Origin: Methanobacteriota archaeon
GTDB lineage: Archaea > Thermoplasmatota > Poseidoniia > Poseidoniales > Poseidoniaceae
Assembly (NCBI GenBank): GCA_002709705.1
Contig: PAQE01000008.1
Location: 4,380-56,940 of the forward strand
DNA length: 52,561 bases
Direction of reading: 5' to 3'
Below are positions 1 to 52,561 of the stretch, piece after piece; position 1 is the first letter of the stretch, and the number at the start of each line of letters is the position of its first letter. Both the position numbers and the translations under genes were made by a program. Under the pieces are notes generated by a model. That model saw only the letters and a program-made list of their open reading frames with translations. It was not told the DNA's origin and searched no databases.

Positions 1-1346
1 TAGGTATAGACAGAGGCGAAGCAGATGTCCTAGGCGGTGGAAAACCGGTTACAGGCATGGACACATATGCGCAGAGATATGGAGGACACCAATTCGGCAA
101 TTGGGCTGGACAACTCGGAGATGGTCGTGCAATAACTCTAGGTGAAGTTGACACCGGTTCTGGTGTTTGGGAATTACAACTCAAGGGCTCAGGAGAAACA
201 CCTTATTCTCGTCATTCTGATGGTAAGGCTGTACTCAGATCATCGATACGTGAATTCCTTTGTAGTGAAGCAATGTTCCATCTCGGAGTTCCAACAACTC
301 GAGCACTTTCCCTTGTTACAACTGGAGAACAAGTCATGCGTGACATGCTGTATAACGGCAACAAGCAACTTGAGCCTGGAGCTGTTGTTTGCAGAGTTGC
401 ACCTAGTTTTATTCGATTAGGAACTTTCCAAATCCACGCAATGATGGGAGACAAAAAAACATTGGAGGATATTGTAAAGCATACACTAAAGCATCATTTC
501 CCAAATTGTAATTTCGATGAAGATGGAATCATTGAGTGGGCAAAAATTGTCGCAAAAACTACTGCAGAAATGATTGCTCATTGGATGCGAGTTGGATTCG
601 TTCATGGAGTCATGAATACAGACAATATGTCAATTCATGGATTGACAATAGACTACGGTCCTTACGGTTGGCTAGAGGATTACAACCCCGGTTGGACGCC
701 CAATACAACCGATGCTGGTCGAAAGCGATACCGCTATGGGGCTCAGCCACAAATCGGCGCTTGGAATTTAGCCAGATTCCTAGAAGCAATTTCACCTTTA
801 GTTGAAAATACTGAAAGATTAACCGAAGTTTTAGAATTCTATATATCCCGCTATGAAGATTCAATAAACCAAATCTGGTCTAACAAATTAGGACTTTCAC
901 AGTTCAGAGAAAGCGATTCTGAATTGATTAGTGAACTCAACGAATTATTGCAGAAGGTTGAGACTGATATGACAATATTCTTCAGAGAATTGGGTTCTAT
1001 ACAGGAGCCAAATATTGAGCAGCTAATATTCGCATTCTATGATGAGGGATCAATTCCTCGAGAGGAATGGAATGCTTGGTTAACAAAATGGTGGGAGAGA
1101 GTTGAACATAATCCTGACAGAAAGACGATGATGCAAACCAATCCAAAATACGTACTCAGAAACTGGATGGCACAATTAGCAATCGATGCAGCTGAGAAGG
1201 AAGATTACTCAGTCTGTGAAGAATTGCAGGAATTGCTCAAATTACCTTATGATGAGCAGATAGATTTTGAAGACAATTGGTATCAAAAAAGACCAGAGTG
1301 GGCTAGGCACAGAGTAGGTTGCTCGATGTTATCTTGTTCGAGTTAA
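1..1346 (+). CDS. selO: SelO/YdiU family protein adenylyltransferase (pseudokinase fold), 5'-truncated by window edge
   Basis: The SelO family uses an atypical kinase fold to transfer AMP from ATP to Ser/Thr/Tyr of target proteins, a redox-linked modification. The reading frame is already open at the first bases (codons from position 3), so the N-terminus lies outside the window. Visible family motifs are YGGHQFGNWAGQLGDGRA, the catalytic-loop equivalent HGVMNTDN and the DFG equivalent DYGPYG. The C-terminus ends in Cys-Ser-Ser, matching the conserved tail in which animal SelO carries selenocysteine; here the codon is TGT (cysteine). Length and motif order are normal for the visible two thirds. 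It is mostly known from bacteria and eukaryotes, so presence in an archaeon suggests ancient transfer (inference). Nothing upstream is visible. Confidence 0.93.
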   Translation, partial: GIDRGEADVLGGGKPVTGMDTYAQRYGGHQFGNWAGQLGDGRAITLGEVDTGSGVWELQLKGSGETPYSRHSDGKAVLRSSIREFLCSEAMFHLGVPTTRALSLVTTGEQVMRDMLYNGNKQLEPGAVVCRVAPSFIRLGTFQIHAMMGDKKTLEDIVKHTLKHHFPNCNFDEDGIIEWAKIVAKTTAEMIAHWMRVGFVHGVMNTDNMSIHGLTIDYGPYGWLEDYNPGWTPNTTDAGRKRYRYGAQPQIGAWNLARFLEAISPLVENTERLTEVLEFYISRYEDSINQIWSNKLGLSQFRESDSELISELNELLQKVETDMTIFFRELGSIQEPNIEQLIFAFYDEGSIPREEWNAWLTKWWERVEHNPDRKTMMQTNPKYVLRNWMAQLAIDAAEKEDYSVCEELQELLKLPYDEQIDFEDNWYQKRPEWARHRVGCSMLSCSS

Positions 1347-1367
1347 TCTTACTGCTCAAAACAGGGG

Positions 1368-1375
1368 TTAATATC
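1368..1375 (+). promoter_or_regulatory. TATA box for the small membrane protein
   Basis: The sequence ttaatatc is centred about 25 nt before the ATG at 1397. With archaeal TATA-to-start spacing, transcription would begin at or next to the start codon, giving a leaderless mRNA. No Shine-Dalgarno is present. Confidence 0.5.
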
Positions 1376-1396
1376 CACAGCGGCGATGTTAAACCT

Positions 1397-1594
1397 ATGA
1401 AGCAAGTAAAGTTTGCAGAGGACCTCAAAGAAAACAACGCCAAGACGGCGGCAACATTTGCGGTGATGATGGCCATGATTTTCGTGATAGCCTTCATCGT
1501 AACCGTATTCCCGATAGCCCCGACGTTAATCATTTTGGCAGCACCTGCCATCCTAATGAACGTTGGTTGGTTAGTTTTCGCCAGGGCAGTGTGA
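1397..1594 (+). CDS. Small two-helix membrane protein, function unknown
   Basis: This is a 65-residue protein. An N-terminal charged stretch (MKQVKFAEDLKENNAKT) is followed by two hydrophobic helices at roughly residues 19-39 and 42-62, separated by a Pro-rich turn. The ATG at 1397 is preferred because a TATA element lies 25 nt upstream. The frame stays open further upstream, but that part overlaps the end of the SelO gene and shows no start signal. I do not recognise the family. The downstream neighbour is a membrane kinase of polyprenol type, so the two may be linked, but nothing in the sequence proves it. Confidence 0.6.
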   Translation: MKQVKFAEDLKENNAKTAATFAVMMAMIFVIAFIVTVFPIAPTLIILAAPAILMNVGWLVFARAV

Positions 1595-1604
1595 AAATCA
1601 GTCA

Positions 1605-1611
1605 GGATTAT
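1605..1611 (+). promoter_or_regulatory. TATA-like element for the polyprenol-kinase-like gene
   Basis: The sequence gattatg is centred about 27 nt upstream of the ATG at 1636, the spacing expected for leaderless archaeal transcription. No Shine-Dalgarno precedes the ATG. Confidence 0.4.
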
Positions 1612-1635
1612 GCACCTTGGGCTTAACCGTGCAAC

Positions 1636-2313
1636 ATGGTCGATGAACAGTTGCTATGGTTCTTCGGACTAGGGGCATGGGCTTTTGCAACGGTGTTTGC
1701 AATCAAGCCCTTACATGCCTACATGGTGTCCAAGGGCTGTGAAAATATGGTTGCGGTTTATTACAACCGCAAAGTCGCCCACATGGTCGCTGGTGGCATA
1801 CCATTGATAATGTGCCCACTGGTTTTCAGTGATCCAATATACCCTCTCCTTGGTGGTGTCCTTGGAGGAATAGGCCTAGCTGCAACTCACCTGATGAACA
1901 AGCGTCTGTGGTGGATGCAAACTGAACAAAACATGAATGATGCGACATTTGCATTCATGCTAGGAATTTCAGTCTACGCATTATGGCATTATTTGGATGA
2001 TGCTTGGCTTGCAATACTTCCAGCTCTTTTCATGGCTTATGGTGATGGAGTTACAGGAATAATCCGTAACAAGATGTTCGCAAAACGCACGAAGAGTGCT
2101 TGGGGCAACCTAGGTATGGCAATTCTTTGTATTCCTCTTGGATATATTGTCGGAAATAATGCCGACCCTTCAATACCAATCTGGGGTGTAATCTCGGGAG
2201 CAGTAGCATCATTCGTAGAGAGATATGAATTTGGTCCAATCGACGATAATGTCCTAATCGTGATTGCATCATCGCTAATTATTGCATTAGGGGTGCACCT
2301 AGGGCCAATTTAA
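1636..2313 (+). CDS. Dolichol/phytol-kinase-like CTP-dependent membrane kinase
   Basis: A 225-residue polytopic membrane protein of the dolichol kinase / phytol kinase / CDP-diglyceride synthase-like group, which phosphorylates isoprenoid alcohols with CTP. Seen in the sequence: an Arg-Lys-x-x-His motif (NRKVAHMVAGG, residues 44-54), the nucleotide/metal motif YGDGVTGIIRNK (135-146) followed by the KSAWGNLGM segment (153-161), and a late DDNVLIVIAS stretch matching the conserved acidic-Asn motif. About six to seven hydrophobic segments are visible. In an archaeon the substrate could be geranylgeraniol (salvage into ether lipids) or dolichol (glycan carrier for N-glycosylation); the sequence does not decide. 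Glycosyltransferases elsewhere in the window make the carrier role attractive. Length is normal for the short phytol-kinase-type members. Confidence 0.78.
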   Translation: MVDEQLLWFFGLGAWAFATVFAIKPLHAYMVSKGCENMVAVYYNRKVAHMVAGGIPLIMCPLVFSDPIYPLLGGVLGGIGLAATHLMNKRLWWMQTEQNMNDATFAFMLGISVYALWHYLDDAWLAILPALFMAYGDGVTGIIRNKMFAKRTKSAWGNLGMAILCIPLGYIVGNNADPSIPIWGVISGAVASFVERYEFGPIDDNVLIVIASSLIIALGVHLGPI

Positions 2314-2342
2314 TTGATACTTTCCAAAGTCAAATACACTGG

Positions 2343-2351
2343 TATATATTT
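2343..2351 (+). promoter_or_regulatory. TATA box for the photolyase gene
   Basis: The sequence tatatattt lies 21-29 nt before the ATG at 2372, with no Shine-Dalgarno between. It is one of the clearest TATA boxes in the window and implies a leaderless transcript starting at or near the A of the ATG. Confidence 0.65.
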
Positions 2352-2371
2352 CAACCAATCAACCAAGTATC

Positions 2372-4303
2372 ATGATAGATACTTTGCCAAAGCATCTTAG
2401 CGAGCGAGCTAGATTAGTTGGTGAAAAAAATCAGATTAAAAATTCGGGTCCAGTAATAGTGTGGTTGAAATCTTCACACAGGTTCCACGAAAACCCAGCA
2501 ATAGATGCCGGTAGAATCCTAGCCTATGAAAACGATTTGCCACTTTTGGTATACCATGGAATTGATGAAAGATATCCGTGGTCATCACTAAGGCACCATA
2601 ATTCGCTTCTAGATGCTGCAGTGGATGTTTCTAGACTATGTGCTAAAAATGGAATTCGTCATGCCCTACATGTAGCCAGAGAGGGCCATAGGCCTAGTGT
2701 GATGAAAGAATTTGCAAAATCCGCATCGTTAATCATTACTGACCTTTTTCCTATTCCTCCTTGGGATGAGTGGGTTAGGAAAGTTTCTGAGATTTCAGAT
2801 TGTCCGGTATTAGAAATCGATTGCCATTGTGTGATTCCAATGCCCCTTTATGGTAAATCAGTTGACAGACCATTCAAATTTCGTAATGCAACAAAAAAAT
2901 TACGCAAAGAAAGAATTCAGCGAAAATGGCCATCAGTAAAAGTCACCCCTGCAGAATATACTGGAGAATTACCATTCATACCTATTGAAATTGAATCAGA
3001 AGTTGCAAATATGGCTTCGAGATTCGATTTGTTGAAAAAATGCAACATCGATCCTACTGTTTTCCCGGTATGGAGTGAAAAGGGCGGAGAGGAATCGGCT
3101 CTTCGAAAGTGGGAGAATTTCCTTGAGACAGGCCTATCAGGATATGCTCGGAGAAGGAACAATGCTGCAGATGCAAACGGAGTCTCTAGGCTATCATCTG
3201 CGTTCCATTACGGATTTTTGTCTCCGATGAAAGTTGCTAGAGATGCTTCTGCAGTGGGGACAAAGTCCGCAGACAAATATCTTGACGAATTATTGATTTT
3301 TAGAGAACATGCTTGGCATCATATCTATTCTTCTGACAACCCATATTCGACATCTAACCTACCAGGTTGGGCACTTGGTTCATGGAGAAGAGCCGAAGGG
3401 GATGTGAGAACTACGCTACTACCTGTTCACCAAATGGAGTATTCACAATCACCTAGCGATCTGTGGAATTATTGCCAGCTTTCCCTGACAAAACACGGCG
3501 AATTGCATAATAACTTGCGAATGACTTGGGGTAAAGCGATTCCATATTGGACAGATTCTATTGACAAGTCACTTCAAATCGCTCAAAAATTAAACGACAA
3601 GTATGCTCTTGATGGTAGAGACCCTTCGTCAATAGTCGGGGTTCAGTGGTGCCATGGATTATTTGACAGACCATTTGAGCCATCGATTCCAGTAATGGGG
3701 GTGGTGAGGAAAAGGGATATTGAAACTCATAAATCTCGACTTGACTTTGCTAAGTATCGAGATTATGTCAACAGGAATAATGGAGATTTGAATAGATTAT
3801 ATGTCATCATAGGTGAGCCTATTTTCCAAGCTTTAGCATCACAAATTATTGATTCGAACGGCGGAGATGTATTGATTGTAAAATCAAATATGAATTATGA
3901 AAATATGAAAATTTCAAAACTCGATTTGATAAAATTGCCATCGTGGATTTCAGATAGATTTGATTCAATTCTGAAGAACTCAGAATCTGGTGACTGTGAA
4001 GATTTAATTAGCAATTTGAGTAACTCTGCAACTAAAATTACCATAAATGACAAACAATCATTGTCCTATGAAGAAGTGACTTCTTTGCTCCAGAACGATA
4101 CAAGCAGCTTGAATATAACTGTCATCGAATCAACCAAAACTGATGTTATTGACAATTATGAGTTTGCAGATGGAATGAAATTAGAACCAAGTAACTTGGA
4201 ACCAGTAGATATTGTCTTGCGTAAATTCGAAAAAATGTCCCAGAGTATTTGGGACGTTGCAGAAATAGTTTGGAATAAAAATACATTAGCCATCGCTGTG
4301 TGA
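2372..4303 (+). CDS. Class II-type DNA photolyase (CPD photolyase family) with unusual C-terminal extension
   Basis: Photolyases repair UV-induced pyrimidine dimers using blue light and reduced FAD. The N-terminal alpha/beta domain begins at about residue 28 (VIVWLKSSHR). The FAD/DNA domain carries class II signatures: DELLIFREHAWHH, LHNNLRMTWGKAIPYWT, and DGRDPSS (414-420) followed by VGVQWCHGLFDRPF. Class II enzymes usually end soon after this region at about 450-500 residues; this protein continues to 643. The extra ~170 residues start with a Rossmann-like RLYVIIGEPIFQAL and have no motif I recognise. The start is supported by a TATA box 26 nt upstream. It fits a sunlit-ocean cell. The neighbouring genes are not repair genes, so it is probably monocistronic. 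Dimer type (CPD or 6-4) cannot be proved from sequence alone. Confidence 0.87.
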   Translation: MIDTLPKHLSERARLVGEKNQIKNSGPVIVWLKSSHRFHENPAIDAGRILAYENDLPLLVYHGIDERYPWSSLRHHNSLLDAAVDVSRLCAKNGIRHALHVAREGHRPSVMKEFAKSASLIITDLFPIPPWDEWVRKVSEISDCPVLEIDCHCVIPMPLYGKSVDRPFKFRNATKKLRKERIQRKWPSVKVTPAEYTGELPFIPIEIESEVANMASRFDLLKKCNIDPTVFPVWSEKGGEESALRKWENFLETGLSGYARRRNNAADANGVSRLSSAFHYGFLSPMKVARDASAVGTKSADKYLDELLIFREHAWHHIYSSDNPYSTSNLPGWALGSWRRAEGDVRTTLLPVHQMEYSQSPSDLWNYCQLSLTKHGELHNNLRMTWGKAIPYWTDSIDKSLQIAQKLNDKYALDGRDPSSIVGVQWCHGLFDRPFEPSIPVMGVVRKRDIETHKSRLDFAKYRDYVNRNNGDLNRLYVIIGEPIFQALASQIIDSNGGDVLIVKSNMNYENMKISKLDLIKLPSWISDRFDSILKNSESGDCEDLISNLSNSATKITINDKQSLSYEEVTSLLQNDTSSLNITVIESTKTDVIDNYEFADGMKLEPSNLEPVDIVLRKFEKMSQSIWDVAEIVWNKNTLAIAV

Positions 4304-4327
4304 TATATGTATCACTTCTGTGCAGCA

Positions 4328-5056
4328 TTACTCTTCTTCGCTGAGAAGTTTATCCAACTCTAACCTTAGTATCACCAAGATATCTTCAGGGTCTGAAGTC
4401 TCTAGTATCTCTTGACGCAAGTCGAGATCTCCAAATAATAATGATGATACTGTGAAAATCGATTCCGGTTTGTCATCTATCAATTTAATTACCGGTGATT
4501 TCTCAATCCATTCTGAAAAGTGGTCATCATCGACATTCAATATCAAAGCAACTCGTTGCAGAATGCTCCTAACTATATGTTCTAGTTCACTACGTTGTAA
4601 ATCATCCATTACTTCAATCACGTCCAAGAACTCAACATCTGCGCTGATGTACAATTTGGAACTGGTAACATCACTAGGAATCTCTGCCATAAGCGATTCG
4701 AGGTCCGGATAGATACCATCCTTCGCCATGAATTTGCTCATAGAGGGGTGATTAAACGGAGGCAAAGCTGGCTCGTGAACTTTCTTCACCACAAACTTTC
4801 TGCGACCGATAATCTGCAGGAAGTGATTGCTACCTTTGGTCTCATGATAGATAATCTCTGCTTCGCAGCCGTATTCCATAGGCCCATCCCAGTGATTGAC
4901 TTCAGATAGGAAATCGCTGCGTACTAAGCCAAAATTCTTCCCGTCCAATAAGCAATCATCAAGCATCTGTTTGTAGCGAGGTTCGAAAACTCGCAGTTCC
5001 TGAATCTCCCCTGGTAGTAAAACCATAGGAAGTACGAACAGTGGCAAGTTTTCCAT
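4328..5056 (-). CDS. Lon N-terminal (substrate-binding, LON/PUA-like) domain protein
   Basis: A stand-alone homologue of the N-terminal substrate-recognition domain of Lon protease, 242 residues, without ATPase or protease domains. It opens with LPLFVLPMVLLPGEIQELRVFEPRYKQM, cut here as LPLFVLPMVLLPG then FEPRYKQM, which is the family signature; a GMEYGCEAEI-type strand and FLQIIGRRKF follow. The C-terminal half is acidic and helical. The frame could also begin at a TTG three codons upstream (5065), but the ATG at 5056 gives the usual N-terminus and has a TATA-like element about 32 nt upstream. Such proteins are thought to bind unfolded or specific protein substrates; the partner is unknown. 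It is divergent from the PKD protein gene. Confidence 0.85.
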   Translation of the reverse strand: MENLPLFVLPMVLLPGEIQELRVFEPRYKQMLDDCLLDGKNFGLVRSDFLSEVNHWDGPMEYGCEAEIIYHETKGSNHFLQIIGRRKFVVKKVHEPALPPFNHPSMSKFMAKDGIYPDLESLMAEIPSDVTSSKLYISADVEFLDVIEVMDDLQRSELEHIVRSILQRVALILNVDDDHFSEWIEKSPVIKLIDDKPESIFTVSSLLFGDLDLRQEILETSDPEDILVILRLELDKLLSEEE

Positions 5057-5083
5057 GGGTTGCAACCTGAGGATTTTCTTATC

Positions 5084-5092
5084 AAGATATGT
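5084..5092 (-). promoter_or_regulatory. TATA-like element for the LON-domain gene
   Basis: On the minus strand the sequence reads acatatctt, centred about 32 nt before the ATG at 5056. A transcript would start a few bases upstream of that ATG. Confidence 0.35.
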
Positions 5093-5120
5093 TTCCGAAA
5101 AGGTTCAGATAAACACCAAT

Positions 5121-5128
5121 TGATAAAC
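5121..5128 (+). promoter_or_regulatory. TATA-like element for the PKD-domain gene
   Basis: The sequence tgataaac is centred 25 nt before the ATG at 5149. The heptamer gataaac also occurs 14 nt upstream (about 5108-5114), giving a short direct repeat in this divergent promoter region. Confidence 0.4.
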
Positions 5129-5148
5129 ATCTTAACGAATATTTATTC

Positions 5149-5934
5149 ATGCTTAAGAGGTTCACTGGGTTTACAATTGCATTCCTGATGCTGACTGCAA
5201 TTGTCTCTGCAAGCACTTTAGTGACATACGAGATCTTATTGTCAGATGATTCTGAAGAGTTCGTGGCAAAGGTTGATTTCGCACAAGGAACTAATCACTA
5301 CACACTGGTTGAAATTGATGAGGGAGACAATGATGAAGAAAAATCTGTTACCTTAATTTTTCACGAATTCGTGTTTTCAGTAACTGGCGAAAAGGATTCT
5401 GTCTCTTGGGATTTCGGTGACGGTCAATCTGGCAATGGTGCAATAATTTCTCACCAATACGAATTACCGGGCAATTATGTCGTGACTGCGACAACAACTT
5501 CTCCCGACTCCATTGAGTCGATGACGATTGACATCACCGTAAATTTGGTTGGTAGTGCAGAAGTTGACAACATGGAATGTACCTGTGCTCCAACTGCTAA
5601 AGACACAGTTATCGACCTGATGGCACTTCCTTTAGAGCAGTCGATTGAAGGATTTGTTAAAGTCGAACACGATGGCTCAAGTGAGTCTTGTTCACTAAGA
5701 AATCCCCTCCAAGAATGCCACATTAGAGTAGTTATGCAATGGACAGACCAAGGAAGCGTTATCGCTCAAGAAGTACTCTTTGATGACACTTTCAGAAGCA
5801 ACGAGCTCGTAGTCGACTTTAATCTAGAAAGTCTAGAACTTGAACAAGGCAAGGGGCTTCAACTGAGATTAGAGACCGACCAGCTAAGAGATTGGCACAA
5901 GCCAAGTGCAGAGTGGTACAATACAGTCCACTGA
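5149..5934 (+). CDS. Exported protein with a PKD domain
   Basis: A 261-residue protein with an N-terminal signal or anchor (basic MLKR, then a hydrophobic stretch to about residue 28). A PKD (immunoglobulin-like) domain spans roughly residues 65-130, recognisable by VSWDFGDGQSG and HQYELPGNYVVTATT. The remaining part is beta-rich with a Cys pair (MECTCAP) and a second pair (SCSLRNPLQECH), so it may be disulfide-bonded outside the cell. PKD domains are common in archaeal surface proteins and mediate protein or glycan contacts. No C-terminal anchor is seen, so it is either held by the N-terminal helix or released. No enzymatic motif is visible. Confidence 0.7.
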   Translation: MLKRFTGFTIAFLMLTAIVSASTLVTYEILLSDDSEEFVAKVDFAQGTNHYTLVEIDEGDNDEEKSVTLIFHEFVFSVTGEKDSVSWDFGDGQSGNGAIISHQYELPGNYVVTATTTSPDSIESMTIDITVNLVGSAEVDNMECTCAPTAKDTVIDLMALPLEQSIEGFVKVEHDGSSESCSLRNPLQECHIRVVMQWTDQGSVIAQEVLFDDTFRSNELVVDFNLESLELEQGKGLQLRLETDQLRDWHKPSAEWYNTVH

Positions 5935-5940
5935 TGGTTA

Positions 5941-6300
5941 TCAGGACATTATTTCGTCTTGTTCTGCATCTTCCATTAGAACGAACTCATAGTCGCCAGT
6001 TGCGCTATCATAGTCAATGCTTGAGAATAATGCCTTCATTTGTCGGTCCTCAAATGGATCGTGGAAGTATGGCTGGTCGGTTCTGAAAATTCGGAGGATT
6101 TGTTTGTACTTCTCCATATCCATGTTACCCGTGATTGTGTAAATTGCGGATTCAGCGCCTTCATCCAGAAGGTCGTCACCCTCGTTTCCACGGACTACTG
6201 TTCTCTGCAAGCGTCGCTTTACATTCATGTGAACATTGCAATTCTCGATTCTTACCCAATCTTCACCTGCTGTGGTGATGAAGCACTCGTTAATCTCCAT
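5941..6300 (-). CDS. Conserved-looking 119-aa protein, function unknown
   Basis: A soluble acidic protein of 119 residues without signal peptide or membrane segment. The core pattern is an early WVRIENCNVHMNVKRR strand, then TVVRGNEGDDLLDEG, YTITGNMDMEKYKQIL and a final GDYEFVLMEDAE strand. This alternation of an Arg/Gly-rich turn with a following x-I-x-G-x-hydrophobic strand loosely recalls small beta domains of phage baseplate or circularisation proteins, but the resemblance is weak and no other tail gene is near. A TATA box sits about 24 nt before the ATG, so it is expressed from its own promoter. It converges with the PKD gene (6 nt gap). Confidence 0.6.
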   Translation of the reverse strand: MEINECFITTAGEDWVRIENCNVHMNVKRRLQRTVVRGNEGDDLLDEGAESAIYTITGNMDMEKYKQILRIFRTDQPYFHDPFEDRQMKALFSSIDYDSATGDYEFVLMEDAEQDEIMS

Positions 6301-6320
6301 GCACAGACCTAGTGGCCCGA

Positions 6321-6328
6321 CAATATTA
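6321..6328 (-). promoter_or_regulatory. TATA box for the 119-aa protein gene
   Basis: On the minus strand the element is ctaatattg, centred about 24-26 nt before the ATG at 6300, with no Shine-Dalgarno in between; a leaderless transcript is implied. Confidence 0.45.
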
Positions 6329-6342
6329 GTGATTGTGCCTGA

Positions 6343-6840
6343 TTAACTAGCGAGTTGGTTCAGCATGTCCTCAATTGTTTCAGGATTAGCTTCTTTGTTC
6401 TTGTTAGAAATACAATTCCGTCCCAGAACAATGCATCCTAGGAAAGAGAACATTTGCCTCATAGCCATGATAACATGAGGACCTCCGCCACCACTGTGGG
6501 TTGCAAGTCCTACTTTACGGCGGTTGAACAGAGCGCGGAAATCTTGCCATTCTGTGCTTAACCAAGCCACAGCGTTGTTCAATGTAGGTGGCATTGAACC
6601 ATTGTACTCAGGGGCGATAATCATCCAAGAATCCGCACTAGACATTGCTTCTTTTAATTCCGCCATACCGGGAACTGTATCCAATTGTTTTGAAAGTGCT
6701 ACAGTGAACATTGGCATATCCAATTCAACTAGATCAATGACATCTGCTTCATGTCCCATTTCCCGGGCTGAATCAGCGAATTTCTCTGCCAAAGCACGAT
6801 TGTTATCGGAAGTTGCAGTTATCATCAAAATCTTGGCCAT
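6343..6840 (-). CDS. NAD(P)H-dependent FMN reductase family flavoprotein
   Basis: A flavodoxin-fold protein of 165 residues related to NAD(P)H:FMN / azo / chromate reductases. It begins with beta-1 KILMITATSDNNR (the phosphate-binding loop), and carries the hallmark APEYNGSMPPTLNNAVAWLS that contacts the flavin ring, then a glycine-rich THSGGGGPH loop. The ATG at 6840 gives the usual MAKI start; the open frame has another ATG two codons upstream (6846). It could supply reduced flavin to oxidoreductases, detoxify quinones or reduce metals. The divergent neighbour is a di-iron hydroxylase, which needs electrons, so a partnership is possible but unproved. Confidence 0.85.
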   Translation of the reverse strand: MAKILMITATSDNNRALAEKFADSAREMGHEADVIDLVELDMPMFTVALSKQLDTVPGMAELKEAMSSADSWMIIAPEYNGSMPPTLNNAVAWLSTEWQDFRALFNRRKVGLATHSGGGGPHVIMAMRQMFSFLGCIVLGRNCISNKNKEANPETIEDMLNQLAS

Positions 6841-6895
6841 GAACACCCCAAGTGGTTTAGGTTCTCAAAGGTGTGCATGCATAAATGCTTGACAT

Positions 6896-6903
6896 TGATA
6901 TAC
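6896..6903 (+). promoter_or_regulatory. TATA box that decides the start of the hydroxylase gene
   Basis: The sequence tgatatac is centred 24-25 nt before the ATG at 6924. An alternative ATG at 6885 lies upstream of this element and would be outside such a transcript, so 6924 is preferred. Confidence 0.5.
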
Positions 6904-6923
6904 AACATCACAAATTTATCTAC

Positions 6924-7955
6924 ATGGAGGAAGCGATTCAATTCGAACCACTTCCTGCTGAAAGAATAGAATATACTCCACCTCCTAAAGTTGAAGCAAA
7001 GGATAGAGGTTGGTTAGGAATAGCAATTATTCGTTTGCTATCACTTGCTATTGTCGGCGCTGCTGTGTACTATTCAACTGAAGGATTAGTTGCAATGTTT
7101 GTCTTATTCATTTTGGTTGTACCTGTAGAGAAAATATTCCCAAGACATAGAGGGCAAAAAGTTAGACGCCCTCTGTACAAATTAGACATGAGTTATGCAA
7201 TGTCTTCACCATTACTCAATTTAATCGGGTTAATTGCAGCAGGTATTGTTGCCATTATTTCATTTGCCTGGTTACCGGGGCTAATGATGAGGCCTGTCGT
7301 AGCCCAAATTCCAACAGAATGGCTACCAGTAGTTGGATTTTTACTATTTGATTTTGTTAGTTATTGGACTCATAGATTCTACCATGAGATTCCAATTCTG
7401 TGGAAGTTTCATGCAGTTCACCACTCCACAGAACACCTTGATTGGGTTAGCGGATTCAGGGCACATCCGTTTGATGGAACATTAATTGCACCAGCATTTG
7501 CGTTCTTAATCGCAGCTGGATTCAGTCCAGAGATTACCGGTCTATTCGCTATATTCCAGATTGTTCTAGGATTGCTATTACATGCCAATGTTAGATTCAG
7601 ACTTCGCTGGTTACATCCTTTCCTAGGAACTCCAGAGATGCATCACTGGCACCATAGCAACGAGGAAGAGGCTATCTGGACCAACTACGGGGCTGCAATC
7701 CCATTGTGGGACCAAGTCTTTGGAACATACTACATGCCTAAGGACAAACGTCCAACGGTTTACGGAGTTGATGAATACATAGAGCCGAATATGATTGACC
7801 AACTAATGTATCCACTGAAAGGAATTGGAAATCCGTTCAATATAGTTCGCCATCCATTCAGATCGATAAAAATTGGATTCAAATTTTATTGGAATCTAAT
7901 TAAGCAGATGAAGTGGGTAATTTTCCGCCCAAGAGGCATGAAGCCTCCTATGTAA
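6924..7955 (+). CDS. Sterol desaturase / fatty acid hydroxylase superfamily membrane enzyme
   Basis: A 343-residue integral membrane di-iron oxygenase. The three histidine clusters of the superfamily are in place: HRFYHE (from residue 150), HAVHH (163-167) and HHWHH (240-244), with a further HANVRFR on the way. Four or more hydrophobic segments flank them. Members hydroxylate or desaturate sterols, fatty acids, carotenoids or alkylglycerols using O2. Archaeal membranes have isoprenoid ether lipids, so the substrate is likely an isoprenoid (lipid side chain, carotenoid or quinone), which is inference. The protein implies aerobic metabolism. The start is set by the TATA box. It is convergent with the methyltransferase gene. 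Confidence 0.86.
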   Translation: MEEAIQFEPLPAERIEYTPPPKVEAKDRGWLGIAIIRLLSLAIVGAAVYYSTEGLVAMFVLFILVVPVEKIFPRHRGQKVRRPLYKLDMSYAMSSPLLNLIGLIAAGIVAIISFAWLPGLMMRPVVAQIPTEWLPVVGFLLFDFVSYWTHRFYHEIPILWKFHAVHHSTEHLDWVSGFRAHPFDGTLIAPAFAFLIAAGFSPEITGLFAIFQIVLGLLLHANVRFRLRWLHPFLGTPEMHHWHHSNEEEAIWTNYGAAIPLWDQVFGTYYMPKDKRPTVYGVDEYIEPNMIDQLMYPLKGIGNPFNIVRHPFRSIKIGFKFYWNLIKQMKWVIFRPRGMKPPM

Positions 7956-7963
7956 GCAAGGGA

Positions 7964-8557
7964 TTACTTACGCTGAAATATCGTAGAGATATACGGCCTT
8001 TCCCCACCAAACGGGTTGATATGTGTGTGCCTAATCGAATCGACTAGGAACCAATTCCCACCTAATAAATCGATTAACATCTCTTCATCATAGGTGTGTA
8101 AATCTAAGCCGCAACACATTTTTTCACCATCCGTTGAAAATGTTTCAATCACGGCGAAACCTCCACTTGATATGCAAGATTCTAGATTTGAAACATACTT
8201 TTCACGAGCGCTTTCATCTACCAAGAAATGCAGTACAGCACGGTCATGCCAAATCTCATATGCTCCCAAATCTAGTTTTTTAGACAAATCACCGCGGATG
8301 TATTCCAGATTATTTCCATGACGGTTTGAAAGTATGCGTAAAGCCTCGGATGAGATATCGAGAACCGTTACATCATATCCATTATCAACAAGTGATTCGA
8401 TTAAAGTTGAAGCACCTGCCCCAACATCGATTATACGCTTTCCATCACATGAAGCAATTAGATCCATTGAGACAGCGTGCTCTTTTTGATACCAACCTAA
8501 TTTTGTTGTATCAGCGTCGGTATATGCTGTATCCCAATGCCTTGCATCGCTTGGAAT
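7964..8557 (-). CDS. SAM-dependent class I methyltransferase, apparent ATT start
   Basis: The Rossmann methyltransferase core is clear: motif I IIDVGAGAST, the acidic motif II VTVLDIS, then YEIWHDRAVLHFL. The first ATG (8467) would remove the conserved N-terminal helix block. In the same frame upstream the translation continues DARHWDTAY then KLGWYQKEHAVS, the HWD-x-x-Y / W-Y-Q signature of this family, up to the TGA that ends the osmC gene (8567-8569). No ATG, GTG or TTG exists in that stretch. The best start is ATT at 8557, or ATC at 8560, preceded by gaggtgat, a good Shine-Dalgarno overlapping the osmC stop. The length from there is 197 residues. Last gene of the TusA-RibA-OsmC operon. Substrate unknown; related proteins are often called thiopurine- or tellurite-type methyltransferases. 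Confidence 0.8.
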   Translation of the reverse strand: MPSDARHWDTAYTDADTTKLGWYQKEHAVSMDLIASCDGKRIIDVGAGASTLIESLVDNGYDVTVLDISSEALRILSNRHGNNLEYIRGDLSKKLDLGAYEIWHDRAVLHFLVDESAREKYVSNLESCISSGGFAVIETFSTDGEKMCCGLDLHTYDEEMLIDLLGGNWFLVDSIRHTHINPFGGERPYISTIFQRK

Positions 8558-8566
8558 GATATCACC

Positions 8567-8965
8567 TCATTGAAATGTCACATCGACTTCCATTGATTCA
8601 CTAACAGAAACGCATACTGGGCAATTACAACCCTCAGTAATCAGCCAAGCTCTGTCATCCATATTCATCTCGGATGGTAAATTTATCACAACTTCGAGTT
8701 TAGCGACTCTTCGAGGATTAGGTGCCATTGTTTTCTCAACACTACCGGTCATTCCTGAAACATCAATTTGCTTGGAATCTGCTCTTATCGCTACGATTGT
8801 CATTATGCATGTTAGCATCGAAGTTGCCAACAGGTCAGTAGGTGAGAATGATTCACCCTTTCCTTTGTTGTCAACGGGTGCGTCTGTAATAAGTTGAGTA
8901 CCTGAAGGCTCATGAGTTGCAGTACATCTCAGATTTCCATCATAGGTTGCCTCAATTCTAACCAT
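8567..8965 (-). CDS. OsmC family thiol peroxidase-like protein
   Basis: A 132-residue OsmC/Ohr-fold protein. The family reduces organic hydroperoxides through two cysteines or, in some branches, has unknown substrates. Visible: the helix FSPTDLLATSMLTCIM with Cys53 and a second Cys in GCNCPVCVSV (Cys115 aligned with the Cys-Pro-Val position, with extra cysteines 113 and 118). The SPTDLLATSM pattern belongs to the YhfA/OsmC branch rather than Ohr. It starts at ATG 8965, directly after the ribA stop (8966), so the genes are translationally coupled. Co-operonic with ribA and tusA, which suggests a flavin/sulfur-redox setting. Confidence 0.85.
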   Translation of the reverse strand: MVRIEATYDGNLRCTATHEPSGTQLITDAPVDNKGKGESFSPTDLLATSMLTCIMTIVAIRADSKQIDVSGMTGSVEKTMAPNPRRVAKLEVVINLPSEMNMDDRAWLITEGCNCPVCVSVSESMEVDVTFQ

Positions 8966-9574
8966 TCATTCACCATCCAAGTCTATATCATGACCCATTC
9001 TTTCTGCCTTAGTTTGCAAATAGTCGCGATTCTCATTAGCAACGCCAACAATCAATGGCTTGCGCTCGACGATATTGATTCCATATTCTTCGAGTTGTTT
9101 GGCCTTATCTGGATTATTAGACAAGAGGGATATTTCAGAGACGCCCAAAGCATCAAGCATCGTGCTAGCAATTCTATAATTACGCGCATCAGCCGGCAAT
9201 CCGAGCATTAAATTTGCATCTAAGGTATCTGCACCCTGGTCTTGTAAATGGTAAGCCTGGATTTTTGCATGAAGGCCAATGCCCCTACCTTCTTGACGGA
9301 GATATACAACAACACCCCAGCCTTTCTCGGCTATGGCCTTTAATGCTGCATCCAGTTGAGGACCACAATCGCAGCGTAGGGAACCAAAAGCATCACCAGT
9401 TAGGCATTCTGAATGGACACGCATCAAAACAGGGTCAGGTCCAGTCATATCACCCATAGTCAGTGCGACATGGTCTAATCCCGTTTTGGATTCATGAAAG
9501 ACCCTGATATTGAATTCGCCATACTTCGTAGGCAGTCTTGCCTCGCTTGGAACTTCATCTATACTCATCAGCAT
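8966..9574 (-). CDS. ribA: GTP cyclohydrolase II
   Basis: RibA converts GTP to 2,5-diamino-6-ribosylamino-4-pyrimidinone phosphate, formate and pyrophosphate, the first step of riboflavin synthesis. The zinc-binding cysteines are in [18 protein letters not shown] (Cys57, 68, 70), followed by the catalytic [20 protein letters not shown] block and the C-terminal [17 protein letters not shown]. At 202 residues it is a stand-alone RibA, not fused to RibB. Most archaea use the unrelated GTP cyclohydrolase III for this step, so a bacterial-type enzyme suggests transfer (inference). The start overlaps the tusA end by 7 nt; alternative start at the second Met (MSIDEV). Confidence 0.94.
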
Positions 9575-9873
9575 ACCTCGATAATAAATTGAAATTCTCC
9601 AGCGGATTGTTGCACATCGACTAGTCTGTGCCCGAGTCTCGCTACTAGTACTGGCATATCATGCATTGTTTCTGGATCATCTGCAATAACCATCAGAATA
9701 TCACCTTCTCCCAAATCTGTCAATGCTTTTTTCGCCTTTGAAACCGGAACTGGACAATAATGTCCTAGCACATCCAACTTGTGAGTCGGCTCCACGATTT
9801 GTCCGATGGGATAGGCAACTTGAACCCTCCCACAAGTGAGAGTTCTTGAATGAAGTGAGTTATTCACGTTCAT
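9568..9873 (-). CDS. TusA/SirA family sulfur-carrier protein
   Basis: A TusA-fold protein (COG0425). Signature: [19 protein letters not shown] with the persulfide Cys in Cys-Pro-x-Pro, then [18 protein letters not shown] and a C-terminal QFIIEVC strand. TusA proteins relay sulfur for tRNA thiolation, molybdopterin or other thio-cofactors. The start is uncertain. The ATG at 9873 overlaps the ATG of the divergent archaeosortase gene within one CATG, giving a 33-residue extension before the domain. A GTG at 9795 would give the ~75-residue length normal for TusA but lacks an obvious ribosome site. First gene of the tusA-ribA-osmC-methyltransferase operon. Confidence 0.82.
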
Positions 9874-10819
9874 GGCCGGAGAGGGCAAGCCACTTCGAGA
9901 GGAGGTCGATGACCTCTCTTGGGGAGAAGTTGCTAAGCTCAGTCAAGGATATCTAAGAATCCCATTTGCTCTCTTATTGGTTGAGATTTTCTACTGGTTT
10001 ATCACTCAACCAACAAACACTCTTGGATTGATTCAAGAGTCCGAGGCATGGATTTGGTATCATTTGACTGAATTGATTTACGGTCCTGGCGCTGCCACTC
10101 TCTCAGAATACAACGGTTGGACCACACTTGTAACTCTCAAACACCCTGACTTTTGGGCAGACCAAATTCGACTTTATGTCTCTGATGAGTGTGCTGGAGT
10201 CCATGAAATGCTTTTCATCACTGTACTGATTATGATGACTTCCGGTGTTCCTCAGAGGCTAAGAATCAAGAGTGCTGCAATCGCTTGTGGAATTGTATAT
10301 GTCCTCAATATTGTCAGACTACTTGTCTTGTATCCTCTAGCACTTTCTGGTTGTGCAGAGAACCCCAACATGATGGGGTGTGAACAGCCAATGCATGATT
10401 TCCACGCATTTGTCTATCAATGGGGATTCCTAATCGTGTTAGTTTTGATGTGGTTGATTTGGTTCAAGTGGGTCAACGCTGGAGACTTGATTCGTAAAGA
10501 ACAAGCGGCAAGCAAGGGAAAATGGAAATTTATCTATCGTAAGAACTGGGGCAACCTAAACAAATCCGTGTTAGCGATCTCCATATTGTTGATACTCGGT
10601 GCTTTCGCTAATGTATGGATGGACGAGGATGCAATGGAAGCAAAAGAAACTGTGGACATGTGTGAATTCTATTCCAGTGTCACTGGAGATTGTGGTGAAG
10701 CGCGGGATATATGGTCACAAGAAATCCAATCTTCATGGTCCTTAGCAACCTTAGGAATGCTGGGCTTTGCTACCACTGTAATCGCAATAGAAAAGCCTAG
10801 CAAAGACGAAGAGGAATAA
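9872..10819 (+). CDS. Archaeosortase/exosortase family membrane transpeptidase
   Basis: A polytopic membrane protein of 315 residues with the catalytic triad pattern of exosortases/archaeosortases: Cys107 in DECAGVHEM (family C-x-G), Arg149 in LNIVRLLVLYP (family N-x-x-R), and His175 or His178 in MHDFHAFVYQWG. All three sit at membrane boundaries. Known members (for example haloarchaeal ArtA) cleave C-terminal tripartite signals and attach the protein to a lipid. A second membrane helix pair and an exterior Cys-containing loop (MCEFYSSVTGDC) follow, making it longer than minimal members. The start codon overlaps that of the divergent tusA. Candidate substrates in this window include the protein at 41107-42507. 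The specific archaeosortase subtype was not assigned. Confidence 0.82.
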   Translation: MAGEGKPLREEVDDLSWGEVAKLSQGYLRIPFALLLVEIFYWFITQPTNTLGLIQESEAWIWYHLTELIYGPGAATLSEYNGWTTLVTLKHPDFWADQIRLYVSDECAGVHEMLFITVLIMMTSGVPQRLRIKSAAIACGIVYVLNIVRLLVLYPLALSGCAENPNMMGCEQPMHDFHAFVYQWGFLIVLVLMWLIWFKWVNAGDLIRKEQAASKGKWKFIYRKNWGNLNKSVLAISILLILGAFANVWMDEDAMEAKETVDMCEFYSSVTGDCGEARDIWSQEIQSSWSLATLGMLGFATTVIAIEKPSKDEEE

Positions 10820-12220
10820 TCACGCTTCGATAATTGATGCACTGATATTATTCGCATTGAGAGATTTCAATGCCATTGATGCATGCTTGTTGTGAACTTC
10901 TACAACCGTGTGATCTTCTTTGATTACAATATCTCCGACTGCCAATTCAGAACACTTGAGCGAGGTTGTTATTTGGTCAACAATTGCAAACTTAGAGAGA
11001 GATGTTGTTTCTAATTTAATCGGAACCATACCGAAGACATCGGCAGCTTCTGCATTGTCCTCCTGTTTCCTTACCGGATCTCTATCCATACCTTCAGGCA
11101 ATTCAGGAGCATCAGATTCTACAATTTCCAAGGAGTGAGTTGCGCTAATTTTCTTTAATTGCGGGATATCATCCCTGCCAACCAAAACCCAGGCTTCTCC
11201 CTTTCTACCAATTCTACCAGTTCGACCAATTCTGTGAACATAATTATCCACATCATCAGGTACATCATAATTGATTACTAGAGTGATTCCATCAACATCG
11301 ATACCTCTTGCTGCAACATCTGTTGCAATAACAACCTTGGAATTTCCTTCCTTGAAATTGGAAATTATCTTTTCACGTTGGTTTTGCGATAGATCACCAT
11401 GAATACCTTCGACATCGAATCTGTGTTTCTTCAGGCGCTGAACTAACAAGTCCACCATTCTCTTGGTGTTTGTGAAAATGATTGTCTGGTCATCATCATC
11501 CATCCTTGCCAACAGACGACCGACTACCCACAGTTTGTTTGCGCGACCAATTCTAACGCTATATTGATCGATTGGAGGAATGTCCAACTTTTCAGTATTT
11601 GTTAGAACGAATTCTGGTTCATTCATGAACTCGTTTGCAGCATCGATTATCTCCTGAGGGAAGGTTGCTGAAAAGAGGAGAGTTTGCTCTCTGTTTGTCA
11701 TTCTCTCAATGACCCACATTATGTCTGGGAAGAATCCCATGTCCAGCATTCTGTCTGCTTCGTCAAGAACGAAGAAGGTCGGTTTTTCCAGATTAATGAA
11801 ACCTCTTTCTGTCATGTCCATGACCCTTCCAGGAGTTCCAACGATGATGTCGACTCCCGCTTGCAAATTCTTTGCTTGCTTTTCTAAGTCGGTTCCACCA
11901 TATACGGTTTGTATATTCAATCCTGTATTTCCTTGAATATTTGACAGCTCCTCAGCCACTTGATTTGCAAGTTCTCTAGTCGGAGCCAAAATCAGGGCTT
12001 GCAATTCTCCAGTAGGTTGACACGAATTCATTGTTGGAAGACCGAAAGCGGCGGTTTTTCCAGAACCAGTTCTTGCTTGCCCAATTACATCCTTTCCTGA
12101 AAGTGCAAGGGGAATTGTCTCTTTTTGGACTTGAGTCGCAAACTCCCATCCAATGCTATCTAAGCCTGCTAACAGGTCATCATTCAATCCCCATGCAGAA
12201 AATGGTGTTGTTGTGAACAT
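10820..12220 (-). CDS. DEAD-box ATP-dependent RNA helicase (DeaD/DbpA-like)
   Basis: A 466-residue RNA helicase. Motifs in order: Q-motif region (FATQVQKETIP), Walker A ARTGSGKT (49-56), PTRELA (80-85), DEAD (153-156), SAT (184-186), then the second RecA domain with GIHGDLSQNQRE, VIATDVAARGIDV and HRIGRTGRIGR. The C-terminal ~75 residues resemble the small RRM-like RNA-binding domain of DbpA/CsdA (KLETTSLSKFAIVDQ, GDIVIKEDHTVVEVHN). It likely unwinds structured RNA in ribosome assembly or at low temperature. Its stop directly abuts the stop of the archaeosortase gene on the opposite strand (10819/10820). Confidence 0.95.
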   Translation of the reverse strand: MFTTTPFSAWGLNDDLLAGLDSIGWEFATQVQKETIPLALSGKDVIGQARTGSGKTAAFGLPTMNSCQPTGELQALILAPTRELANQVAEELSNIQGNTGLNIQTVYGGTDLEKQAKNLQAGVDIIVGTPGRVMDMTERGFINLEKPTFFVLDEADRMLDMGFFPDIMWVIERMTNREQTLLFSATFPQEIIDAANEFMNEPEFVLTNTEKLDIPPIDQYSVRIGRANKLWVVGRLLARMDDDDQTIIFTNTKRMVDLLVQRLKKHRFDVEGIHGDLSQNQREKIISNFKEGNSKVVIATDVAARGIDVDGITLVINYDVPDDVDNYVHRIGRTGRIGRKGEAWVLVGRDDIPQLKKISATHSLEIVESDAPELPEGMDRDPVRKQEDNAEAADVFGMVPIKLETTSLSKFAIVDQITTSLKCSELAVGDIVIKEDHTVVEVHNKHASMALKSLNANNISASIIEA

Positions 12221-12262
12221 TTGACCACCTCGGTCCGTCCCTTCCCAATATGGGCCACCGGG

Positions 12263-12279
12263 ACGGGGGTGACCCCCGT
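12263..12279 (-). repeat. GC-rich 7-bp stem hairpin between the 71-aa gene and the helicase gene
   Basis: A perfect inverted repeat, acggggg / cccccgt, around a 3-nt loop. On the minus strand it lies 8 nt after the stop of the small protein gene and 42 nt before the helicase ATG. No T-run follows, so it is not a classical intrinsic terminator; it could stabilise or process the mRNA, or act in the helicase 5' leader. Confidence 0.6.
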
Positions 12280-12286
12280 GTCACGA

Positions 12287-12502
12287 TCAGAAGTTCTCGC
12301 TATCCTTAGCTTCAGCCTTGAGAACACCCATCCAATACTTGAATGCGTTTTCCCTGTTGAGAGGCTTCTTCATCTGGCGAACATGCTCTAGAATGTACTG
12401 ACGGAACTTTAGCGACTTGGTACGGTTTACACCTTTTGGTGTTACACCATCCCACAGGTCGTTGAACTGCTTCTCTTTATCGTTGAATGCTTCCTCAGAC
12501 AT
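12287..12502 (-). CDS. Small charged protein, function unknown
   Basis: A 71-residue soluble protein rich in charged residues (MSEEAFNDKEKQFNDLWDG at the N-terminus; LKFRQYILEHVRQMKKP and ENAFKYWMGVLKAEA helices). It is predicted all-helical by pattern. No cysteine motif, signal or membrane segment. It lies 42 nt downstream of the HEAT-repeat gene and upstream of the helicase on the same strand, so it may belong to one transcript. I do not recognise the family. Confidence 0.65.
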   Translation of the reverse strand: MSEEAFNDKEKQFNDLWDGVTPKGVNRTKSLKFRQYILEHVRQMKKPLNRENAFKYWMGVLKAEAKDSENF

Positions 12503-12544
12503 GAGTAGTACTCCTTGAGCAGTTCGCCGACCGGCAACCCCCTC

Positions 12545-13744
12545 TTAACCATGTCGAGACTTGTCCTTGTCTGCATCTGGAGGGGGAAGGTCTTCCAATC
12601 CAACGATTTTGCCCTGAGATTCAGCGATTTCAACATCGATTTTTGGTACCTTGGGCGCAGGTGCTAAGAATGCATTCTTTTGTTCCTCTGTGCCCTCAAT
12701 TTGGGCGTCAAATGCCATTTCTTGTAACTCCTTACGGATTCTTTCGTCCTTTTCGTCACGAAGTAGCGCATTGCAATGATTTCGTAGAACCTCGTCCCCC
12801 ATTAATCGAGGCAAAATCTTGACACAAGCTAATCTTACGCTAGCACTCTTGTGAGTGCATCCAAGTAAGACCAAATCCTTGGCACGGCCATGGTCAGTGT
12901 CTAGGACTTCAATACATTTGATTGCAGAAACCATTACTTGAGTATCTTCATCCAAGATTGCGCGCTCAGCGAGGATTGTAGCGATTCGTTGCTCCTTGTG
13001 TGCCAAAGGAACTAGACATTTTGCTGCTTGGCGGCGAGTTTCAACGTCTTCGTCATCTAATGCCCAGCCCACTAAATCCCAAGCAGCAGCACCTCCTTTG
13101 GATAGAACACGTCGAAGCAGCCCTGCTGCCTTTCTCCGCAAATCCAGTGAGTCTTCTTGTAATAATTCGTCGATGTGATCACATGCCACCTCTGGCCACG
13201 TCTGACACAAGTCTCCCAGCCCGGAAAATGCGGCTTCTCTTCTCTGCCTTAGGTCATGGCGTAATTCAAAAGCAAGCGTGCTATCAGTAGCAGATGGGAA
13301 AGTTGGTGCTACAATTTTCAAACATTCACTAGCAGCCCTTCTTACTGATGCATCTTTATCATCAAGTAGCACTGAAAGATGATCAAATAATTCATCAGGC
13401 CGTGATTCAGCCACAGAAGGTAAAGCGAACAAACCCGCAACTCTGATTTTAGGATCATCATCCATCAAACAATCCAATAGGATTCTGTGTCCTTCATGTG
13501 CCATCGCACCTGCCAAATTTGAAAGCGCCTTAATCCCATCAAGCCGAGACATGTGGTGATCTTTTTCTTTCCAACCTACTTTGTATGTCTCGATTTGACC
13601 TGTAGCCAAAGGTATTACTGCTTGAGGGGGAATCGCCATCCAAGGACCTTCTCTCACCTCTCTTTTTTTGCTACGCTTACGGCCACTTCCAACATTAATT
13701 GGACGCCCCGTACGAGGGTCGCGTGCGATGTATTCACGTGACAT
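12545..13744 (-). CDS. HEAT-repeat protein
   Basis: A 399-residue protein made of alpha-alpha HEAT/armadillo-type repeats from about residue 55 to 345, recognisable by recurring DDxDxxVRRAAxxCL and DEDVETRRQAAKCLVPL blocks. The N-terminus is basic (SREYIARDPRTGRPI, GRKRSKKREVREGP); the C-terminus is acidic and disordered (DLPPPDADKDKSRHG). HEAT solenoids scaffold protein complexes; no catalytic motif is seen. The frame is open 24 codons further upstream (to 13816), but the MSREYI start at 13744 gives a sensible N-terminus. It is divergent from the 1492-aa surface protein, with a 97-bp intergenic region. Confidence 0.85.
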   Translation of the reverse strand: MSREYIARDPRTGRPINVGSGRKRSKKREVREGPWMAIPPQAVIPLATGQIETYKVGWKEKDHHMSRLDGIKALSNLAGAMAHEGHRILLDCLMDDDPKIRVAGLFALPSVAESRPDELFDHLSVLLDDKDASVRRAASECLKIVAPTFPSATDSTLAFELRHDLRQRREAAFSGLGDLCQTWPEVACDHIDELLQEDSLDLRRKAAGLLRRVLSKGGAAAWDLVGWALDDEDVETRRQAAKCLVPLAHKEQRIATILAERAILDEDTQVMVSAIKCIEVLDTDHGRAKDLVLLGCTHKSASVRLACVKILPRLMGDEVLRNHCNALLRDEKDERIRKELQEMAFDAQIEGTEEQKNAFLAPAPKVPKIDVEIAESQGKIVGLEDLPPPDADKDKSRHG

Positions 13745-13841
13745 AGCGGAGGGGGCACGGAGCAGGGGGAAATGAACCCTCGCATTTTTTGTAAAACTAC
13801 ATTCCAAAATCATCAAACCCTAATTCCGCCCACATATCTAC

Positions 13842-16800
13842 ATGCGCAGGCGTATTTTGGCATCTTCGATTGTCATTTTGTTCCTGTTACAAACATGGTC
13901 TAATGCTAATTTTGAATTGTCAGAATCATCGACATCAAATTCATACCGTGAAGATTTTTTGTTCAACCAATCTGGTTTTTACGAAGATGGAGTTTACACT
14001 ACCCCCGACGGTGAAGTGCATGTAAACAGACCACACATCCAATGGACAGTTCCTAATCAGGGACTTGCGATGATTAGAACTGGCGTCTGCTCCGTAGCAA
14101 TTGAATCGCTTGAAGAAGTTTGGCTAATGGGTGGCCGAACAGACCCGAATCCAACCCAATCGAATGACGAAACGCCGACGAGTTTTATCGAAAAAATGGA
14201 TAATGTGAACAAATCTTGGACACCATCTGGCGTAAGTATGCCTTCTGCACAGCAGTATTGTGAAGCAGAATTGGTTGGTAATTTGGTTGTAGTAGTAGGA
14301 GATTGGTACAGGAATTCTAATCCCACTCAATTCCCAACTGGAAGAGTTCAGATATACAATTTGGATAACGGAACTTGGTACAACGGTACTCCAATGCCAT
14401 CATCACAAGAAAGGGGATTGGGAGCTATGGCGGAAGCAAATGGATACCTGTACTATGCTGGAGGAGTTAGAAGTCCGAATGCTAATGATGCTACAAACAA
14501 AACATTCCGTTACGATCCAGTTAACGACCAATGGACTCAAATGGCAGACATGAATCATGCGAGAGCATCTTTTGAGTTAGTCAATTTCCGTGGCCAACTA
14601 TACGCAATGGGCGGTTTCCATGGTACACAAACATGGAACAGGCAGGCACTGGATTATGTCGAGCGTTATGACCCTGCCACAGACACTTGGACAAATCTGT
14701 CAAAACTTCCTGTAGCCATGTTCGGTTGGGGAGGAACTGTACTCAATGATGAAATCATTCTTGTAGGGGGTTACAATGGTGGAGCCAAGGAAACAGTATA
14801 CCATTGGAATCCTGTCGAAGACACCTGGTCTAAAGGCAACAATATCGGCTCTATTGGGCACTTTGACATGATTGTTGAGGAAATTAATGGAAGTATAGTT
14901 TGGGCTACGGGAGATATGTCATCATATCCATACAGTTCCTGGAGTCAATTATTCTCTGCTGATACTGAGTATCAAAACACCACTTCTGCTCATCATGCAT
15001 GGGTTACTTCACCAGTCATAGATATGCGTCCAAATGTAAACGGGAGAGCAACTCCTGTACAATTTGAACTCACAGGTAACGACACACCAGGAGGTGAATT
15101 AGGATTCCAGTACAGAGCAGCAGCGGATGCCAATTCACTTTCTTCTAAAGTCTGGACAGGCATAGATGGCACAATCAATACAACATTCCCAACTGGAACG
15201 ACTGATATTGACCTAGGAGACTACGCAGATTTCATACAATATCGAATAAGATTCCAAATTACTGATCTCAAAAATTGGGATGAACCAAACTTAGATTCTA
15301 TGTCAATTCGAGCCGAACACGCTGCATTCACATCAAATATTCCTACGATATTACACCCACGTGCCGAAACTTTGCAAATTCAAACTAGTCACGATATTTT
15401 TAGTTCGGGCAACATGTACATCGAGTTTGCATCCTGCGACCAATTCGGAGCTGTAAACGGCCCTTGGTCTAAATTATCACATGATGGAGTGTCTTTCTTA
15501 GAAAGTGACACACAAGGTCTATTCATACAAAGTGATGGAGTAATTAATTCCTCAATTTTGGGTGAAACGCTAATCGACTGGTCAATCGATTTGGGAGATT
15601 TGACTGGGATTAGCCACCTCTGTACAAAGGTTGGCTCATCTGGTACTGAAACTACTGAATTCTTCTACACAACTCCAATTGAGATTGACAATGTCTTGGA
15701 GGTAAGAATCACGGATTTAGGCATGCTAACATCAGGTGACCCGATTACTGGTAATGTACCGATCAATGTGGGGATTAACCACTCATTCCCATCATCTGGA
15801 ATGACATTGTCCAGCGGAGACTTGCAAGCACGATTGAATTTCGACATAAGGGTAAATGATGCGGTTACAAACAACTACACACAATGGGTCAACCAAACAA
15901 CCCCCTGGACTGATCTTAATGCAGGACAGACAGACACAATATCATGGACACTGCCTAGTGATGTATCAGGGATTGTCAACATCACTATAGAATCACGTAG
16001 TGACCAATCTTTCCAAATAACAAGTGATTCTAATTCTTCAATGTTAATTTTGGACAATATGAACCCATTAATTATCTCCAGTATTCCTGAAGATAATGAC
16101 TACCTAAACAGTGAGGAAAACAGAGAACTTTCGATTCTAATTGCAGATACTTCAGGATTTGTTTACGAGGACATGAACATGCAAGTGTGGGTTCAAGCAA
16201 TCGACGATGCTTCAGATGGTAGTTTCCCAGATGGAATGCCACAAGAAAGCGAGTATCGTGATATCAACTTCAGCCTAGAAAACACTGGCAGTTTGTGGTG
16301 GTTCAATGGAACTCAATCCGACGATCAGAATGAAGATCAACAACTTGTATACATGCGAATTGTTGGGGATGATTTAACTGGGTTTTCAACTACAAACAAC
16401 ACTGTTTGGTGGAAAACAAGAGATGCTCAAAACGGGGTTGTTGAACGAATTTTCAATGAGGATTCCACACAATACTGGGAAGTTTCTCGAAATATTTCTT
16501 GGGATATTGAGATTAGCGATGGGAATGGAGTTTCTGACATAATGTCAATGCGAATAGAACTTGGTGATGATTCTGATTTCGGAATAACATATGATGTTGC
16601 AGATTCGATATGCTCAGTATTAGATACCAGAATTGATTCTGACAGAACAACTTGCAGTCACACTTACGTCGAAGACGATATACTAGTCTCTGTTTCAATT
16701 TTCGCAGGCTGGGAAGTAGACCGTTCTGCTCTAGACGAGGGTCTTGTTGAGATATTCATCACAGACATAGATGGCACCAGTAAGACTACTTTCCAGAACA

Positions 16801-18320
16801 TGTGGATTTTCTCCGAAGATTTTGACTTCTCGATATCGCAAATCAAAGATGTATCAGGTGCAGTAACTGGTCCAATCACCGATACGTCAATCATGATTGT
16901 AAATGAGGAGATGAGAATTACGGGTTCAATGACTCACTCGTTATCTGGCCTGCCCTACCAAGGAGATCTATCGGTTAGTTGGTGGGGCCAATTACAGGGA
17001 CAGAATTGGTTTGGCTCTGCAACCGTCGAAGTCATAGATGGAATAATCAATGCCACAATAACCATGCCTAGCACTGGTGGGATTATTGATTTCGATGTAG
17101 CCTTTATGGACCCGTGGGAAACTAGGACATTGGGAGTATATGATGCTCCAATTTTCATTATTGATGATGAACCACCTGTAATTCTTGATTCGAGTATTGA
17201 GGATTTGTCGAGGTACCATTTGGATGATATTGGCATCGGTGTGAACATCGTTGAAGATGAAACATGGACTAGCGAACTGAATCTAACCTGTCAAGTAATT
17301 TCAACAGAGATTCAGTGGGAGCCTGTTACAATTTTGCTCCAACCAGCAAATGTATTCCAAGGCAAGACATTATTCTCTTTTAGTTTCGATTTCTCAGAAC
17401 AAGGCGACCCGTCCTTACTATCACCTGAAGCTCATATTGATTGCTGGGCATCAGGAATGGATGATGCGGGATGGGCATTGCAAAGATTCTCTGGTGAATC
17501 GATGAATGATCCTTGGTTAACTGTTCCTCTTTCGACAATAGGCCCGAACATCGAATTGGTTGATGTTAAACTCGATGGTGCGATTGAGCCCGGCAAAGAA
17601 CTCAGGGCTGAGATTTCAGTTATGAACTCTGGAGAGAGTTTACAGGAATCATTCAACATTACAGTGTACACAATTATAGGAGATGAAAAGACTCTTGTTG
17701 GACAATATTCGCAAGCTCAAATTGCAACTGGTCAAGGAATTGTAAAACGAGTAGCAATTACGGTACCTCAAGGAGATTGGGAATTGCTAGTAGTAGTAGA
17801 TGAGGACCAAAGAATTTGGGAATTGAATGAGGACGATAACACATTTTCAAAGAAATATTCGGCCCCTGAGGAAATCAATTTGATGTTATATTTGGGAGCC
17901 GGAGGAGGAATTCTAGTAGTTCTAGCACTGTTTATCGTTCTTAGAAAGCGTTCGGGTGGAGAGCTAACACAAGCCAAAAAATTACCTTCACTCAAAGACT
18001 TACCTCGTTCTGGACCTCCGCAAGAATCGAGAAACAAATCCGGTCCGCCACCTTCTTCAAAACCGAAGAGTGGTCCACCTCCTAAGACAAAACCAGTGGA
18101 AGAAATTCAACCAACCACTAATGTCGCAGATGCTATGGCTAAATTGTCATTGAGTGATCTGCCAGGCAGAACAGATGCACAACCTCAAAGTGTTCCTAGT
18201 TATCAATCACTACCGGGTGGTGGTGAATATGAGTACCTCACAGAAGGAACATTCTACTTTGGAGATGGTATTGGCCGATGGAGACTGGAAGAAGATGGCT
18301 CTTTCACCAAGATGGAGTGA
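13842..18320 (+). CDS. Giant anchored surface protein with Kelch repeats, CARDB domain and cytoplasmic Pro-rich tail
   Basis: A 1492-residue exported protein. A signal peptide covers about residues 1-23. Kelch-type beta-propeller repeats fill about 80-360 (VWLMGGRTD, YLYYAGGV, LYAMGGFHG, IILVGGYNG, each followed by a W-rich strand such as YDPVNDQWTQM). A long beta-rich, Asp/Asn/Thr-rich stretch of probable Ig-like domains follows. A CARDB-type domain lies at about 1240-1335 (VMNSGESLQESFNITVY, WELNEDDNTFSK). One membrane helix at about 1346-1366 is followed by RKR and a ~125-residue cytoplasmic tail with SGPP repeats, ending in FYFGDGIGRWRLEEDGSFTK. The tail rules out sortase-type removal of the anchor unless cleavage occurs before the helix. 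Probably adhesive or glycan-binding; no enzyme motif. Confidence 0.85.
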   Translation: MRRRILASSIVILFLLQTWSNANFELSESSTSNSYREDFLFNQSGFYEDGVYTTPDGEVHVNRPHIQWTVPNQGLAMIRTGVCSVAIESLEEVWLMGGRTDPNPTQSNDETPTSFIEKMDNVNKSWTPSGVSMPSAQQYCEAELVGNLVVVVGDWYRNSNPTQFPTGRVQIYNLDNGTWYNGTPMPSSQERGLGAMAEANGYLYYAGGVRSPNANDATNKTFRYDPVNDQWTQMADMNHARASFELVNFRGQLYAMGGFHGTQTWNRQALDYVERYDPATDTWTNLSKLPVAMFGWGGTVLNDEIILVGGYNGGAKETVYHWNPVEDTWSKGNNIGSIGHFDMIVEEINGSIVWATGDMSSYPYSSWSQLFSADTEYQNTTSAHHAWVTSPVIDMRPNVNGRATPVQFELTGNDTPGGELGFQYRAAADANSLSSKVWTGIDGTINTTFPTGTTDIDLGDYADFIQYRIRFQITDLKNWDEPNLDSMSIRAEHAAFTSNIPTILHPRAETLQIQTSHDIFSSGNMYIEFASCDQFGAVNGPWSKLSHDGVSFLESDTQGLFIQSDGVINSSILGETLIDWSIDLGDLTGISHLCTKVGSSGTETTEFFYTTPIEIDNVLEVRITDLGMLTSGDPITGNVPINVGINHSFPSSGMTLSSGDLQARLNFDIRVNDAVTNNYTQWVNQTTPWTDLNAGQTDTISWTLPSDVSGIVNITIESRSDQSFQITSDSNSSMLILDNMNPLIISSIPEDNDYLNSEENRELSILIADTSGFVYEDMNMQVWVQAIDDASDGSFPDGMPQESEYRDINFSLENTGSLWWFNGTQSDDQNEDQQLVYMRIVGDDLTGFSTTNNTVWWKTRDAQNGVVERIFNEDSTQYWEVSRNISWDIEISDGNGVSDIMSMRIELGDDSDFGITYDVADSICSVLDTRIDSDRTTCSHTYVEDDILVSVSIFAGWEVDRSALDEGLVEIFITDIDGTSKTTFQNMWIFSEDFDFSISQIKDVSGAVTGPITDTSIMIVNEEMRITGSMTHSLSGLPYQGDLSVSWWGQLQGQNWFGSATVEVIDGIINATITMPSTGGIIDFDVAFMDPWETRTLGVYDAPIFIIDDEPPVILDSSIEDLSRYHLDDIGIGVNIVEDETWTSELNLTCQVISTEIQWEPVTILLQPANVFQGKTLFSFSFDFSEQGDPSLLSPEAHIDCWASGMDDAGWALQRFSGESMNDPWLTVPLSTIGPNIELVDVKLDGAIEPGKELRAEISVMNSGESLQESFNITVYTIIGDEKTLVGQYSQAQIATGQGIVKRVAITVPQGDWELLVVVDEDQRIWELNEDDNTFSKKYSAPEEINLMLYLGAGGGILVVLALFIVLRKRSGGELTQAKKLPSLKDLPRSGPPQESRNKSGPPPSSKPKSGPPPKTKPVEEIQPTTNVADAMAKLSLSDLPGRTDAQPQSVPSYQSLPGGGEYEYLTEGTFYFGDGIGRWRLEEDGSFTKME

Positions 18321-18325
18321 TTTTG

Positions 18326-18886
18326 ATGACTCCTGAAGTCGAAGATATCAAGAGAGTTTTAGCGATATGTTTCAGAGACGGATCTAAGCTGACTGCGGAT
18401 GACCTTGAGAGAATACTATCCTTCGATATGGGGTGGATGGATACAGAAACCGCCCATGACTCAATCAAAGCACTCGTTTTTGCAGGCTGGATTGTTGATC
18501 ATGAAGGAATGCTATCGCCAAATTGTGACATCAGGGGAATCAATGCACCCTTGGGATGGCAACCTCGGCCATCCAGACTTACAGACCCAGCAGTTAATGA
18601 TGCTAGAACTGTTACCCAAAGTCCAACACCAGCGCAAAATCCAGTAGTCAAACAAAAATCTGTGCAAACTGAAAGTCATCCCGTCGATCCAAGAGCTAGA
18701 ATTCAAAATAGGCTTGTCAAATTTATTTCAAAGCAATCAGGTATTGATTCTGATGAAATTACTCGCCGTGCTGAAAGAAAGGTCAAGGCTCTAAGATACT
18801 GCACTATGTGGATGGCTTTGTGCCTAATTAGTAGAGAGCAAAACCTTGAGATGAATTCAATTATAGATTCATTCTCCTCGAGGTAA
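18326..18886 (+). CDS. DUF2240-like archaeal protein
   Basis: A 186-residue soluble protein starting at the ATG at 18326 (TPEVEDIKRVLAICFRDGS); a Shine-Dalgarno-like ggagtga overlaps the preceding stop 6 nt away. The pattern of an N-terminal winged-helix-like segment (LTADDLERILSFDMGW, ALVFAGWIVDHEGMLSPN) and a basic C-terminal helix set (RARIQNRLVKFISKQSG, RAERKVKALRYCTMWMALCLI) matches the archaeal DUF2240 family, a probable nucleic-acid-associated wHTH protein of unknown role. A Pro/Gln-rich linker separates the halves. The last 18 bp overlap the convergent RND gene. Confidence 0.7.
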   Translation: MTPEVEDIKRVLAICFRDGSKLTADDLERILSFDMGWMDTETAHDSIKALVFAGWIVDHEGMLSPNCDIRGINAPLGWQPRPSRLTDPAVNDARTVTQSPTPAQNPVVKQKSVQTESHPVDPRARIQNRLVKFISKQSGIDSDEITRRAERKVKALRYCTMWMALCLISREQNLEMNSIIDSFSSR

Positions 18887-21478
18887 ATTGTTTTCGGACA
18901 TTAAGAGTAATACCGGTAAAACCAGTATTGAAAGAACTAGTGAATAAGTTACAGTCAACGCAGTGACAAGACCAAATTGTTGAACCACAGGCATCGGTGA
19001 GAACAACAGAACTAGGAATCCAAGACCTGTAGTTCCTGCAGAAAGAACTAGTGCTACTCCAGTTGTAGAAATTGTCTCCTCTAAGGCCTCCCAAACATCC
19101 TCATGTTTTTCTCTCTCGGATTCGAACCTGCGCCACATGTGAATAACATAATCAATTCCTATTCCTAACGAAAGCGCTGTCACCATTACTGTTAGAACAT
19201 TCCACTTCAGTGAAAGTAACACCATCGATCCTACAACCCATAGAGTTGCCAAAACAACTGGTGTCAAAACGACAATTGCTGGGACTGGCCTCCTTGTCAA
19301 TAATAGTAGTACGACAAAGGAAACTATGAAAGAAATTAATGTCGAAGATAGTTGTGAAGAATTTAGTCCATCAAGCACATTTTGTAAAGCAACTAAATCG
19401 CCAGTAACATAGATATTTGCAATTCCAGACAACTCACTCCTCATTTTACCTGAGTCGTCTTCATCACCCAACTCTTCTTCAAACCACTGTACGACACGGC
19501 TTGTTTCAATCGATGTCGATGCATCTACGCGTACTTCAATTCTGATATGTTTGATTTTGTCACCATCCAAGTCTACCGTATTCGCAACTCGGTCAGCCCA
19601 TTTATCACCAGCATAGGGGTCTGCAACAGATGTGTTTTCAGATAAATTTGCGAAAGCGGCACCCAAGTCAAATTGTGAACTAATTCCACGCCTTAAGTCG
19701 CCGTTAGTAATCACTAATCCATACTTTTCACCAAACATTACGTCATTATCGACCGCATCATAGAGAACTTTGTATGGCCCCTCATAAGAAGGACTGGAAT
19801 CAACTCCTCCTCCGCCAACTACATCATGATTATTTGCAAGGTCGAAATGCAACCCTCGCATCTCATTTAAGAGTTTGAAGTCAGAATCAATTTCATCTTG
19901 ATTTCCAGATGGCTCCATCAACACATAGACTACCTTCCAACCTGCACTTTCATAGCTAGTGTCCAAGTCACCCCTAACTTCCATTATTTCCATCTCATCA
20001 TCTAAGAAATCTGTCAAATCAAATTCTGTTTCAAGACCCATTGCGCCGATTATTGAAAGGCCAGAAATAATCAAAGCAACGATTAGAACCAAGGCTTGCT
20101 GTGATCTTTGCAAATCTACTATTTTCTTGGAAAGTCTTGGCATTCGAATGGGTTCTGCTGGAGGTTTGTCCTTGCTAGAATCTATGACCACATGCAAGGC
20201 ACCAACAACAATAGTTGCATTGATGAAGGCTGACAAAACACCGACTGCTAGGGCTATTCCAAATGTTTCAAGTGGAGGAAGAGGAGAGATAATGTTGGCC
20301 AAGAAAGCCGCAACTGTTGTGATAACTGCTAGGCCTAATGGGGTAGATAGTTTCCCACATGATGCTAGCCAAGATTCTGCCGAGTCACTGATATTCTTCT
20401 TGAAGGAATTATATCTTCTCTGAAGATGTATCGAATAGTCGATACCCAAACCTAGCACCAACGGTGCAACTGCAACCTCCAATGCTGTAAACCTGGTTCC
20501 AAACAAATTCAAGATTCCGTATGTCCAAATCAATGCTGATGAAAGGCCAACTAGCGGGAAAACTACCCCCTTGACGCTCCTAAACGAAATTGCTAACAGC
20601 AAAACAACCACAATAACTGCCAAAAATATGAGTGTTGCAAGATTGTCGAAAGTACCTTCATCGATGTCATGCGAAATGAGGTCCAAAGATGCAACACCAT
20701 AATTTAATTCTGAATCATCACTGAGTTCCTGGAATATTTCTCTTAGTTGGTCTTGCTTCGCTTTTCGTTCTTCGCTTGGAAGATTAGGATCTATCTCTAA
20801 AATCCAAAGAGTTGATGATGCTGAAACAGTGGCAGAACCTTCTTCAGAATCGGTCTGAATCCAAAGGCAAATGTCAGAGCCATCGAAATCCTTGTGCAAC
20901 ATGCCGTCAAGAATGAATTGAGCGACTTCTCTCTGCTTGGAGACATCTCCTGGACAATCTGACTCATTCACGTCAATGACTAAATTTAGCATTTCTTCCC
21001 ATGATTCAACTTCAGAAAGTTCCACTCCATCGGCTTCTTCGTTCAGTGCAAGTTGTAGGATTGAAGGTGCTGTGATCCAATTTTTGACAACACCCTGCAT
21101 CATTTCGCTTTCATTCTCGACTGTATCAAGATGGGAATCCATCAAATTCAACGAGGCCATATCTAGAACATTCCCCCCGTCATCCCTAGTCACATGCACG
21201 AACATTGGTCTAGTCTCATTACTGAAGTGCTCACTAATTCTTTCATGAGCATCTGCTGATTCAGAATCCGGCGCAAAATCTGCCAAATCTGTGTGGAATA
21301 CCGGCGTGTCAACAAACGCTAAATCGGCTACTAAGCCCATGGTTAGCACTGCAGATAAGATGAGAATCGGCCAAGAGAACTTGCGGAAGCGGTCTGACTG
21401 ACCCCGCAGCGCATCCTCAACGGCTGGAGAACTCACATGCCGCGGGTGCGCTGTTAGGCTTAAAGCGAAACGGGTCAA
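18869..21478 (-). CDS. RND/MMPL superfamily exporter
   Basis: An 869-residue secondary transporter with the duplicated RND architecture: one N-terminal helix (about 33-52), a large exterior domain, five clustered helices, then a second helix, exterior domain and five helices. The paired intramembrane motifs GLGIDYSIHLQRRY and GIGIDYVIHMWRRF carry the Asp residues used for proton coupling. Such archaeal proteins export lipids, glycolipids or hydrophobic compounds; the substrate is unknown. The start codon is TTG at 21478, 23 nt downstream of a TATA-like tgtaaaaa; GTG at 21436 is an alternative. It converges with the DUF2240 gene (18-bp overlap) and diverges from rpoL across an inverted repeat. 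Confidence 0.88.
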   Translation of the reverse strand: MTRFALSLTAHPRHVSSPAVEDALRGQSDRFRKFSWPILILSAVLTMGLVADLAFVDTPVFHTDLADFAPDSESADAHERISEHFSNETRPMFVHVTRDDGGNVLDMASLNLMDSHLDTVENESEMMQGVVKNWITAPSILQLALNEEADGVELSEVESWEEMLNLVIDVNESDCPGDVSKQREVAQFILDGMLHKDFDGSDICLWIQTDSEEGSATVSASSTLWILEIDPNLPSEERKAKQDQLREIFQELSDDSELNYGVASLDLISHDIDEGTFDNLATLIFLAVIVVVLLLAISFRSVKGVVFPLVGLSSALIWTYGILNLFGTRFTALEVAVAPLVLGLGIDYSIHLQRRYNSFKKNISDSAESWLASCGKLSTPLGLAVITTVAAFLANIISPLPPLETFGIALAVGVLSAFINATIVVGALHVVIDSSKDKPPAEPIRMPRLSKKIVDLQRSQQALVLIVALIISGLSIIGAMGLETEFDLTDFLDDEMEIMEVRGDLDTSYESAGWKVVYVLMEPSGNQDEIDSDFKLLNEMRGLHFDLANNHDVVGGGGVDSSPSYEGPYKVLYDAVDNDVMFGEKYGLVITNGDLRRGISSQFDLGAAFANLSENTSVADPYAGDKWADRVANTVDLDGDKIKHIRIEVRVDASTSIETSRVVQWFEEELGDEDDSGKMRSELSGIANIYVTGDLVALQNVLDGLNSSQLSSTLISFIVSFVVLLLLTRRPVPAIVVLTPVVLATLWVVGSMVLLSLKWNVLTVMVTALSLGIGIDYVIHMWRRFESEREKHEDVWEALEETISTTGVALVLSAGTTGLGFLVLLFSPMPVVQQFGLVTALTVTYSLVLSILVLPVLLLMSENNLPRGE

Positions 21479-21502
21479 AACTTCATTTTTGCATTAGTTT
21501 TT

Positions 21503-21517
21503 ACATGCGTAGCATGT
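21503..21517. promoter_or_regulatory. Perfect inverted repeat in the rpoL / RND-exporter divergent promoter
   Basis: The sequence acatgc-gta-gcatgt is a perfect 6-bp inverted repeat with a 3-bp spacer. It touches the TATA-like element (minus strand tgtaaaaa, 21498-21505) of the exporter gene and occupies the adjacent BRE position, a good place for a dimeric regulator. Confidence 0.45.
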
Positions 21518-21582
21518 AGCGATTTGAGCATTTAGATGCCAAAGGTTCTTGAAGGCGAGTCTGAACGGCGACATCGTTCACT

Positions 21583-21840
21583 ATGCCAGTTAAAGTTCTA
21601 GCCCGCGACGATAATGAGCTAAGAGTACGCTTCATCGGAGAGTCTCACACCTCTCTACAAGTGCTCCGTGAAAGACTGAACAGCGACAAGGGTGTCGACT
21701 ATGCAAACTACTTCCCTGGTCATCCAGACCTAGATGAACCTGAATTCTTCATCCGTACGAACAAGGGAGTCGACCCAGCGAAACTGTTGAAGAAACTAAT
21801 TGGAGATATCCAAGGTGACTTCTCCAGCCTAAAGCTTTGA
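21583..21840 (+). CDS. rpoL: DNA-directed RNA polymerase subunit Rpo11 (RpoL)
   Basis: Rpo11, equivalent to eukaryotic RPB11, dimerises with Rpo3 to form the alpha-like assembly platform of archaeal RNA polymerase. The 85 residues match the family over the full length: VRFIGESHTSLQVLRERLN, DYANYFPGHPDLDEPEFFI, then the C-terminal DPAKLLKKLIGDIQ helix. The start at MPVKVL is set by homology. A long leader is possible because the nearest promoter-like AT stretch is about 80 nt upstream. Followed by truD after 13 nt, so probably co-transcribed. Confidence 0.93.
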   Translation: MPVKVLARDDNELRVRFIGESHTSLQVLRERLNSDKGVDYANYFPGHPDLDEPEFFIRTNKGVDPAKLLKKLIGDIQGDFSSLKL

Positions 21841-21853
21841 GATGTGTTAGTAC

Positions 21854-23251
21854 ATGTCCGCTGAGGATGGACTAGCCAATACTATTGGTTTAACTGGCTA
21901 TGCTGTAGATTCCACTGGAATTGGTGGAGTGCTTAAAGCAAGAGTTGCGGATTTCAGAGTGGATGAAATTTCAACCAAGATCAGTATCGACTCAAGGGGC
22001 CGCTTTACTGCAGCAAACATTACACTAACAAATTGGGAAACAAATCGTTTCATTGGCAAACTTGCTAAGGCTTGCGGAATTTCACGAAACCGAATCTTCT
22101 TTGCTGGAACAAAGGATAAGCGGGCGGTTACACGTCAAGTTTTCATCATTGATGCTCCCCAAAAGAAAGTCGCACAAGTAGAAATCCCAGATGTTGAGAT
22201 TGAGATTTTAGGCAGGACACACCAAAAAATTGGTTTTGGTAATCACAAAGGAAATCGATTCACAATTGTAGCGAGAGGCTGCTGTCACCCTGATGGAAGT
22301 CCGATGACAAATTCTGAGGCAATGGAAAAGATTGCTGAGATCGAAGCTGCAATGAGAGAGAAATTAGGTCCGAATTTATTCCCTAATTGGATTGGACCCC
22401 AAAGATTCGGTGCAGGTAGGCCTGTCACCCCAGTTGTTGGCCGACATGTGATTGCTGAAGATTGGGAAGGTGCAGTTATGGCTTACTTGAGCATGGAAGG
22501 TGATGAGAATGAGGATGCCACTATTTTCAGGAAAAATATTCGTGAAAATGGAATAACTAATGAAGCACTAGATATGGTTCCTCATTGGCTTGGAAATGAA
22601 AGATATATGCTGAAACATTTGTTAGAGAATCCAGGTGATTGGACTGGCGCATTTAGAAAATTGCCAAATAATCTTCAATTAATGACTGTACATGCTTTGC
22701 AATCTGTGGTTTTCAACAAAACAATCGAAGCTAGAATCCAGAATAATATTTCACTTTCGAACCCGATTACAGGAGATATTGTGGGAAGGATTGATGACAA
22801 TGGACAACTAGAAACTTCTTCTATTGTCACAGTAGATGAGAGAACATTAGATCGAATTTCACGAAACTGTAAACTCGGCAGACTTGCTGTAACAGCACAA
22901 TTACCAGGTTCAACGATGGAGAAACCATCTGGAGAATTTGGTTTAATTGAAAATAATGTTCTTGGGGAGATGGGTCTAGCAGAAACAACTTGGCAAGTTG
23001 AAAAAATCTCTAGATTAACAACAAAGGGAACTCGCAGGCCGACAGTCACTACATTCAGTGATTTCCAGTATGAACCCGTTCCAGTAGCTGGAGATGAGAC
23101 CATGGGTGATAAGTGGGCACAGGGCCCGAAGGATGGTGAACTTTGGAATCCAGAAGGGGCATGTATCAGATTTAGGTTCACACTACCTTCCGGAAGCTAT
23201 GCAACAACATTACTGCGCGAGTTTATGCGGACTCCATTGAGTCAACTCTGA
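21854..23251 (+). CDS. truD: tRNA pseudouridine synthase D (archaeal TruD)
   Basis: TruD isomerises a uridine to pseudouridine in tRNA (U13 in bacteria; related archaeal sites). The 465-residue protein carries the catalytic AGTKDKRAVTRQ motif with Asp88, the RNA-binding GFGNHKGNRFTI segment and PNWIGPQRFGAGRPVT, the family's NxxGxQRFG motif. The insertion (TRUD) domain occupies the middle. The length is typical of archaeal TruD. The second gene after rpoL, in a translation-related cluster; converges with the EF-1beta gene (5 nt gap). Confidence 0.94.
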   Translation: MSAEDGLANTIGLTGYAVDSTGIGGVLKARVADFRVDEISTKISIDSRGRFTAANITLTNWETNRFIGKLAKACGISRNRIFFAGTKDKRAVTRQVFIIDAPQKKVAQVEIPDVEIEILGRTHQKIGFGNHKGNRFTIVARGCCHPDGSPMTNSEAMEKIAEIEAAMREKLGPNLFPNWIGPQRFGAGRPVTPVVGRHVIAEDWEGAVMAYLSMEGDENEDATIFRKNIRENGITNEALDMVPHWLGNERYMLKHLLENPGDWTGAFRKLPNNLQLMTVHALQSVVFNKTIEARIQNNISLSNPITGDIVGRIDDNGQLETSSIVTVDERTLDRISRNCKLGRLAVTAQLPGSTMEKPSGEFGLIENNVLGEMGLAETTWQVEKISRLTTKGTRRPTVTTFSDFQYEPVPVAGDETMGDKWAQGPKDGELWNPEGACIRFRFTLPSGSYATTLLREFMRTPLSQL

Positions 23252-23256
23252 TGTAA

Positions 23257-23529
23257 TCAAAGTAGTCCCATCGATAGGACTTCGATTTCACCAGTTCCAC
23301 GAATAGCACGCATGTTTTCCTCGAAAACATCAGATAATCCTGAACCATCGTTCATTACAACATGAACTTGAATGAATTTCAAGCCGAAAGCCAGTGGCTT
23401 TGTCTCACACAATTGAACATCGTATGTCTCATCTTTCAATGCCATAATCTGTTCTACGATTTCATCCGCAGAAACATCATCGACATCAGAATCAGGCATG
23501 ACTTTGTAAGTTAATGCAACCATTCCCAT
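23257..23529 (-). CDS. ef1b: Translation elongation factor 1-beta (aEF-1B)
   Basis: The nucleotide-exchange factor for aEF-1alpha, 90 residues. The compact alpha/beta fold is evident: ALTYKVMPDSDVDDVSADEI, then KPLAFGLKFIQVHVVMNDG (the strand containing the loop that displaces GDP magnesium) and an acidic C-terminal region ending in EVLSMGLL. Start at 23529, or at the third residue Met (23523). It follows the small zinc-ribbon protein by 17 nt, the conserved archaeal pairing of these two genes. Confidence 0.92.
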   Translation of the reverse strand: MGMVALTYKVMPDSDVDDVSADEIVEQIMALKDETYDVQLCETKPLAFGLKFIQVHVVMNDGSGLSDVFEENMRAIRGTGEIEVLSMGLL

Positions 23530-23546
23530 AATATCACCAGTTCATT

Positions 23547-23714
23547 TCAAGGTCCCTGAAACCCACAAGAAGCGCAAACATAGGTTACTCCTTGATTTCT
23601 ACAGCGGGGGCTGCGGCCGATTGGGTCGCCACATGTAGGACAGGGGAAAGTGGTAGATCCTTTGTCCACAAGTGGGACTCCAGAAGATGTGCAGACGGTT
23701 GCTCGCTCAGACAT
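23547..23714 (-). CDS. Small zinc-ribbon RNA-binding protein linked to translation (HVO_2753-like, COG2888)
   Basis: A 55-residue protein with two zinc-ribbon knuckle pairs: an early single Cys (TVCTSSGV), then FPCPTCGDPIG, RCRNQ and YVCASCGFQG. The family is a universal archaeal zinc-finger protein encoded next to elongation factor 1-beta, as here. The ATG at 23714 (MSERATVC) is preferred; the frame runs open upstream but without homologous sequence. It is short enough to be missed by length-filtered gene callers. Confidence 0.88.
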   Translation of the reverse strand: MSERATVCTSSGVPLVDKGSTTFPCPTCGDPIGRSPRCRNQGVTYVCASCGFQGP

Positions 23715-23778
23715 GATATACACCTCAGTGCAGCACGGCCACGACCTCTCCCTCTTTATCCTTACGCGAAATAAAATA

Positions 23779-24174
23779 TCATCTATCCAATACTGTAAGT
23801 GTTCCAGATTTACCGGTTGATACAACTATCTCACCGTTTCTTGTACGGCACCAACCATTCTCAATTCGTATTATGTCGCCCGTTTTTACTTGCTTTACTT
23901 GGTCCGCCCATAATACGATTCCAACTATGCCTGTCTCATCTCTACCGCAGGCTGCTGCCAGAGAACCTGTGTAATTTTCAGAGTTCACCAACCGTCGGGG
24001 ATATCTGCGCAAAACAACCAGTTCAAGGCGATGGAACTTTTGATTCGCAACTAATTCCGAAACACGTTGCCTAGGGGAACGTGAATGTTTTGTTTTACTT
24101 TCCTTTTCCATATGTGATAAGATCGATTTTTCTCTCAAATCCCTCTGCTTCTTAGGTTCACTATCTTTGACCAT
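23779..24174 (-). CDS. OB-fold nucleic-acid-binding protein (SSB-like)
   Basis: A 131-residue protein with a basic N-terminal tail (KKQRDLREKS, SKTKHSRSPRQRVSEL) and a C-terminal OB fold. The OB signature is VGIVLWADQVKQVKTGDIIR followed by GWCRTRNGEIVVSTGKSG, shown here in two pieces, the same pattern as archaeal RPA/SSB-type domains (GD-x-I-x-hydrophobic, then a G-x-hydrophobic strand). It probably binds single-stranded DNA or RNA. It sits between rlmE and the zinc-ribbon/EF-1beta pair on the same strand, which favours an RNA role (inference). Confidence 0.75.
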   Translation of the reverse strand: MVKDSEPKKQRDLREKSILSHMEKESKTKHSRSPRQRVSELVANQKFHRLELVVLRRYPRRLVNSENYTGSLAAACGRDETGIVGIVLWADQVKQVKTGDIIRIENGWCRTRNGEIVVSTGKSGTLTVLDR

Positions 24175-24238
24175 GAAACCAACTGGATTGATTCAACCGT
24201 ATTCAAAGATTCCCAGACATTGTATGAAACTGAAAATA

Positions 24239-24982
24239 CTACTCCTTTGGAGTATTTCTTTTCCGGACAGTGAAAGTAGACTTTGCCGGTTCTATATCGT
24301 CTAAAGGTTCTGGGCCGCCTTTCCTTTCTTCGAGTGCTGATTCAAACGCAGGCCTTATCTCCCAATCTGGGCCTCTCTTTGGAGTATGAAATTTACAAAC
24401 TAGATAGACCTCTGAGGAAGAGTTTCTACTAGCCATAGGTGAGAATCTCTTGACGGTTTGAAAATGAGGACGGACTAATTCGATTAATTCCTCCACACCT
24501 GCACCTTGGAATAATTTGGTCACAAAATGACCACCATACTTCAGTATGGGTAGTGCAAAATCAAAAACATCAGCAACCAGCATCAATGATACTGCTTGGT
24601 CGATATCCCATTTCCCTGTGATATGTGGTGAAATGTCAGACACTACTACATCGATTACCTCGGTATCAATAGCCTCCAAAACCGCTTGTTGCGTAAACGG
24701 GTCTGTGATATCTCCTACGATAAGATTCGCTCCTTCCACAGGTACGCATGATTGTAAGTCAACTCCGACCACTTTACCCTTGGAACCGACTAGTTCAACA
24801 GCAACTTGTGCCCAACCGCCTGGGTGACAACCAACATCTAACACACTATCTTCTGGCTTGATGATTTTGTGGCGATCTTGAATCTGCTTAAGCTTGAAAG
24901 CAGAACGGGCACGGTAGCCACTAGCTTTTGCTTGCTTTCTCCAAGCATCTTTCTGGTGATCCTGTACCCAGCGGTCTACCAA
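24239..24982 (-). CDS. rlmE: 23S rRNA 2'-O-methyltransferase, RlmE/FtsJ family
   Basis: The RrmJ family methylates the ribose 2'-OH of a 23S rRNA uridine. The K-D-K-E catalytic tetrad is intact: Lys in RARSAFKLKQI, Asp in VVSDISPH, Lys in GGHFVTKLFQG, Glu in SSSEVYLVCKF. SAM motif I is VLDVGCHPGGWAQ. The 247 residues include a basic, Glu-rich C-terminal extension of about 45 residues with no known domain (TRAM is absent). The start is a TTG at 24982, preceded by gggag 5 nt upstream; no in-frame ATG precedes the conserved RSAFKL block. Confidence 0.93.
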   Translation of the reverse strand: MVDRWVQDHQKDAWRKQAKASGYRARSAFKLKQIQDRHKIIKPEDSVLDVGCHPGGWAQVAVELVGSKGKVVGVDLQSCVPVEGANLIVGDITDPFTQQAVLEAIDTEVIDVVVSDISPHITGKWDIDQAVSLMLVADVFDFALPILKYGGHFVTKLFQGAGVEELIELVRPHFQTVKRFSPMASRNSSSEVYLVCKFHTPKRGPDWEIRPAFESALEERKGGPEPLDDIEPAKSTFTVRKRNTPKE

Positions 24983-25055
24983 AGTACTCCCTCAGTACTT
25001 CGCTGACAGCATCCCCATGATAACTTCATGGACAAGATATTCTTCCACAGGCACA

Positions 25056-25859
25056 ATGAGGCCACTTATTGCCGCACTCATCATGGCCTTGTGCCTAACT
25101 TCGTCAACTGCTGCGATGGCAGAAGGCAGTTCAGAAGAACACTGGTTAAGGAGAACCGTTCTGGTTGAAGAAAGAACGGCAATATGGTGTACAACCTGCG
25201 CAGAGATTGACCCCGAACTAGCGATTGTGGCCAAGTCACATGGGGCACGTACAGCCATTGTAGGCCTGCATGTGGAGGATGCTTTCGAAAATGATGCAAG
25301 TCTTGCCCGAATAGAATATCAAAAGCAAATCGATGATTCGCCATACGGAACTCCGACATTCTTTGTCGACGGCATAAAAACGGCAGAAGGCTATGATGCA
25401 TGGGGAGATGTTCAACAACGAATTCTCTCGCAAGAAAATTCACGCAGCTCTCCTGAAGAAATGGCAATGATCCTCACTGGTGAAAACATACAGTTGCCAA
25501 CCCCTGATTATGGACAAATTACTCTTATGATAATCGAACATGACAAGGCAGTTCCAGCAGGTGTGGACAATCCCGGCGAAGATGTTCGCGACCGAGTTCT
25601 TGTTGGAATGAGGGTAATCAACACTGAAGGCAATATAACCGAATACGGGGATTTGGAATTGCCTGAATTGTGGTCACTGGTCATGATTCACGAACCTGTC
25701 GAGGGTGGTTCGCCATATGGTGTTGTGGAAATTTCGAACATTGATTATGAAGAAGATTCGAATAATGAACTCCTACTGATTGTTGCATTTTGCGTACTTT
25801 TAGGTGGTCTATTGGTATTTATTCCAGCAAAAAACTCCCTAAATACGGAAGAAGAATGA
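25056..25859 (+). CDS. Exported thioredoxin-like protein with C-terminal membrane anchor
   Basis: A 267-residue protein with a signal peptide (MRPLIAALIMALCL to about Ala22). A thioredoxin-like domain follows, with the redox motif Cys45-Thr-Thr-Cys48 in AIWCTTCAEIDP and the cis-proline strand YGTPTFFVDG. Next comes a beta-rich region of about 110 residues with no recognised motif, then a C-terminal helix (LLLIVAFCVLLGGLLVFIP) and a short acidic cytosolic tail. It is an extracytoplasmic thiol-disulfide protein. The frame is open 13 codons further upstream, but the signal-peptide Met at 25056 is the natural start. Divergent from rlmE. Confidence 0.82.
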   Translation: MRPLIAALIMALCLTSSTAAMAEGSSEEHWLRRTVLVEERTAIWCTTCAEIDPELAIVAKSHGARTAIVGLHVEDAFENDASLARIEYQKQIDDSPYGTPTFFVDGIKTAEGYDAWGDVQQRILSQENSRSSPEEMAMILTGENIQLPTPDYGQITLMIIEHDKAVPAGVDNPGEDVRDRVLVGMRVINTEGNITEYGDLELPELWSLVMIHEPVEGGSPYGVVEISNIDYEEDSNNELLLIVAFCVLLGGLLVFIPAKNSLNTEEE

Positions 25860-25890
25860 GTTTTTACGTGCAGAAATTGCTCTGATTTCT

Positions 25891-25920
25891 ATAAAAACTG
25901 TAAAAAAACGGTAAAAAAAC
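25891..25920 (-). terminator. Oligo(T) tracts on the minus strand, possible terminator
   Basis: Read on the minus strand, the stretch holds two runs of seven T (gtttttttaccgttttttta) plus a third shorter run. Archaeal termination uses U-rich tracts with FttA/aCPSF1. It could end minus-strand transcripts running past the VKOR operon stop at 26225; on the plus strand it is A-rich and forms the upstream region of the 89-aa gene. Confidence 0.35.
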
Positions 25921-25937
25921 ACACATTTGACCAAATC

Positions 25938-25946
25938 TTTGATAAG
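25938..25946 (+). promoter_or_regulatory. TATA-like element for the 89-aa protein gene
   Basis: The sequence tttgataag is centred 26 nt before the ATG at 25968, with A-rich sequence just upstream as expected for the BRE side. No Shine-Dalgarno is present. Confidence 0.4.
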
Positions 25947-25967
25947 GTTGAGGGTTAATGTATAATC

Positions 25968-26237
25968 ATGGAACCGACACATGATCCTACTGAAGACTGG
26001 CTAAGTGAGAGTGTTAAGTCTTGGATGGTAGAATATACCGTTGAAGTTGGAGGAGAAACCAACCGTCACCTCTCGATGATCAGTGCGAACGATATCAATG
26101 ACGTTCACCACCACTTACTGAGTGAACTGAGAAAGATGTATCAAACCAGCGAGAGAGTTGATGTCACTGTACACAGAATCGAGCCTGTAACTACAAACAC
26201 AGATGCACTGTATTTCGAAGGAATCTACTCACCCTGA
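25968..26237 (+). CDS. Small soluble protein, function unknown
   Basis: An 89-residue protein without signal or membrane segment. The pattern is a beta-alpha-beta unit: WMVEYTVEVGGETNRHLSMI, then helix DINDVHHHLLSELRKMYQTS, then RVDVTVHRIEPV. This resembles a small ferredoxin-like or dodecin-like fold, but no family is recognised. A TATA-like element lies 26 nt upstream. Its 3' end overlaps by 13 bp the convergent gene for the His-rich anchored protein. Confidence 0.6.
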   Translation: MEPTHDPTEDWLSESVKSWMVEYTVEVGGETNRHLSMISANDINDVHHHLLSELRKMYQTSERVDVTVHRIEPVTTNTDALYFEGIYSP

Positions 26238-26788
26238 GGTGATGTGTAAAAGATGACAATATTTTGCTTGTCAGCTAAAATATGGTTCTCATAATCGAGG
26301 CTAACTGTTCCATTAACCGTCATCTCTACAGTTCCGCCCCTGTAGTCAAAAATACCAGTTTCATTGAAATGCTTGCCCCATACATCGAAGAAAACCTCCA
26401 GAGGAACATCCTCTTTTGTATAGTTCTCAACATGTAATTTTCCCGAATTGTCGTGCGTATGAGTCATGTGCATTGCACTTGGGCAGGTTTCGGTATCAAT
26501 CCCAGCATTCGATGGTATATCGTATTCTTCACCATCAATTACGATTGTTAGGTAAGGATGTATGTGCATTTGCATTGAACTATTATGATCGGTCAAACAA
26601 TATTTTCCAAAGGGATGCATTTCATCTGCCGTACTGCCTGATGGTTGTTGTTGAGTTGGAATTTGCTGATCGGCTTGAACTTCTTCGTTATCGTCGAATA
26701 CATTTATCATTCCTTGATATTCCATCAAACCAAGTAACGAAACCAGGCAAACGATGGTGAAAACTCCCCACCAGCCGTTTTCATTCAG
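26225..26788 (-). CDS. Membrane-anchored His-rich extracytoplasmic protein, apparent CTG start
   Basis: The soluble part has HIHPYLTIVIDGEEYDIP, then MHMTHTHDNSGKLHVENY and LEVFFDVWGKHF, a His-rich arrangement suggesting metal (copper-like) binding; the family name is not known to me. The first ATG in frame falls after a hydrophobic helix. Extending upstream in frame adds NENGWWGVFTIVCLVSLLG, a good N-terminal membrane anchor, back to the TGA of the VKOR gene (26792-26794). No ATG or GTG occurs there; CTG at 26788 (7 nt after gagga) is the best candidate, and a TTG at 26731-26729 would lose the anchor. Length from CTG is 187 residues. Third gene of the TlpA-VKOR operon, so probably a substrate or partner of the thiol relay. 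Confidence 0.68.
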   Translation of the reverse strand: MNENGWWGVFTIVCLVSLLGLMEYQGMINVFDDNEEVQADQQIPTQQQPSGSTADEMHPFGKYCLTDHNSSMQMHIHPYLTIVIDGEEYDIPSNAGIDTETCPSAMHMTHTHDNSGKLHVENYTKEDVPLEVFFDVWGKHFNETGIFDYRGGTVEMTVNGTVSLDYENHILADKQNIVIFYTSPQGE

Positions 26789-26791
26789 GAA

Positions 26792-27574
26792 TCATTCCTC
26801 CTCATGGTTCTTGTTAACACCAACATCTCCTTGCACTACACTGTCCGAAATGTTGTTAATCACAGTTTGATTAATGACAACCGACTTTGCCTGCTTTGGA
26901 GCCACATATCCTCCACGCTTTCTACGTTCTTTAGCAGCCACATCAACGGACTTTGTATTTCCAGCCACATTCCAATCGCTGGAGCCATACATGTTCGATA
27001 ATCTGAAGAGACCAATTGTGGCAGAAATGTGTGCGATGTGTGCAACTGTACAGAATTGACAGATTTTGCCAATCTCGTATTCAGCATACATCAAGTAAAG
27101 GATAACACCAATGCCAAGGATTCCAAAGTTGGTTCCAAGTTTTAAGTGGTTCAATACCCAAGATGCTGTAGGTTCCTTTGCCATTGAGATGATTAGCCAC
27201 ATGAACATTGCAAAGGCTAGCATCCCGAGTAGTCCCCAAGGCAATCCAAGATAAGGCATGGTATTCCAGTCGTTGTTACCAATAACGCTTGCGCAATCAC
27301 AAACAGTTCCTGCTGAACAGAATGACCCACCACCCATTTCCTGAGCTTTGTTATGCATCCACAAAGTGTGAGCAGATACAGTAAAACCACTGAAGCAAAT
27401 TAACAGAAGACCACCAAATGTCCTCCCTAATTTGGTTTCAAGGGATGGCCATTTTGAACGCAATGCAGGCAAGGCTAGATTTTCCCCCAATGGAGTTAAC
27501 ATCGCTATACCAAGCGCAAATATGGCTAAGTGCGGTAATAGATTTGGATCAAAACACTCGAGTCCAGCTACCAT
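26792..27574 (-). CDS. Vitamin K epoxide reductase (VKOR) family disulfide-forming membrane protein
   Basis: VKOR homologues oxidise thioredoxin-like partners outside the membrane and pass electrons to quinone, replacing DsbB. The 260-residue protein has the loop cysteines at 86, 92 and 94 (FCSAGTVCDCASV), the conserved Ser/Asn context, and the catalytic Cys172-x-x-Cys175 in GKICQFCTVAHI, surrounded by four to five helices. A hydrophilic basic C-terminal tail of about 70 residues (RKRGGYVAPKQAKS) is extra. The ATG at 27574 overlaps the Shine-Dalgarno/stop of the upstream TlpA gene (gaggtgattgag), so the two are translationally coupled. The pair forms a complete disulfide-generating relay. Confidence 0.92.
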   Translation of the reverse strand: MVAGLECFDPNLLPHLAIFALGIAMLTPLGENLALPALRSKWPSLETKLGRTFGGLLLICFSGFTVSAHTLWMHNKAQEMGGGSFCSAGTVCDCASVIGNNDWNTMPYLGLPWGLLGMLAFAMFMWLIISMAKEPTASWVLNHLKLGTNFGILGIGVILYLMYAEYEIGKICQFCTVAHIAHISATIGLFRLSNMYGSSDWNVAGNTKSVDVAAKERRKRGGYVAPKQAKSVVINQTVINNISDSVVQGDVGVNKNHEEE

Positions 27575-27575
27575 C

Positions 27576-28226
27576 TCAATCACCTCTTGGGATCTTTTCA
27601 TCCATTGCGTCCCAAACAGTATATCCTGCATCTGCATCTAAATTCACATATTCAATAATTCCATTGGGTGCAACCAAGAAATATGTCGGAGTTCCAAATC
27701 CTCCCCAGTCGTCACGATGTGAGTTATCTTGCAGGTCCATGTATGGGAAATTGTGACCGTTATTATCTCGGAAATCCTCTATTACTGGCCTGCCGTATGA
27801 TTTGCCATCAGTGTCTTCATCCCATAATGAGATTGATACTGCCAAGAATTCAACTGAAACATTTTCAGGAGTTGAACGTGGAGGGTTGTCGCCTAACCAC
27901 TTTGCTTGCTCATTAGGAATTTCCTCAGCCGCTTGCTGCTGACAGTAGCCACAGTTGGTATCCATGAATTCAATCATGAACCATGTTCCTCCATCACCCT
28001 CCGACCACAATGGGTCGATGTGATCTTCGAGATTGAAATCAGTCCAACTACTTCCATCATAGACTTGGCCTTCAAGTTCTGGAACTCTATCGCCAACACC
28101 TATTCCGGTGTAAACTGGGTTAGTAGTAAATGCAATGTATGTAAATGCTGCAATGAACATCAAAGACACTATCATCAAACCATCTGAACGTGCTCCAGCC
28201 TCATTAGAACTATTTCTTCGTATCAT
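27576..28226 (-). CDS. Membrane-anchored TlpA/thioredoxin-like oxidoreductase
   Basis: A 216-residue protein with an N-terminal anchor (about residues 16-35, LMIVSLMFIAAFTYIAF) and an extracytoplasmic thioredoxin-like domain. The active site is Cys92-Gly-Tyr-Cys95 in FMDTNCGYCQQQ, and the cis-Pro strand is FGTPTYFLVAPNG. A ~25-residue acidic segment before the active site is unusual. It is the expected exchange partner of the VKOR encoded immediately downstream. The ATG at 28226 lies 4 nt from the stop of the epimerase gene, with ggggtgaaatt as ribosome site, so it may be co-transcribed with the epimerase. Confidence 0.9.
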   Translation of the reverse strand: MIRRNSSNEAGARSDGLMIVSLMFIAAFTYIAFTTNPVYTGIGVGDRVPELEGQVYDGSSWTDFNLEDHIDPLWSEGDGGTWFMIEFMDTNCGYCQQQAAEEIPNEQAKWLGDNPPRSTPENVSVEFLAVSISLWDEDTDGKSYGRPVIEDFRDNNGHNFPYMDLQDNSHRDDWGGFGTPTYFLVAPNGIIEYVNLDADAGYTVWDAMDEKIPRGD

Positions 28227-28230
28227 AATT

Positions 28231-29175
28231 TCACCCCATAATCTCCTGAATTAGGACCCTTGCAGTGTACGCCACTGCTTCTTCGCTATCATAGTTAACC
28301 TTGAATCCAAGTTCTTTGAGGCGATTTATGGAAAGCATTGCTTTTGGAATATCGCCAGCCCAGCCACGGTCTCCACCTGTGTATTCAATACTGGCACCCT
28401 CGCACCCGGTTTCCTTAACAACAATTGCAGCAATATTCCTAACGCTGCATGTGTCGTTAGAACCAAGATTGTATAGATTGATCCTTTCATCTGTATTATC
28501 GATAACATGTAAGATTGCATTAACACAATCTCCAACTTCCATGTATGACTTCTCTTGCAAACCATTACCCAAAACCTCCAGTCGACTTGGGTCTGCTTTC
28601 AATTTGTGAATGAAGTCAAAGATTACACCGTGAGTACCTCTCTCTCCAATTATGTTTGCAAATCTGAAGATCCATGCTTGCAAGCCAAAGGTTCCAACCC
28701 AAGAACCGATTAAACCCTCTCCAGCTTGTTTAGATGCTCCATAAAGCGAGATTGGAAGACAAGGCCCATGATTTTCAGGAGTAGGCATTGGTGCATTTTC
28801 GCCATAAACTACTGAAGAAGAGGCAAAGGCAATCTTTTCCACATTTGCGAGCCTCATAGCCTCCAATACATTGTATGTAGCAATGGTACCTTCCTTGAGA
28901 TCTGTATCAGTAATTCTCGTTCCTAGTCGAATATCGGGATTAGCAGCCAAATGGTAGACCATTTCGACACCGCTCATCAACGGCTTTAGAGATTCTAAGT
29001 CTTTGAGGTCGACCTTGTGGAATTCAACAGCACCTGAATCGATATGGCCCTGTATGAATTCGATTACACCCGATGACAAGTTGTCCACTACTAAGACTTC
29101 GTCGCCTCGTGAAACTAACCTGTCAACTAGATGTGAACCGATGAAGCCCGCACCTCCGGTAACTAGCGCTCGCAT
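28231..29175 (-). CDS. NAD-dependent nucleotide-sugar epimerase/dehydratase (GalE-like)
   Basis: An extended short-chain dehydrogenase of 314 residues. NAD-binding TGGAGFIGSHLVDRL is at the N-terminus, followed by DNLSSG, HLAANPDIRLG, and the catalytic Ser-Ser-x-x-Tyr-x-x-x-Lys: ASSSVVYGE and SLYGASKQAGE. It interconverts UDP-sugars (UDP-glucose 4-epimerase type) or makes dTDP-sugars; exact substrate not determined. It likely feeds surface glycan synthesis together with the family-2 glycosyltransferase encoded divergently. The start is MRALVTGG at 29175, with a TATA-like element 28 nt upstream. Confidence 0.9.
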   Translation of the reverse strand: MRALVTGGAGFIGSHLVDRLVSRGDEVLVVDNLSSGVIEFIQGHIDSGAVEFHKVDLKDLESLKPLMSGVEMVYHLAANPDIRLGTRITDTDLKEGTIATYNVLEAMRLANVEKIAFASSSVVYGENAPMPTPENHGPCLPISLYGASKQAGEGLIGSWVGTFGLQAWIFRFANIIGERGTHGVIFDFIHKLKADPSRLEVLGNGLQEKSYMEVGDCVNAILHVIDNTDERINLYNLGSNDTCSVRNIAAIVVKETGCEGASIEYTGGDRGWAGDIPKAMLSINRLKELGFKVNYDSEEAVAYTARVLIQEIMG

Positions 29176-29198
29176 GAACATGCGCCACTATTCATTCG

Positions 29199-29208
29199 TT
29201 TTAATCCT
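29199..29208 (-). promoter_or_regulatory. TATA-like element for the epimerase operon
   Basis: Minus-strand ggattaaaac lies 24-33 nt before the ATG at 29175. It supports choosing MRALV over the Met two codons upstream. Confidence 0.4.
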
Positions 29209-29338
29209 CAGTATCAGCGTCTAGATTTACTTTCAAGGTACCTGTGTTGGAAATTAACATGGTGTTCTGACAAAACAGTGATGATTGTTGCGATAGGAAC
29301 GACGCAGCAAAACCAAGAAGTTCCAGGAGTTGAAAAAA

Positions 29339-29590
29339 ATGCCAAAAGCAGAAAACACAGAGCCAGAATACGAACAAAACACAAATAGCACCCTAGTTGG
29401 ATTTGTTAGAAAATCTAACGCAGGTAGAGCGGTTAAGCTTTCGATAAATACGAGCGCTTTCCAAGACTGTGCCACATATGTAACCAGCGATGGTCAGACA
29501 TATGTGCAATTAATTGTGAGTTTGAATGCACTTTCAGGAATCATCGACGGTTCCCGAGCAGTAACTTCAATCAATCATCTGAATGATTAA
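29339..29590 (+). CDS. Small protein, function unknown
   Basis: An 83-residue soluble protein from the ATG at 29339; ggag 9 nt upstream is a possible ribosome site, and the frame also has a TTG at 29330. The N-terminus is hydrophilic (MPKAENTEPEYEQNTNS), followed by beta-type strands (TLVGFVRKSNAGRAVKLSIN, TYVTSDGQTYVQLIVSLNAL) and a short tail. No family recognised; the GRAVKLSI / VQLIVSL pattern could be a small beta-barrel. It is followed by a strong hairpin terminator, so it is a single-gene transcript and probably well expressed. Confidence 0.6.
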   Translation: MPKAENTEPEYEQNTNSTLVGFVRKSNAGRAVKLSINTSAFQDCATYVTSDGQTYVQLIVSLNALSGIIDGSRAVTSINHLND

Positions 29591-29600
29591 TTGAATATTA

Positions 29601-29632
29601 ACCAGTCCGCCCTTTTCGGAGGGCGGGCTGGT
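29601..29632 (+). terminator. Strong 12-bp GC-rich hairpin after the 83-aa gene
   Basis: Arms accagtccgccc and gggcgggctggt pair over 12 positions (one G-U) around the 8-nt loop ttttcgga, 10 nt after the stop codon at 29590, with tacttatttc following. It is the most stable hairpin seen in the window and most likely ends or protects the small-gene transcript. Confidence 0.65.
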
Positions 29633-29669
29633 ACTTATTTCACTATATTTGAAACGAATTAGCCGAATC

Positions 29670-29677
29670 ACATATAT
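29670..29677 (+). promoter_or_regulatory. TATA box for the glycosyltransferase gene
   Basis: The sequence acatatat ends 24 nt before the ATG at 29701 with no Shine-Dalgarno following, giving a leaderless transcript by archaeal spacing. Confidence 0.55.
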
Positions 29678-29700
29678 CGGATTCATAAACGCGTATTTCC

Positions 29701-30633
29701 ATGGAGAAGGCCGATGGTCAACCACTGCGCATAGTAGCAGGCCTCCCCATGTACAATGAAGAAGAGACTATTGGCACAGTAATTACCAACGTTCTCGAAC
29801 ATGTTGACGAAGTAATCTGTGTCGATGATGGTTCTTCTGATTCAGGCGCCAGAATAGCAGAAGCTTGTGGGGCCTTAGTTCACAGGCACAGAGTAAATCG
29901 CGGCTATGGTGGGGCGCTGAAGTCATTGTTTGCAAAAGCCAGAGAAATGGAGGCTGATTGTTTAATTGTACTAGATAGTGATGGACAACATGACACTAGT
30001 GACATCCCTAAGTTGCTTCAGCCAATATTAGACGGTGATGCTGATTTCGTGATCGGGAGTAGATTCGTTGATGGAGGAGGCAGCGAAGACATGCCTGCAT
30101 ATCGCAGATTAGGAATCAAGGTTATTACGGCCGCTTCAAATCTTTCTAGTGACCTAGGTATCCAAGATACACAATCCGGATTCCGAGCGTTCTCAAAATT
30201 AGCAATTGAAAGATTGAGGTTTGATTCTGAAGGAATGGAATTATCGCTTGAAATGCTAGAGGATGCACATGAAAAGGATCTGAAAATCAAGGAAGTTCCA
30301 ACTCTGATACGTTATGATGTACCAAAGGGTAGTAGTTTTACCGCCTTATCACATGGTTTTACAGTTCTTGCATGGGCAATGCTTTCCCTATCTCAGAAAA
30401 AGCCATTATTGGTTTTAGGACTGCCAGGATTTGGATTGTTTGCCGCAGGAGCAGCGATGGGACTTAATGCTGTTAATGGCCTCTCCGATTCTGTAGATTA
30501 CTTAGTAGGCCCCGGGCTTACAGCCGTCTGGATAGGAGTCTTAGGCCTTGCAATGATGGCAACTGGGTTAGTTTTACAAGCAGCTAGAAATTTCTTACGC
30601 CACTTGCTGATAAAGGAATTCGGTTTGGCCTAA
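29701..30633 (+). CDS. Family-2 glycosyltransferase, dolichyl-phosphate hexose synthase type, with membrane anchor
   Basis: A 310-residue GT-A enzyme. The nucleotide-binding part reads GLPMYNEEETIGTVI and ICVDDGSSDSG; the metal motif is VLDSDGQHDTSD; the acceptor region is QDTQSGFRAFSK, the DPM1/GtrB-type pattern. Two C-terminal helices at about 234-256 and 268-290 anchor it. It probably moves a hexose from a nucleotide sugar to a polyprenyl phosphate for protein or lipid glycosylation. The downstream gene, an RND exporter, starts about 50 nt later on the same strand, so the two may form an operon. Confidence 0.9.
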   Translation: MEKADGQPLRIVAGLPMYNEEETIGTVITNVLEHVDEVICVDDGSSDSGARIAEACGALVHRHRVNRGYGGALKSLFAKAREMEADCLIVLDSDGQHDTSDIPKLLQPILDGDADFVIGSRFVDGGGSEDMPAYRRLGIKVITAASNLSSDLGIQDTQSGFRAFSKLAIERLRFDSEGMELSLEMLEDAHEKDLKIKEVPTLIRYDVPKGSSFTALSHGFTVLAWAMLSLSQKKPLLVLGLPGFGLFAAGAAMGLNAVNGLSDSVDYLVGPGLTAVWIGVLGLAMMATGLVLQAARNFLRHLLIKEFGLA

Positions 30634-30686
30634 TTGACAATCTTTACGGCATAGCCTTCATGGGTTAAGTGCTCTTCCCATTGTAC

Positions 30687-33518
30687 ATGGGAGATGCAAA
30701 GGAGAAGTTTGCAGACTACTCCCAACTCGTTCGTGAGAAAGTAGATTCAGGCCTAGACACAGCATATTCTCATGTCCTGGCGCAGCCAAAAACTACGTTC
30801 ATTTTGTTAGCAATATTATCCCTATGGTTAGGGAACATTGGTACCAACTTCCAAGATCAGATTGTTGATGATGTGGAGGTATTTCTTCCGGAAGGAGCAG
30901 AATCAACTGACCTGCTGCTAGAGGTTAGAGAAGAATGGTCAACTGATGTAGCATTCATTTACATCAAGACACCTAACGCTGAAGACCCTGATATTTTTGG
31001 AGAAGAATACAACATTACCAGCGTTTCTGTTCTACATGAAATTTCTTGGATAGAAGGTGATGATGAAAATCGCAGAGATAATCAGATAAAACGAGGATTA
31101 GACTGGGATAAAGAAGACCATGGTAAGAATGATGGAGTATTGTGGATAATTTCTATTGCTCAAATTATCAAAGAGATCAATTCCAGTGATGGGAGATTCA
31201 ACAGAGCGATGTGTGAAAACCCAGGAGAGAGATTAACAGCTCAACTAGTCGATTGTGGAACTGCTAGCCAGGCTCCCGGTATTAGCGGAGGATTATACGC
31301 AATCCCCGACGAACAACAGAGAATCGACGAAATCGTAAATCAATCAAATGGTTCGCTGGGAGGTTTAGCCAAGGATACGAATGGTGATGGCATATGGGAC
31401 ACTACTGCTGTTTTGGTTGGAATGATTTCTTCAAACCAAATTAACGAAACTGGTGTATGGGGAGATTACAAGGAATTCTTCTCACACATTGATGCTGTTA
31501 TTGACGAGGACAATCGACCTACTCAATATAGCGTAAATCAGCTAAATATGACACAAACAGGGCTATCAAAAATCCTCGAAGATGTTTCTGATGCAATTTA
31601 TCTTGATTTACTTAATATGATGCCCATATCACTATTTCTTACAGTCTTGATAATCACTCTATTACATCGTTCTTGGAAAGTTGTAATCATTTCAGGAACA
31701 CCTATTGTGATGGCACTAGCGGTTACATTTGGAGCGACAGTCCTGTTCGAAATGACGCTAACTCCGATGATTATTGCAACGTTCCCGATTTTAATCGGGC
31801 TGGGGGTTGATTATGCGTTACACATGGTTAACCGTATCGAAGAAGTTCGGCGGAAACGTATAGACGCTGCTGTTGAAGAAAATGAACGAAGACGACGAAA
31901 GGGGCTGGTTCCGAATGAAGTACCCGATATGTGGGACCCTGATTTCTACCGGTCTTGTGTCATGGAGATGTCTAGGACCACTGGAGTTGCAGTATTGGTT
32001 TCTGCTGTAACCACAATCATCGGTTTCTCGGTACTAATTCTTCCTAACATCGTATCTATAATTCCGATTCGTTCAGTCGGTATGACTCTGGTTGCTGGAA
32101 TCATGGCAACGTTGGTTTTCTCAATGATTCTAGTTCCGGTATTATCTTGGCTACTTAGATTCAACAAACGTTCCAATCCTCCGATGTGGGGTTCGATTTC
32201 TAGATTCCCGGTCAAGAACTTCGCTGTTGTACTTCTTCTAGCTGGAGCTGTTACTCTCGCTGGAGTCAGCAATCTTGATGAATTGGACAAACCAATTACC
32301 GGTTCTGACCAAACTCCCGACAACATTCCTTCCATGGAAGCCATGGTTGAATATTCAAGAACATTCTCTGGTGGACAAACTTCTCTATTCATTTTCGATG
32401 CATCTAAACATGTGAATGATGAAGATATCAATAATCAAGATATGAAGATAAGATCACTAGAAGTCCTAGACGCCATGGATGCTTTGGAAAACAAAATTAC
32501 TGAAGTCCCTTACACCAACACCACGAGTTTGATTACATTCCTCGAGGCTGTTCCAGTAGTTATCGGAGAACCAACAACCGGAGTGATTCTGTATGATGGA
32601 ACTCTTTGGGGTCTATTGCATGAGGAATGTTGGGAATCAAATAGTCCAGAGTGTGCTGCTTGGGTTTTACTTGATGCTACCTCGAGCGATGGAGAAGGAA
32701 GAAAGCATCTGCGAAAAGACATGGTAAATGTAGCCTATGATACATTGTCTAAGGAAGTACAATGGATGCTTACCAATGTTGATGGAACAAAGGCACTGGT
32801 CTATGTTACCCAGCCTTACATGAACCTGGATAATGCAAGTATGCTCCGTGATGATATTGATGAAATGTTAGTGGAACCAATGGAAGAACCTGGAATCAGA
32901 GTTTCACCTTTGACTGGCGGACTACCTGTTAGCCTTGACATCAATGAAGGAATCCATGAAACCCAAAGTTACACAACTTTGTTGACTCTACTAATACTGA
33001 CTATCGTGTTATGCTTCGTATTCCGATCTGCTAGAATTGGAATCCTAACAATGATACCAGTTGCTACTATCATAATATGGCAACCATTGCTAATGAGTTC
33101 GGGAGATGTGAATGTAAATATCTTCACAGCGATGATTGGAACTATTGTTTTCGGAATAGGTGTTGATGATGCGATTCACGTAATGCACCGTATTCAGGAA
33201 GAAGGTGAGACTGCAGTAGGCATGTCGCGTGCTGTCGAGAGTACTGGACAGACCATCTTCGAAACGACTGCGACTACTGTTGCTGGTCTAGGTGCTGGAT
33301 TCTTCGTAGCATTCCCTGGACTGGTCAATTTCTTCATTTTGATGATGTTGCTAATCGGATTTGCTTTCCTAACAAGTGTGTTCTTACTACCAGCTTGTAT
33401 AACATTAGACCATATTGTGCGGCGAAAAATCAAGGGCGAGTCTGGGTTCATCGATTTCGGCGAAAATGCTGTTCTCACGGATGAAAATATGAAGGCTGTG
33501 GACGCAATTTTAGACTAA
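30687..33518 (+). CDS. RND/MMPL superfamily exporter (second copy)
   Basis: A 943-residue transporter with the duplicated RND plan: an N-terminal helix (about 40-58), exterior domain to about 310, five helices, a cytosolic charged loop (RRKRIDAAVEENERRRRKG), further helices, second exterior domain and the last five helices. Intramembrane motifs GLGVDYALHMVNRIEE and GIGVDDAIHVMHRIQE carry the proton-relay Asp residues. It differs strongly from the copy at 18869-21478, so it is an old paralogue. The ATG at 30687 is chosen; a GTG at 30669 is also in frame. Following a glycosyltransferase, it could move a glycolipid (inference). Confidence 0.88.
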   Translation: MGDAKEKFADYSQLVREKVDSGLDTAYSHVLAQPKTTFILLAILSLWLGNIGTNFQDQIVDDVEVFLPEGAESTDLLLEVREEWSTDVAFIYIKTPNAEDPDIFGEEYNITSVSVLHEISWIEGDDENRRDNQIKRGLDWDKEDHGKNDGVLWIISIAQIIKEINSSDGRFNRAMCENPGERLTAQLVDCGTASQAPGISGGLYAIPDEQQRIDEIVNQSNGSLGGLAKDTNGDGIWDTTAVLVGMISSNQINETGVWGDYKEFFSHIDAVIDEDNRPTQYSVNQLNMTQTGLSKILEDVSDAIYLDLLNMMPISLFLTVLIITLLHRSWKVVIISGTPIVMALAVTFGATVLFEMTLTPMIIATFPILIGLGVDYALHMVNRIEEVRRKRIDAAVEENERRRRKGLVPNEVPDMWDPDFYRSCVMEMSRTTGVAVLVSAVTTIIGFSVLILPNIVSIIPIRSVGMTLVAGIMATLVFSMILVPVLSWLLRFNKRSNPPMWGSISRFPVKNFAVVLLLAGAVTLAGVSNLDELDKPITGSDQTPDNIPSMEAMVEYSRTFSGGQTSLFIFDASKHVNDEDINNQDMKIRSLEVLDAMDALENKITEVPYTNTTSLITFLEAVPVVIGEPTTGVILYDGTLWGLLHEECWESNSPECAAWVLLDATSSDGEGRKHLRKDMVNVAYDTLSKEVQWMLTNVDGTKALVYVTQPYMNLDNASMLRDDIDEMLVEPMEEPGIRVSPLTGGLPVSLDINEGIHETQSYTTLLTLLILTIVLCFVFRSARIGILTMIPVATIIIWQPLLMSSGDVNVNIFTAMIGTIVFGIGVDDAIHVMHRIQEEGETAVGMSRAVESTGQTIFETTATTVAGLGAGFFVAFPGLVNFFILMMLLIGFAFLTSVFLLPACITLDHIVRRKIKGESGFIDFGENAVLTDENMKAVDAILD

Positions 33519-33525
33519 TCCGGCC

Positions 33526-33534
33526 TAATATTTA
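33526..33534 (+). promoter_or_regulatory. TATA box for the 143-aa membrane protein
   Basis: The sequence taatattta lies 26-34 nt before the ATG at 33560. No Shine-Dalgarno is present. Confidence 0.5.
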
Positions 33535-33559
33535 TCATTAGTTTTGTTTAGTCAATCTC

Positions 33560-33991
33560 ATGAAAGATTTCTTTCAAAGTATAGATTTCGAGAATCAAAA
33601 TACATATCTCAAAATAATCTTATTCATCTTGATTGCCAATATAATCGGAACAAATATTTTCATTCCAGATTTTTTTACGTTTGAATTTGCATGGCGAATA
33701 TGGACTTGGAGTTTACTTGCAGACATAGTTTTCATCAGTACAATGACCGCCTGCTTGCTAATTCCTCTAGAAATGCATTCACGAAGTGATTCTTCAATGC
33801 GAACCCCAATTTACGGAATAATTTCCGGTATGATGGTTTACTTAGGATATATGGCGAGTTGGTTTTTTGTTTGTCTGTTTTCAAATGAATGGACTATGGA
33901 TGATTACGAATGGGTGTTCCATGGCTACTGGGGAGCCATAGCATGTATGCTTACATCAATGGTCATAATGAGCGCTAGTAATACAAATTAA
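33560..33991 (+). CDS. Four-helix membrane protein, function unknown
   Basis: A 143-residue protein with four hydrophobic helices at about 18-36, 45-68, 85-108 and 122-139, separated by short acidic or basic loops. A Trp/Tyr-rich segment (NEWTMDDYEWVFHGYWGA) precedes the last helix. No recognised family and no catalytic motif. It has its own TATA box. Its stop directly abuts the 3' end of the convergent RNase P RNA gene (33993). Confidence 0.65.
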   Translation: MKDFFQSIDFENQNTYLKIILFILIANIIGTNIFIPDFFTFEFAWRIWTWSLLADIVFISTMTACLLIPLEMHSRSDSSMRTPIYGIISGMMVYLGYMASWFFVCLFSNEWTMDDYEWVFHGYWGAIACMLTSMVIMSASNTN

Positions 33992-33992
33992 A

Positions 33993-34297
33993 TGGAGAAT
34001 GCAGGGAGTAAGCCCCTTTCTGTTACCTTTCGGCGACTGCATTCAACTTAGCATCCTACCTGTCCCTGTGCGTGCAACATTAACGGGACTGTTTGGACTT
34101 GCTCCAGCGGGGTTGCTCGTCTCATCGACAATATGGCAATCTCGTCCTTTCGGATTCATCGTACACACCACTCATCGTTCGTTTCTGCACCATTGACCGA
34201 CCCATTTCTGTGTCTCGACTTGTGTCGACCGCCTGCACTATGGAGAGGGGACTTTCCTCAGACTCGAAGTCTGTCAGCAGTCCTCCTGCATCCTCCA
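33993..34297 (-). ncRNA. rnpB: RNase P RNA
   Basis: The catalytic RNA that removes tRNA 5' leaders. On the minus strand the conserved CR-I/P4 5' strand reads gaggaaagtccc (about 34247-34258) and the partner CR-V 3' strand reads acagaaaggggctta (34008-34022), the two halves of the universal P4 pseudoknot helix. The ends form a 13-bp P1 helix: tggaggatgcagg (34285-34297) pairs with cctgcattctcca (33993-34005) with one G-U. The ~305-nt length is right for a type A archaeal RNA. It fills the otherwise gene-free stretch between the four-helix membrane protein and the giant surface protein; short open frames within it are not genes. Confidence 0.9.
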
Positions 34298-34338
34298 CGC
34301 TACCGTGAAGCCTTTCACATTTCAATCCATTGCATGCA

Positions 34339-37300
34339 TCAAGCGAACTCGCTATCCTCAAAATCATCTTCTCTAGGCTTCTTTCCGGACATCACTAAGA
34401 ATCCTAACAATCCAATCATTACGAACGTGATTACTGCAAATCCTGTAAGCATGGCCCCACTAGCACCTTCTAGACTTTCTATAACATATGTAGAGTCGCC
34501 ACTCTCAACCTGTATAGGATTAGTTCTTGCAAACTTACCATCTGGTGTTGAAATCTCGATCCAAGATGCACCTTCATCCTCAGGAACCCATTTTGCTTCA
34601 AAAGAGGTAAATGAATTTGCAGGAACCTCGATATTTACGATTTCAATAAGCCTTCGATTGTCTCCATCTTCAATCACTTCAACTCGAACACTTGTCAAGC
34701 CATCCACTTGGCCATCATTGTACACAGTTACATTGACCAAAATAGCATCACCTGTTTTGGGATATTCGCTTTCAATCACAATTCCATCTGATTCCAAACG
34801 AAGGTCTGCATCACGGTTTGCTAATTGTAAAATCGCCAAAGGAGATGAACGGCTATTGAATTGCGAAACAATCTGCTGACCAGCCAAATCTTCTCCTTCA
34901 ATCCATACCCAAAGATCCCAAGAGTTCTGTCTACTGACCTCTGGTACTATCGAATCGACATCTAAGGTTGCAGACAAAGGTATTGAGTTCCCTGCCCCAG
35001 TTCCAGCTATGAGTTCCATACTGACATTTCCGCCAAGAAGTGCTAATTCTGGGATAGCCATTCCATGTGGAACTATGAGCCAATTCATTTGTAATGAATC
35101 TAGATTGAGACCTTCAGTTTCATTGACCATCACTTCAAATCTCAAATTTTCCCAATCTCTTTCCTGGACTAAATCAAGAGGATCTGGTGACAACAATTGT
35201 AGAACTCGTGGCTGATTGCTATCAACAACCATCCAAGCTACAATTTGCTCCGTATCCGTTCGATCAATTGCGCCAGTAGGTAAATTGATCAAATCTAATT
35301 TGATTGGATGAATACCGGTTGAGTTAGGTGCAACTAAAGTCAAATTAACTATCCCATTTTGTGATAAACCAAATTGTTCCATACCATCTATTGATGCCGA
35401 TACATCGACAATTGTATTGACTAATTGACCGCCTTTAGTCCAGATAATATCAGCATTTAGGACACTAGTCTGACCAGGGGCCACAAATGCCGATGACTGG
35501 ATGAATCCTGCTGTGTTCAAGTCGATTTCCATTTCGCTAGAATATCTCCAGTTTGAATCAAGTTCGCTTCGATGCGATTGTCCTGAATCATCGCTTGCAG
35601 TTATCCTAATGCTTCTTTCTAAAGATGAATCAGGGTTGAAATCCCATTCAAATGACATGACAACTTCTAGTGTAAACATTGGGTCAAAATGATGTGAATC
35701 ACCTACTATGAAACAATCTTCAACCACAATTGAAGAAGTTGTCGAGGAACAACCCGATTGTGAATTCCAATCAATAACAAGATTTTCATTTGAATCAGAT
35801 GAAAGGTCAATCGATACCGATTCTATATCTCCATAACCATTGACATCTCTAATCGGAATTTGCATACTGTAATTCTGACCAGGGTGTAACCAATTATCAT
35901 CATGAGTCCAGCCAAGTCCATCTTCCAAAATCACCGGAGCCCCGTCCGGACCAAAACTGATGATAAACATTGGATTCTCTTCAGTACCAGAATCTGGTAA
36001 TGAATGGCCTGCAGGGTCGAATACTTCCAGCCAACCAGACATTGAATCCCCTAATTCAGCATCGCTGATATCAATAATAGTAGAATATACTCCTTGAAAA
36101 CCATTCATATTTGCGGGTTGGTCTAATTGTATAGTTCGTTCACCTTGCCATGAAGTTTCTACATGCAAGAGAGAGTGTCGTGGCAGCACCGGTCTATCAC
36201 CTATCTCGAAAATTAGTTCAAGTGGCATATCGGTACTTCTATGGTCTAGTGGAGCTACATTTGTGGAAATCAAAACAGGTGCTAAATCATCAATCAAGAA
36301 GGTGGCGTTCTTCGGCACCTTCCAGTTTATATTTTGACCATATAATCCGCTTACGCCCACTTGTAAATCAACCTGCGATGCTAATTGATTAGGAGTGAAC
36401 ATTAGTGTTGCAACACCATTGGTTAGCGATTGAGTAGTATCAGTAAGTGCTCCATCCACATACAAGGCTACGCTGAATGTTGAAGAACGTGGCGAGTCTT
36501 CCAAATCTTCGAATGCTAACTCTACCTCAACAATACCTGGATTGGCAGGATCAAAGTATAACGCATCCCAAGATGACTCTGCCCCATTTGCGAAAGACAA
36601 ATGCCAATCTACAACATCTACATCTTGCTCTACACCCATGGACCACCCTGAACCAAATCTAATCTGATTTGGTTGTGATGCAGGACCATTCATATCGATT
36701 GAACTAGAAGCAATCAAAGCAGCTTCATCAGGCCATATTGAAGAAATCTGAATCCTGTGGAAGAACTCAACCGCAGAATTACTGAATTGATAGGAAAAGT
36801 CGTCAATAATAATCCCCTGGTCTGCAGTACAACTGTTGCTGACTGTTGAACAATGAACTGAACGAGTCCATTCACTTCCTCCTAAAGTGAAAACTGAAGA
36901 CCATCCTTCGTTGTTAAATTGAGTTGCCGCATCGCTAATTCCAATATTTGATAGATCAAAGGTACTGTTGAATTCATACCAATCATTACCAGCAACTAAA
37001 GTGTCAGTTTGATTTGTCATTGACATTCCTGTCGGAAGTGGCGAACCTAGTGTTTGTAACCCGTAATCCCAGATTAGTAATCTTCCGGGATTTGTCATTA
37101 CAACAGGGATTGGAACTTCTTTCATCCCATTAGAGGGAGATATTTGTGATAACTGTGAATTTATTGCTGCAATAATTGGTAATGCTGAATCACCCTCAAT
37201 GTGAGCATCATATCGATATGGAACCGACAGCCCAGAAACCTGTAAGGTGCCACCCGTGCTTGAAGAAACTGAAACTTCAATCTTGTGAGCATCCAATTCC

Positions 37301-39153
37301 CCAATTATGTTCAGTTCTGCAGTTCTAGAGTCCATTTCGGAAACTAAATCTTGCATTTGACTGTCGCTAAGCATTACTCTTGCAGAGTTTTCAACGAATC
37401 CTAAAGATTCAGAAAAAATGTCATTTCCACCAACAGAGAATGTGACTTCAACATCATTCAGTGGCGCTCCTATTGCAGTAAATGCCATCATCATATTTCC
37501 TGTTGAATCATAGGAAGGGTGCGAGTGTCCTGTTCTGATTGGATAATACAAAGAAGTAAGATCTGATCCAGATGGAGCAATCGATAATTCCACACTCTTT
37601 TCACCATTTTCGAATACATCTTGTAATCCCCAGCCACCAATCATTTCATTCGAAAATGACCATTCACTTACACCATCTAATCCAATGTCAATTCTTGCAT
37701 CTAAAGGTGAGGATTGACGATGAAGATCGATATTAATGGAATCTATAGAATAACTGCCGGTGCCACTCCACCTAAGGTTTAGATTAGTACTAGGAGAATC
37801 CATCTGCAATTTGCCATCAGTAGGAATTGAAGTCCATCCTGATGTTGAGCAAGAACTAGAATCGATAAAACAAGCCTCGAAATTACCACTACCTGTTCCA
37901 GTCCACGACATATCGATTGCACTAAACGGATGAGTTAGTCTCCACTCTGGAGAATACAACATCCCATTACCAGAAACTTGACCATTACTATGAGATGAAA
38001 ATCCTGACCAACCATTCGTAGTTGGATTATTTGTAAATGATTCAATTATCCCCCCACCTAATTTAATGGAATGAATGATTGGCGATTCACTAACTGATTC
38101 CATTTGGATTTTTAGTTGCACTTGAGGATGCTTCTTGAAATCGATAATAGACAAATCAGCTTGTAATTCTTCAAGTTCAGAAAAACCAGGAATAATACTG
38201 GAATCATTTGCATCAATTAGACTCCATCGCATTATCGCCCCTTGAGGTATTGTGGCATCAATCGCCATCAACCCATGCTGCATTTCCATTTTTCCAGTTG
38301 CTCCTGGTCCGAAAGCTTGACTGGTCCAATTTGCCGAACCAGTTCCCGTATTTCCTCTAGGTTCGATTACTACGTCATCTACATTCCATCCAGTGTAGGT
38401 AACAGATCCATCAGTAGTCCCCAAACCAAACCTTACTTGGAATGCGGAATTACCTGTTATGTAATTACTGATATCATAGCTAACTTGAGTGTAAGAACCA
38501 TCATTTGTTGTCCCATAAGGATTAGAATAGACATTTGTCCATCCGCCGCTGTTTGTCTTTACCGATACGTATGCTCTGTCATAAGAAGAGGATTCAACAC
38601 CTAACCTCTTCCAGAATTTTAGATCCCATGTACCAGAACAAGATGTGCAATCAATAGTTGGAGAAGTAGCCCAATATGGGCCACCCATGTAATTAGGATA
38701 ATTCCCGTTGTAAGTGTAAATTGCAGAAGTTCCTGAATGAACACCGTTAACAGAACCTAATGTTGAGTCATAACCGTGGGCCCAACCTCCTGCAGAATTC
38801 AAGGTCCAGCCTTGGACTGAACCTTCAAAATCCCATTCATGGGACATCGGCAGAATCCTCAAACCAGTTAGATTGTAATTGATTCCATCCATTGAATCCC
38901 CATTCATCCAATCTGCCTTGTCATCTAGTGTAACAACATCATTAATTGGCCAAGGTTTTTCGAAAACTTTCACGTCAAAATCTGTGACTATTTCGCCATC
39001 TGGCACCTCAATAGTAAATTGGTCTGACATTCCATTTGGCCCCAGCCCAATTACGACATCCACATTCCGATTGGGGTTAGCATTCACCATCGGTAAACAT
39101 GACATTCCACAGAACATTAACACCAAAAATAGTGCCAATTTCTGTCTCGCCAT
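34339..39153 (-). CDS. Giant (~1600 aa) anchored surface protein with MAM-like and CARDB-type domains
   Basis: A 1604-residue exported protein starting with a signal peptide (MARQKLALFLVLMFCGM to about residue 25); the frame also has an ATG at 39186 that would add 11 residues. An early module, about residues 95-250, runs from EWDFEGSVQGWTLNSAGG to VTYTGWNVDDVVIEPRG, a MAM/concanavalin-like jelly-roll pattern with a Cys pair (IDCTSCSGTW). The long middle is beta-rich with many Asp/Ser/Asn turns. Near the end a CARDB-like domain (VNVTVYNDGQVDGLTSVRV) precedes one membrane helix (FAVITFVMIGLLGFLVM) and the tail SGKKPREDDFEDSEFA. It is likely a cell-surface or adhesion protein. It differs in domain order from the Kelch protein but shares the CARDB-helix end. 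Confidence 0.83.
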   Translation of the reverse strand: MARQKLALFLVLMFCGMSCLPMVNANPNRNVDVVIGLGPNGMSDQFTIEVPDGEIVTDFDVKVFEKPWPINDVVTLDDKADWMNGDSMDGINYNLTGLRILPMSHEWDFEGSVQGWTLNSAGGWAHGYDSTLGSVNGVHSGTSAIYTYNGNYPNYMGGPYWATSPTIDCTSCSGTWDLKFWKRLGVESSSYDRAYVSVKTNSGGWTNVYSNPYGTTNDGSYTQVSYDISNYITGNSAFQVRFGLGTTDGSVTYTGWNVDDVVIEPRGNTGTGSANWTSQAFGPGATGKMEMQHGLMAIDATIPQGAIMRWSLIDANDSSIIPGFSELEELQADLSIIDFKKHPQVQLKIQMESVSESPIIHSIKLGGGIIESFTNNPTTNGWSGFSSHSNGQVSGNGMLYSPEWRLTHPFSAIDMSWTGTGSGNFEACFIDSSSCSTSGWTSIPTDGKLQMDSPSTNLNLRWSGTGSYSIDSINIDLHRQSSPLDARIDIGLDGVSEWSFSNEMIGGWGLQDVFENGEKSVELSIAPSGSDLTSLYYPIRTGHSHPSYDSTGNMMMAFTAIGAPLNDVEVTFSVGGNDIFSESLGFVENSARVMLSDSQMQDLVSEMDSRTAELNIIGELDAHKIEVSVSSSTGGTLQVSGLSVPYRYDAHIEGDSALPIIAAINSQLSQISPSNGMKEVPIPVVMTNPGRLLIWDYGLQTLGSPLPTGMSMTNQTDTLVAGNDWYEFNSTFDLSNIGISDAATQFNNEGWSSVFTLGGSEWTRSVHCSTVSNSCTADQGIIIDDFSYQFSNSAVEFFHRIQISSIWPDEAALIASSSIDMNGPASQPNQIRFGSGWSMGVEQDVDVVDWHLSFANGAESSWDALYFDPANPGIVEVELAFEDLEDSPRSSTFSVALYVDGALTDTTQSLTNGVATLMFTPNQLASQVDLQVGVSGLYGQNINWKVPKNATFLIDDLAPVLISTNVAPLDHRSTDMPLELIFEIGDRPVLPRHSLLHVETSWQGERTIQLDQPANMNGFQGVYSTIIDISDAELGDSMSGWLEVFDPAGHSLPDSGTEENPMFIISFGPDGAPVILEDGLGWTHDDNWLHPGQNYSMQIPIRDVNGYGDIESVSIDLSSDSNENLVIDWNSQSGCSSTTSSIVVEDCFIVGDSHHFDPMFTLEVVMSFEWDFNPDSSLERSIRITASDDSGQSHRSELDSNWRYSSEMEIDLNTAGFIQSSAFVAPGQTSVLNADIIWTKGGQLVNTIVDVSASIDGMEQFGLSQNGIVNLTLVAPNSTGIHPIKLDLINLPTGAIDRTDTEQIVAWMVVDSNQPRVLQLLSPDPLDLVQERDWENLRFEVMVNETEGLNLDSLQMNWLIVPHGMAIPELALLGGNVSMELIAGTGAGNSIPLSATLDVDSIVPEVSRQNSWDLWVWIEGEDLAGQQIVSQFNSRSSPLAILQLANRDADLRLESDGIVIESEYPKTGDAILVNVTVYNDGQVDGLTSVRVEVIEDGDNRRLIEIVNIEVPANSFTSFEAKWVPEDEGASWIEISTPDGKFARTNPIQVESGDSTYVIESLEGASGAMLTGFAVITFVMIGLLGFLVMSGKKPREDDFEDSEFA

Positions 39154-39229
39154 GCCTATGGCATGAACTCTAAGCACTTCAGACATTCGCCTTCACATTG
39201 CTTATTGACTCCTGGCTACTGGAGAGTTC

Positions 39230-39931
39230 ATGGCGGATGTTGAAGAACTGAAACGCAAGGCAGGAATCGAAGCTTGCAAATTTGTAAAATCCGGCATGAA
39301 AGTCGGATTAGGTACCGGTTCAACCGTGAAACACACGGTTGTCGAACTTGGTAGAAGAATGGCTGATGAAGGTTTAGAAATAGTTGGCGTACCTACTAGT
39401 CTTGCAACTGAAAAACTAGCTAAGGAAGTTGGAATTAAGTTAGTGGAATTATCTGAAATTGACGGCCTGGATATAGTGATAGATGGAGCGGATGAATATG
39501 ATCCCAATTTCCAGTTAATTAAGGGCGGGGGAGCAGCTTTGTTGCGAGAAAAAATTGTTGCCCAAGAAAGTTCTGCGATGGTTGTTGTTGCTGATGACAG
39601 AAAAAGAGTAGAAACACTCGGAGCATTTCCTTTGCCGATCGAAGTTACACCATTTTCTCATGAAGCGACAGTAAGAGCCCTAAGCAGACTCCTGGACTGT
39701 AGGGTAAATATCAGAATGGCGGGAGATGGCCCAGTAATCACCGATAATGGAAACATGATTGCTGATGCTCACACTGGCCTGAAAATCGTAGACCCAGTTT
39801 CTGCAGAAGCTGACATTTTGCTAATTGCAGGAGTTGTGCAAGTGGGATTATTCAACAATATGTGTGACGCAGTTGTTCTTGCTGGAACAAATGGCGTAGA
39901 GACTGTAATCAATCCAAATGGAAGATTGTGA
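39230..39931 (+). CDS. rpiA: Ribose-5-phosphate isomerase A
   Basis: RpiA interconverts ribose 5-phosphate and ribulose 5-phosphate, feeding nucleotide synthesis. The 233-residue enzyme carries VGLGTGSTVKH (phosphate loop), IDGADEYDPN (catalytic Asp residues) and LIKGGGAALLREKIVA (catalytic Lys/Glu region). The length is standard. An AT-rich element (cttattgac, 39201-39209) lies 26 nt upstream of the ATG. It diverges from the giant surface protein and converges with the tRNA-Lys gene. Confidence 0.95.
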   Translation: MADVEELKRKAGIEACKFVKSGMKVGLGTGSTVKHTVVELGRRMADEGLEIVGVPTSLATEKLAKEVGIKLVELSEIDGLDIVIDGADEYDPNFQLIKGGGAALLREKIVAQESSAMVVVADDRKRVETLGAFPLPIEVTPFSHEATVRALSRLLDCRVNIRMAGDGPVITDNGNMIADAHTGLKIVDPVSAEADILLIAGVVQVGLFNNMCDAVVLAGTNGVETVINPNGRL

Positions 39932-39939
39932 GAATGATT

Positions 39940-40016
39940 TGGCGGGCCTGACGGGGTTCGAACCCGCGGCCGATGGATTAAGAGTCCATCGCTCTACCTG
40001 ACTAAGCTACAGGCCC
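39940..40016 (-). tRNA. tRNA-Lys (CTT)
   Basis: A complete cloverleaf on the minus strand. The acceptor GGGCCTG pairs with CAGGCCC, the anticodon stem ATGGA/TCCAT encloses loop CTCTTAA with anticodon CTT, and the T arm is GCGGG-TTCGAAC-CCCGT. Discriminator G is followed by an encoded CCA (39940-39942). No intron. Confidence 0.95.
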
Positions 40017-40083
40017 AACCGTCCCTCCTGTAAGTCGTATTTAATCTAATCCGATTTGAAATAGTAGCTGAGGATGAATGTTG

Positions 40084-40986
40084 TTATTTGACAAAAATTG
40101 TACCACTATCTCCACGCAATGCTTTGATGGCTTCACCCGGCTGACAGATAATGGATTTAACATCCTCAAGAGTTTCAACAACTTCAATCGCAGATGCAAC
40201 TTTTGGACCCATGGAACCAGCAGGAAATTCTTCATTTGCAAGATGGATTCTGGCCTGCTCAACCGTCATCGTGTGATGCTTCTGCTCGCTTGGAGTGCCA
40301 AAACCAGTTCTTACAGCATCAATTGCAGTAGAGATTATCAACGCATCTACCTGCATCTCAATTGCTAAAAGCGCACTAAGACGGTCTTTGTCTATCACTG
40401 CAGGAACTCCAACATAATGTCCGTCCCTGTGAATAACTGGAATCCCTCCACCCCCACAACAAATCACTATCGCATTTTTTTCTATGAGCGACTGAATAAT
40501 TTCTAGGTCAAGTATCTCTTTGGGCGCAGGAGAGGCAACGACTCTACGTGGACCATTGATAGTCTCTGCAATATCCCAATCTTCGGACATAACTTGCTCG
40601 TTTGTCAAAATTGGCCCTACTGGTTTTGTTGGAAACTGAAATCCTGAATCTTTAGGGTCGACTTCTACGCGAGTTAGTATTACCGAAGTCTTTTCTGGAC
40701 GATTCCTTCTGCTTAAAATCGAATCGAGATTGATTGAAAGCGTATGGCCAATCATTCCTTGAGTTGCTGCCACCCAATCATCCATAGGCTGTGAAGAATC
40801 CAAGGCCATCAAATGTCCGACTTGTGGCCCATTGCCATGAGTGAGAATTACTCTCCATCCAGCCTCCAATAGATCGATGACGTCACTCATTACTTTCGCT
40901 AGAACCAAGGCAGATTCCTTTTCTCCCGCACCCGTGGGAGAAGATAGAGCATTACCTCCAATAGCATAGACTACAGTCCGCGTCAC
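40084..40986 (-). CDS. arcC: Carbamate kinase
   Basis: Carbamate kinase reversibly makes ATP and carbamate from carbamoyl phosphate and ADP. Family motifs are intact: AIGGNALSSP at the N-terminus, ILTHGNGPQVGHLM, ICCGGGGIPVI, VIDKDRLSALLA and the C-terminal GSMGPKVASAIEV. The GTG at 40986 gives the usual N-terminus (TRTVVYAIGGNAL) and fits a TATA box about 43 nt upstream with a short leader; an in-frame ATG at 41016 would add 10 residues. No arginine deiminase or ornithine transcarbamylase gene is nearby, so the carbamoyl phosphate source is unclear. Confidence 0.9.
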   Translation of the reverse strand: MTRTVVYAIGGNALSSPTGAGEKESALVLAKVMSDVIDLLEAGWRVILTHGNGPQVGHLMALDSSQPMDDWVAATQGMIGHTLSINLDSILSRRNRPEKTSVILTRVEVDPKDSGFQFPTKPVGPILTNEQVMSEDWDIAETINGPRRVVASPAPKEILDLEIIQSLIEKNAIVICCGGGGIPVIHRDGHYVGVPAVIDKDRLSALLAIEMQVDALIISTAIDAVRTGFGTPSEQKHHTMTVEQARIHLANEEFPAGSMGPKVASAIEVVETLEDVKSIICQPGEAIKALRGDSGTIFVK

Positions 40987-41023
40987 AGTAATGAATCTGA
41001 CACGGTATGGTTTCATGCTTTCC

Positions 41024-41033
41024 CAATATAGTG
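41024..41033 (-). promoter_or_regulatory. TATA box for carbamate kinase
   Basis: Minus-strand acactatatt lies about 43 nt upstream of the GTG at 40986 and only about 13 nt upstream of the ATG at 41016. With archaeal spacing the transcript would begin near 41002, after that ATG, which favours the GTG start. Confidence 0.45.
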
Positions 41034-41106
41034 TCAATCAGATTGTAATTTCAATGCATATTTTTGTTGGTGAAAACCTCAATACTTAGACTGTGCAGGG
41101 GAAAAC

Positions 41107-42507
41107 ATGGTCGGAGAAGTTTCACCGGATGGCAACTTTGTCTGGAATGGAGAAGAATGGATACCTAAACAAGAGTATAATGCGAATCAAACGCCTGAAA
41201 ATGCGAATCAAACGCCTGACAATGTGTTCCAATTAGGTGAACAAGAATTGGCAGGAAATGTTGGTTGGGAGCCAGTCACAGAAAAATCGAGTGAAGGCGG
41301 AAAAGGGAAAATGATTGCAATGAGCATTGTTGGGATGCTGATTTTATCTGCATTAGGATGGGTATTGTACGCATTCGTAATCGACCCCATGCTATTCCCA
41401 GACCCTTACTCAAAAACAAAATTCGTTTCCGTGGTAGACGACCATCCTACTCCTGATGAAGTGATTTCAGGTGATGTTGGGCCGTGGGCTTGTCTTGTTG
41501 AAATGGAAATCAAAGAAGATGAGATGACACTGAGAACAAACTTCGACATTTATGCCTCGGATAATAGTGCTAGGTCATATTCGAAAATAAGCTTCGGTTT
41601 CTTTGGCTCTTTCGAAAGTGAGGTATGGATTGATGAAGACCAGATTGCGTGGAAAATAGATGACAGCGAAAGTGTGACAAAAAAGAAAGTTGCAATCTCT
41701 GGGCTTGAAACAAGTCCTGCGGAAGAGATTTTGTATAACTCCTCTTCACCTGTAGAATTGTGCTTCATCCATCATGACATTGTAGAGAGCATGGAGGAAA
41801 ATCCATCACAAAAATTCTCCTCTGAGAAGGAACGCTTCCCTGATGAAGAAGGCGTTAGGGCGGTTAAAGTTGAAACAATGATGGAAATTGAAGGCGAAGA
41901 TGGTGATATGAATATCGCCGTATACTTCGATGATGATGAAAATATCCTAGGTGCTAAAATTTCTAACTCATCATTCGACTGTTTGATCACTTACTCGGAT
42001 GATTCATTCTCAAAACCTGGTTGGGTAAATACTGCTGATTCAGATGCGCCAATGTTAGTAGACCTCGGTTTCAATGAGATTTGGAGCACTGGGCACAATT
42101 CAATGGTTAATTCTCAATACAATGCAACTTATTCAATGGATGGTGCAAAAGTCGTAATTTATGATACTGAATACGATGACTACGGTAATGAAACAAAAGT
42201 AACCCAATACGAAGTTTCAATTCAAGATGCACTGGATGAAGGAGCACTCATTCAACCTACGAACTGGAATAATGAACCTGTGAATTGTACTCTAAGTTAT
42301 ACCGACAGCGATTCCGACGGACTCATTTCCACCGGCGACACAGTATCTGTTGATTGTGAAGAGGATGTTCTGAATGGAATGTACTTAGGAATAGCCGATG
42401 AGAATGGAGTTGCTGAACAGGTTAGTATGGATGTCCCTTGGTTATCTCCAATATTCACAATAATCGCGCTTCTAGGAGCTGCAATGTTAGTTTCGCGAAG
42501 AGATTAG
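41107..42507 (+). CDS. Exported protein with N-terminal W-hairpin motif, internal anchor and C-terminal CTERM-like sorting tail
   Basis: A 466-residue protein. The N-terminal cytosolic piece has the short motif DGNFVWNGEEWIPK (G-x-x-x-W-x-G-x-x-W-x-P hairpin, DUF2510-like), then a linker with a tandem NANQTPE repeat, a membrane helix at about 62-84 (MIAMSIVGMLILSALGWVLY) and a large acidic extracytoplasmic domain. The end is VPWLSPIFTIIALLGAAML followed by VSRRD: a short motif, a hydrophobic helix and an Arg cluster at the extreme C-terminus, the tripartite layout recognised by archaeosortases. No enzymatic motif. Presumably it is processed at the C-terminus by the archaeosortase at 9872-10819 (inference). 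Confidence 0.72.
   Translation: MVGEVSPDGNFVWNGEEWIPKQEYNANQTPENANQTPDNVFQLGEQELAGNVGWEPVTEKSSEGGKGKMIAMSIVGMLILSALGWVLYAFVIDPMLFPDPYSKTKFVSVVDDHPTPDEVISGDVGPWACLVEMEIKEDEMTLRTNFDIYASDNSARSYSKISFGFFGSFESEVWIDEDQIAWKIDDSESVTKKKVAISGLETSPAEEILYNSSSPVELCFIHHDIVESMEENPSQKFSSEKERFPDEEGVRAVKVETMMEIEGEDGDMNIAVYFDDDENILGAKISNSSFDCLITYSDDSFSKPGWVNTADSDAPMLVDLGFNEIWSTGHNSMVNSQYNATYSMDGAKVVIYDTEYDDYGNETKVTQYEVSIQDALDEGALIQPTNWNNEPVNCTLSYTDSDSDGLISTGDTVSVDCEEDVLNGMYLGIADENGVAEQVSMDVPWLSPIFTIIALLGAAMLVSRRD
41179..41219 (+). repeat. Two tandem 20-bp identical direct repeats (period 21)
   Basis: The 20-mer aatgcgaatcaaacgcctga occurs at 41179-41198 and 41200-41219. It encodes the repeated linker NANQTPE/NANQTPD and is prone to slippage in multiples of seven codons. 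Confidence 0.85.
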
Positions 42508-42559
42508 AACTGCTTCTAACAAGCGTGTGATTCAAGCATAATGCCTTTCACGGAGTACC

Positions 42560-43891
42560 ATGGCGAAGGAGTTCTGGATTGGCGATGTCCAGGCTGGTGC
42601 ACACGATGGTGCAGAAGTTGAATTGAAGGGATGGATTAAAAGATCTCGTGGTTCAAATAAAATCAGATTCGTTGTACTGAGAGACTCCACAGGTACAATT
42701 CAGTGCGTAGCTAAGCGTGATGTAATCGGCGATGAATCCTTTGAATCACTCAAAGGAGCATTGATTGAAGCATCTTTAATTCTCAAAGGAACCGTAAATG
42801 CTGATGAAAGAGCACCAGGTGGGCACGAGTTGATTGTGACAAGTGCAGAAGTGGTTGGTGCTGTAAGAGCAGAAACCCCATTCCCAATTACAGAATCAGC
42901 CATGGAAGCAGCAGATGGTGGAGAAACAGAGTTCCTTCTAGATAACAGGCATCTCTACCTGAGAACTGGTAGAATGACTGACATGCTGAAAATCCGTTCT
43001 AGTGTTTTTGGAGCAATTCATTCCTATTTCCGTGACAGAGATTTCACAGAATACCAAGCGCCAAACTTTGTTGCTGGCGCTGTTGAAGGAGGCTCTACAC
43101 TATTCGAAGTTCCATATTTCGGTCGTAAAGCATACTTGACTCAATCTTGGCAACTATACGCCGAAGCAGCAATGCCTGCATTGGAGAGGTTGTACACAAT
43201 CGCACCTTCATTCCGTGCTGAAAAAAGCAGAACTCGACGACATTTGACCGAGTTTTGGCATGCTGAAATGGAAGTGGCATGGGCATCAAATGCTGAAATT
43301 ATGTCACACGGTGAAGGCCTAGTTAGACACATTGCGAAAACCGTTCTTGAAGAGCGAGAGAGTGAACTTAGCAGCATAGATAGAGACCTAGACCTACTAG
43401 CAAGATATGCGGACAACCCATATCCTAGAATGCGATATGATGAGGCTGTTGAAACACTTCAAGGGATGAATATTGATATTGAATGGGGACAAGATTTGGA
43501 TTATTCCAAAGAAAAAGTACTCACACAAGATTTCGAAGTTCCACACTTCCTAACACACTACCCAAAGATTGCCAAACCATTCTACCACAGGGTTGACCCT
43601 GATGATGGAAACTATGTGCTATGTCACGACCTTTTGGCTCCTGAAGGATATGGAGAAATCATTGGTGGAGGGGAGAGAACTTGGTCCGAAGAAGAGATTC
43701 TTGCAAGAATCGATGAGGAAGGAGTTCCACGTGAACCATACCAGTTTTACATCGACACACGAACCTACGGTGGAGTCCCTCACGGCGGATTCGGATTAGG
43801 AGTTGACAGAGTATGCTCATGGCTTTCTGGTGCAGATCATATCAGAGAGGTTATTCCATTCCCGAGAGATTCGAGAAGAGTTACTCCTTGA
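42560..43891 (+). CDS. asnS: Asparaginyl-tRNA synthetase
   Basis: A class IIb synthetase of 443 residues. The N-terminal OB anticodon-binding domain (VELKGWIKRSRGSNKIRFVVL) is followed by the catalytic domain with FVAGAVEGGSTLFEVPYFG, AYLTQSWQLYAEA, motif 2 PSFRAEKSRTRRHLTEFWHA and motif 3 GGFGLGVDRVCSWL, ending in HIREVIPFPRDSRRVTP. The EGGSTLFEV stretch and the IPFPRDSRR ending resemble AsnRS more than archaeal AspRS (which usually ends in the R-x-x-L-x-P context); discrimination is by pattern only. A Shine-Dalgarno-like cggagtacc precedes the ATG. The 3' end overlaps the convergent phosphatase gene by 11 bp. Confidence 0.87.
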   Translation: MAKEFWIGDVQAGAHDGAEVELKGWIKRSRGSNKIRFVVLRDSTGTIQCVAKRDVIGDESFESLKGALIEASLILKGTVNADERAPGGHELIVTSAEVVGAVRAETPFPITESAMEAADGGETEFLLDNRHLYLRTGRMTDMLKIRSSVFGAIHSYFRDRDFTEYQAPNFVAGAVEGGSTLFEVPYFGRKAYLTQSWQLYAEAAMPALERLYTIAPSFRAEKSRTRRHLTEFWHAEMEVAWASNAEIMSHGEGLVRHIAKTVLEERESELSSIDRDLDLLARYADNPYPRMRYDEAVETLQGMNIDIEWGQDLDYSKEKVLTQDFEVPHFLTHYPKIAKPFYHRVDPDDGNYVLCHDLLAPEGYGEIIGGGERTWSEEEILARIDEEGVPREPYQFYIDTRTYGGVPHGGFGLGVDRVCSWLSGADHIREVIPFPRDSRRVTP

Positions 43892-44594
43892 TGTGATTCT
43901 TAATCACTTCCAGAACATCAATTAGATTGCGGCTTCTTATCGTTTTCTTGGCAATTGCTACAGGTTTCTCATCCCAAGGGTTGAAGCAAATAGACAGCTC
44001 ACTCTCTTGGAACATTCCAATGTCGCCGGCACTATCTCCGATAGAAATCGTGCGCTCTTTTGGAATATCGAGGCGCCTTTGTAACATCTTCACGATTGAG
44101 CCCTTGCCATTCATTTGAACTTGATATCTTCCAAAATCGTCAACTGTTCCATCATTTCTTTCCAGCCAACCATTTGTGAAGACATGGAACTTAGTATCGC
44201 ATCCTCGGTGGCGATTTATTCCACCCCAGCGCCTTCGCCAAGGCTCTGAACTGGGGAACATGCAGGCGATATCCCTCGCAGTTTCCTGCATTCCACCACT
44301 GATTATTGCGATTTCATGACCTTCGTCTAAAATCCATTGAAGGCATGCCTTCATGCCCTGCATTAGCGGAGTATCTTGACACAATTCCCTCATTTTTAGG
44401 TCAGTGATTTCAGGGTATGCTGCCTTGATCATAGCCAAATCCATCTTCAGCCAATCCCATTCGTCTAATTTTCCCTGATTGTAAAGATTGAATGCTTCTT
44501 CGTTGGAAATCTCAAGCCTATCATAGACATACTGCCATGTAGACATGTGGTCAACAAGGACTCTATCCATATCAAAACAAACCAGATATCGCAT
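43881..44594 (-). CDS. HAD superfamily phosphatase (SerB-like)
   Basis: A 237-residue haloacid-dehalogenase-fold phosphatase. Motif I is LVCFDMDRVLVDHMSTW (nucleophile Asp8 and Asp10), motif II Ser is in IAIISGGMQETA, and motif III/IV is SIGDSAGDIGMF. An alpha-helical cap lies between motifs I and II, as in phosphoserine phosphatase and related enzymes. The IISGGMQ spacing is SerB-like, but the substrate cannot be fixed from sequence. The small loop GINRHRGCDTKFHVFTNGW is atypical. Followed after 9 nt by the degenerate glycosyltransferase-like gene upstream on the same strand, so likely one operon. Confidence 0.85.
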   Translation of the reverse strand: MRYLVCFDMDRVLVDHMSTWQYVYDRLEISNEEAFNLYNQGKLDEWDWLKMDLAMIKAAYPEITDLKMRELCQDTPLMQGMKACLQWILDEGHEIAIISGGMQETARDIACMFPSSEPWRRRWGGINRHRGCDTKFHVFTNGWLERNDGTVDDFGRYQVQMNGKGSIVKMLQRRLDIPKERTISIGDSAGDIGMFQESELSICFNPWDEKPVAIAKKTIRSRNLIDVLEVIKNHIKE

Positions 44595-44603
44595 GAAATC
44601 GAC

Positions 44604-45428
44604 TCACTCATTTTTCGGCCAATGATTATACTGAGCCTGTATTTGTTTAACCTGCTTACCCATAATATAGAGAATCAGTCCAACCATCATTGCAAATAAT
44701 CCCATCAAAGTTACAGCAATAACCGCTAATCCCACACCTACACTGGTTTCATTCCATTCACTGAATGTATCCAAAACATCTCCTGACAATTTGTAACCAA
44801 CGATGAATAGAACAACACCTGGAATCCCAAACAGAAGTAACGGGTGTCGAGATTCTAACATCCAATAGAAAAGTTGAGCAAATTTAGAAGCAGTGGCAAG
44901 GGATTCTCTTTGTTGGACCTTGGGTGCTGGTTTGGAATGAAGCACGCGTACTCGCAAGTTTTGTTCTAACTCAAAAGGTGTGTCATCCGAGGATGATTCA
45001 GATAAGGCACTCAAACCCGAATTTGATGCTGCTAAGTGAGAGATCTGTGCTTCAGAATAAATTATTTCTTGAGGATTGGTATTATCGGTTTCCTCACTGA
45101 AAAAGGACATGTGAACATCCCAATTCTCTCTTGCTCTGTTGACGAGCAGGGGCATATCACGAAGTTTGAACCGATTAGTTACATGAATCAAAAGCGTGAA
45201 CCCATCATATTTGTCATCCAGTAATACTTTACCCAAAGTTGGAACTAGAATATTTCCTTGATGATTTATCACTCGACAATCGACTTTACTTGCCATTTGG
45301 ATTGTATCGTCACTGCTACCTAGGTCTAGCAAAATGACCTCATCACCCAACTCTCGAGCACGGACAACAAGTGAAACCAATCGCAGCTCGAAGTCCTTGC
45401 CCATCAACACAATTCGCAAGGACTCCAT
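44604..45428 (-). CDS. Degenerate family-2 glycosyltransferase-like membrane protein
   Basis: A 274-residue protein with a shortened GT-A-like domain: RARELGDEVILLDLGSSDDTI matches the nucleotide-binding strand of GT2 enzymes (usual V-D-D-G-S-x-D-G-T), but no D-x-D metal motif or QxxRW-type acceptor motif follows. The C-terminus has two helices around HPLLLFGIPGVVLFIVGY and VGLAVIAVTLMGLFAMMVG, the same arrangement and similar wording as the C-terminal helices of the active glycosyltransferase at 29701-30633. It is probably a catalytically inactive paralogue or a regulator/partner. In an operon with the HAD phosphatase. Confidence 0.7.
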   Translation of the reverse strand: MESLRIVLMGKDFELRLVSLVVRARELGDEVILLDLGSSDDTIQMASKVDCRVINHQGNILVPTLGKVLLDDKYDGFTLLIHVTNRFKLRDMPLLVNRARENWDVHMSFFSEETDNTNPQEIIYSEAQISHLAASNSGLSALSESSSDDTPFELEQNLRVRVLHSKPAPKVQQRESLATASKFAQLFYWMLESRHPLLLFGIPGVVLFIVGYKLSGDVLDTFSEWNETSVGVGLAVIAVTLMGLFAMMVGLILYIMGKQVKQIQAQYNHWPKNE

Positions 45429-45513
45429 ACATCGCCGGTATTCTTCTAAGTCATGAAGTTCATGGATGATTTTTGATTGATAAGCGGTTTTCCTAGGATA
45501 CTGTTTTTCCCCA

Positions 45514-46113
45514 TCAACCTAGAACTTCAAGGGCTTCAGACAATACGCTGCTGTTGTACCAGTATGTCTTGTTCTTCCAAATCGTATTTCCTTCACCATC
45601 CAAAATTGTGAAAGAAGGTGTGGCAGGAGTTTCAAATGCTGTGGAATAATCAAACTCCGTTTCTTGATTCTTGTCAACATCGAGTGCTGGTTGGCCTTCA
45701 TTAGGAATAAGTACTGGCCAGAGAGATTCTGTCGAACTATTACTAGAAGCGTATACTTCAATCACTTCATCACGTGATTCAAATGAGGGATAACGGTGTA
45801 TTGTAACTATTCTTGTGTCGTTTGAGATATTTCCACTTCGCATTTCTTCTGCAATCATTTCTGTCCAATCATGGCACCCACTACAACCAGTCGAAACCCA
45901 CAGAATCATGGTGTTCTTGCCATTCGCATCCTGCAACAAGTCCATTGTTTCTACACGGTCAATCTCTCTGTATGCTGTTTCTGCAATGATATTCAAACGC
46001 TCTGGAATTTCCAGCCCATCTTCTGTTTCTACGCTTTCAATGGCGGCAGGGGCGGTACATCCCGGAAACATCAGAAGTAACGTAAGCACCAGCCATGAAG
46101 CGTTCCTAAGCAT
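45514..46113 (-). CDS. Thioredoxin-like lipoprotein
   Basis: A 199-residue exported protein with a lipobox-type signal, LTLLLMFPGCTAP (lipidation Cys19), so it is probably lipid-anchored outside the membrane. A thioredoxin-like domain follows with the Cys77-Ser-Gly-Cys80 motif in WVSTGCSGCHDW and a cis-Pro strand ETPATPSFTILDGEG. It may oxidise, reduce or isomerise disulfides in surface proteins, complementing the VKOR/TlpA pair elsewhere in the window. It has its own transcription unit between convergent/divergent neighbours. Confidence 0.85.
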   Translation of the reverse strand: MLRNASWLVLTLLLMFPGCTAPAAIESVETEDGLEIPERLNIIAETAYREIDRVETMDLLQDANGKNTMILWVSTGCSGCHDWTEMIAEEMRSGNISNDTRIVTIHRYPSFESRDEVIEVYASSNSSTESLWPVLIPNEGQPALDVDKNQETEFDYSTAFETPATPSFTILDGEGNTIWKNKTYWYNSSVLSEALEVLG

Positions 46114-46163
46114 GTGATTATGTTTGTATAATTTCTTTTGAAGATTTGTTTCTCAAAGCATGA

Positions 46164-46172
46164 AGTTATCAT
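46164..46172 (+). promoter_or_regulatory. TATA-like element for the second glycosyltransferase
   Basis: The sequence agttatcat is centred 26 nt before the ATG at 46194; no Shine-Dalgarno precedes that ATG. Confidence 0.35.
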
Positions 46173-46193
46173 GCGAAACTACCTCGCAGCACC

Positions 46194-47036
46194 ATGTACC
46201 AAGGGATGAGGATAGGAGTCGTCATCCCTGCTAGAAACGAAGCTAAACATCTCCCTGGCGTTCTTTCGGGAATCCCTTCATTTGTCGATAAAGTCGTTGT
46301 TGTCGATGACGGCTCAACAGACGGAACTGGCGATTTGGCAAGAGATGCTGAATTGGTTAGATTAGAAGGAGAAGGAGTTGGATCAGCAATAGATCATGGC
46401 CATAGACATTTACTGGAAATTATGGATACAGAATTTATCTCTGTAGTCATGGCTGGAGATGGTCAGATGGACCCTGAAGATATGGAATCATTGATTGCTC
46501 CAATAATCAATCAACAAGCGCACCACTCCAAGGGAGAGAGATTGGATAGGGCTGGAAAAATGCCGTTATACAGAAGAATTGGAACCCTACTTTTGTCAAT
46601 TTTAACGACTCTTGCTTGTGGACAAACAATCAGAGACCCTCAGTGTGGATACACTGCAACTAGTAGCAAAGTTCTGAAATCTTGGAATTGGGAACGCTCC
46701 TGGAAGGGCTATGGTTATCCAAACTGGTGGCTGATGGCACTTTCAGAAAAGGGATGGAGAATCGCTCATGTCCCCGTAAAAGCGATCTATGAAGGACAAA
46801 AAAGTGGAATACGCGTTTCGACTTTCTTACCCAAAGTTGCAATCATGCTATTGATTGGATTACATACCCGAATTATTAGAAATACACTAAATAATCCAAG
46901 CATACCAATAGTGATTACATGGGTAACATACATTTCAGCTTGGATCTATAATCCCCTACTGTTTGTGGTTACTCACTTGAGTGACAGAATACATGTTTCA
47001 TACATTTTGAGGGATGCTAATGAGAATTCCAGGTAG
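46194..47036 (+). CDS. Family-2 glycosyltransferase with C-terminal membrane helices
   Basis: A 280-residue GT-A enzyme. GVVIPARNEAKHLPGVL and VVVVDDGSTDGTGDLA form the nucleotide-sugar site, MAGDGQMDPEDME carries the metal-binding Asp residues, and DPQCGYTATSSKVL is the acceptor region seen in polyprenyl-phosphate sugar transferases. The C-terminal ~70 residues hold two hydrophobic helices. The likely role is a hexose transfer onto polyprenyl phosphate or a glycan; substrate unknown. An alternative Met lies four codons in. The 3' end overlaps the parvulin gene by 23 nt, so the two are translationally coupled. Confidence 0.88.
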   Translation: MYQGMRIGVVIPARNEAKHLPGVLSGIPSFVDKVVVVDDGSTDGTGDLARDAELVRLEGEGVGSAIDHGHRHLLEIMDTEFISVVMAGDGQMDPEDMESLIAPIINQQAHHSKGERLDRAGKMPLYRRIGTLLLSILTTLACGQTIRDPQCGYTATSSKVLKSWNWERSWKGYGYPNWWLMALSEKGWRIAHVPVKAIYEGQKSGIRVSTFLPKVAIMLLIGLHTRIIRNTLNNPSIPIVITWVTYISAWIYNPLLFVVTHLSDRIHVSYILRDANENSR

Positions 47037-47325
47037 ATATGCTCACGCCAGGCATATTCTAGTTGGCTCTAAAGCAGAAGCACAGGCAATTTTGAATGAG
47101 ATTACCAATGCAAGGAAGCCCCTGAAAATGTTCAAAAAGATGGCTCGAGACTATTCCAAATGTCCCACATCAGAGAAAAAAGGTGACTTGGGAGAGTTCC
47201 ATGAAAGACAGATGGATCCTGCTTTTTCCAAACAAGTTTGGGCTCAAGAACTAGAACAATGTGATTGTTTTATCAAAACCCGTTTTGGCTTTCACCTAAT
47301 ATGGGTACATTCACGGGACGAGTAG
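47014..47325 (+). CDS. Parvulin-type peptidyl-prolyl cis-trans isomerase
   Basis: A stand-alone 103-residue rotamase of the PpiC family. The signature runs RYAHARHILVGSKAEAQAIL, FKKMARDYSKCPTSEKKG, DLGEFHERQMDPAFSKQVW, and ends in TRFGFHLIWVHSRDE, all parvulin core positions (His near start, Cys/Ser loop, Met/Phe pocket, terminal His). No signal peptide, so it is cytosolic. Starts at 47014 or 47020 inside the glycosyltransferase gene. Archaeal single-domain parvulins assist folding. Confidence 0.92.
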   Translation: MLMRIPGRYAHARHILVGSKAEAQAILNEITNARKPLKMFKKMARDYSKCPTSEKKGDLGEFHERQMDPAFSKQVWAQELEQCDCFIKTRFGFHLIWVHSRDE

Positions 47326-47327
47326 TG

Positions 47328-47558
47328 TCACTCTTCTTCAGAAGGTAATAGATTATCATATCTGTAATCGATTTTTTCAGAAACTGCGGCAAAAACTATT
47401 GCAAAAAATAGTGGAATTGAAAAAAGGGCAAAAATATTAGAAATCATAGTTACGATTACCAATATCGATATAATTAGAACAAATAGGGGTATACTGAGTT
47501 TTAACTCTAAATCGTCACTCAACCTAAAGAATAGAAACTTTGTTGGCTGAATGGCCAT
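47328..47558 (-). CDS. Small two-helix membrane protein, function unknown
   Basis: A 76-residue protein with two hydrophobic helices (about 22-42 and 44-60, LFVLIISILVIVTMISNIF and LFSIPLFFAIVFAAVS) and charged ends, the C-terminus being acidic (NLLPSEEE). It lies 15 nt downstream of another two-helix membrane protein gene on the same strand, so the pair may form a complex. No family recognised. Its stop is 2 nt from the parvulin stop (convergent). Confidence 0.6.
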   Translation of the reverse strand: MAIQPTKFLFFRLSDDLELKLSIPLFVLIISILVIVTMISNIFALFSIPLFFAIVFAAVSEKIDYRYDNLLPSEEE

Positions 47559-47573
47559 TCCCTGGCCACTTTG

Positions 47574-48026
47574 CTATTCTTCATCACTTGCAGTTTCATC
47601 GGATTGAACTTCTTTAGATTCACTAACACCCGGATCAATAATTATGGCATTATTTCCTGTAGATGACATGTATTGAATCGAATACTCTTTTTGCAGTTCT
47701 AATTTTGCGGCTTCCATCTCAAGGAATTTTGTTCGAATCAACTCGTACTCCGCCAAATCATAGTCGTACTTTTCCCTGGCTCTTCGTCTAGCACTAGCAT
47801 CAAATCTGATTAGTGCCCAGCCTGAAAGGAGGAAACCCAATCCGATAATTCCATTCCTCTCATCGGAAACATGATCGAAAGTGCCGCTAGGTAATTTCAA
47901 CAGAATCATCAAACCAATGCTACCGAGAGATACGAATAGAATGAATGTACAAAATTCATACAAATCCAATGAGGTTCTTCTCTTCTTTTTGGGTTTGTTC
48001 TGCATTACATTCCAACGGCTAGCCAT
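47574..48026 (-). CDS. Membrane protein with two helices and a cytosolic coiled-coil tail, function unknown
   Basis: A 150-residue protein: basic N-terminus (MQNKPKKKRRTS), two helices at about 25-46 and 60-78, then a basic junction RFDASARRRAREKYDYD and a heptad-like helix (LAEYELIRTKFLEMEAAKLEL) ending in an acidic disordered tail (SKEVQSDETASDEE). It could be a scaffold at the membrane. No known family. It precedes the 76-residue membrane protein and follows the tRNA-Pro gene on the same strand. Confidence 0.62.
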   Translation of the reverse strand: MASRWNVMQNKPKKKRRTSLDLYEFCTFILFVSLGSIGLMILLKLPSGTFDHVSDERNGIIGLGFLLSGWALIRFDASARRRAREKYDYDLAEYELIRTKFLEMEAAKLELQKEYSIQYMSSTGNNAIIIDPGVSESKEVQSDETASDEE

Positions 48027-48072
48027 GCTACTCCTATAATTACGAAATAGATTAACATTACCTCATTCAAAA

Positions 48073-48150
48073 TGGTGGGTCTGCCCAGATTTGAACTGGG
48101 GTCCAAGCGTCCCAAACGCCCGAGTATAGGCCAAGCTAACCCACAAACCC
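48073..48150 (-). tRNA. tRNA-Pro (TGG)
   Basis: Minus-strand cloverleaf. The acceptor GGGTTTG pairs with CAGACCC (one G-U), the anticodon stem GGGCG/CGCTT encloses loop TTTGGGA with anticodon TGG, and the T arm is CCCAG-TTCAAAT-CTGGG. Discriminator A is followed by an encoded CCA. The D stem is weak. No intron. Confidence 0.9.
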
Positions 48151-48186
48151 TTCCAAACCATGCGCAAATGTTCCCCTTCTTGAATG

Positions 48187-48603
48187 TCACCCAAGAAGAA
48201 GGTATGTCCCGTCATTCTGTCTAATGAGTAATCCTTGGCTTACAGCTTCCTCTGCTACATTTTCTGCATCGACTGAGATTCCTTTGCCTCGTAAAGCACC
48301 TGCAAGCCTTTCAAGGTGAATTATGTCGTCAACAGCTGCTATTCTTATGCATGCGAACAATTGACTCGCACTTGGATTCTCATTCACTTCTATTGCCTTA
48401 GGTAATTTTTCGCGCATTTCGTCACGAAGGTTCTCTGGCATGTTTGCAATAGCAACTTCACGTTGGAGTTCACTTGCATTATCTACAACAGAAACTATTT
48501 GCAAATCATCACCGGCAATATTTCCACAATGTGGACACTTGCGAGTTTTACCCATTACCCCCCAACAGCGTTCGCAACTTGGACAGCGAACTACCGTATA
48601 CAC
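48187..48603 (-). CDS. Zinc-ribbon protein with winged-helix-like C-terminus (DUF5817-like)
   Basis: A 138-residue protein. The N-terminal zinc ribbon is CPSCERCWGVMGKTRKCPHCG (Cys8, 11 and the CPHC pair; shown here in part as RCPSCERCW and KCPHCG), resembling the MYAVV-C-x-x-C start of haloarchaeal DUF5817. A helical region follows (LQREVAIANMPENLRDEMRE), then a C-terminal part with EVNENPSASQLFACIRI, VDAENVAEEAVSQGLL and RQNDGTYLLLG that looks like a winged helix. A transcription- or RNA-related role is plausible. The gene starts 9 nt after the stop of the arginine-decarboxylase homologue on the same strand, with gaggtga as ribosome site. Confidence 0.72.
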   Translation of the reverse strand: MYTVVRCPSCERCWGVMGKTRKCPHCGNIAGDDLQIVSVVDNASELQREVAIANMPENLRDEMREKLPKAIEVNENPSASQLFACIRIAAVDDIIHLERLAGALRGKGISVDAENVAEEAVSQGLLIRQNDGTYLLLG

Positions 48604-48612
48604 GAAGTCACC

Positions 48613-49320
48613 TCAAAGCGAGAAATCTGTGCTACCATCAGACGGTTTCCTACCGCCAGGTCGCATGGCGGGAGCAGCCGGAGCCTTTGTGTCGACTCTG
48701 CGTGCCGCATTAGCCATAGCATCAGTAGCTTGTCGAGTCAGTCCTGCACGAACTCGACCAACGTTTCCACCGCCTGACATCTTTAGTGACTCAGGCAGGA
48801 TCAGAGCTGCCATAGCAACTCCGTAATGTTCCTGAGCAGCGGTTACTTCATCAACTGCTACATCGAAAGAAACAACTTCTAAATCACGGCTGGCAAGCCT
48901 TCTTTGCAGGTTTCTCTTTAGCAGCGATTCGGTTTCTTCGTAATCTAATTCAGTAGCAATTTTCGCAACAATTGCACATTCTTCACCTTCAGGAGTAGTA
49001 CAAGCAGCCCATGCCACTCCTGCACAAGCGGTTCCGCCATTGTAAGCATATGATGTCGACAAATGACACTCTACCAATGAACCCATAGGGAGTGGTTGAG
49101 GCGGAGTTGCCTCGAAACCCATGGGTAAGAAAGCACCCTGAACTTCAATCAATCTTGAGTCACCAAGGCCCATTTCAACTAATCCTTGATCATACGCATC
49201 TTCTGCATTTTCACCCCATGGAGCAACTGCAGTCATTAACCAACCCGGACATGCACCTGCAGTCGGAGATGGACCCTTACCGGAACCGAACATAGTAGGT
49301 CGAGTATGGGCTAGGTTCAT
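48613..49320 (-). CDS. Pyruvoyl-dependent arginine decarboxylase homologue lacking the self-cleavage serines
   Basis: The family (PvlArgDC) self-cleaves between two serines to make a pyruvoyl group and decarboxylates arginine to agmatine. This 235-residue protein keeps the fold: LVEMGLGDSRLIEV before the cleavage site, PPQPLPMGSLVECHLS after it, then GGTACAGVAWA, and EETESLLKRNLQRRLASRDL followed by AVDEVTAAQEHYGVAMAALIL. But where M. jannaschii PvlArgDC has ISSIMPP, this one reads VQGAFLP: both serines are replaced by Gln-Gly. It cannot form the cofactor by the known route. The C-terminal ~35 residues (RVRAGLTRQAT, PAAPAMRPGGRKPS) are an extra basic/Pro tail. The start is ATG 49320; the open frame continues upstream antisense to another gene. 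Confidence 0.75.
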   Translation of the reverse strand: MNLAHTRPTMFGSGKGPSPTAGACPGWLMTAVAPWGENAEDAYDQGLVEMGLGDSRLIEVQGAFLPMGFEATPPQPLPMGSLVECHLSTSYAYNGGTACAGVAWAACTTPEGEECAIVAKIATELDYEETESLLKRNLQRRLASRDLEVVSFDVAVDEVTAAQEHYGVAMAALILPESLKMSGGGNVGRVRAGLTRQATDAMANAARRVDTKAPAAPAMRPGGRKPSDGSTDFSL

Positions 49321-49345
49321 CAACACCTTGGTTCGAGAGGCTAGT

Positions 49346-49633
49346 ATGACCAGCAATTCCAGGGGCATTCTCGTGCTGGGAGCATCTCTGCTGATGATTG
49401 CTACCTTGGGTATGTCAACGGTCAGCGGAACAGGATGGGTAATTCCTATGGCGACATTGCTTTCAGGAATATTCTTGATTCTGGTATTTTCATTCATCAC
49501 AATTTCTGAAGATAAACAACGAGGAAGCACTCCCGTTAGTAATTCAAGAGAGAATGTTTCAGAAAATATAGAGTCTAATGCTGAGGATTTACCTGACCCC
49601 AATGATTCAGGTTTTGACCTACCTATACTCTGA
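49346..49633 (+). CDS. Small membrane protein with acidic cytosolic or extracellular tail
   Basis: A 95-residue protein from the ATG at 49346: two helices (GILVLGASLLMIATLGMS and WVIPMATLLSGIFLILVFSFI) and a disordered acidic tail rich in Asn/Ser/Glu/Asp (NVSENIESNAEDLPDP). No family recognised. It is chosen over the antisense extension of the decarboxylase homologue because it has a coherent two-helix topology and the antisense frame there shows no homology. It converges with the ZPR1 gene (stop to stop, abutting). Confidence 0.6.
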   Translation: MTSNSRGILVLGASLLMIATLGMSTVSGTGWVIPMATLLSGIFLILVFSFITISEDKQRGSTPVSNSRENVSENIESNAEDLPDPNDSGFDLPIL

Positions 49634-50245
49634 TTATTCAGACAGTTCACTACTGTCGAAAACTGGTGATTCTGGGCCTGTGGGTAAATCAGTAAGTTCC
49701 TCAGAAGTCAACTCTCGCAATTCTGCGTCAGCATGAAGAATTTGCGAATGTCCATTCGGATCTAAAAATTCCAAAGTAACTGGATTAGGAATAGGGTCTT
49801 CCTTCAATTCAAGAAGGGTAGTATGCATTTCTTGCAGCCTTTTGATATCAGACATTTCGGCGTCATCTGTATAGGCTTGTCTAGTGACCATAATTATCAC
49901 TTCCATGAACCTATCAATTACACCCTCGACGTTTGATACATAACCTGTGGAAGCGCTACCTGGCTTAACTTCCAAATCGAGTTCTAAAAGACGGACTGTG
50001 CAAGAAGACGAGCGAACTACTCTGGCGCGTAAGTGTTCTGGTTTTGTGATTACCAAAGTCGATGCCCCCGGCTTTCTTCCTTCAGCAGGAATAAAATCGG
50101 TTTGCCTCCAGCCACATGAATTGCACAAGACCGTTACCTGTGTGTGTTCGCCAAAATATGGAATCTCGTCTACATGTGTCATCATGCCAACTTGTCCTTC
50201 GACAAAGCATACAGGGCATGAGATATCTACAGGCACAACATCCAT
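49634..50245 (-). CDS. ZPR1-type zinc-finger protein
   Basis: A 203-residue archaeal ZPR1-domain protein. The C4 zinc finger is ISCPVCFVEGQVGMM with LCNSCGWRQTDF, bracketing EIPYFGEHTQVTVL, the strongly conserved ZPR1 pattern. The second half is the A/B beta-domain (LRARVVRSSSCTVRLLELDL, TGYVSNVEGVIDRFMEVI) with a C-terminal acidic tail. Eukaryotic ZPR1 assists biogenesis of elongation factor 1A; an archaeal counterpart role is plausible. It lies 8 nt downstream of the sepF gene on the same strand, so the two are co-transcribed. Confidence 0.88.
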   Translation of the reverse strand: MDVVPVDISCPVCFVEGQVGMMTHVDEIPYFGEHTQVTVLCNSCGWRQTDFIPAEGRKPGASTLVITKPEHLRARVVRSSSCTVRLLELDLEVKPGSASTGYVSNVEGVIDRFMEVIIMVTRQAYTDDAEMSDIKRLQEMHTTLLELKEDPIPNPVTLEFLDPNGHSQILHADAELRELTSEELTDLPTGPESPVFDSSELSE

Positions 50246-50253
50246 TGTATCAC

Positions 50254-50718
50254 CTAGTTAAATTCAGACGGATCTACGCTGAAAGCTTCTGAATCGAGTC
50301 CTCTAATTCCACGACACCCTGGAGGAAGGAGCATTAACCTACTCTCTGTTAACCTGATAATTTGGCCACCCAAGTCCTTCTCTACAAACAAGTTCAATCG
50401 CTCGATTGCAGTTTGACATTCCAATTCACGATTCATCATTTTCTCCATCCTAACTATTACTGCTTCTCCATCTGCAATCCAGTCCATCAATTGAGGCACA
50501 CCTGTCAAATCGTGTAGCACAGCTCGATGAATTACCAATCCATCTGCTACTTTAGGAACTGGTGCATTAGGATACAATTTTTCCATGTCGTGATAACGTG
50601 TCGGAGCGGAACTACTTGATGACTGCAATGTTGGTTCTTGAGAAGGCAGATTTAGCCTCCTAGGGGCAGAACCTGCGAATGAATCGAGCGATGTCTGCTT
50701 GTCACCCTCTTCGCTCAT
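50254..50718 (-). CDS. sepF: SepF-like cell division protein
   Basis: A 154-residue protein whose second half matches archaeal SepF (DUF552): HRAVLHDLTGVPQLMDWIADG, AVIVRMEKMMNRELE, ERLNLFVEKDLGGQIIRL and RLMLLPPGCRGI. SepF is the membrane anchor of FtsZ in archaea lacking ESCRT-based division. The N-terminal 35 residues (SEEGDKQTSLDSFAGSAP, Ser-rich) are disordered and lack the obvious amphipathic targeting helix of studied SepF proteins, so membrane attachment may differ. It is divergent from psmB and followed by ZPR1. Confidence 0.83.
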   Translation of the reverse strand: MSEEGDKQTSLDSFAGSAPRRLNLPSQEPTLQSSSSSAPTRYHDMEKLYPNAPVPKVADGLVIHRAVLHDLTGVPQLMDWIADGEAVIVRMEKMMNRELECQTAIERLNLFVEKDLGGQIIRLTESRLMLLPPGCRGIRGLDSEAFSVDPSEFN

Positions 50719-50765
50719 GGAGCATATCGTGTGACGGTTGGTTGATAAGGGTCCCGCGAATGGGC

Positions 50766-50774
50766 GTATTATCC
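50766..50774 (+). promoter_or_regulatory. TATA box for the proteasome beta gene
   Basis: The sequence gtattatcc is about 40 nt before the ATG at 50810; a transcript would begin near 50796 with a ~14-nt leader that just includes the Shine-Dalgarno gaggtga (50799-50805). Confidence 0.4.
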
Positions 50775-50809
50775 CGCCTATTTTGACGGGCTCCTATCGA
50801 GGTGAAGAA

Positions 50810-51433
50810 ATGGAAGAAGGTCTAAGCGCAGTTAAGACAGGAACAAGCACAGTCGGCATCACCTTCAAAGGAGGTGTAGTAGTTGGAGCAGACCATAGGG
50901 CAACTATGGGTCACTTCGTCGCCAACAAGAGTGTGCAAAAACTGTTCAAGATTGGAGACAACCTCGCACTGACAACTGCTGGATTGGTTGGTCACGCTCA
51001 GTCTTTAGCAAGAACTCTGGCTGCTGAAGTATCACTATTCGAACTTCGCAGAGGAGATTCAATGACCGTTAGGGGAGCTGCGACTCTGACTGCAAACATT
51101 CTCTCTGGAAGACCGCACTGGGTGCAGTTGCTCATTGTAGGCGTAGACAGTGAAGGTGGTTCAGTATATTCAATCGATTCTGCTGGTGGTTCAATCCCAG
51201 ACTCATATTGTGCAACCGGGTCAGGTTCACCATACATGTACGGTGTCTTAGAAGATGGATTCAAAGAAAATATGTCAAGAGATGCCGCTGTTGCTCTAGC
51301 CGCACGTGCATTATCTGCATCCGCTCAGCGTGATGCAGCATCTGGAAATGGTATGGATCTAGCTGTAATTACAGCGAAAGATGGATATGTACCAGTCGAG
51401 CAGAGCGAAATCGCAGCCGTACTCAAGAAGTGA
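50810..51433 (+). CDS. psmB: Proteasome beta subunit
   Basis: The catalytic subunit of the archaeal 20S proteasome. A propeptide of about 11 residues (MEEGLSAVKTG) precedes the nucleophile Thr in TSTVGITFKGGVVVGADHRAT, quoted here as TSTVGI and GVVVGADHRAT; the Asp and the Lys of VANKSVQKLFKIGD complete the active site, and SGSPYMYGVLEDG is the conserved late loop. The frame is open upstream to a TTG at 50738, but the ATG at 50810 has a Shine-Dalgarno (gaggtga) 5 nt away and gives a normal short propeptide. The gene is followed by aCPSF1, a conserved euryarchaeal pairing. Confidence 0.95.
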   Translation: MEEGLSAVKTGTSTVGITFKGGVVVGADHRATMGHFVANKSVQKLFKIGDNLALTTAGLVGHAQSLARTLAAEVSLFELRRGDSMTVRGAATLTANILSGRPHWVQLLIVGVDSEGGSVYSIDSAGGSIPDSYCATGSGSPYMYGVLEDGFKENMSRDAAVALAARALSASAQRDAASGNGMDLAVITAKDGYVPVEQSEIAAVLKK

Positions 51434-51450
51434 GGCTTTCAAACTCCACC

Positions 51451-51467
51451 CACGGGTTAGTCCCGTG
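51451..51467 (+). terminator. Hairpin after psmB
   Basis: Inverted repeat cacggg / cccgtg around the loop ttagt, 17 nt after the psmB stop (51433), followed by ttcctctt. It is a short terminator-like hairpin, or an element in the leader of the downstream gene. Confidence 0.45.
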
Positions 51468-51487
51468 TTCCTCTTAGGAGGTTCACC

Positions 51488-51529
51488 ATGTCAATCAGTG
51501 GGCTGGAGGTGATTTATGATGAGACTTAG
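51488..51529 (+). CDS. Candidate 13-codon upstream reading frame overlapping the aCPSF1 start
   Basis: A short frame (MSISGLEVIYDET then TAG) begins with an ATG that has a strong Shine-Dalgarno, aggaggt, 5 nt away. It runs through the aCPSF1 Shine-Dalgarno (ggaggtgattt) and past its first two ATGs (51516, 51519), ending inside that gene in another frame. It could be a leader peptide that couples or limits translation of the nuclease. Translation is not proven. Confidence 0.4.
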   Translation: MSISGLEVIYDET

Positions 51530-52561
51530 TTTCAAGGAAATGAAAGACGCGATAGCAAAGATTGTTCCAAAGGACATTCAGTATGATGTCGATTTGGAAG
51601 CAGGTGACATTGCAATCGTCACTCCGACACCAGATGCATTTGGTGGGGGAGACGGATTAGTTGGTCAAATTGCGAAGAAGATCAAACGTCGAATTGTTTT
51701 GAGACCGCATGAATCAATTATGAAAAGTGAAAAGGAAACTGAGGAGTTTATACACAATTTAATCTCTGATGTTGCAGGAATTGATTCAATATATTTCGAT
51801 GCGTGTTATTGTGAAGTTACAGTAATTTGTAACAACCCTGGAGAGGCTGTTGGCCGTAAAGGTGTCAATGCAAAATCGATAAGGGATAATTGTGGTTGGT
51901 TGGTTAAGTTTGAAAGAACTCCTGCTATACACTCGAAGACCATACATGACATACGAGGATACAGAGGTTCACATGCAAAAGAACGTCGAAAATTGTTGAA
52001 AGAATTCGGCTTAAACATATATCGACCAAAAAGGCCAGGTTCTTTTTGGGTTAGGACAACGGGTCTTGGTTCGTATCGGGAAGTGGGGCGTGCATGTCAT
52101 CTCGTAACCACAAACGAAAGTCGAATTATGATTGATGTAGGAGTGAATATCGCTAATGATTCAGATCCAATGCCGTATTTTACAGCCCCAGAAGCTCTAC
52201 CTATTGACAAATTAGATGCTGTTATACTAACCCATGCTCACTTAGACCATGCTGGAATGCTCCCGGTTTTGTTCAAATATGGATACAGTGGACCTGTCTA
52301 CTGCACTCCTCCTACCAGAGATTTGATGTTACTTCTGCAGACTGATTTCCTTAAAATCGGAGGTGCTGAAGGTAAAAGAGCACCCTACGACATGGAAGAT
52401 ATCAGAACTTGTATGCGACATGTAATTGATCTTGATTGGGGACAAACTGTAGATATTGCGCCCGATGTTAAGCTAACATTCCACAACTCAGGACATATAA
52501 TCGGCTCTTCCTCTCTTCACTTGCACATAGGAAATGGTAAGCACAATTTGGTCTTTTCTGG
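51516..52561 (+). CDS. aCPSF1/FttA: KH-domain metallo-beta-lactamase/beta-CASP RNase and transcription termination factor, 3'-truncated by window edge
   Basis: aCPSF1 (FttA) cuts nascent RNA at U-rich sites and terminates transcription in archaea; it is the homologue of eukaryotic CPSF73. The visible 348 codons show an N-terminal KH pair (IAKIVPKDIQYDVDL; AVGRKGVNAKSIRDNCGWLV, the GxxG loop KH) and then the metallo-beta-lactamase domain with ILTHAHLDHAGMLPVLF (zinc motif II) and HNSGHIIGSSS (motif III start). The gene runs off the window with the frame open. Two adjacent ATGs (51516 and 51519) follow ggaggtgattt. It lies 82 nt after psmB. Confidence 0.93.
   Translation, partial: MMRLSFKEMKDAIAKIVPKDIQYDVDLEAGDIAIVTPTPDAFGGGDGLVGQIAKKIKRRIVLRPHESIMKSEKETEEFIHNLISDVAGIDSIYFDACYCEVTVICNNPGEAVGRKGVNAKSIRDNCGWLVKFERTPAIHSKTIHDIRGYRGSHAKERRKLLKEFGLNIYRPKRPGSFWVRTTGLGSYREVGRACHLVTTNESRIMIDVGVNIANDSDPMPYFTAPEALPIDKLDAVILTHAHLDHAGMLPVLFKYGYSGPVYCTPPTRDLMLLLQTDFLKIGGAEGKRAPYDMEDIRTCMRHVIDLDWGQTVDIAPDVKLTFHNSGHIIGSSSLHLHIGNGKHNLVFS

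Follow-up and report, generated by a model that had tools for sequence, protein, structure and literature searches.

Probable AUU start codons accompanied by extended Shine-Dalgarno sequences in a methyltransferase gene and the primase small subunit gene of a Poseidoniaceae genus

Good documentation of AUU start codons is confined to a handful of bacterial genes, with infC and pcnB of Escherichia coli as described cases (PMC1780047, PMC5472188). In a comparison of 36 prokaryote groups, one of 61,358 ancestral AUG starts had become AUU, and the weaker GUG and UUG starts tended to carry stronger Shine-Dalgarno (SD) sequences (PMC5622118). The efficiency of ATT in E. coli is about 0.3% of that of ATG (Hecht 2017, as cited in PMC10666635). 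AUG, GUG and UUG are the only start codons named in a 2020 review of initiation in archaea (PMC7531240). Our search of the open-access literature, with subscription papers outside its scope, found no report of an AUU start in an archaeon.

Here, we analyzed a stretch of 52,561 nucleotides (the window) from an ocean-surface archaeon of the Poseidoniaceae (MGIIa) whose draft genome comprises 1.53 Mb and is 77% complete. On the minus strand, osmC is followed by a gene whose product exceeds the curated cut-offs of four Pfam models and belongs to the class I SAM methyltransferases. The junction between the two genes contains the following features:

8567..8965, minus strand: osmC (OsmC-like protein; Pfam PF02566, E 4.5e-8), with its TGA stop at 8567-8569
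8561..8568, minus strand: Shine-Dalgarno sequence GAGGTGAT, overlapping the osmC TGA; complements the 16S 3' tail AUCACCUC with a duplex of -11.8 kcal/mol
8558..8566, minus strand: leader codons GGT GAT ATC, probably untranslated, which contain the spacer and the greater part of the SD; pN/pS 1.44, against 0.12 after the ATT
8555..8557, minus strand: probable ATT start codon of the methyltransferase; a column of ATG, ATT or ATC in congeners, with protein-coding constraint from the next codon
7964..8557, minus strand: SAM-dependent methyltransferase gene, 197 codons from the ATT plus stop; Pfam PF13649, PF08241, PF08242 and PF13489 above curated cut-offs
8465..8467, minus strand: internal ATG, the first canonical start, the use of which drops the HWD...GWYQ block; missing in G009 (L015) and G020 (L014)

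The minus strand reads ACA TTT CAA TGA (8569-8567) GGT (8566-8564) GAT ATC (8560-8558) ATT (8557-8555) CCA AGC GAT GCA AGG CAT TGG GAT, and the segment TGA GGT GAT ATC ATT (8569-8555) lies in the frame that osmC, on its upstream side, shares with the methyltransferase on its downstream side. An earlier note on this DNA had stated that the methyltransferase frame contains no ATG, GTG or TTG between the osmC TGA and the ATG at 8467, which we confirmed on the minus strand. The internal ATG (8467-8465) is codon 33 after the TGA. Genes for RibA and a TusA-like protein, identified with Pfam, are located upstream of osmC. The TusA-like gene (window 9942-9571, minus strand) lies directly upstream of the ribA-osmC-methyltransferase cluster, and its first canonical start is a TTG, 18 codons into its open frame.

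We conclude that the methyltransferase is very probably translated from the AUU at 8557-8555, following a switch from AUG to AUU for which an extended SD would compensate, and that the same applies to PriS, the small subunit of DNA primase. We put the probability of this reading at roughly 0.93. Among 27 genomes of the genus, 18 have an orthologue of the methyltransferase. At the column of the window's ATT, ten species, including that of the window, have ATT (G000, G019, G023, G025, G017, G012, G022, G008, G020 and G016), seven have ATG (G024, G026, G007, G021, G013, G002 and G005) and one has ATC (G009), so that ATT or ATC is conserved in 11 of 18. The earlier note had considered both ATC and ATT as start candidates. 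While the ATT aligns with the ATG of relatives, the ATC at 8560-8558 was excluded, because the codon preceding the ATT varies among the ATT/ATC species (CTC, AAT, TTT, GAT, ATT, GTT, TCT, TCG or ACT in species other than that of the window). The HWD..Y......GWYQ block is kept in all 18 orthologues and is recognisable in 5 homologues from other genera (39-42% identity).

Protein constraint begins right after the ATT. Among the ATT/ATC species, pN/pS is 1.44 in the leader, 0.12 from the ATT to the internal ATG and 0.22 in the rest of the gene; the corresponding window-based values are 0.71, 0.144 and 0.207. Codons 4-32, located before the internal ATG at 8467, thus have a pN/pS of 0.12-0.14. Together with its conservation, this bears out the earlier proposal that the HWD...Y...WYQ block is translated. 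For other genes of the window, the region from the upstream stop to the first canonical start has a mostly high pN/pS (about 0.5-1.8), as expected of untranslated leaders. In most genes, open frames and similarity at the DNA level reach upstream, which made a first screen for upstream conservation by tblastn query start uninformative, and codon-substitution tests were used instead.

The strength of the SD follows the start codon. The window's MAG does not contain a 16S gene, and the 16S tail of congeners was used for SD pairing. In the genus, five full-length 16S genes have GGATCACCTCC at their 3' end, to which GAGGTGAT is an 8-nt perfect complement, in agreement with the good SD overlapping the stop that had been noticed before. 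It is separated from the ATT by 3 nt, and its GAGG core by 7 nt. The methyltransferase SD duplex is -9.5 to -11.8 kcal/mol in all 11 ATT/ATC species and -4.3 to -5.6 kcal/mol in all 7 ATG species, a perfect separation. The Fisher p of 3e-5 ignores phylogeny and is overstated, since the species are related. The species tree, the base of which has poor resolution, points to no more than a few switches of start codon per gene; the small number of independent switches counts against the AUU reading. Among ATG-first ORFs of three genomes, with a crude choice of start, only 22-31% reach -8.

A similar arrangement is observed for PriS. Its start in 26 congeners is ATT in 20, GTT in one (G009), TTG in one (G004) and ATG in four (G002, G005, G006 and G020), and the ATT again occupies the homologous position of the relatives' ATG. 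The pN/pS is 0.81 before the ATT and 0.07 after it. Shortly after the ATT, the protein aligns with an archaeal PriS of solved structure, 1zt2 (FTQYY to FRNYY), and the aligned residues precede the next canonical start, located 19 or 31 codons further on. The SD duplex is -8.3 kcal/mol or lower in all ATT and GTT species, and -6.3 kcal/mol or higher in all ATG species. Neither gene has a nearby canonical start that would give the full product, with the exception of PriS in G001, where an extra in-frame ATG four codons upstream speaks against the AUU and makes the start ambiguous. Among 27 genomes sampled from other genera, no AUU start of PriS was seen: ATG, GTG or TTG is found at or within a few codons of the column in nearly all of them, the exact start being unclear in some (e.g. 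G194, a short stretch).

The PriS gene of G000 is located outside the window (G000:C8, about 67136; L150, L183) and carries ambiguous bases. Two other genomes have two PriS loci each. Those of G002 (L203, L209) are alike and possibly lie on duplicate contigs, while those of G006 (L207, L210) are clearly different, possibly due to contamination by another genus.

To find further non-canonical starts, parts of nine genomes of the genus, including the window's own (about 2.36 Mb), were surveyed for coding constraint reaching upstream of any canonical start. A total of 1,351 ORFs was kept, and in 541 of these the first canonical start is separated from the upstream stop by 7 codons or more; both are counted over all genomes and include shadow ORFs. 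The survey returned the methyltransferase, PriS and one additional gene:

26225..26788, minus strand: gene located after a VKOR gene, no Pfam family; probable CTG start at 26788-26786, with a canonical start in congeners and coding-like upstream codons

The start column of this gene contains CTG in G000, G016, G009, G023 and G017, and ATG, GTG or TTG in at least 9 congeners; four more species have CTG together with an in-frame ATG two codons upstream. The gene appears to start at CTG, but the case is weaker than for the two ATT genes, because an out-of-frame ATG is present just upstream in the CTG-only species. Weaker still is a possible CUG start in a nucleotidyltransferase (LLGIIMAGGRGTRL) on the minus strand of L061 (G025:C4:60001-80000), also found in L057 (G023). 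Here, CTG precedes a conserved motif and is TTG in G020; G023 also has an upstream in-frame GTG. Six other candidates (L103/301, L089/19635, L145/6735, L173/2906, L175/18191 and L097/1709) were rejected as shadow ORFs, frameshifted fragments or ORFs with a clear ATG elsewhere.

Several alternatives to an AUU start can be considered. The earlier note had raised readthrough of the TGA, to which a selenocysteine-type redefinition may be added, producing an OsmC-methyltransferase fusion in which ATT is a plain isoleucine codon. In favour of such a fusion, the methyltransferase shares the frame of osmC and the TGA is kept in all but one congener. The stop is, however, no less conserved where the start is a normal ATG. 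Coding constraint does not continue across the stop, the three codons after it having the leader pN/pS of 1.44. Isoleucine is encoded by ATT, ATC and ATA at 50/30/19%, and an elongator Ile codon should therefore also appear as ATA, while among 32 AUU-type starts, counted over related species, ATT accounts for 30 and ATA is absent. In PriS of G014, G024 and G026, GGTG is preceded by AGA or CGA, leaving no stop to read through. Since PriS has AUU without a stop codon at that place, the use of AUU would be independent of it. Readthrough also does not predict that SD strength covaries with the start codon, and we consider it very unlikely.

Two further readings are less probable again, to about the same degree. 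Initiation at the internal ATG (8467) would yield a shorter protein and leave the upstream block untranslated. It is the first canonical start and the choice of gene callers limited to ATG, GTG and TTG. However, codons 4-32 are strongly constrained as protein, the whole block is encoded in relatives whose ATG stands at the upstream site, and the internal ATG is missing altogether in G009 and G020. These observations contradict a start at 8467. Alternatively, ribosomes could initiate at an AUG overlapping the osmC stop (cAATGAGGTGA) and shift to the +1 frame. The methyltransferase ATT species do have ATG AGG TGA at this place, where the end of osmC overlaps the SD, but this ATG results from the CAA TGA context, and most species with an ATG start have it as well. 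No constraint is seen on the codons that would follow the shift, and PriS has no such conserved ATG.

That the start codon was misread in sequencing or assembly, conceivable for MAG data in which some genomes have ambiguous bases (e.g. PriS of G000), has a negligible probability: the identical codon recurs at the homologous position of 10 species that were assembled separately, including a single-cell genome (AG-461-G23, L035/G012), and PriS has ATT in 20 species. Computed here were the place of the codon in the alignment, the point at which coding constraint sets in and the covariation of SD and start codon. All three favour the non-canonical start suggested by the earlier note and strongly support a real ATT start, as opposed to a sequence error or readthrough. 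The poor performance of AUU in E. coli, at about 0.3% of AUG (Hecht 2017, via PMC10666635), weighs on the other side.

We propose that within one Poseidoniaceae genus the ancestral AUG of the methyltransferase changed to AUU, and to AUC in one species. From general biology, the initiator Met-tRNA would most likely pair with the A and U of AUU. The extended SD (GAGGUGAU) would anchor the 30S subunit at the right distance, offsetting the weak codon, and PriS would use the same combination of AUU and strong SD. It is possible that initiation of the methyltransferase is coupled to the termination of osmC, 9 nt apart. The use of Met-tRNAi and the efficiency of the AUU starts, like any regulatory role, are inferred.

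To our knowledge, archaea have no IF3, and its role in fidelity is taken by aIF1. This factor discriminates against non-canonical starts in archaea (PMC6237735). An aIF1 (SUI1-type) homologue was found in 57 of 61 genomes searched, and loss of aIF1 was rejected as the cause because the homologue is present in the window's own genome and in nearly all relatives. Sampled stretches of G000 and G025, searched for an odd initiator-like tRNA, contained nothing unusual, and no initiator tRNA was seen in these partial samples.

By likeness to bacterial infC and sigR, a regulatory role of the AUU start is possible. A broader and more doubtful proposal, somewhat less likely than its negation, is that selection on start codons is relaxed across the genus and rescued by extended SDs. 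This could include AUU/AUC in the methyltransferase, AUU/GUU in PriS, CUG in the VKOR-linked gene and perhaps CUG in the nucleotidyltransferase. The weak start of PriS might then set or regulate primase dosage via aIF1, comparable to the control of infC by IF3.

AUU initiation would be conserved in PriS, an essential gene of replication, over some twenty archaeal species, and in the methyltransferase over about ten. Orthologues with AUG and AUU side by side represent a natural experiment in which a strong SD accompanies the weak codon, and archaeal start-codon fidelity becomes directly testable. Gene callers limited to ATG, GTG and TTG would truncate both proteins in these archaea, which are abundant in the sea.

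Among known systems, infC of E. coli, encoding IF3, likewise has an AUU start in a chromosomal gene (PMC5472188, PMC1780047). It is bacterial and its AUU serves the autoregulation of IF3, while neither of the genes described here encodes an initiation factor, their products being a methyltransferase and a subunit of primase. pcnB of E. coli also combines an AUU start with a nucleic-acid enzyme gene, and there the codon limits output (Binns & Masters 2002, via PMC1780047). It is a single bacterial gene, whereas we find two genes across a genus, with apparent SD compensation. Streptomyces sigR has a conserved non-canonical start that was missed by annotation and is repressed by IF3 (PMC5472188). 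However, its start is GTC, and it was shown experimentally to set a protein ratio in a bacterium (PMC5472188). Also comparable are the prokaryotic switches from AUG to GUG or UUG, in which a weaker codon is likewise matched by a stronger SD (PMC5622118). In the Poseidoniaceae genus, the switch appears to have led to AUU and to have been kept in about ten or more species per gene, in two genes, with fully separated SD strengths.
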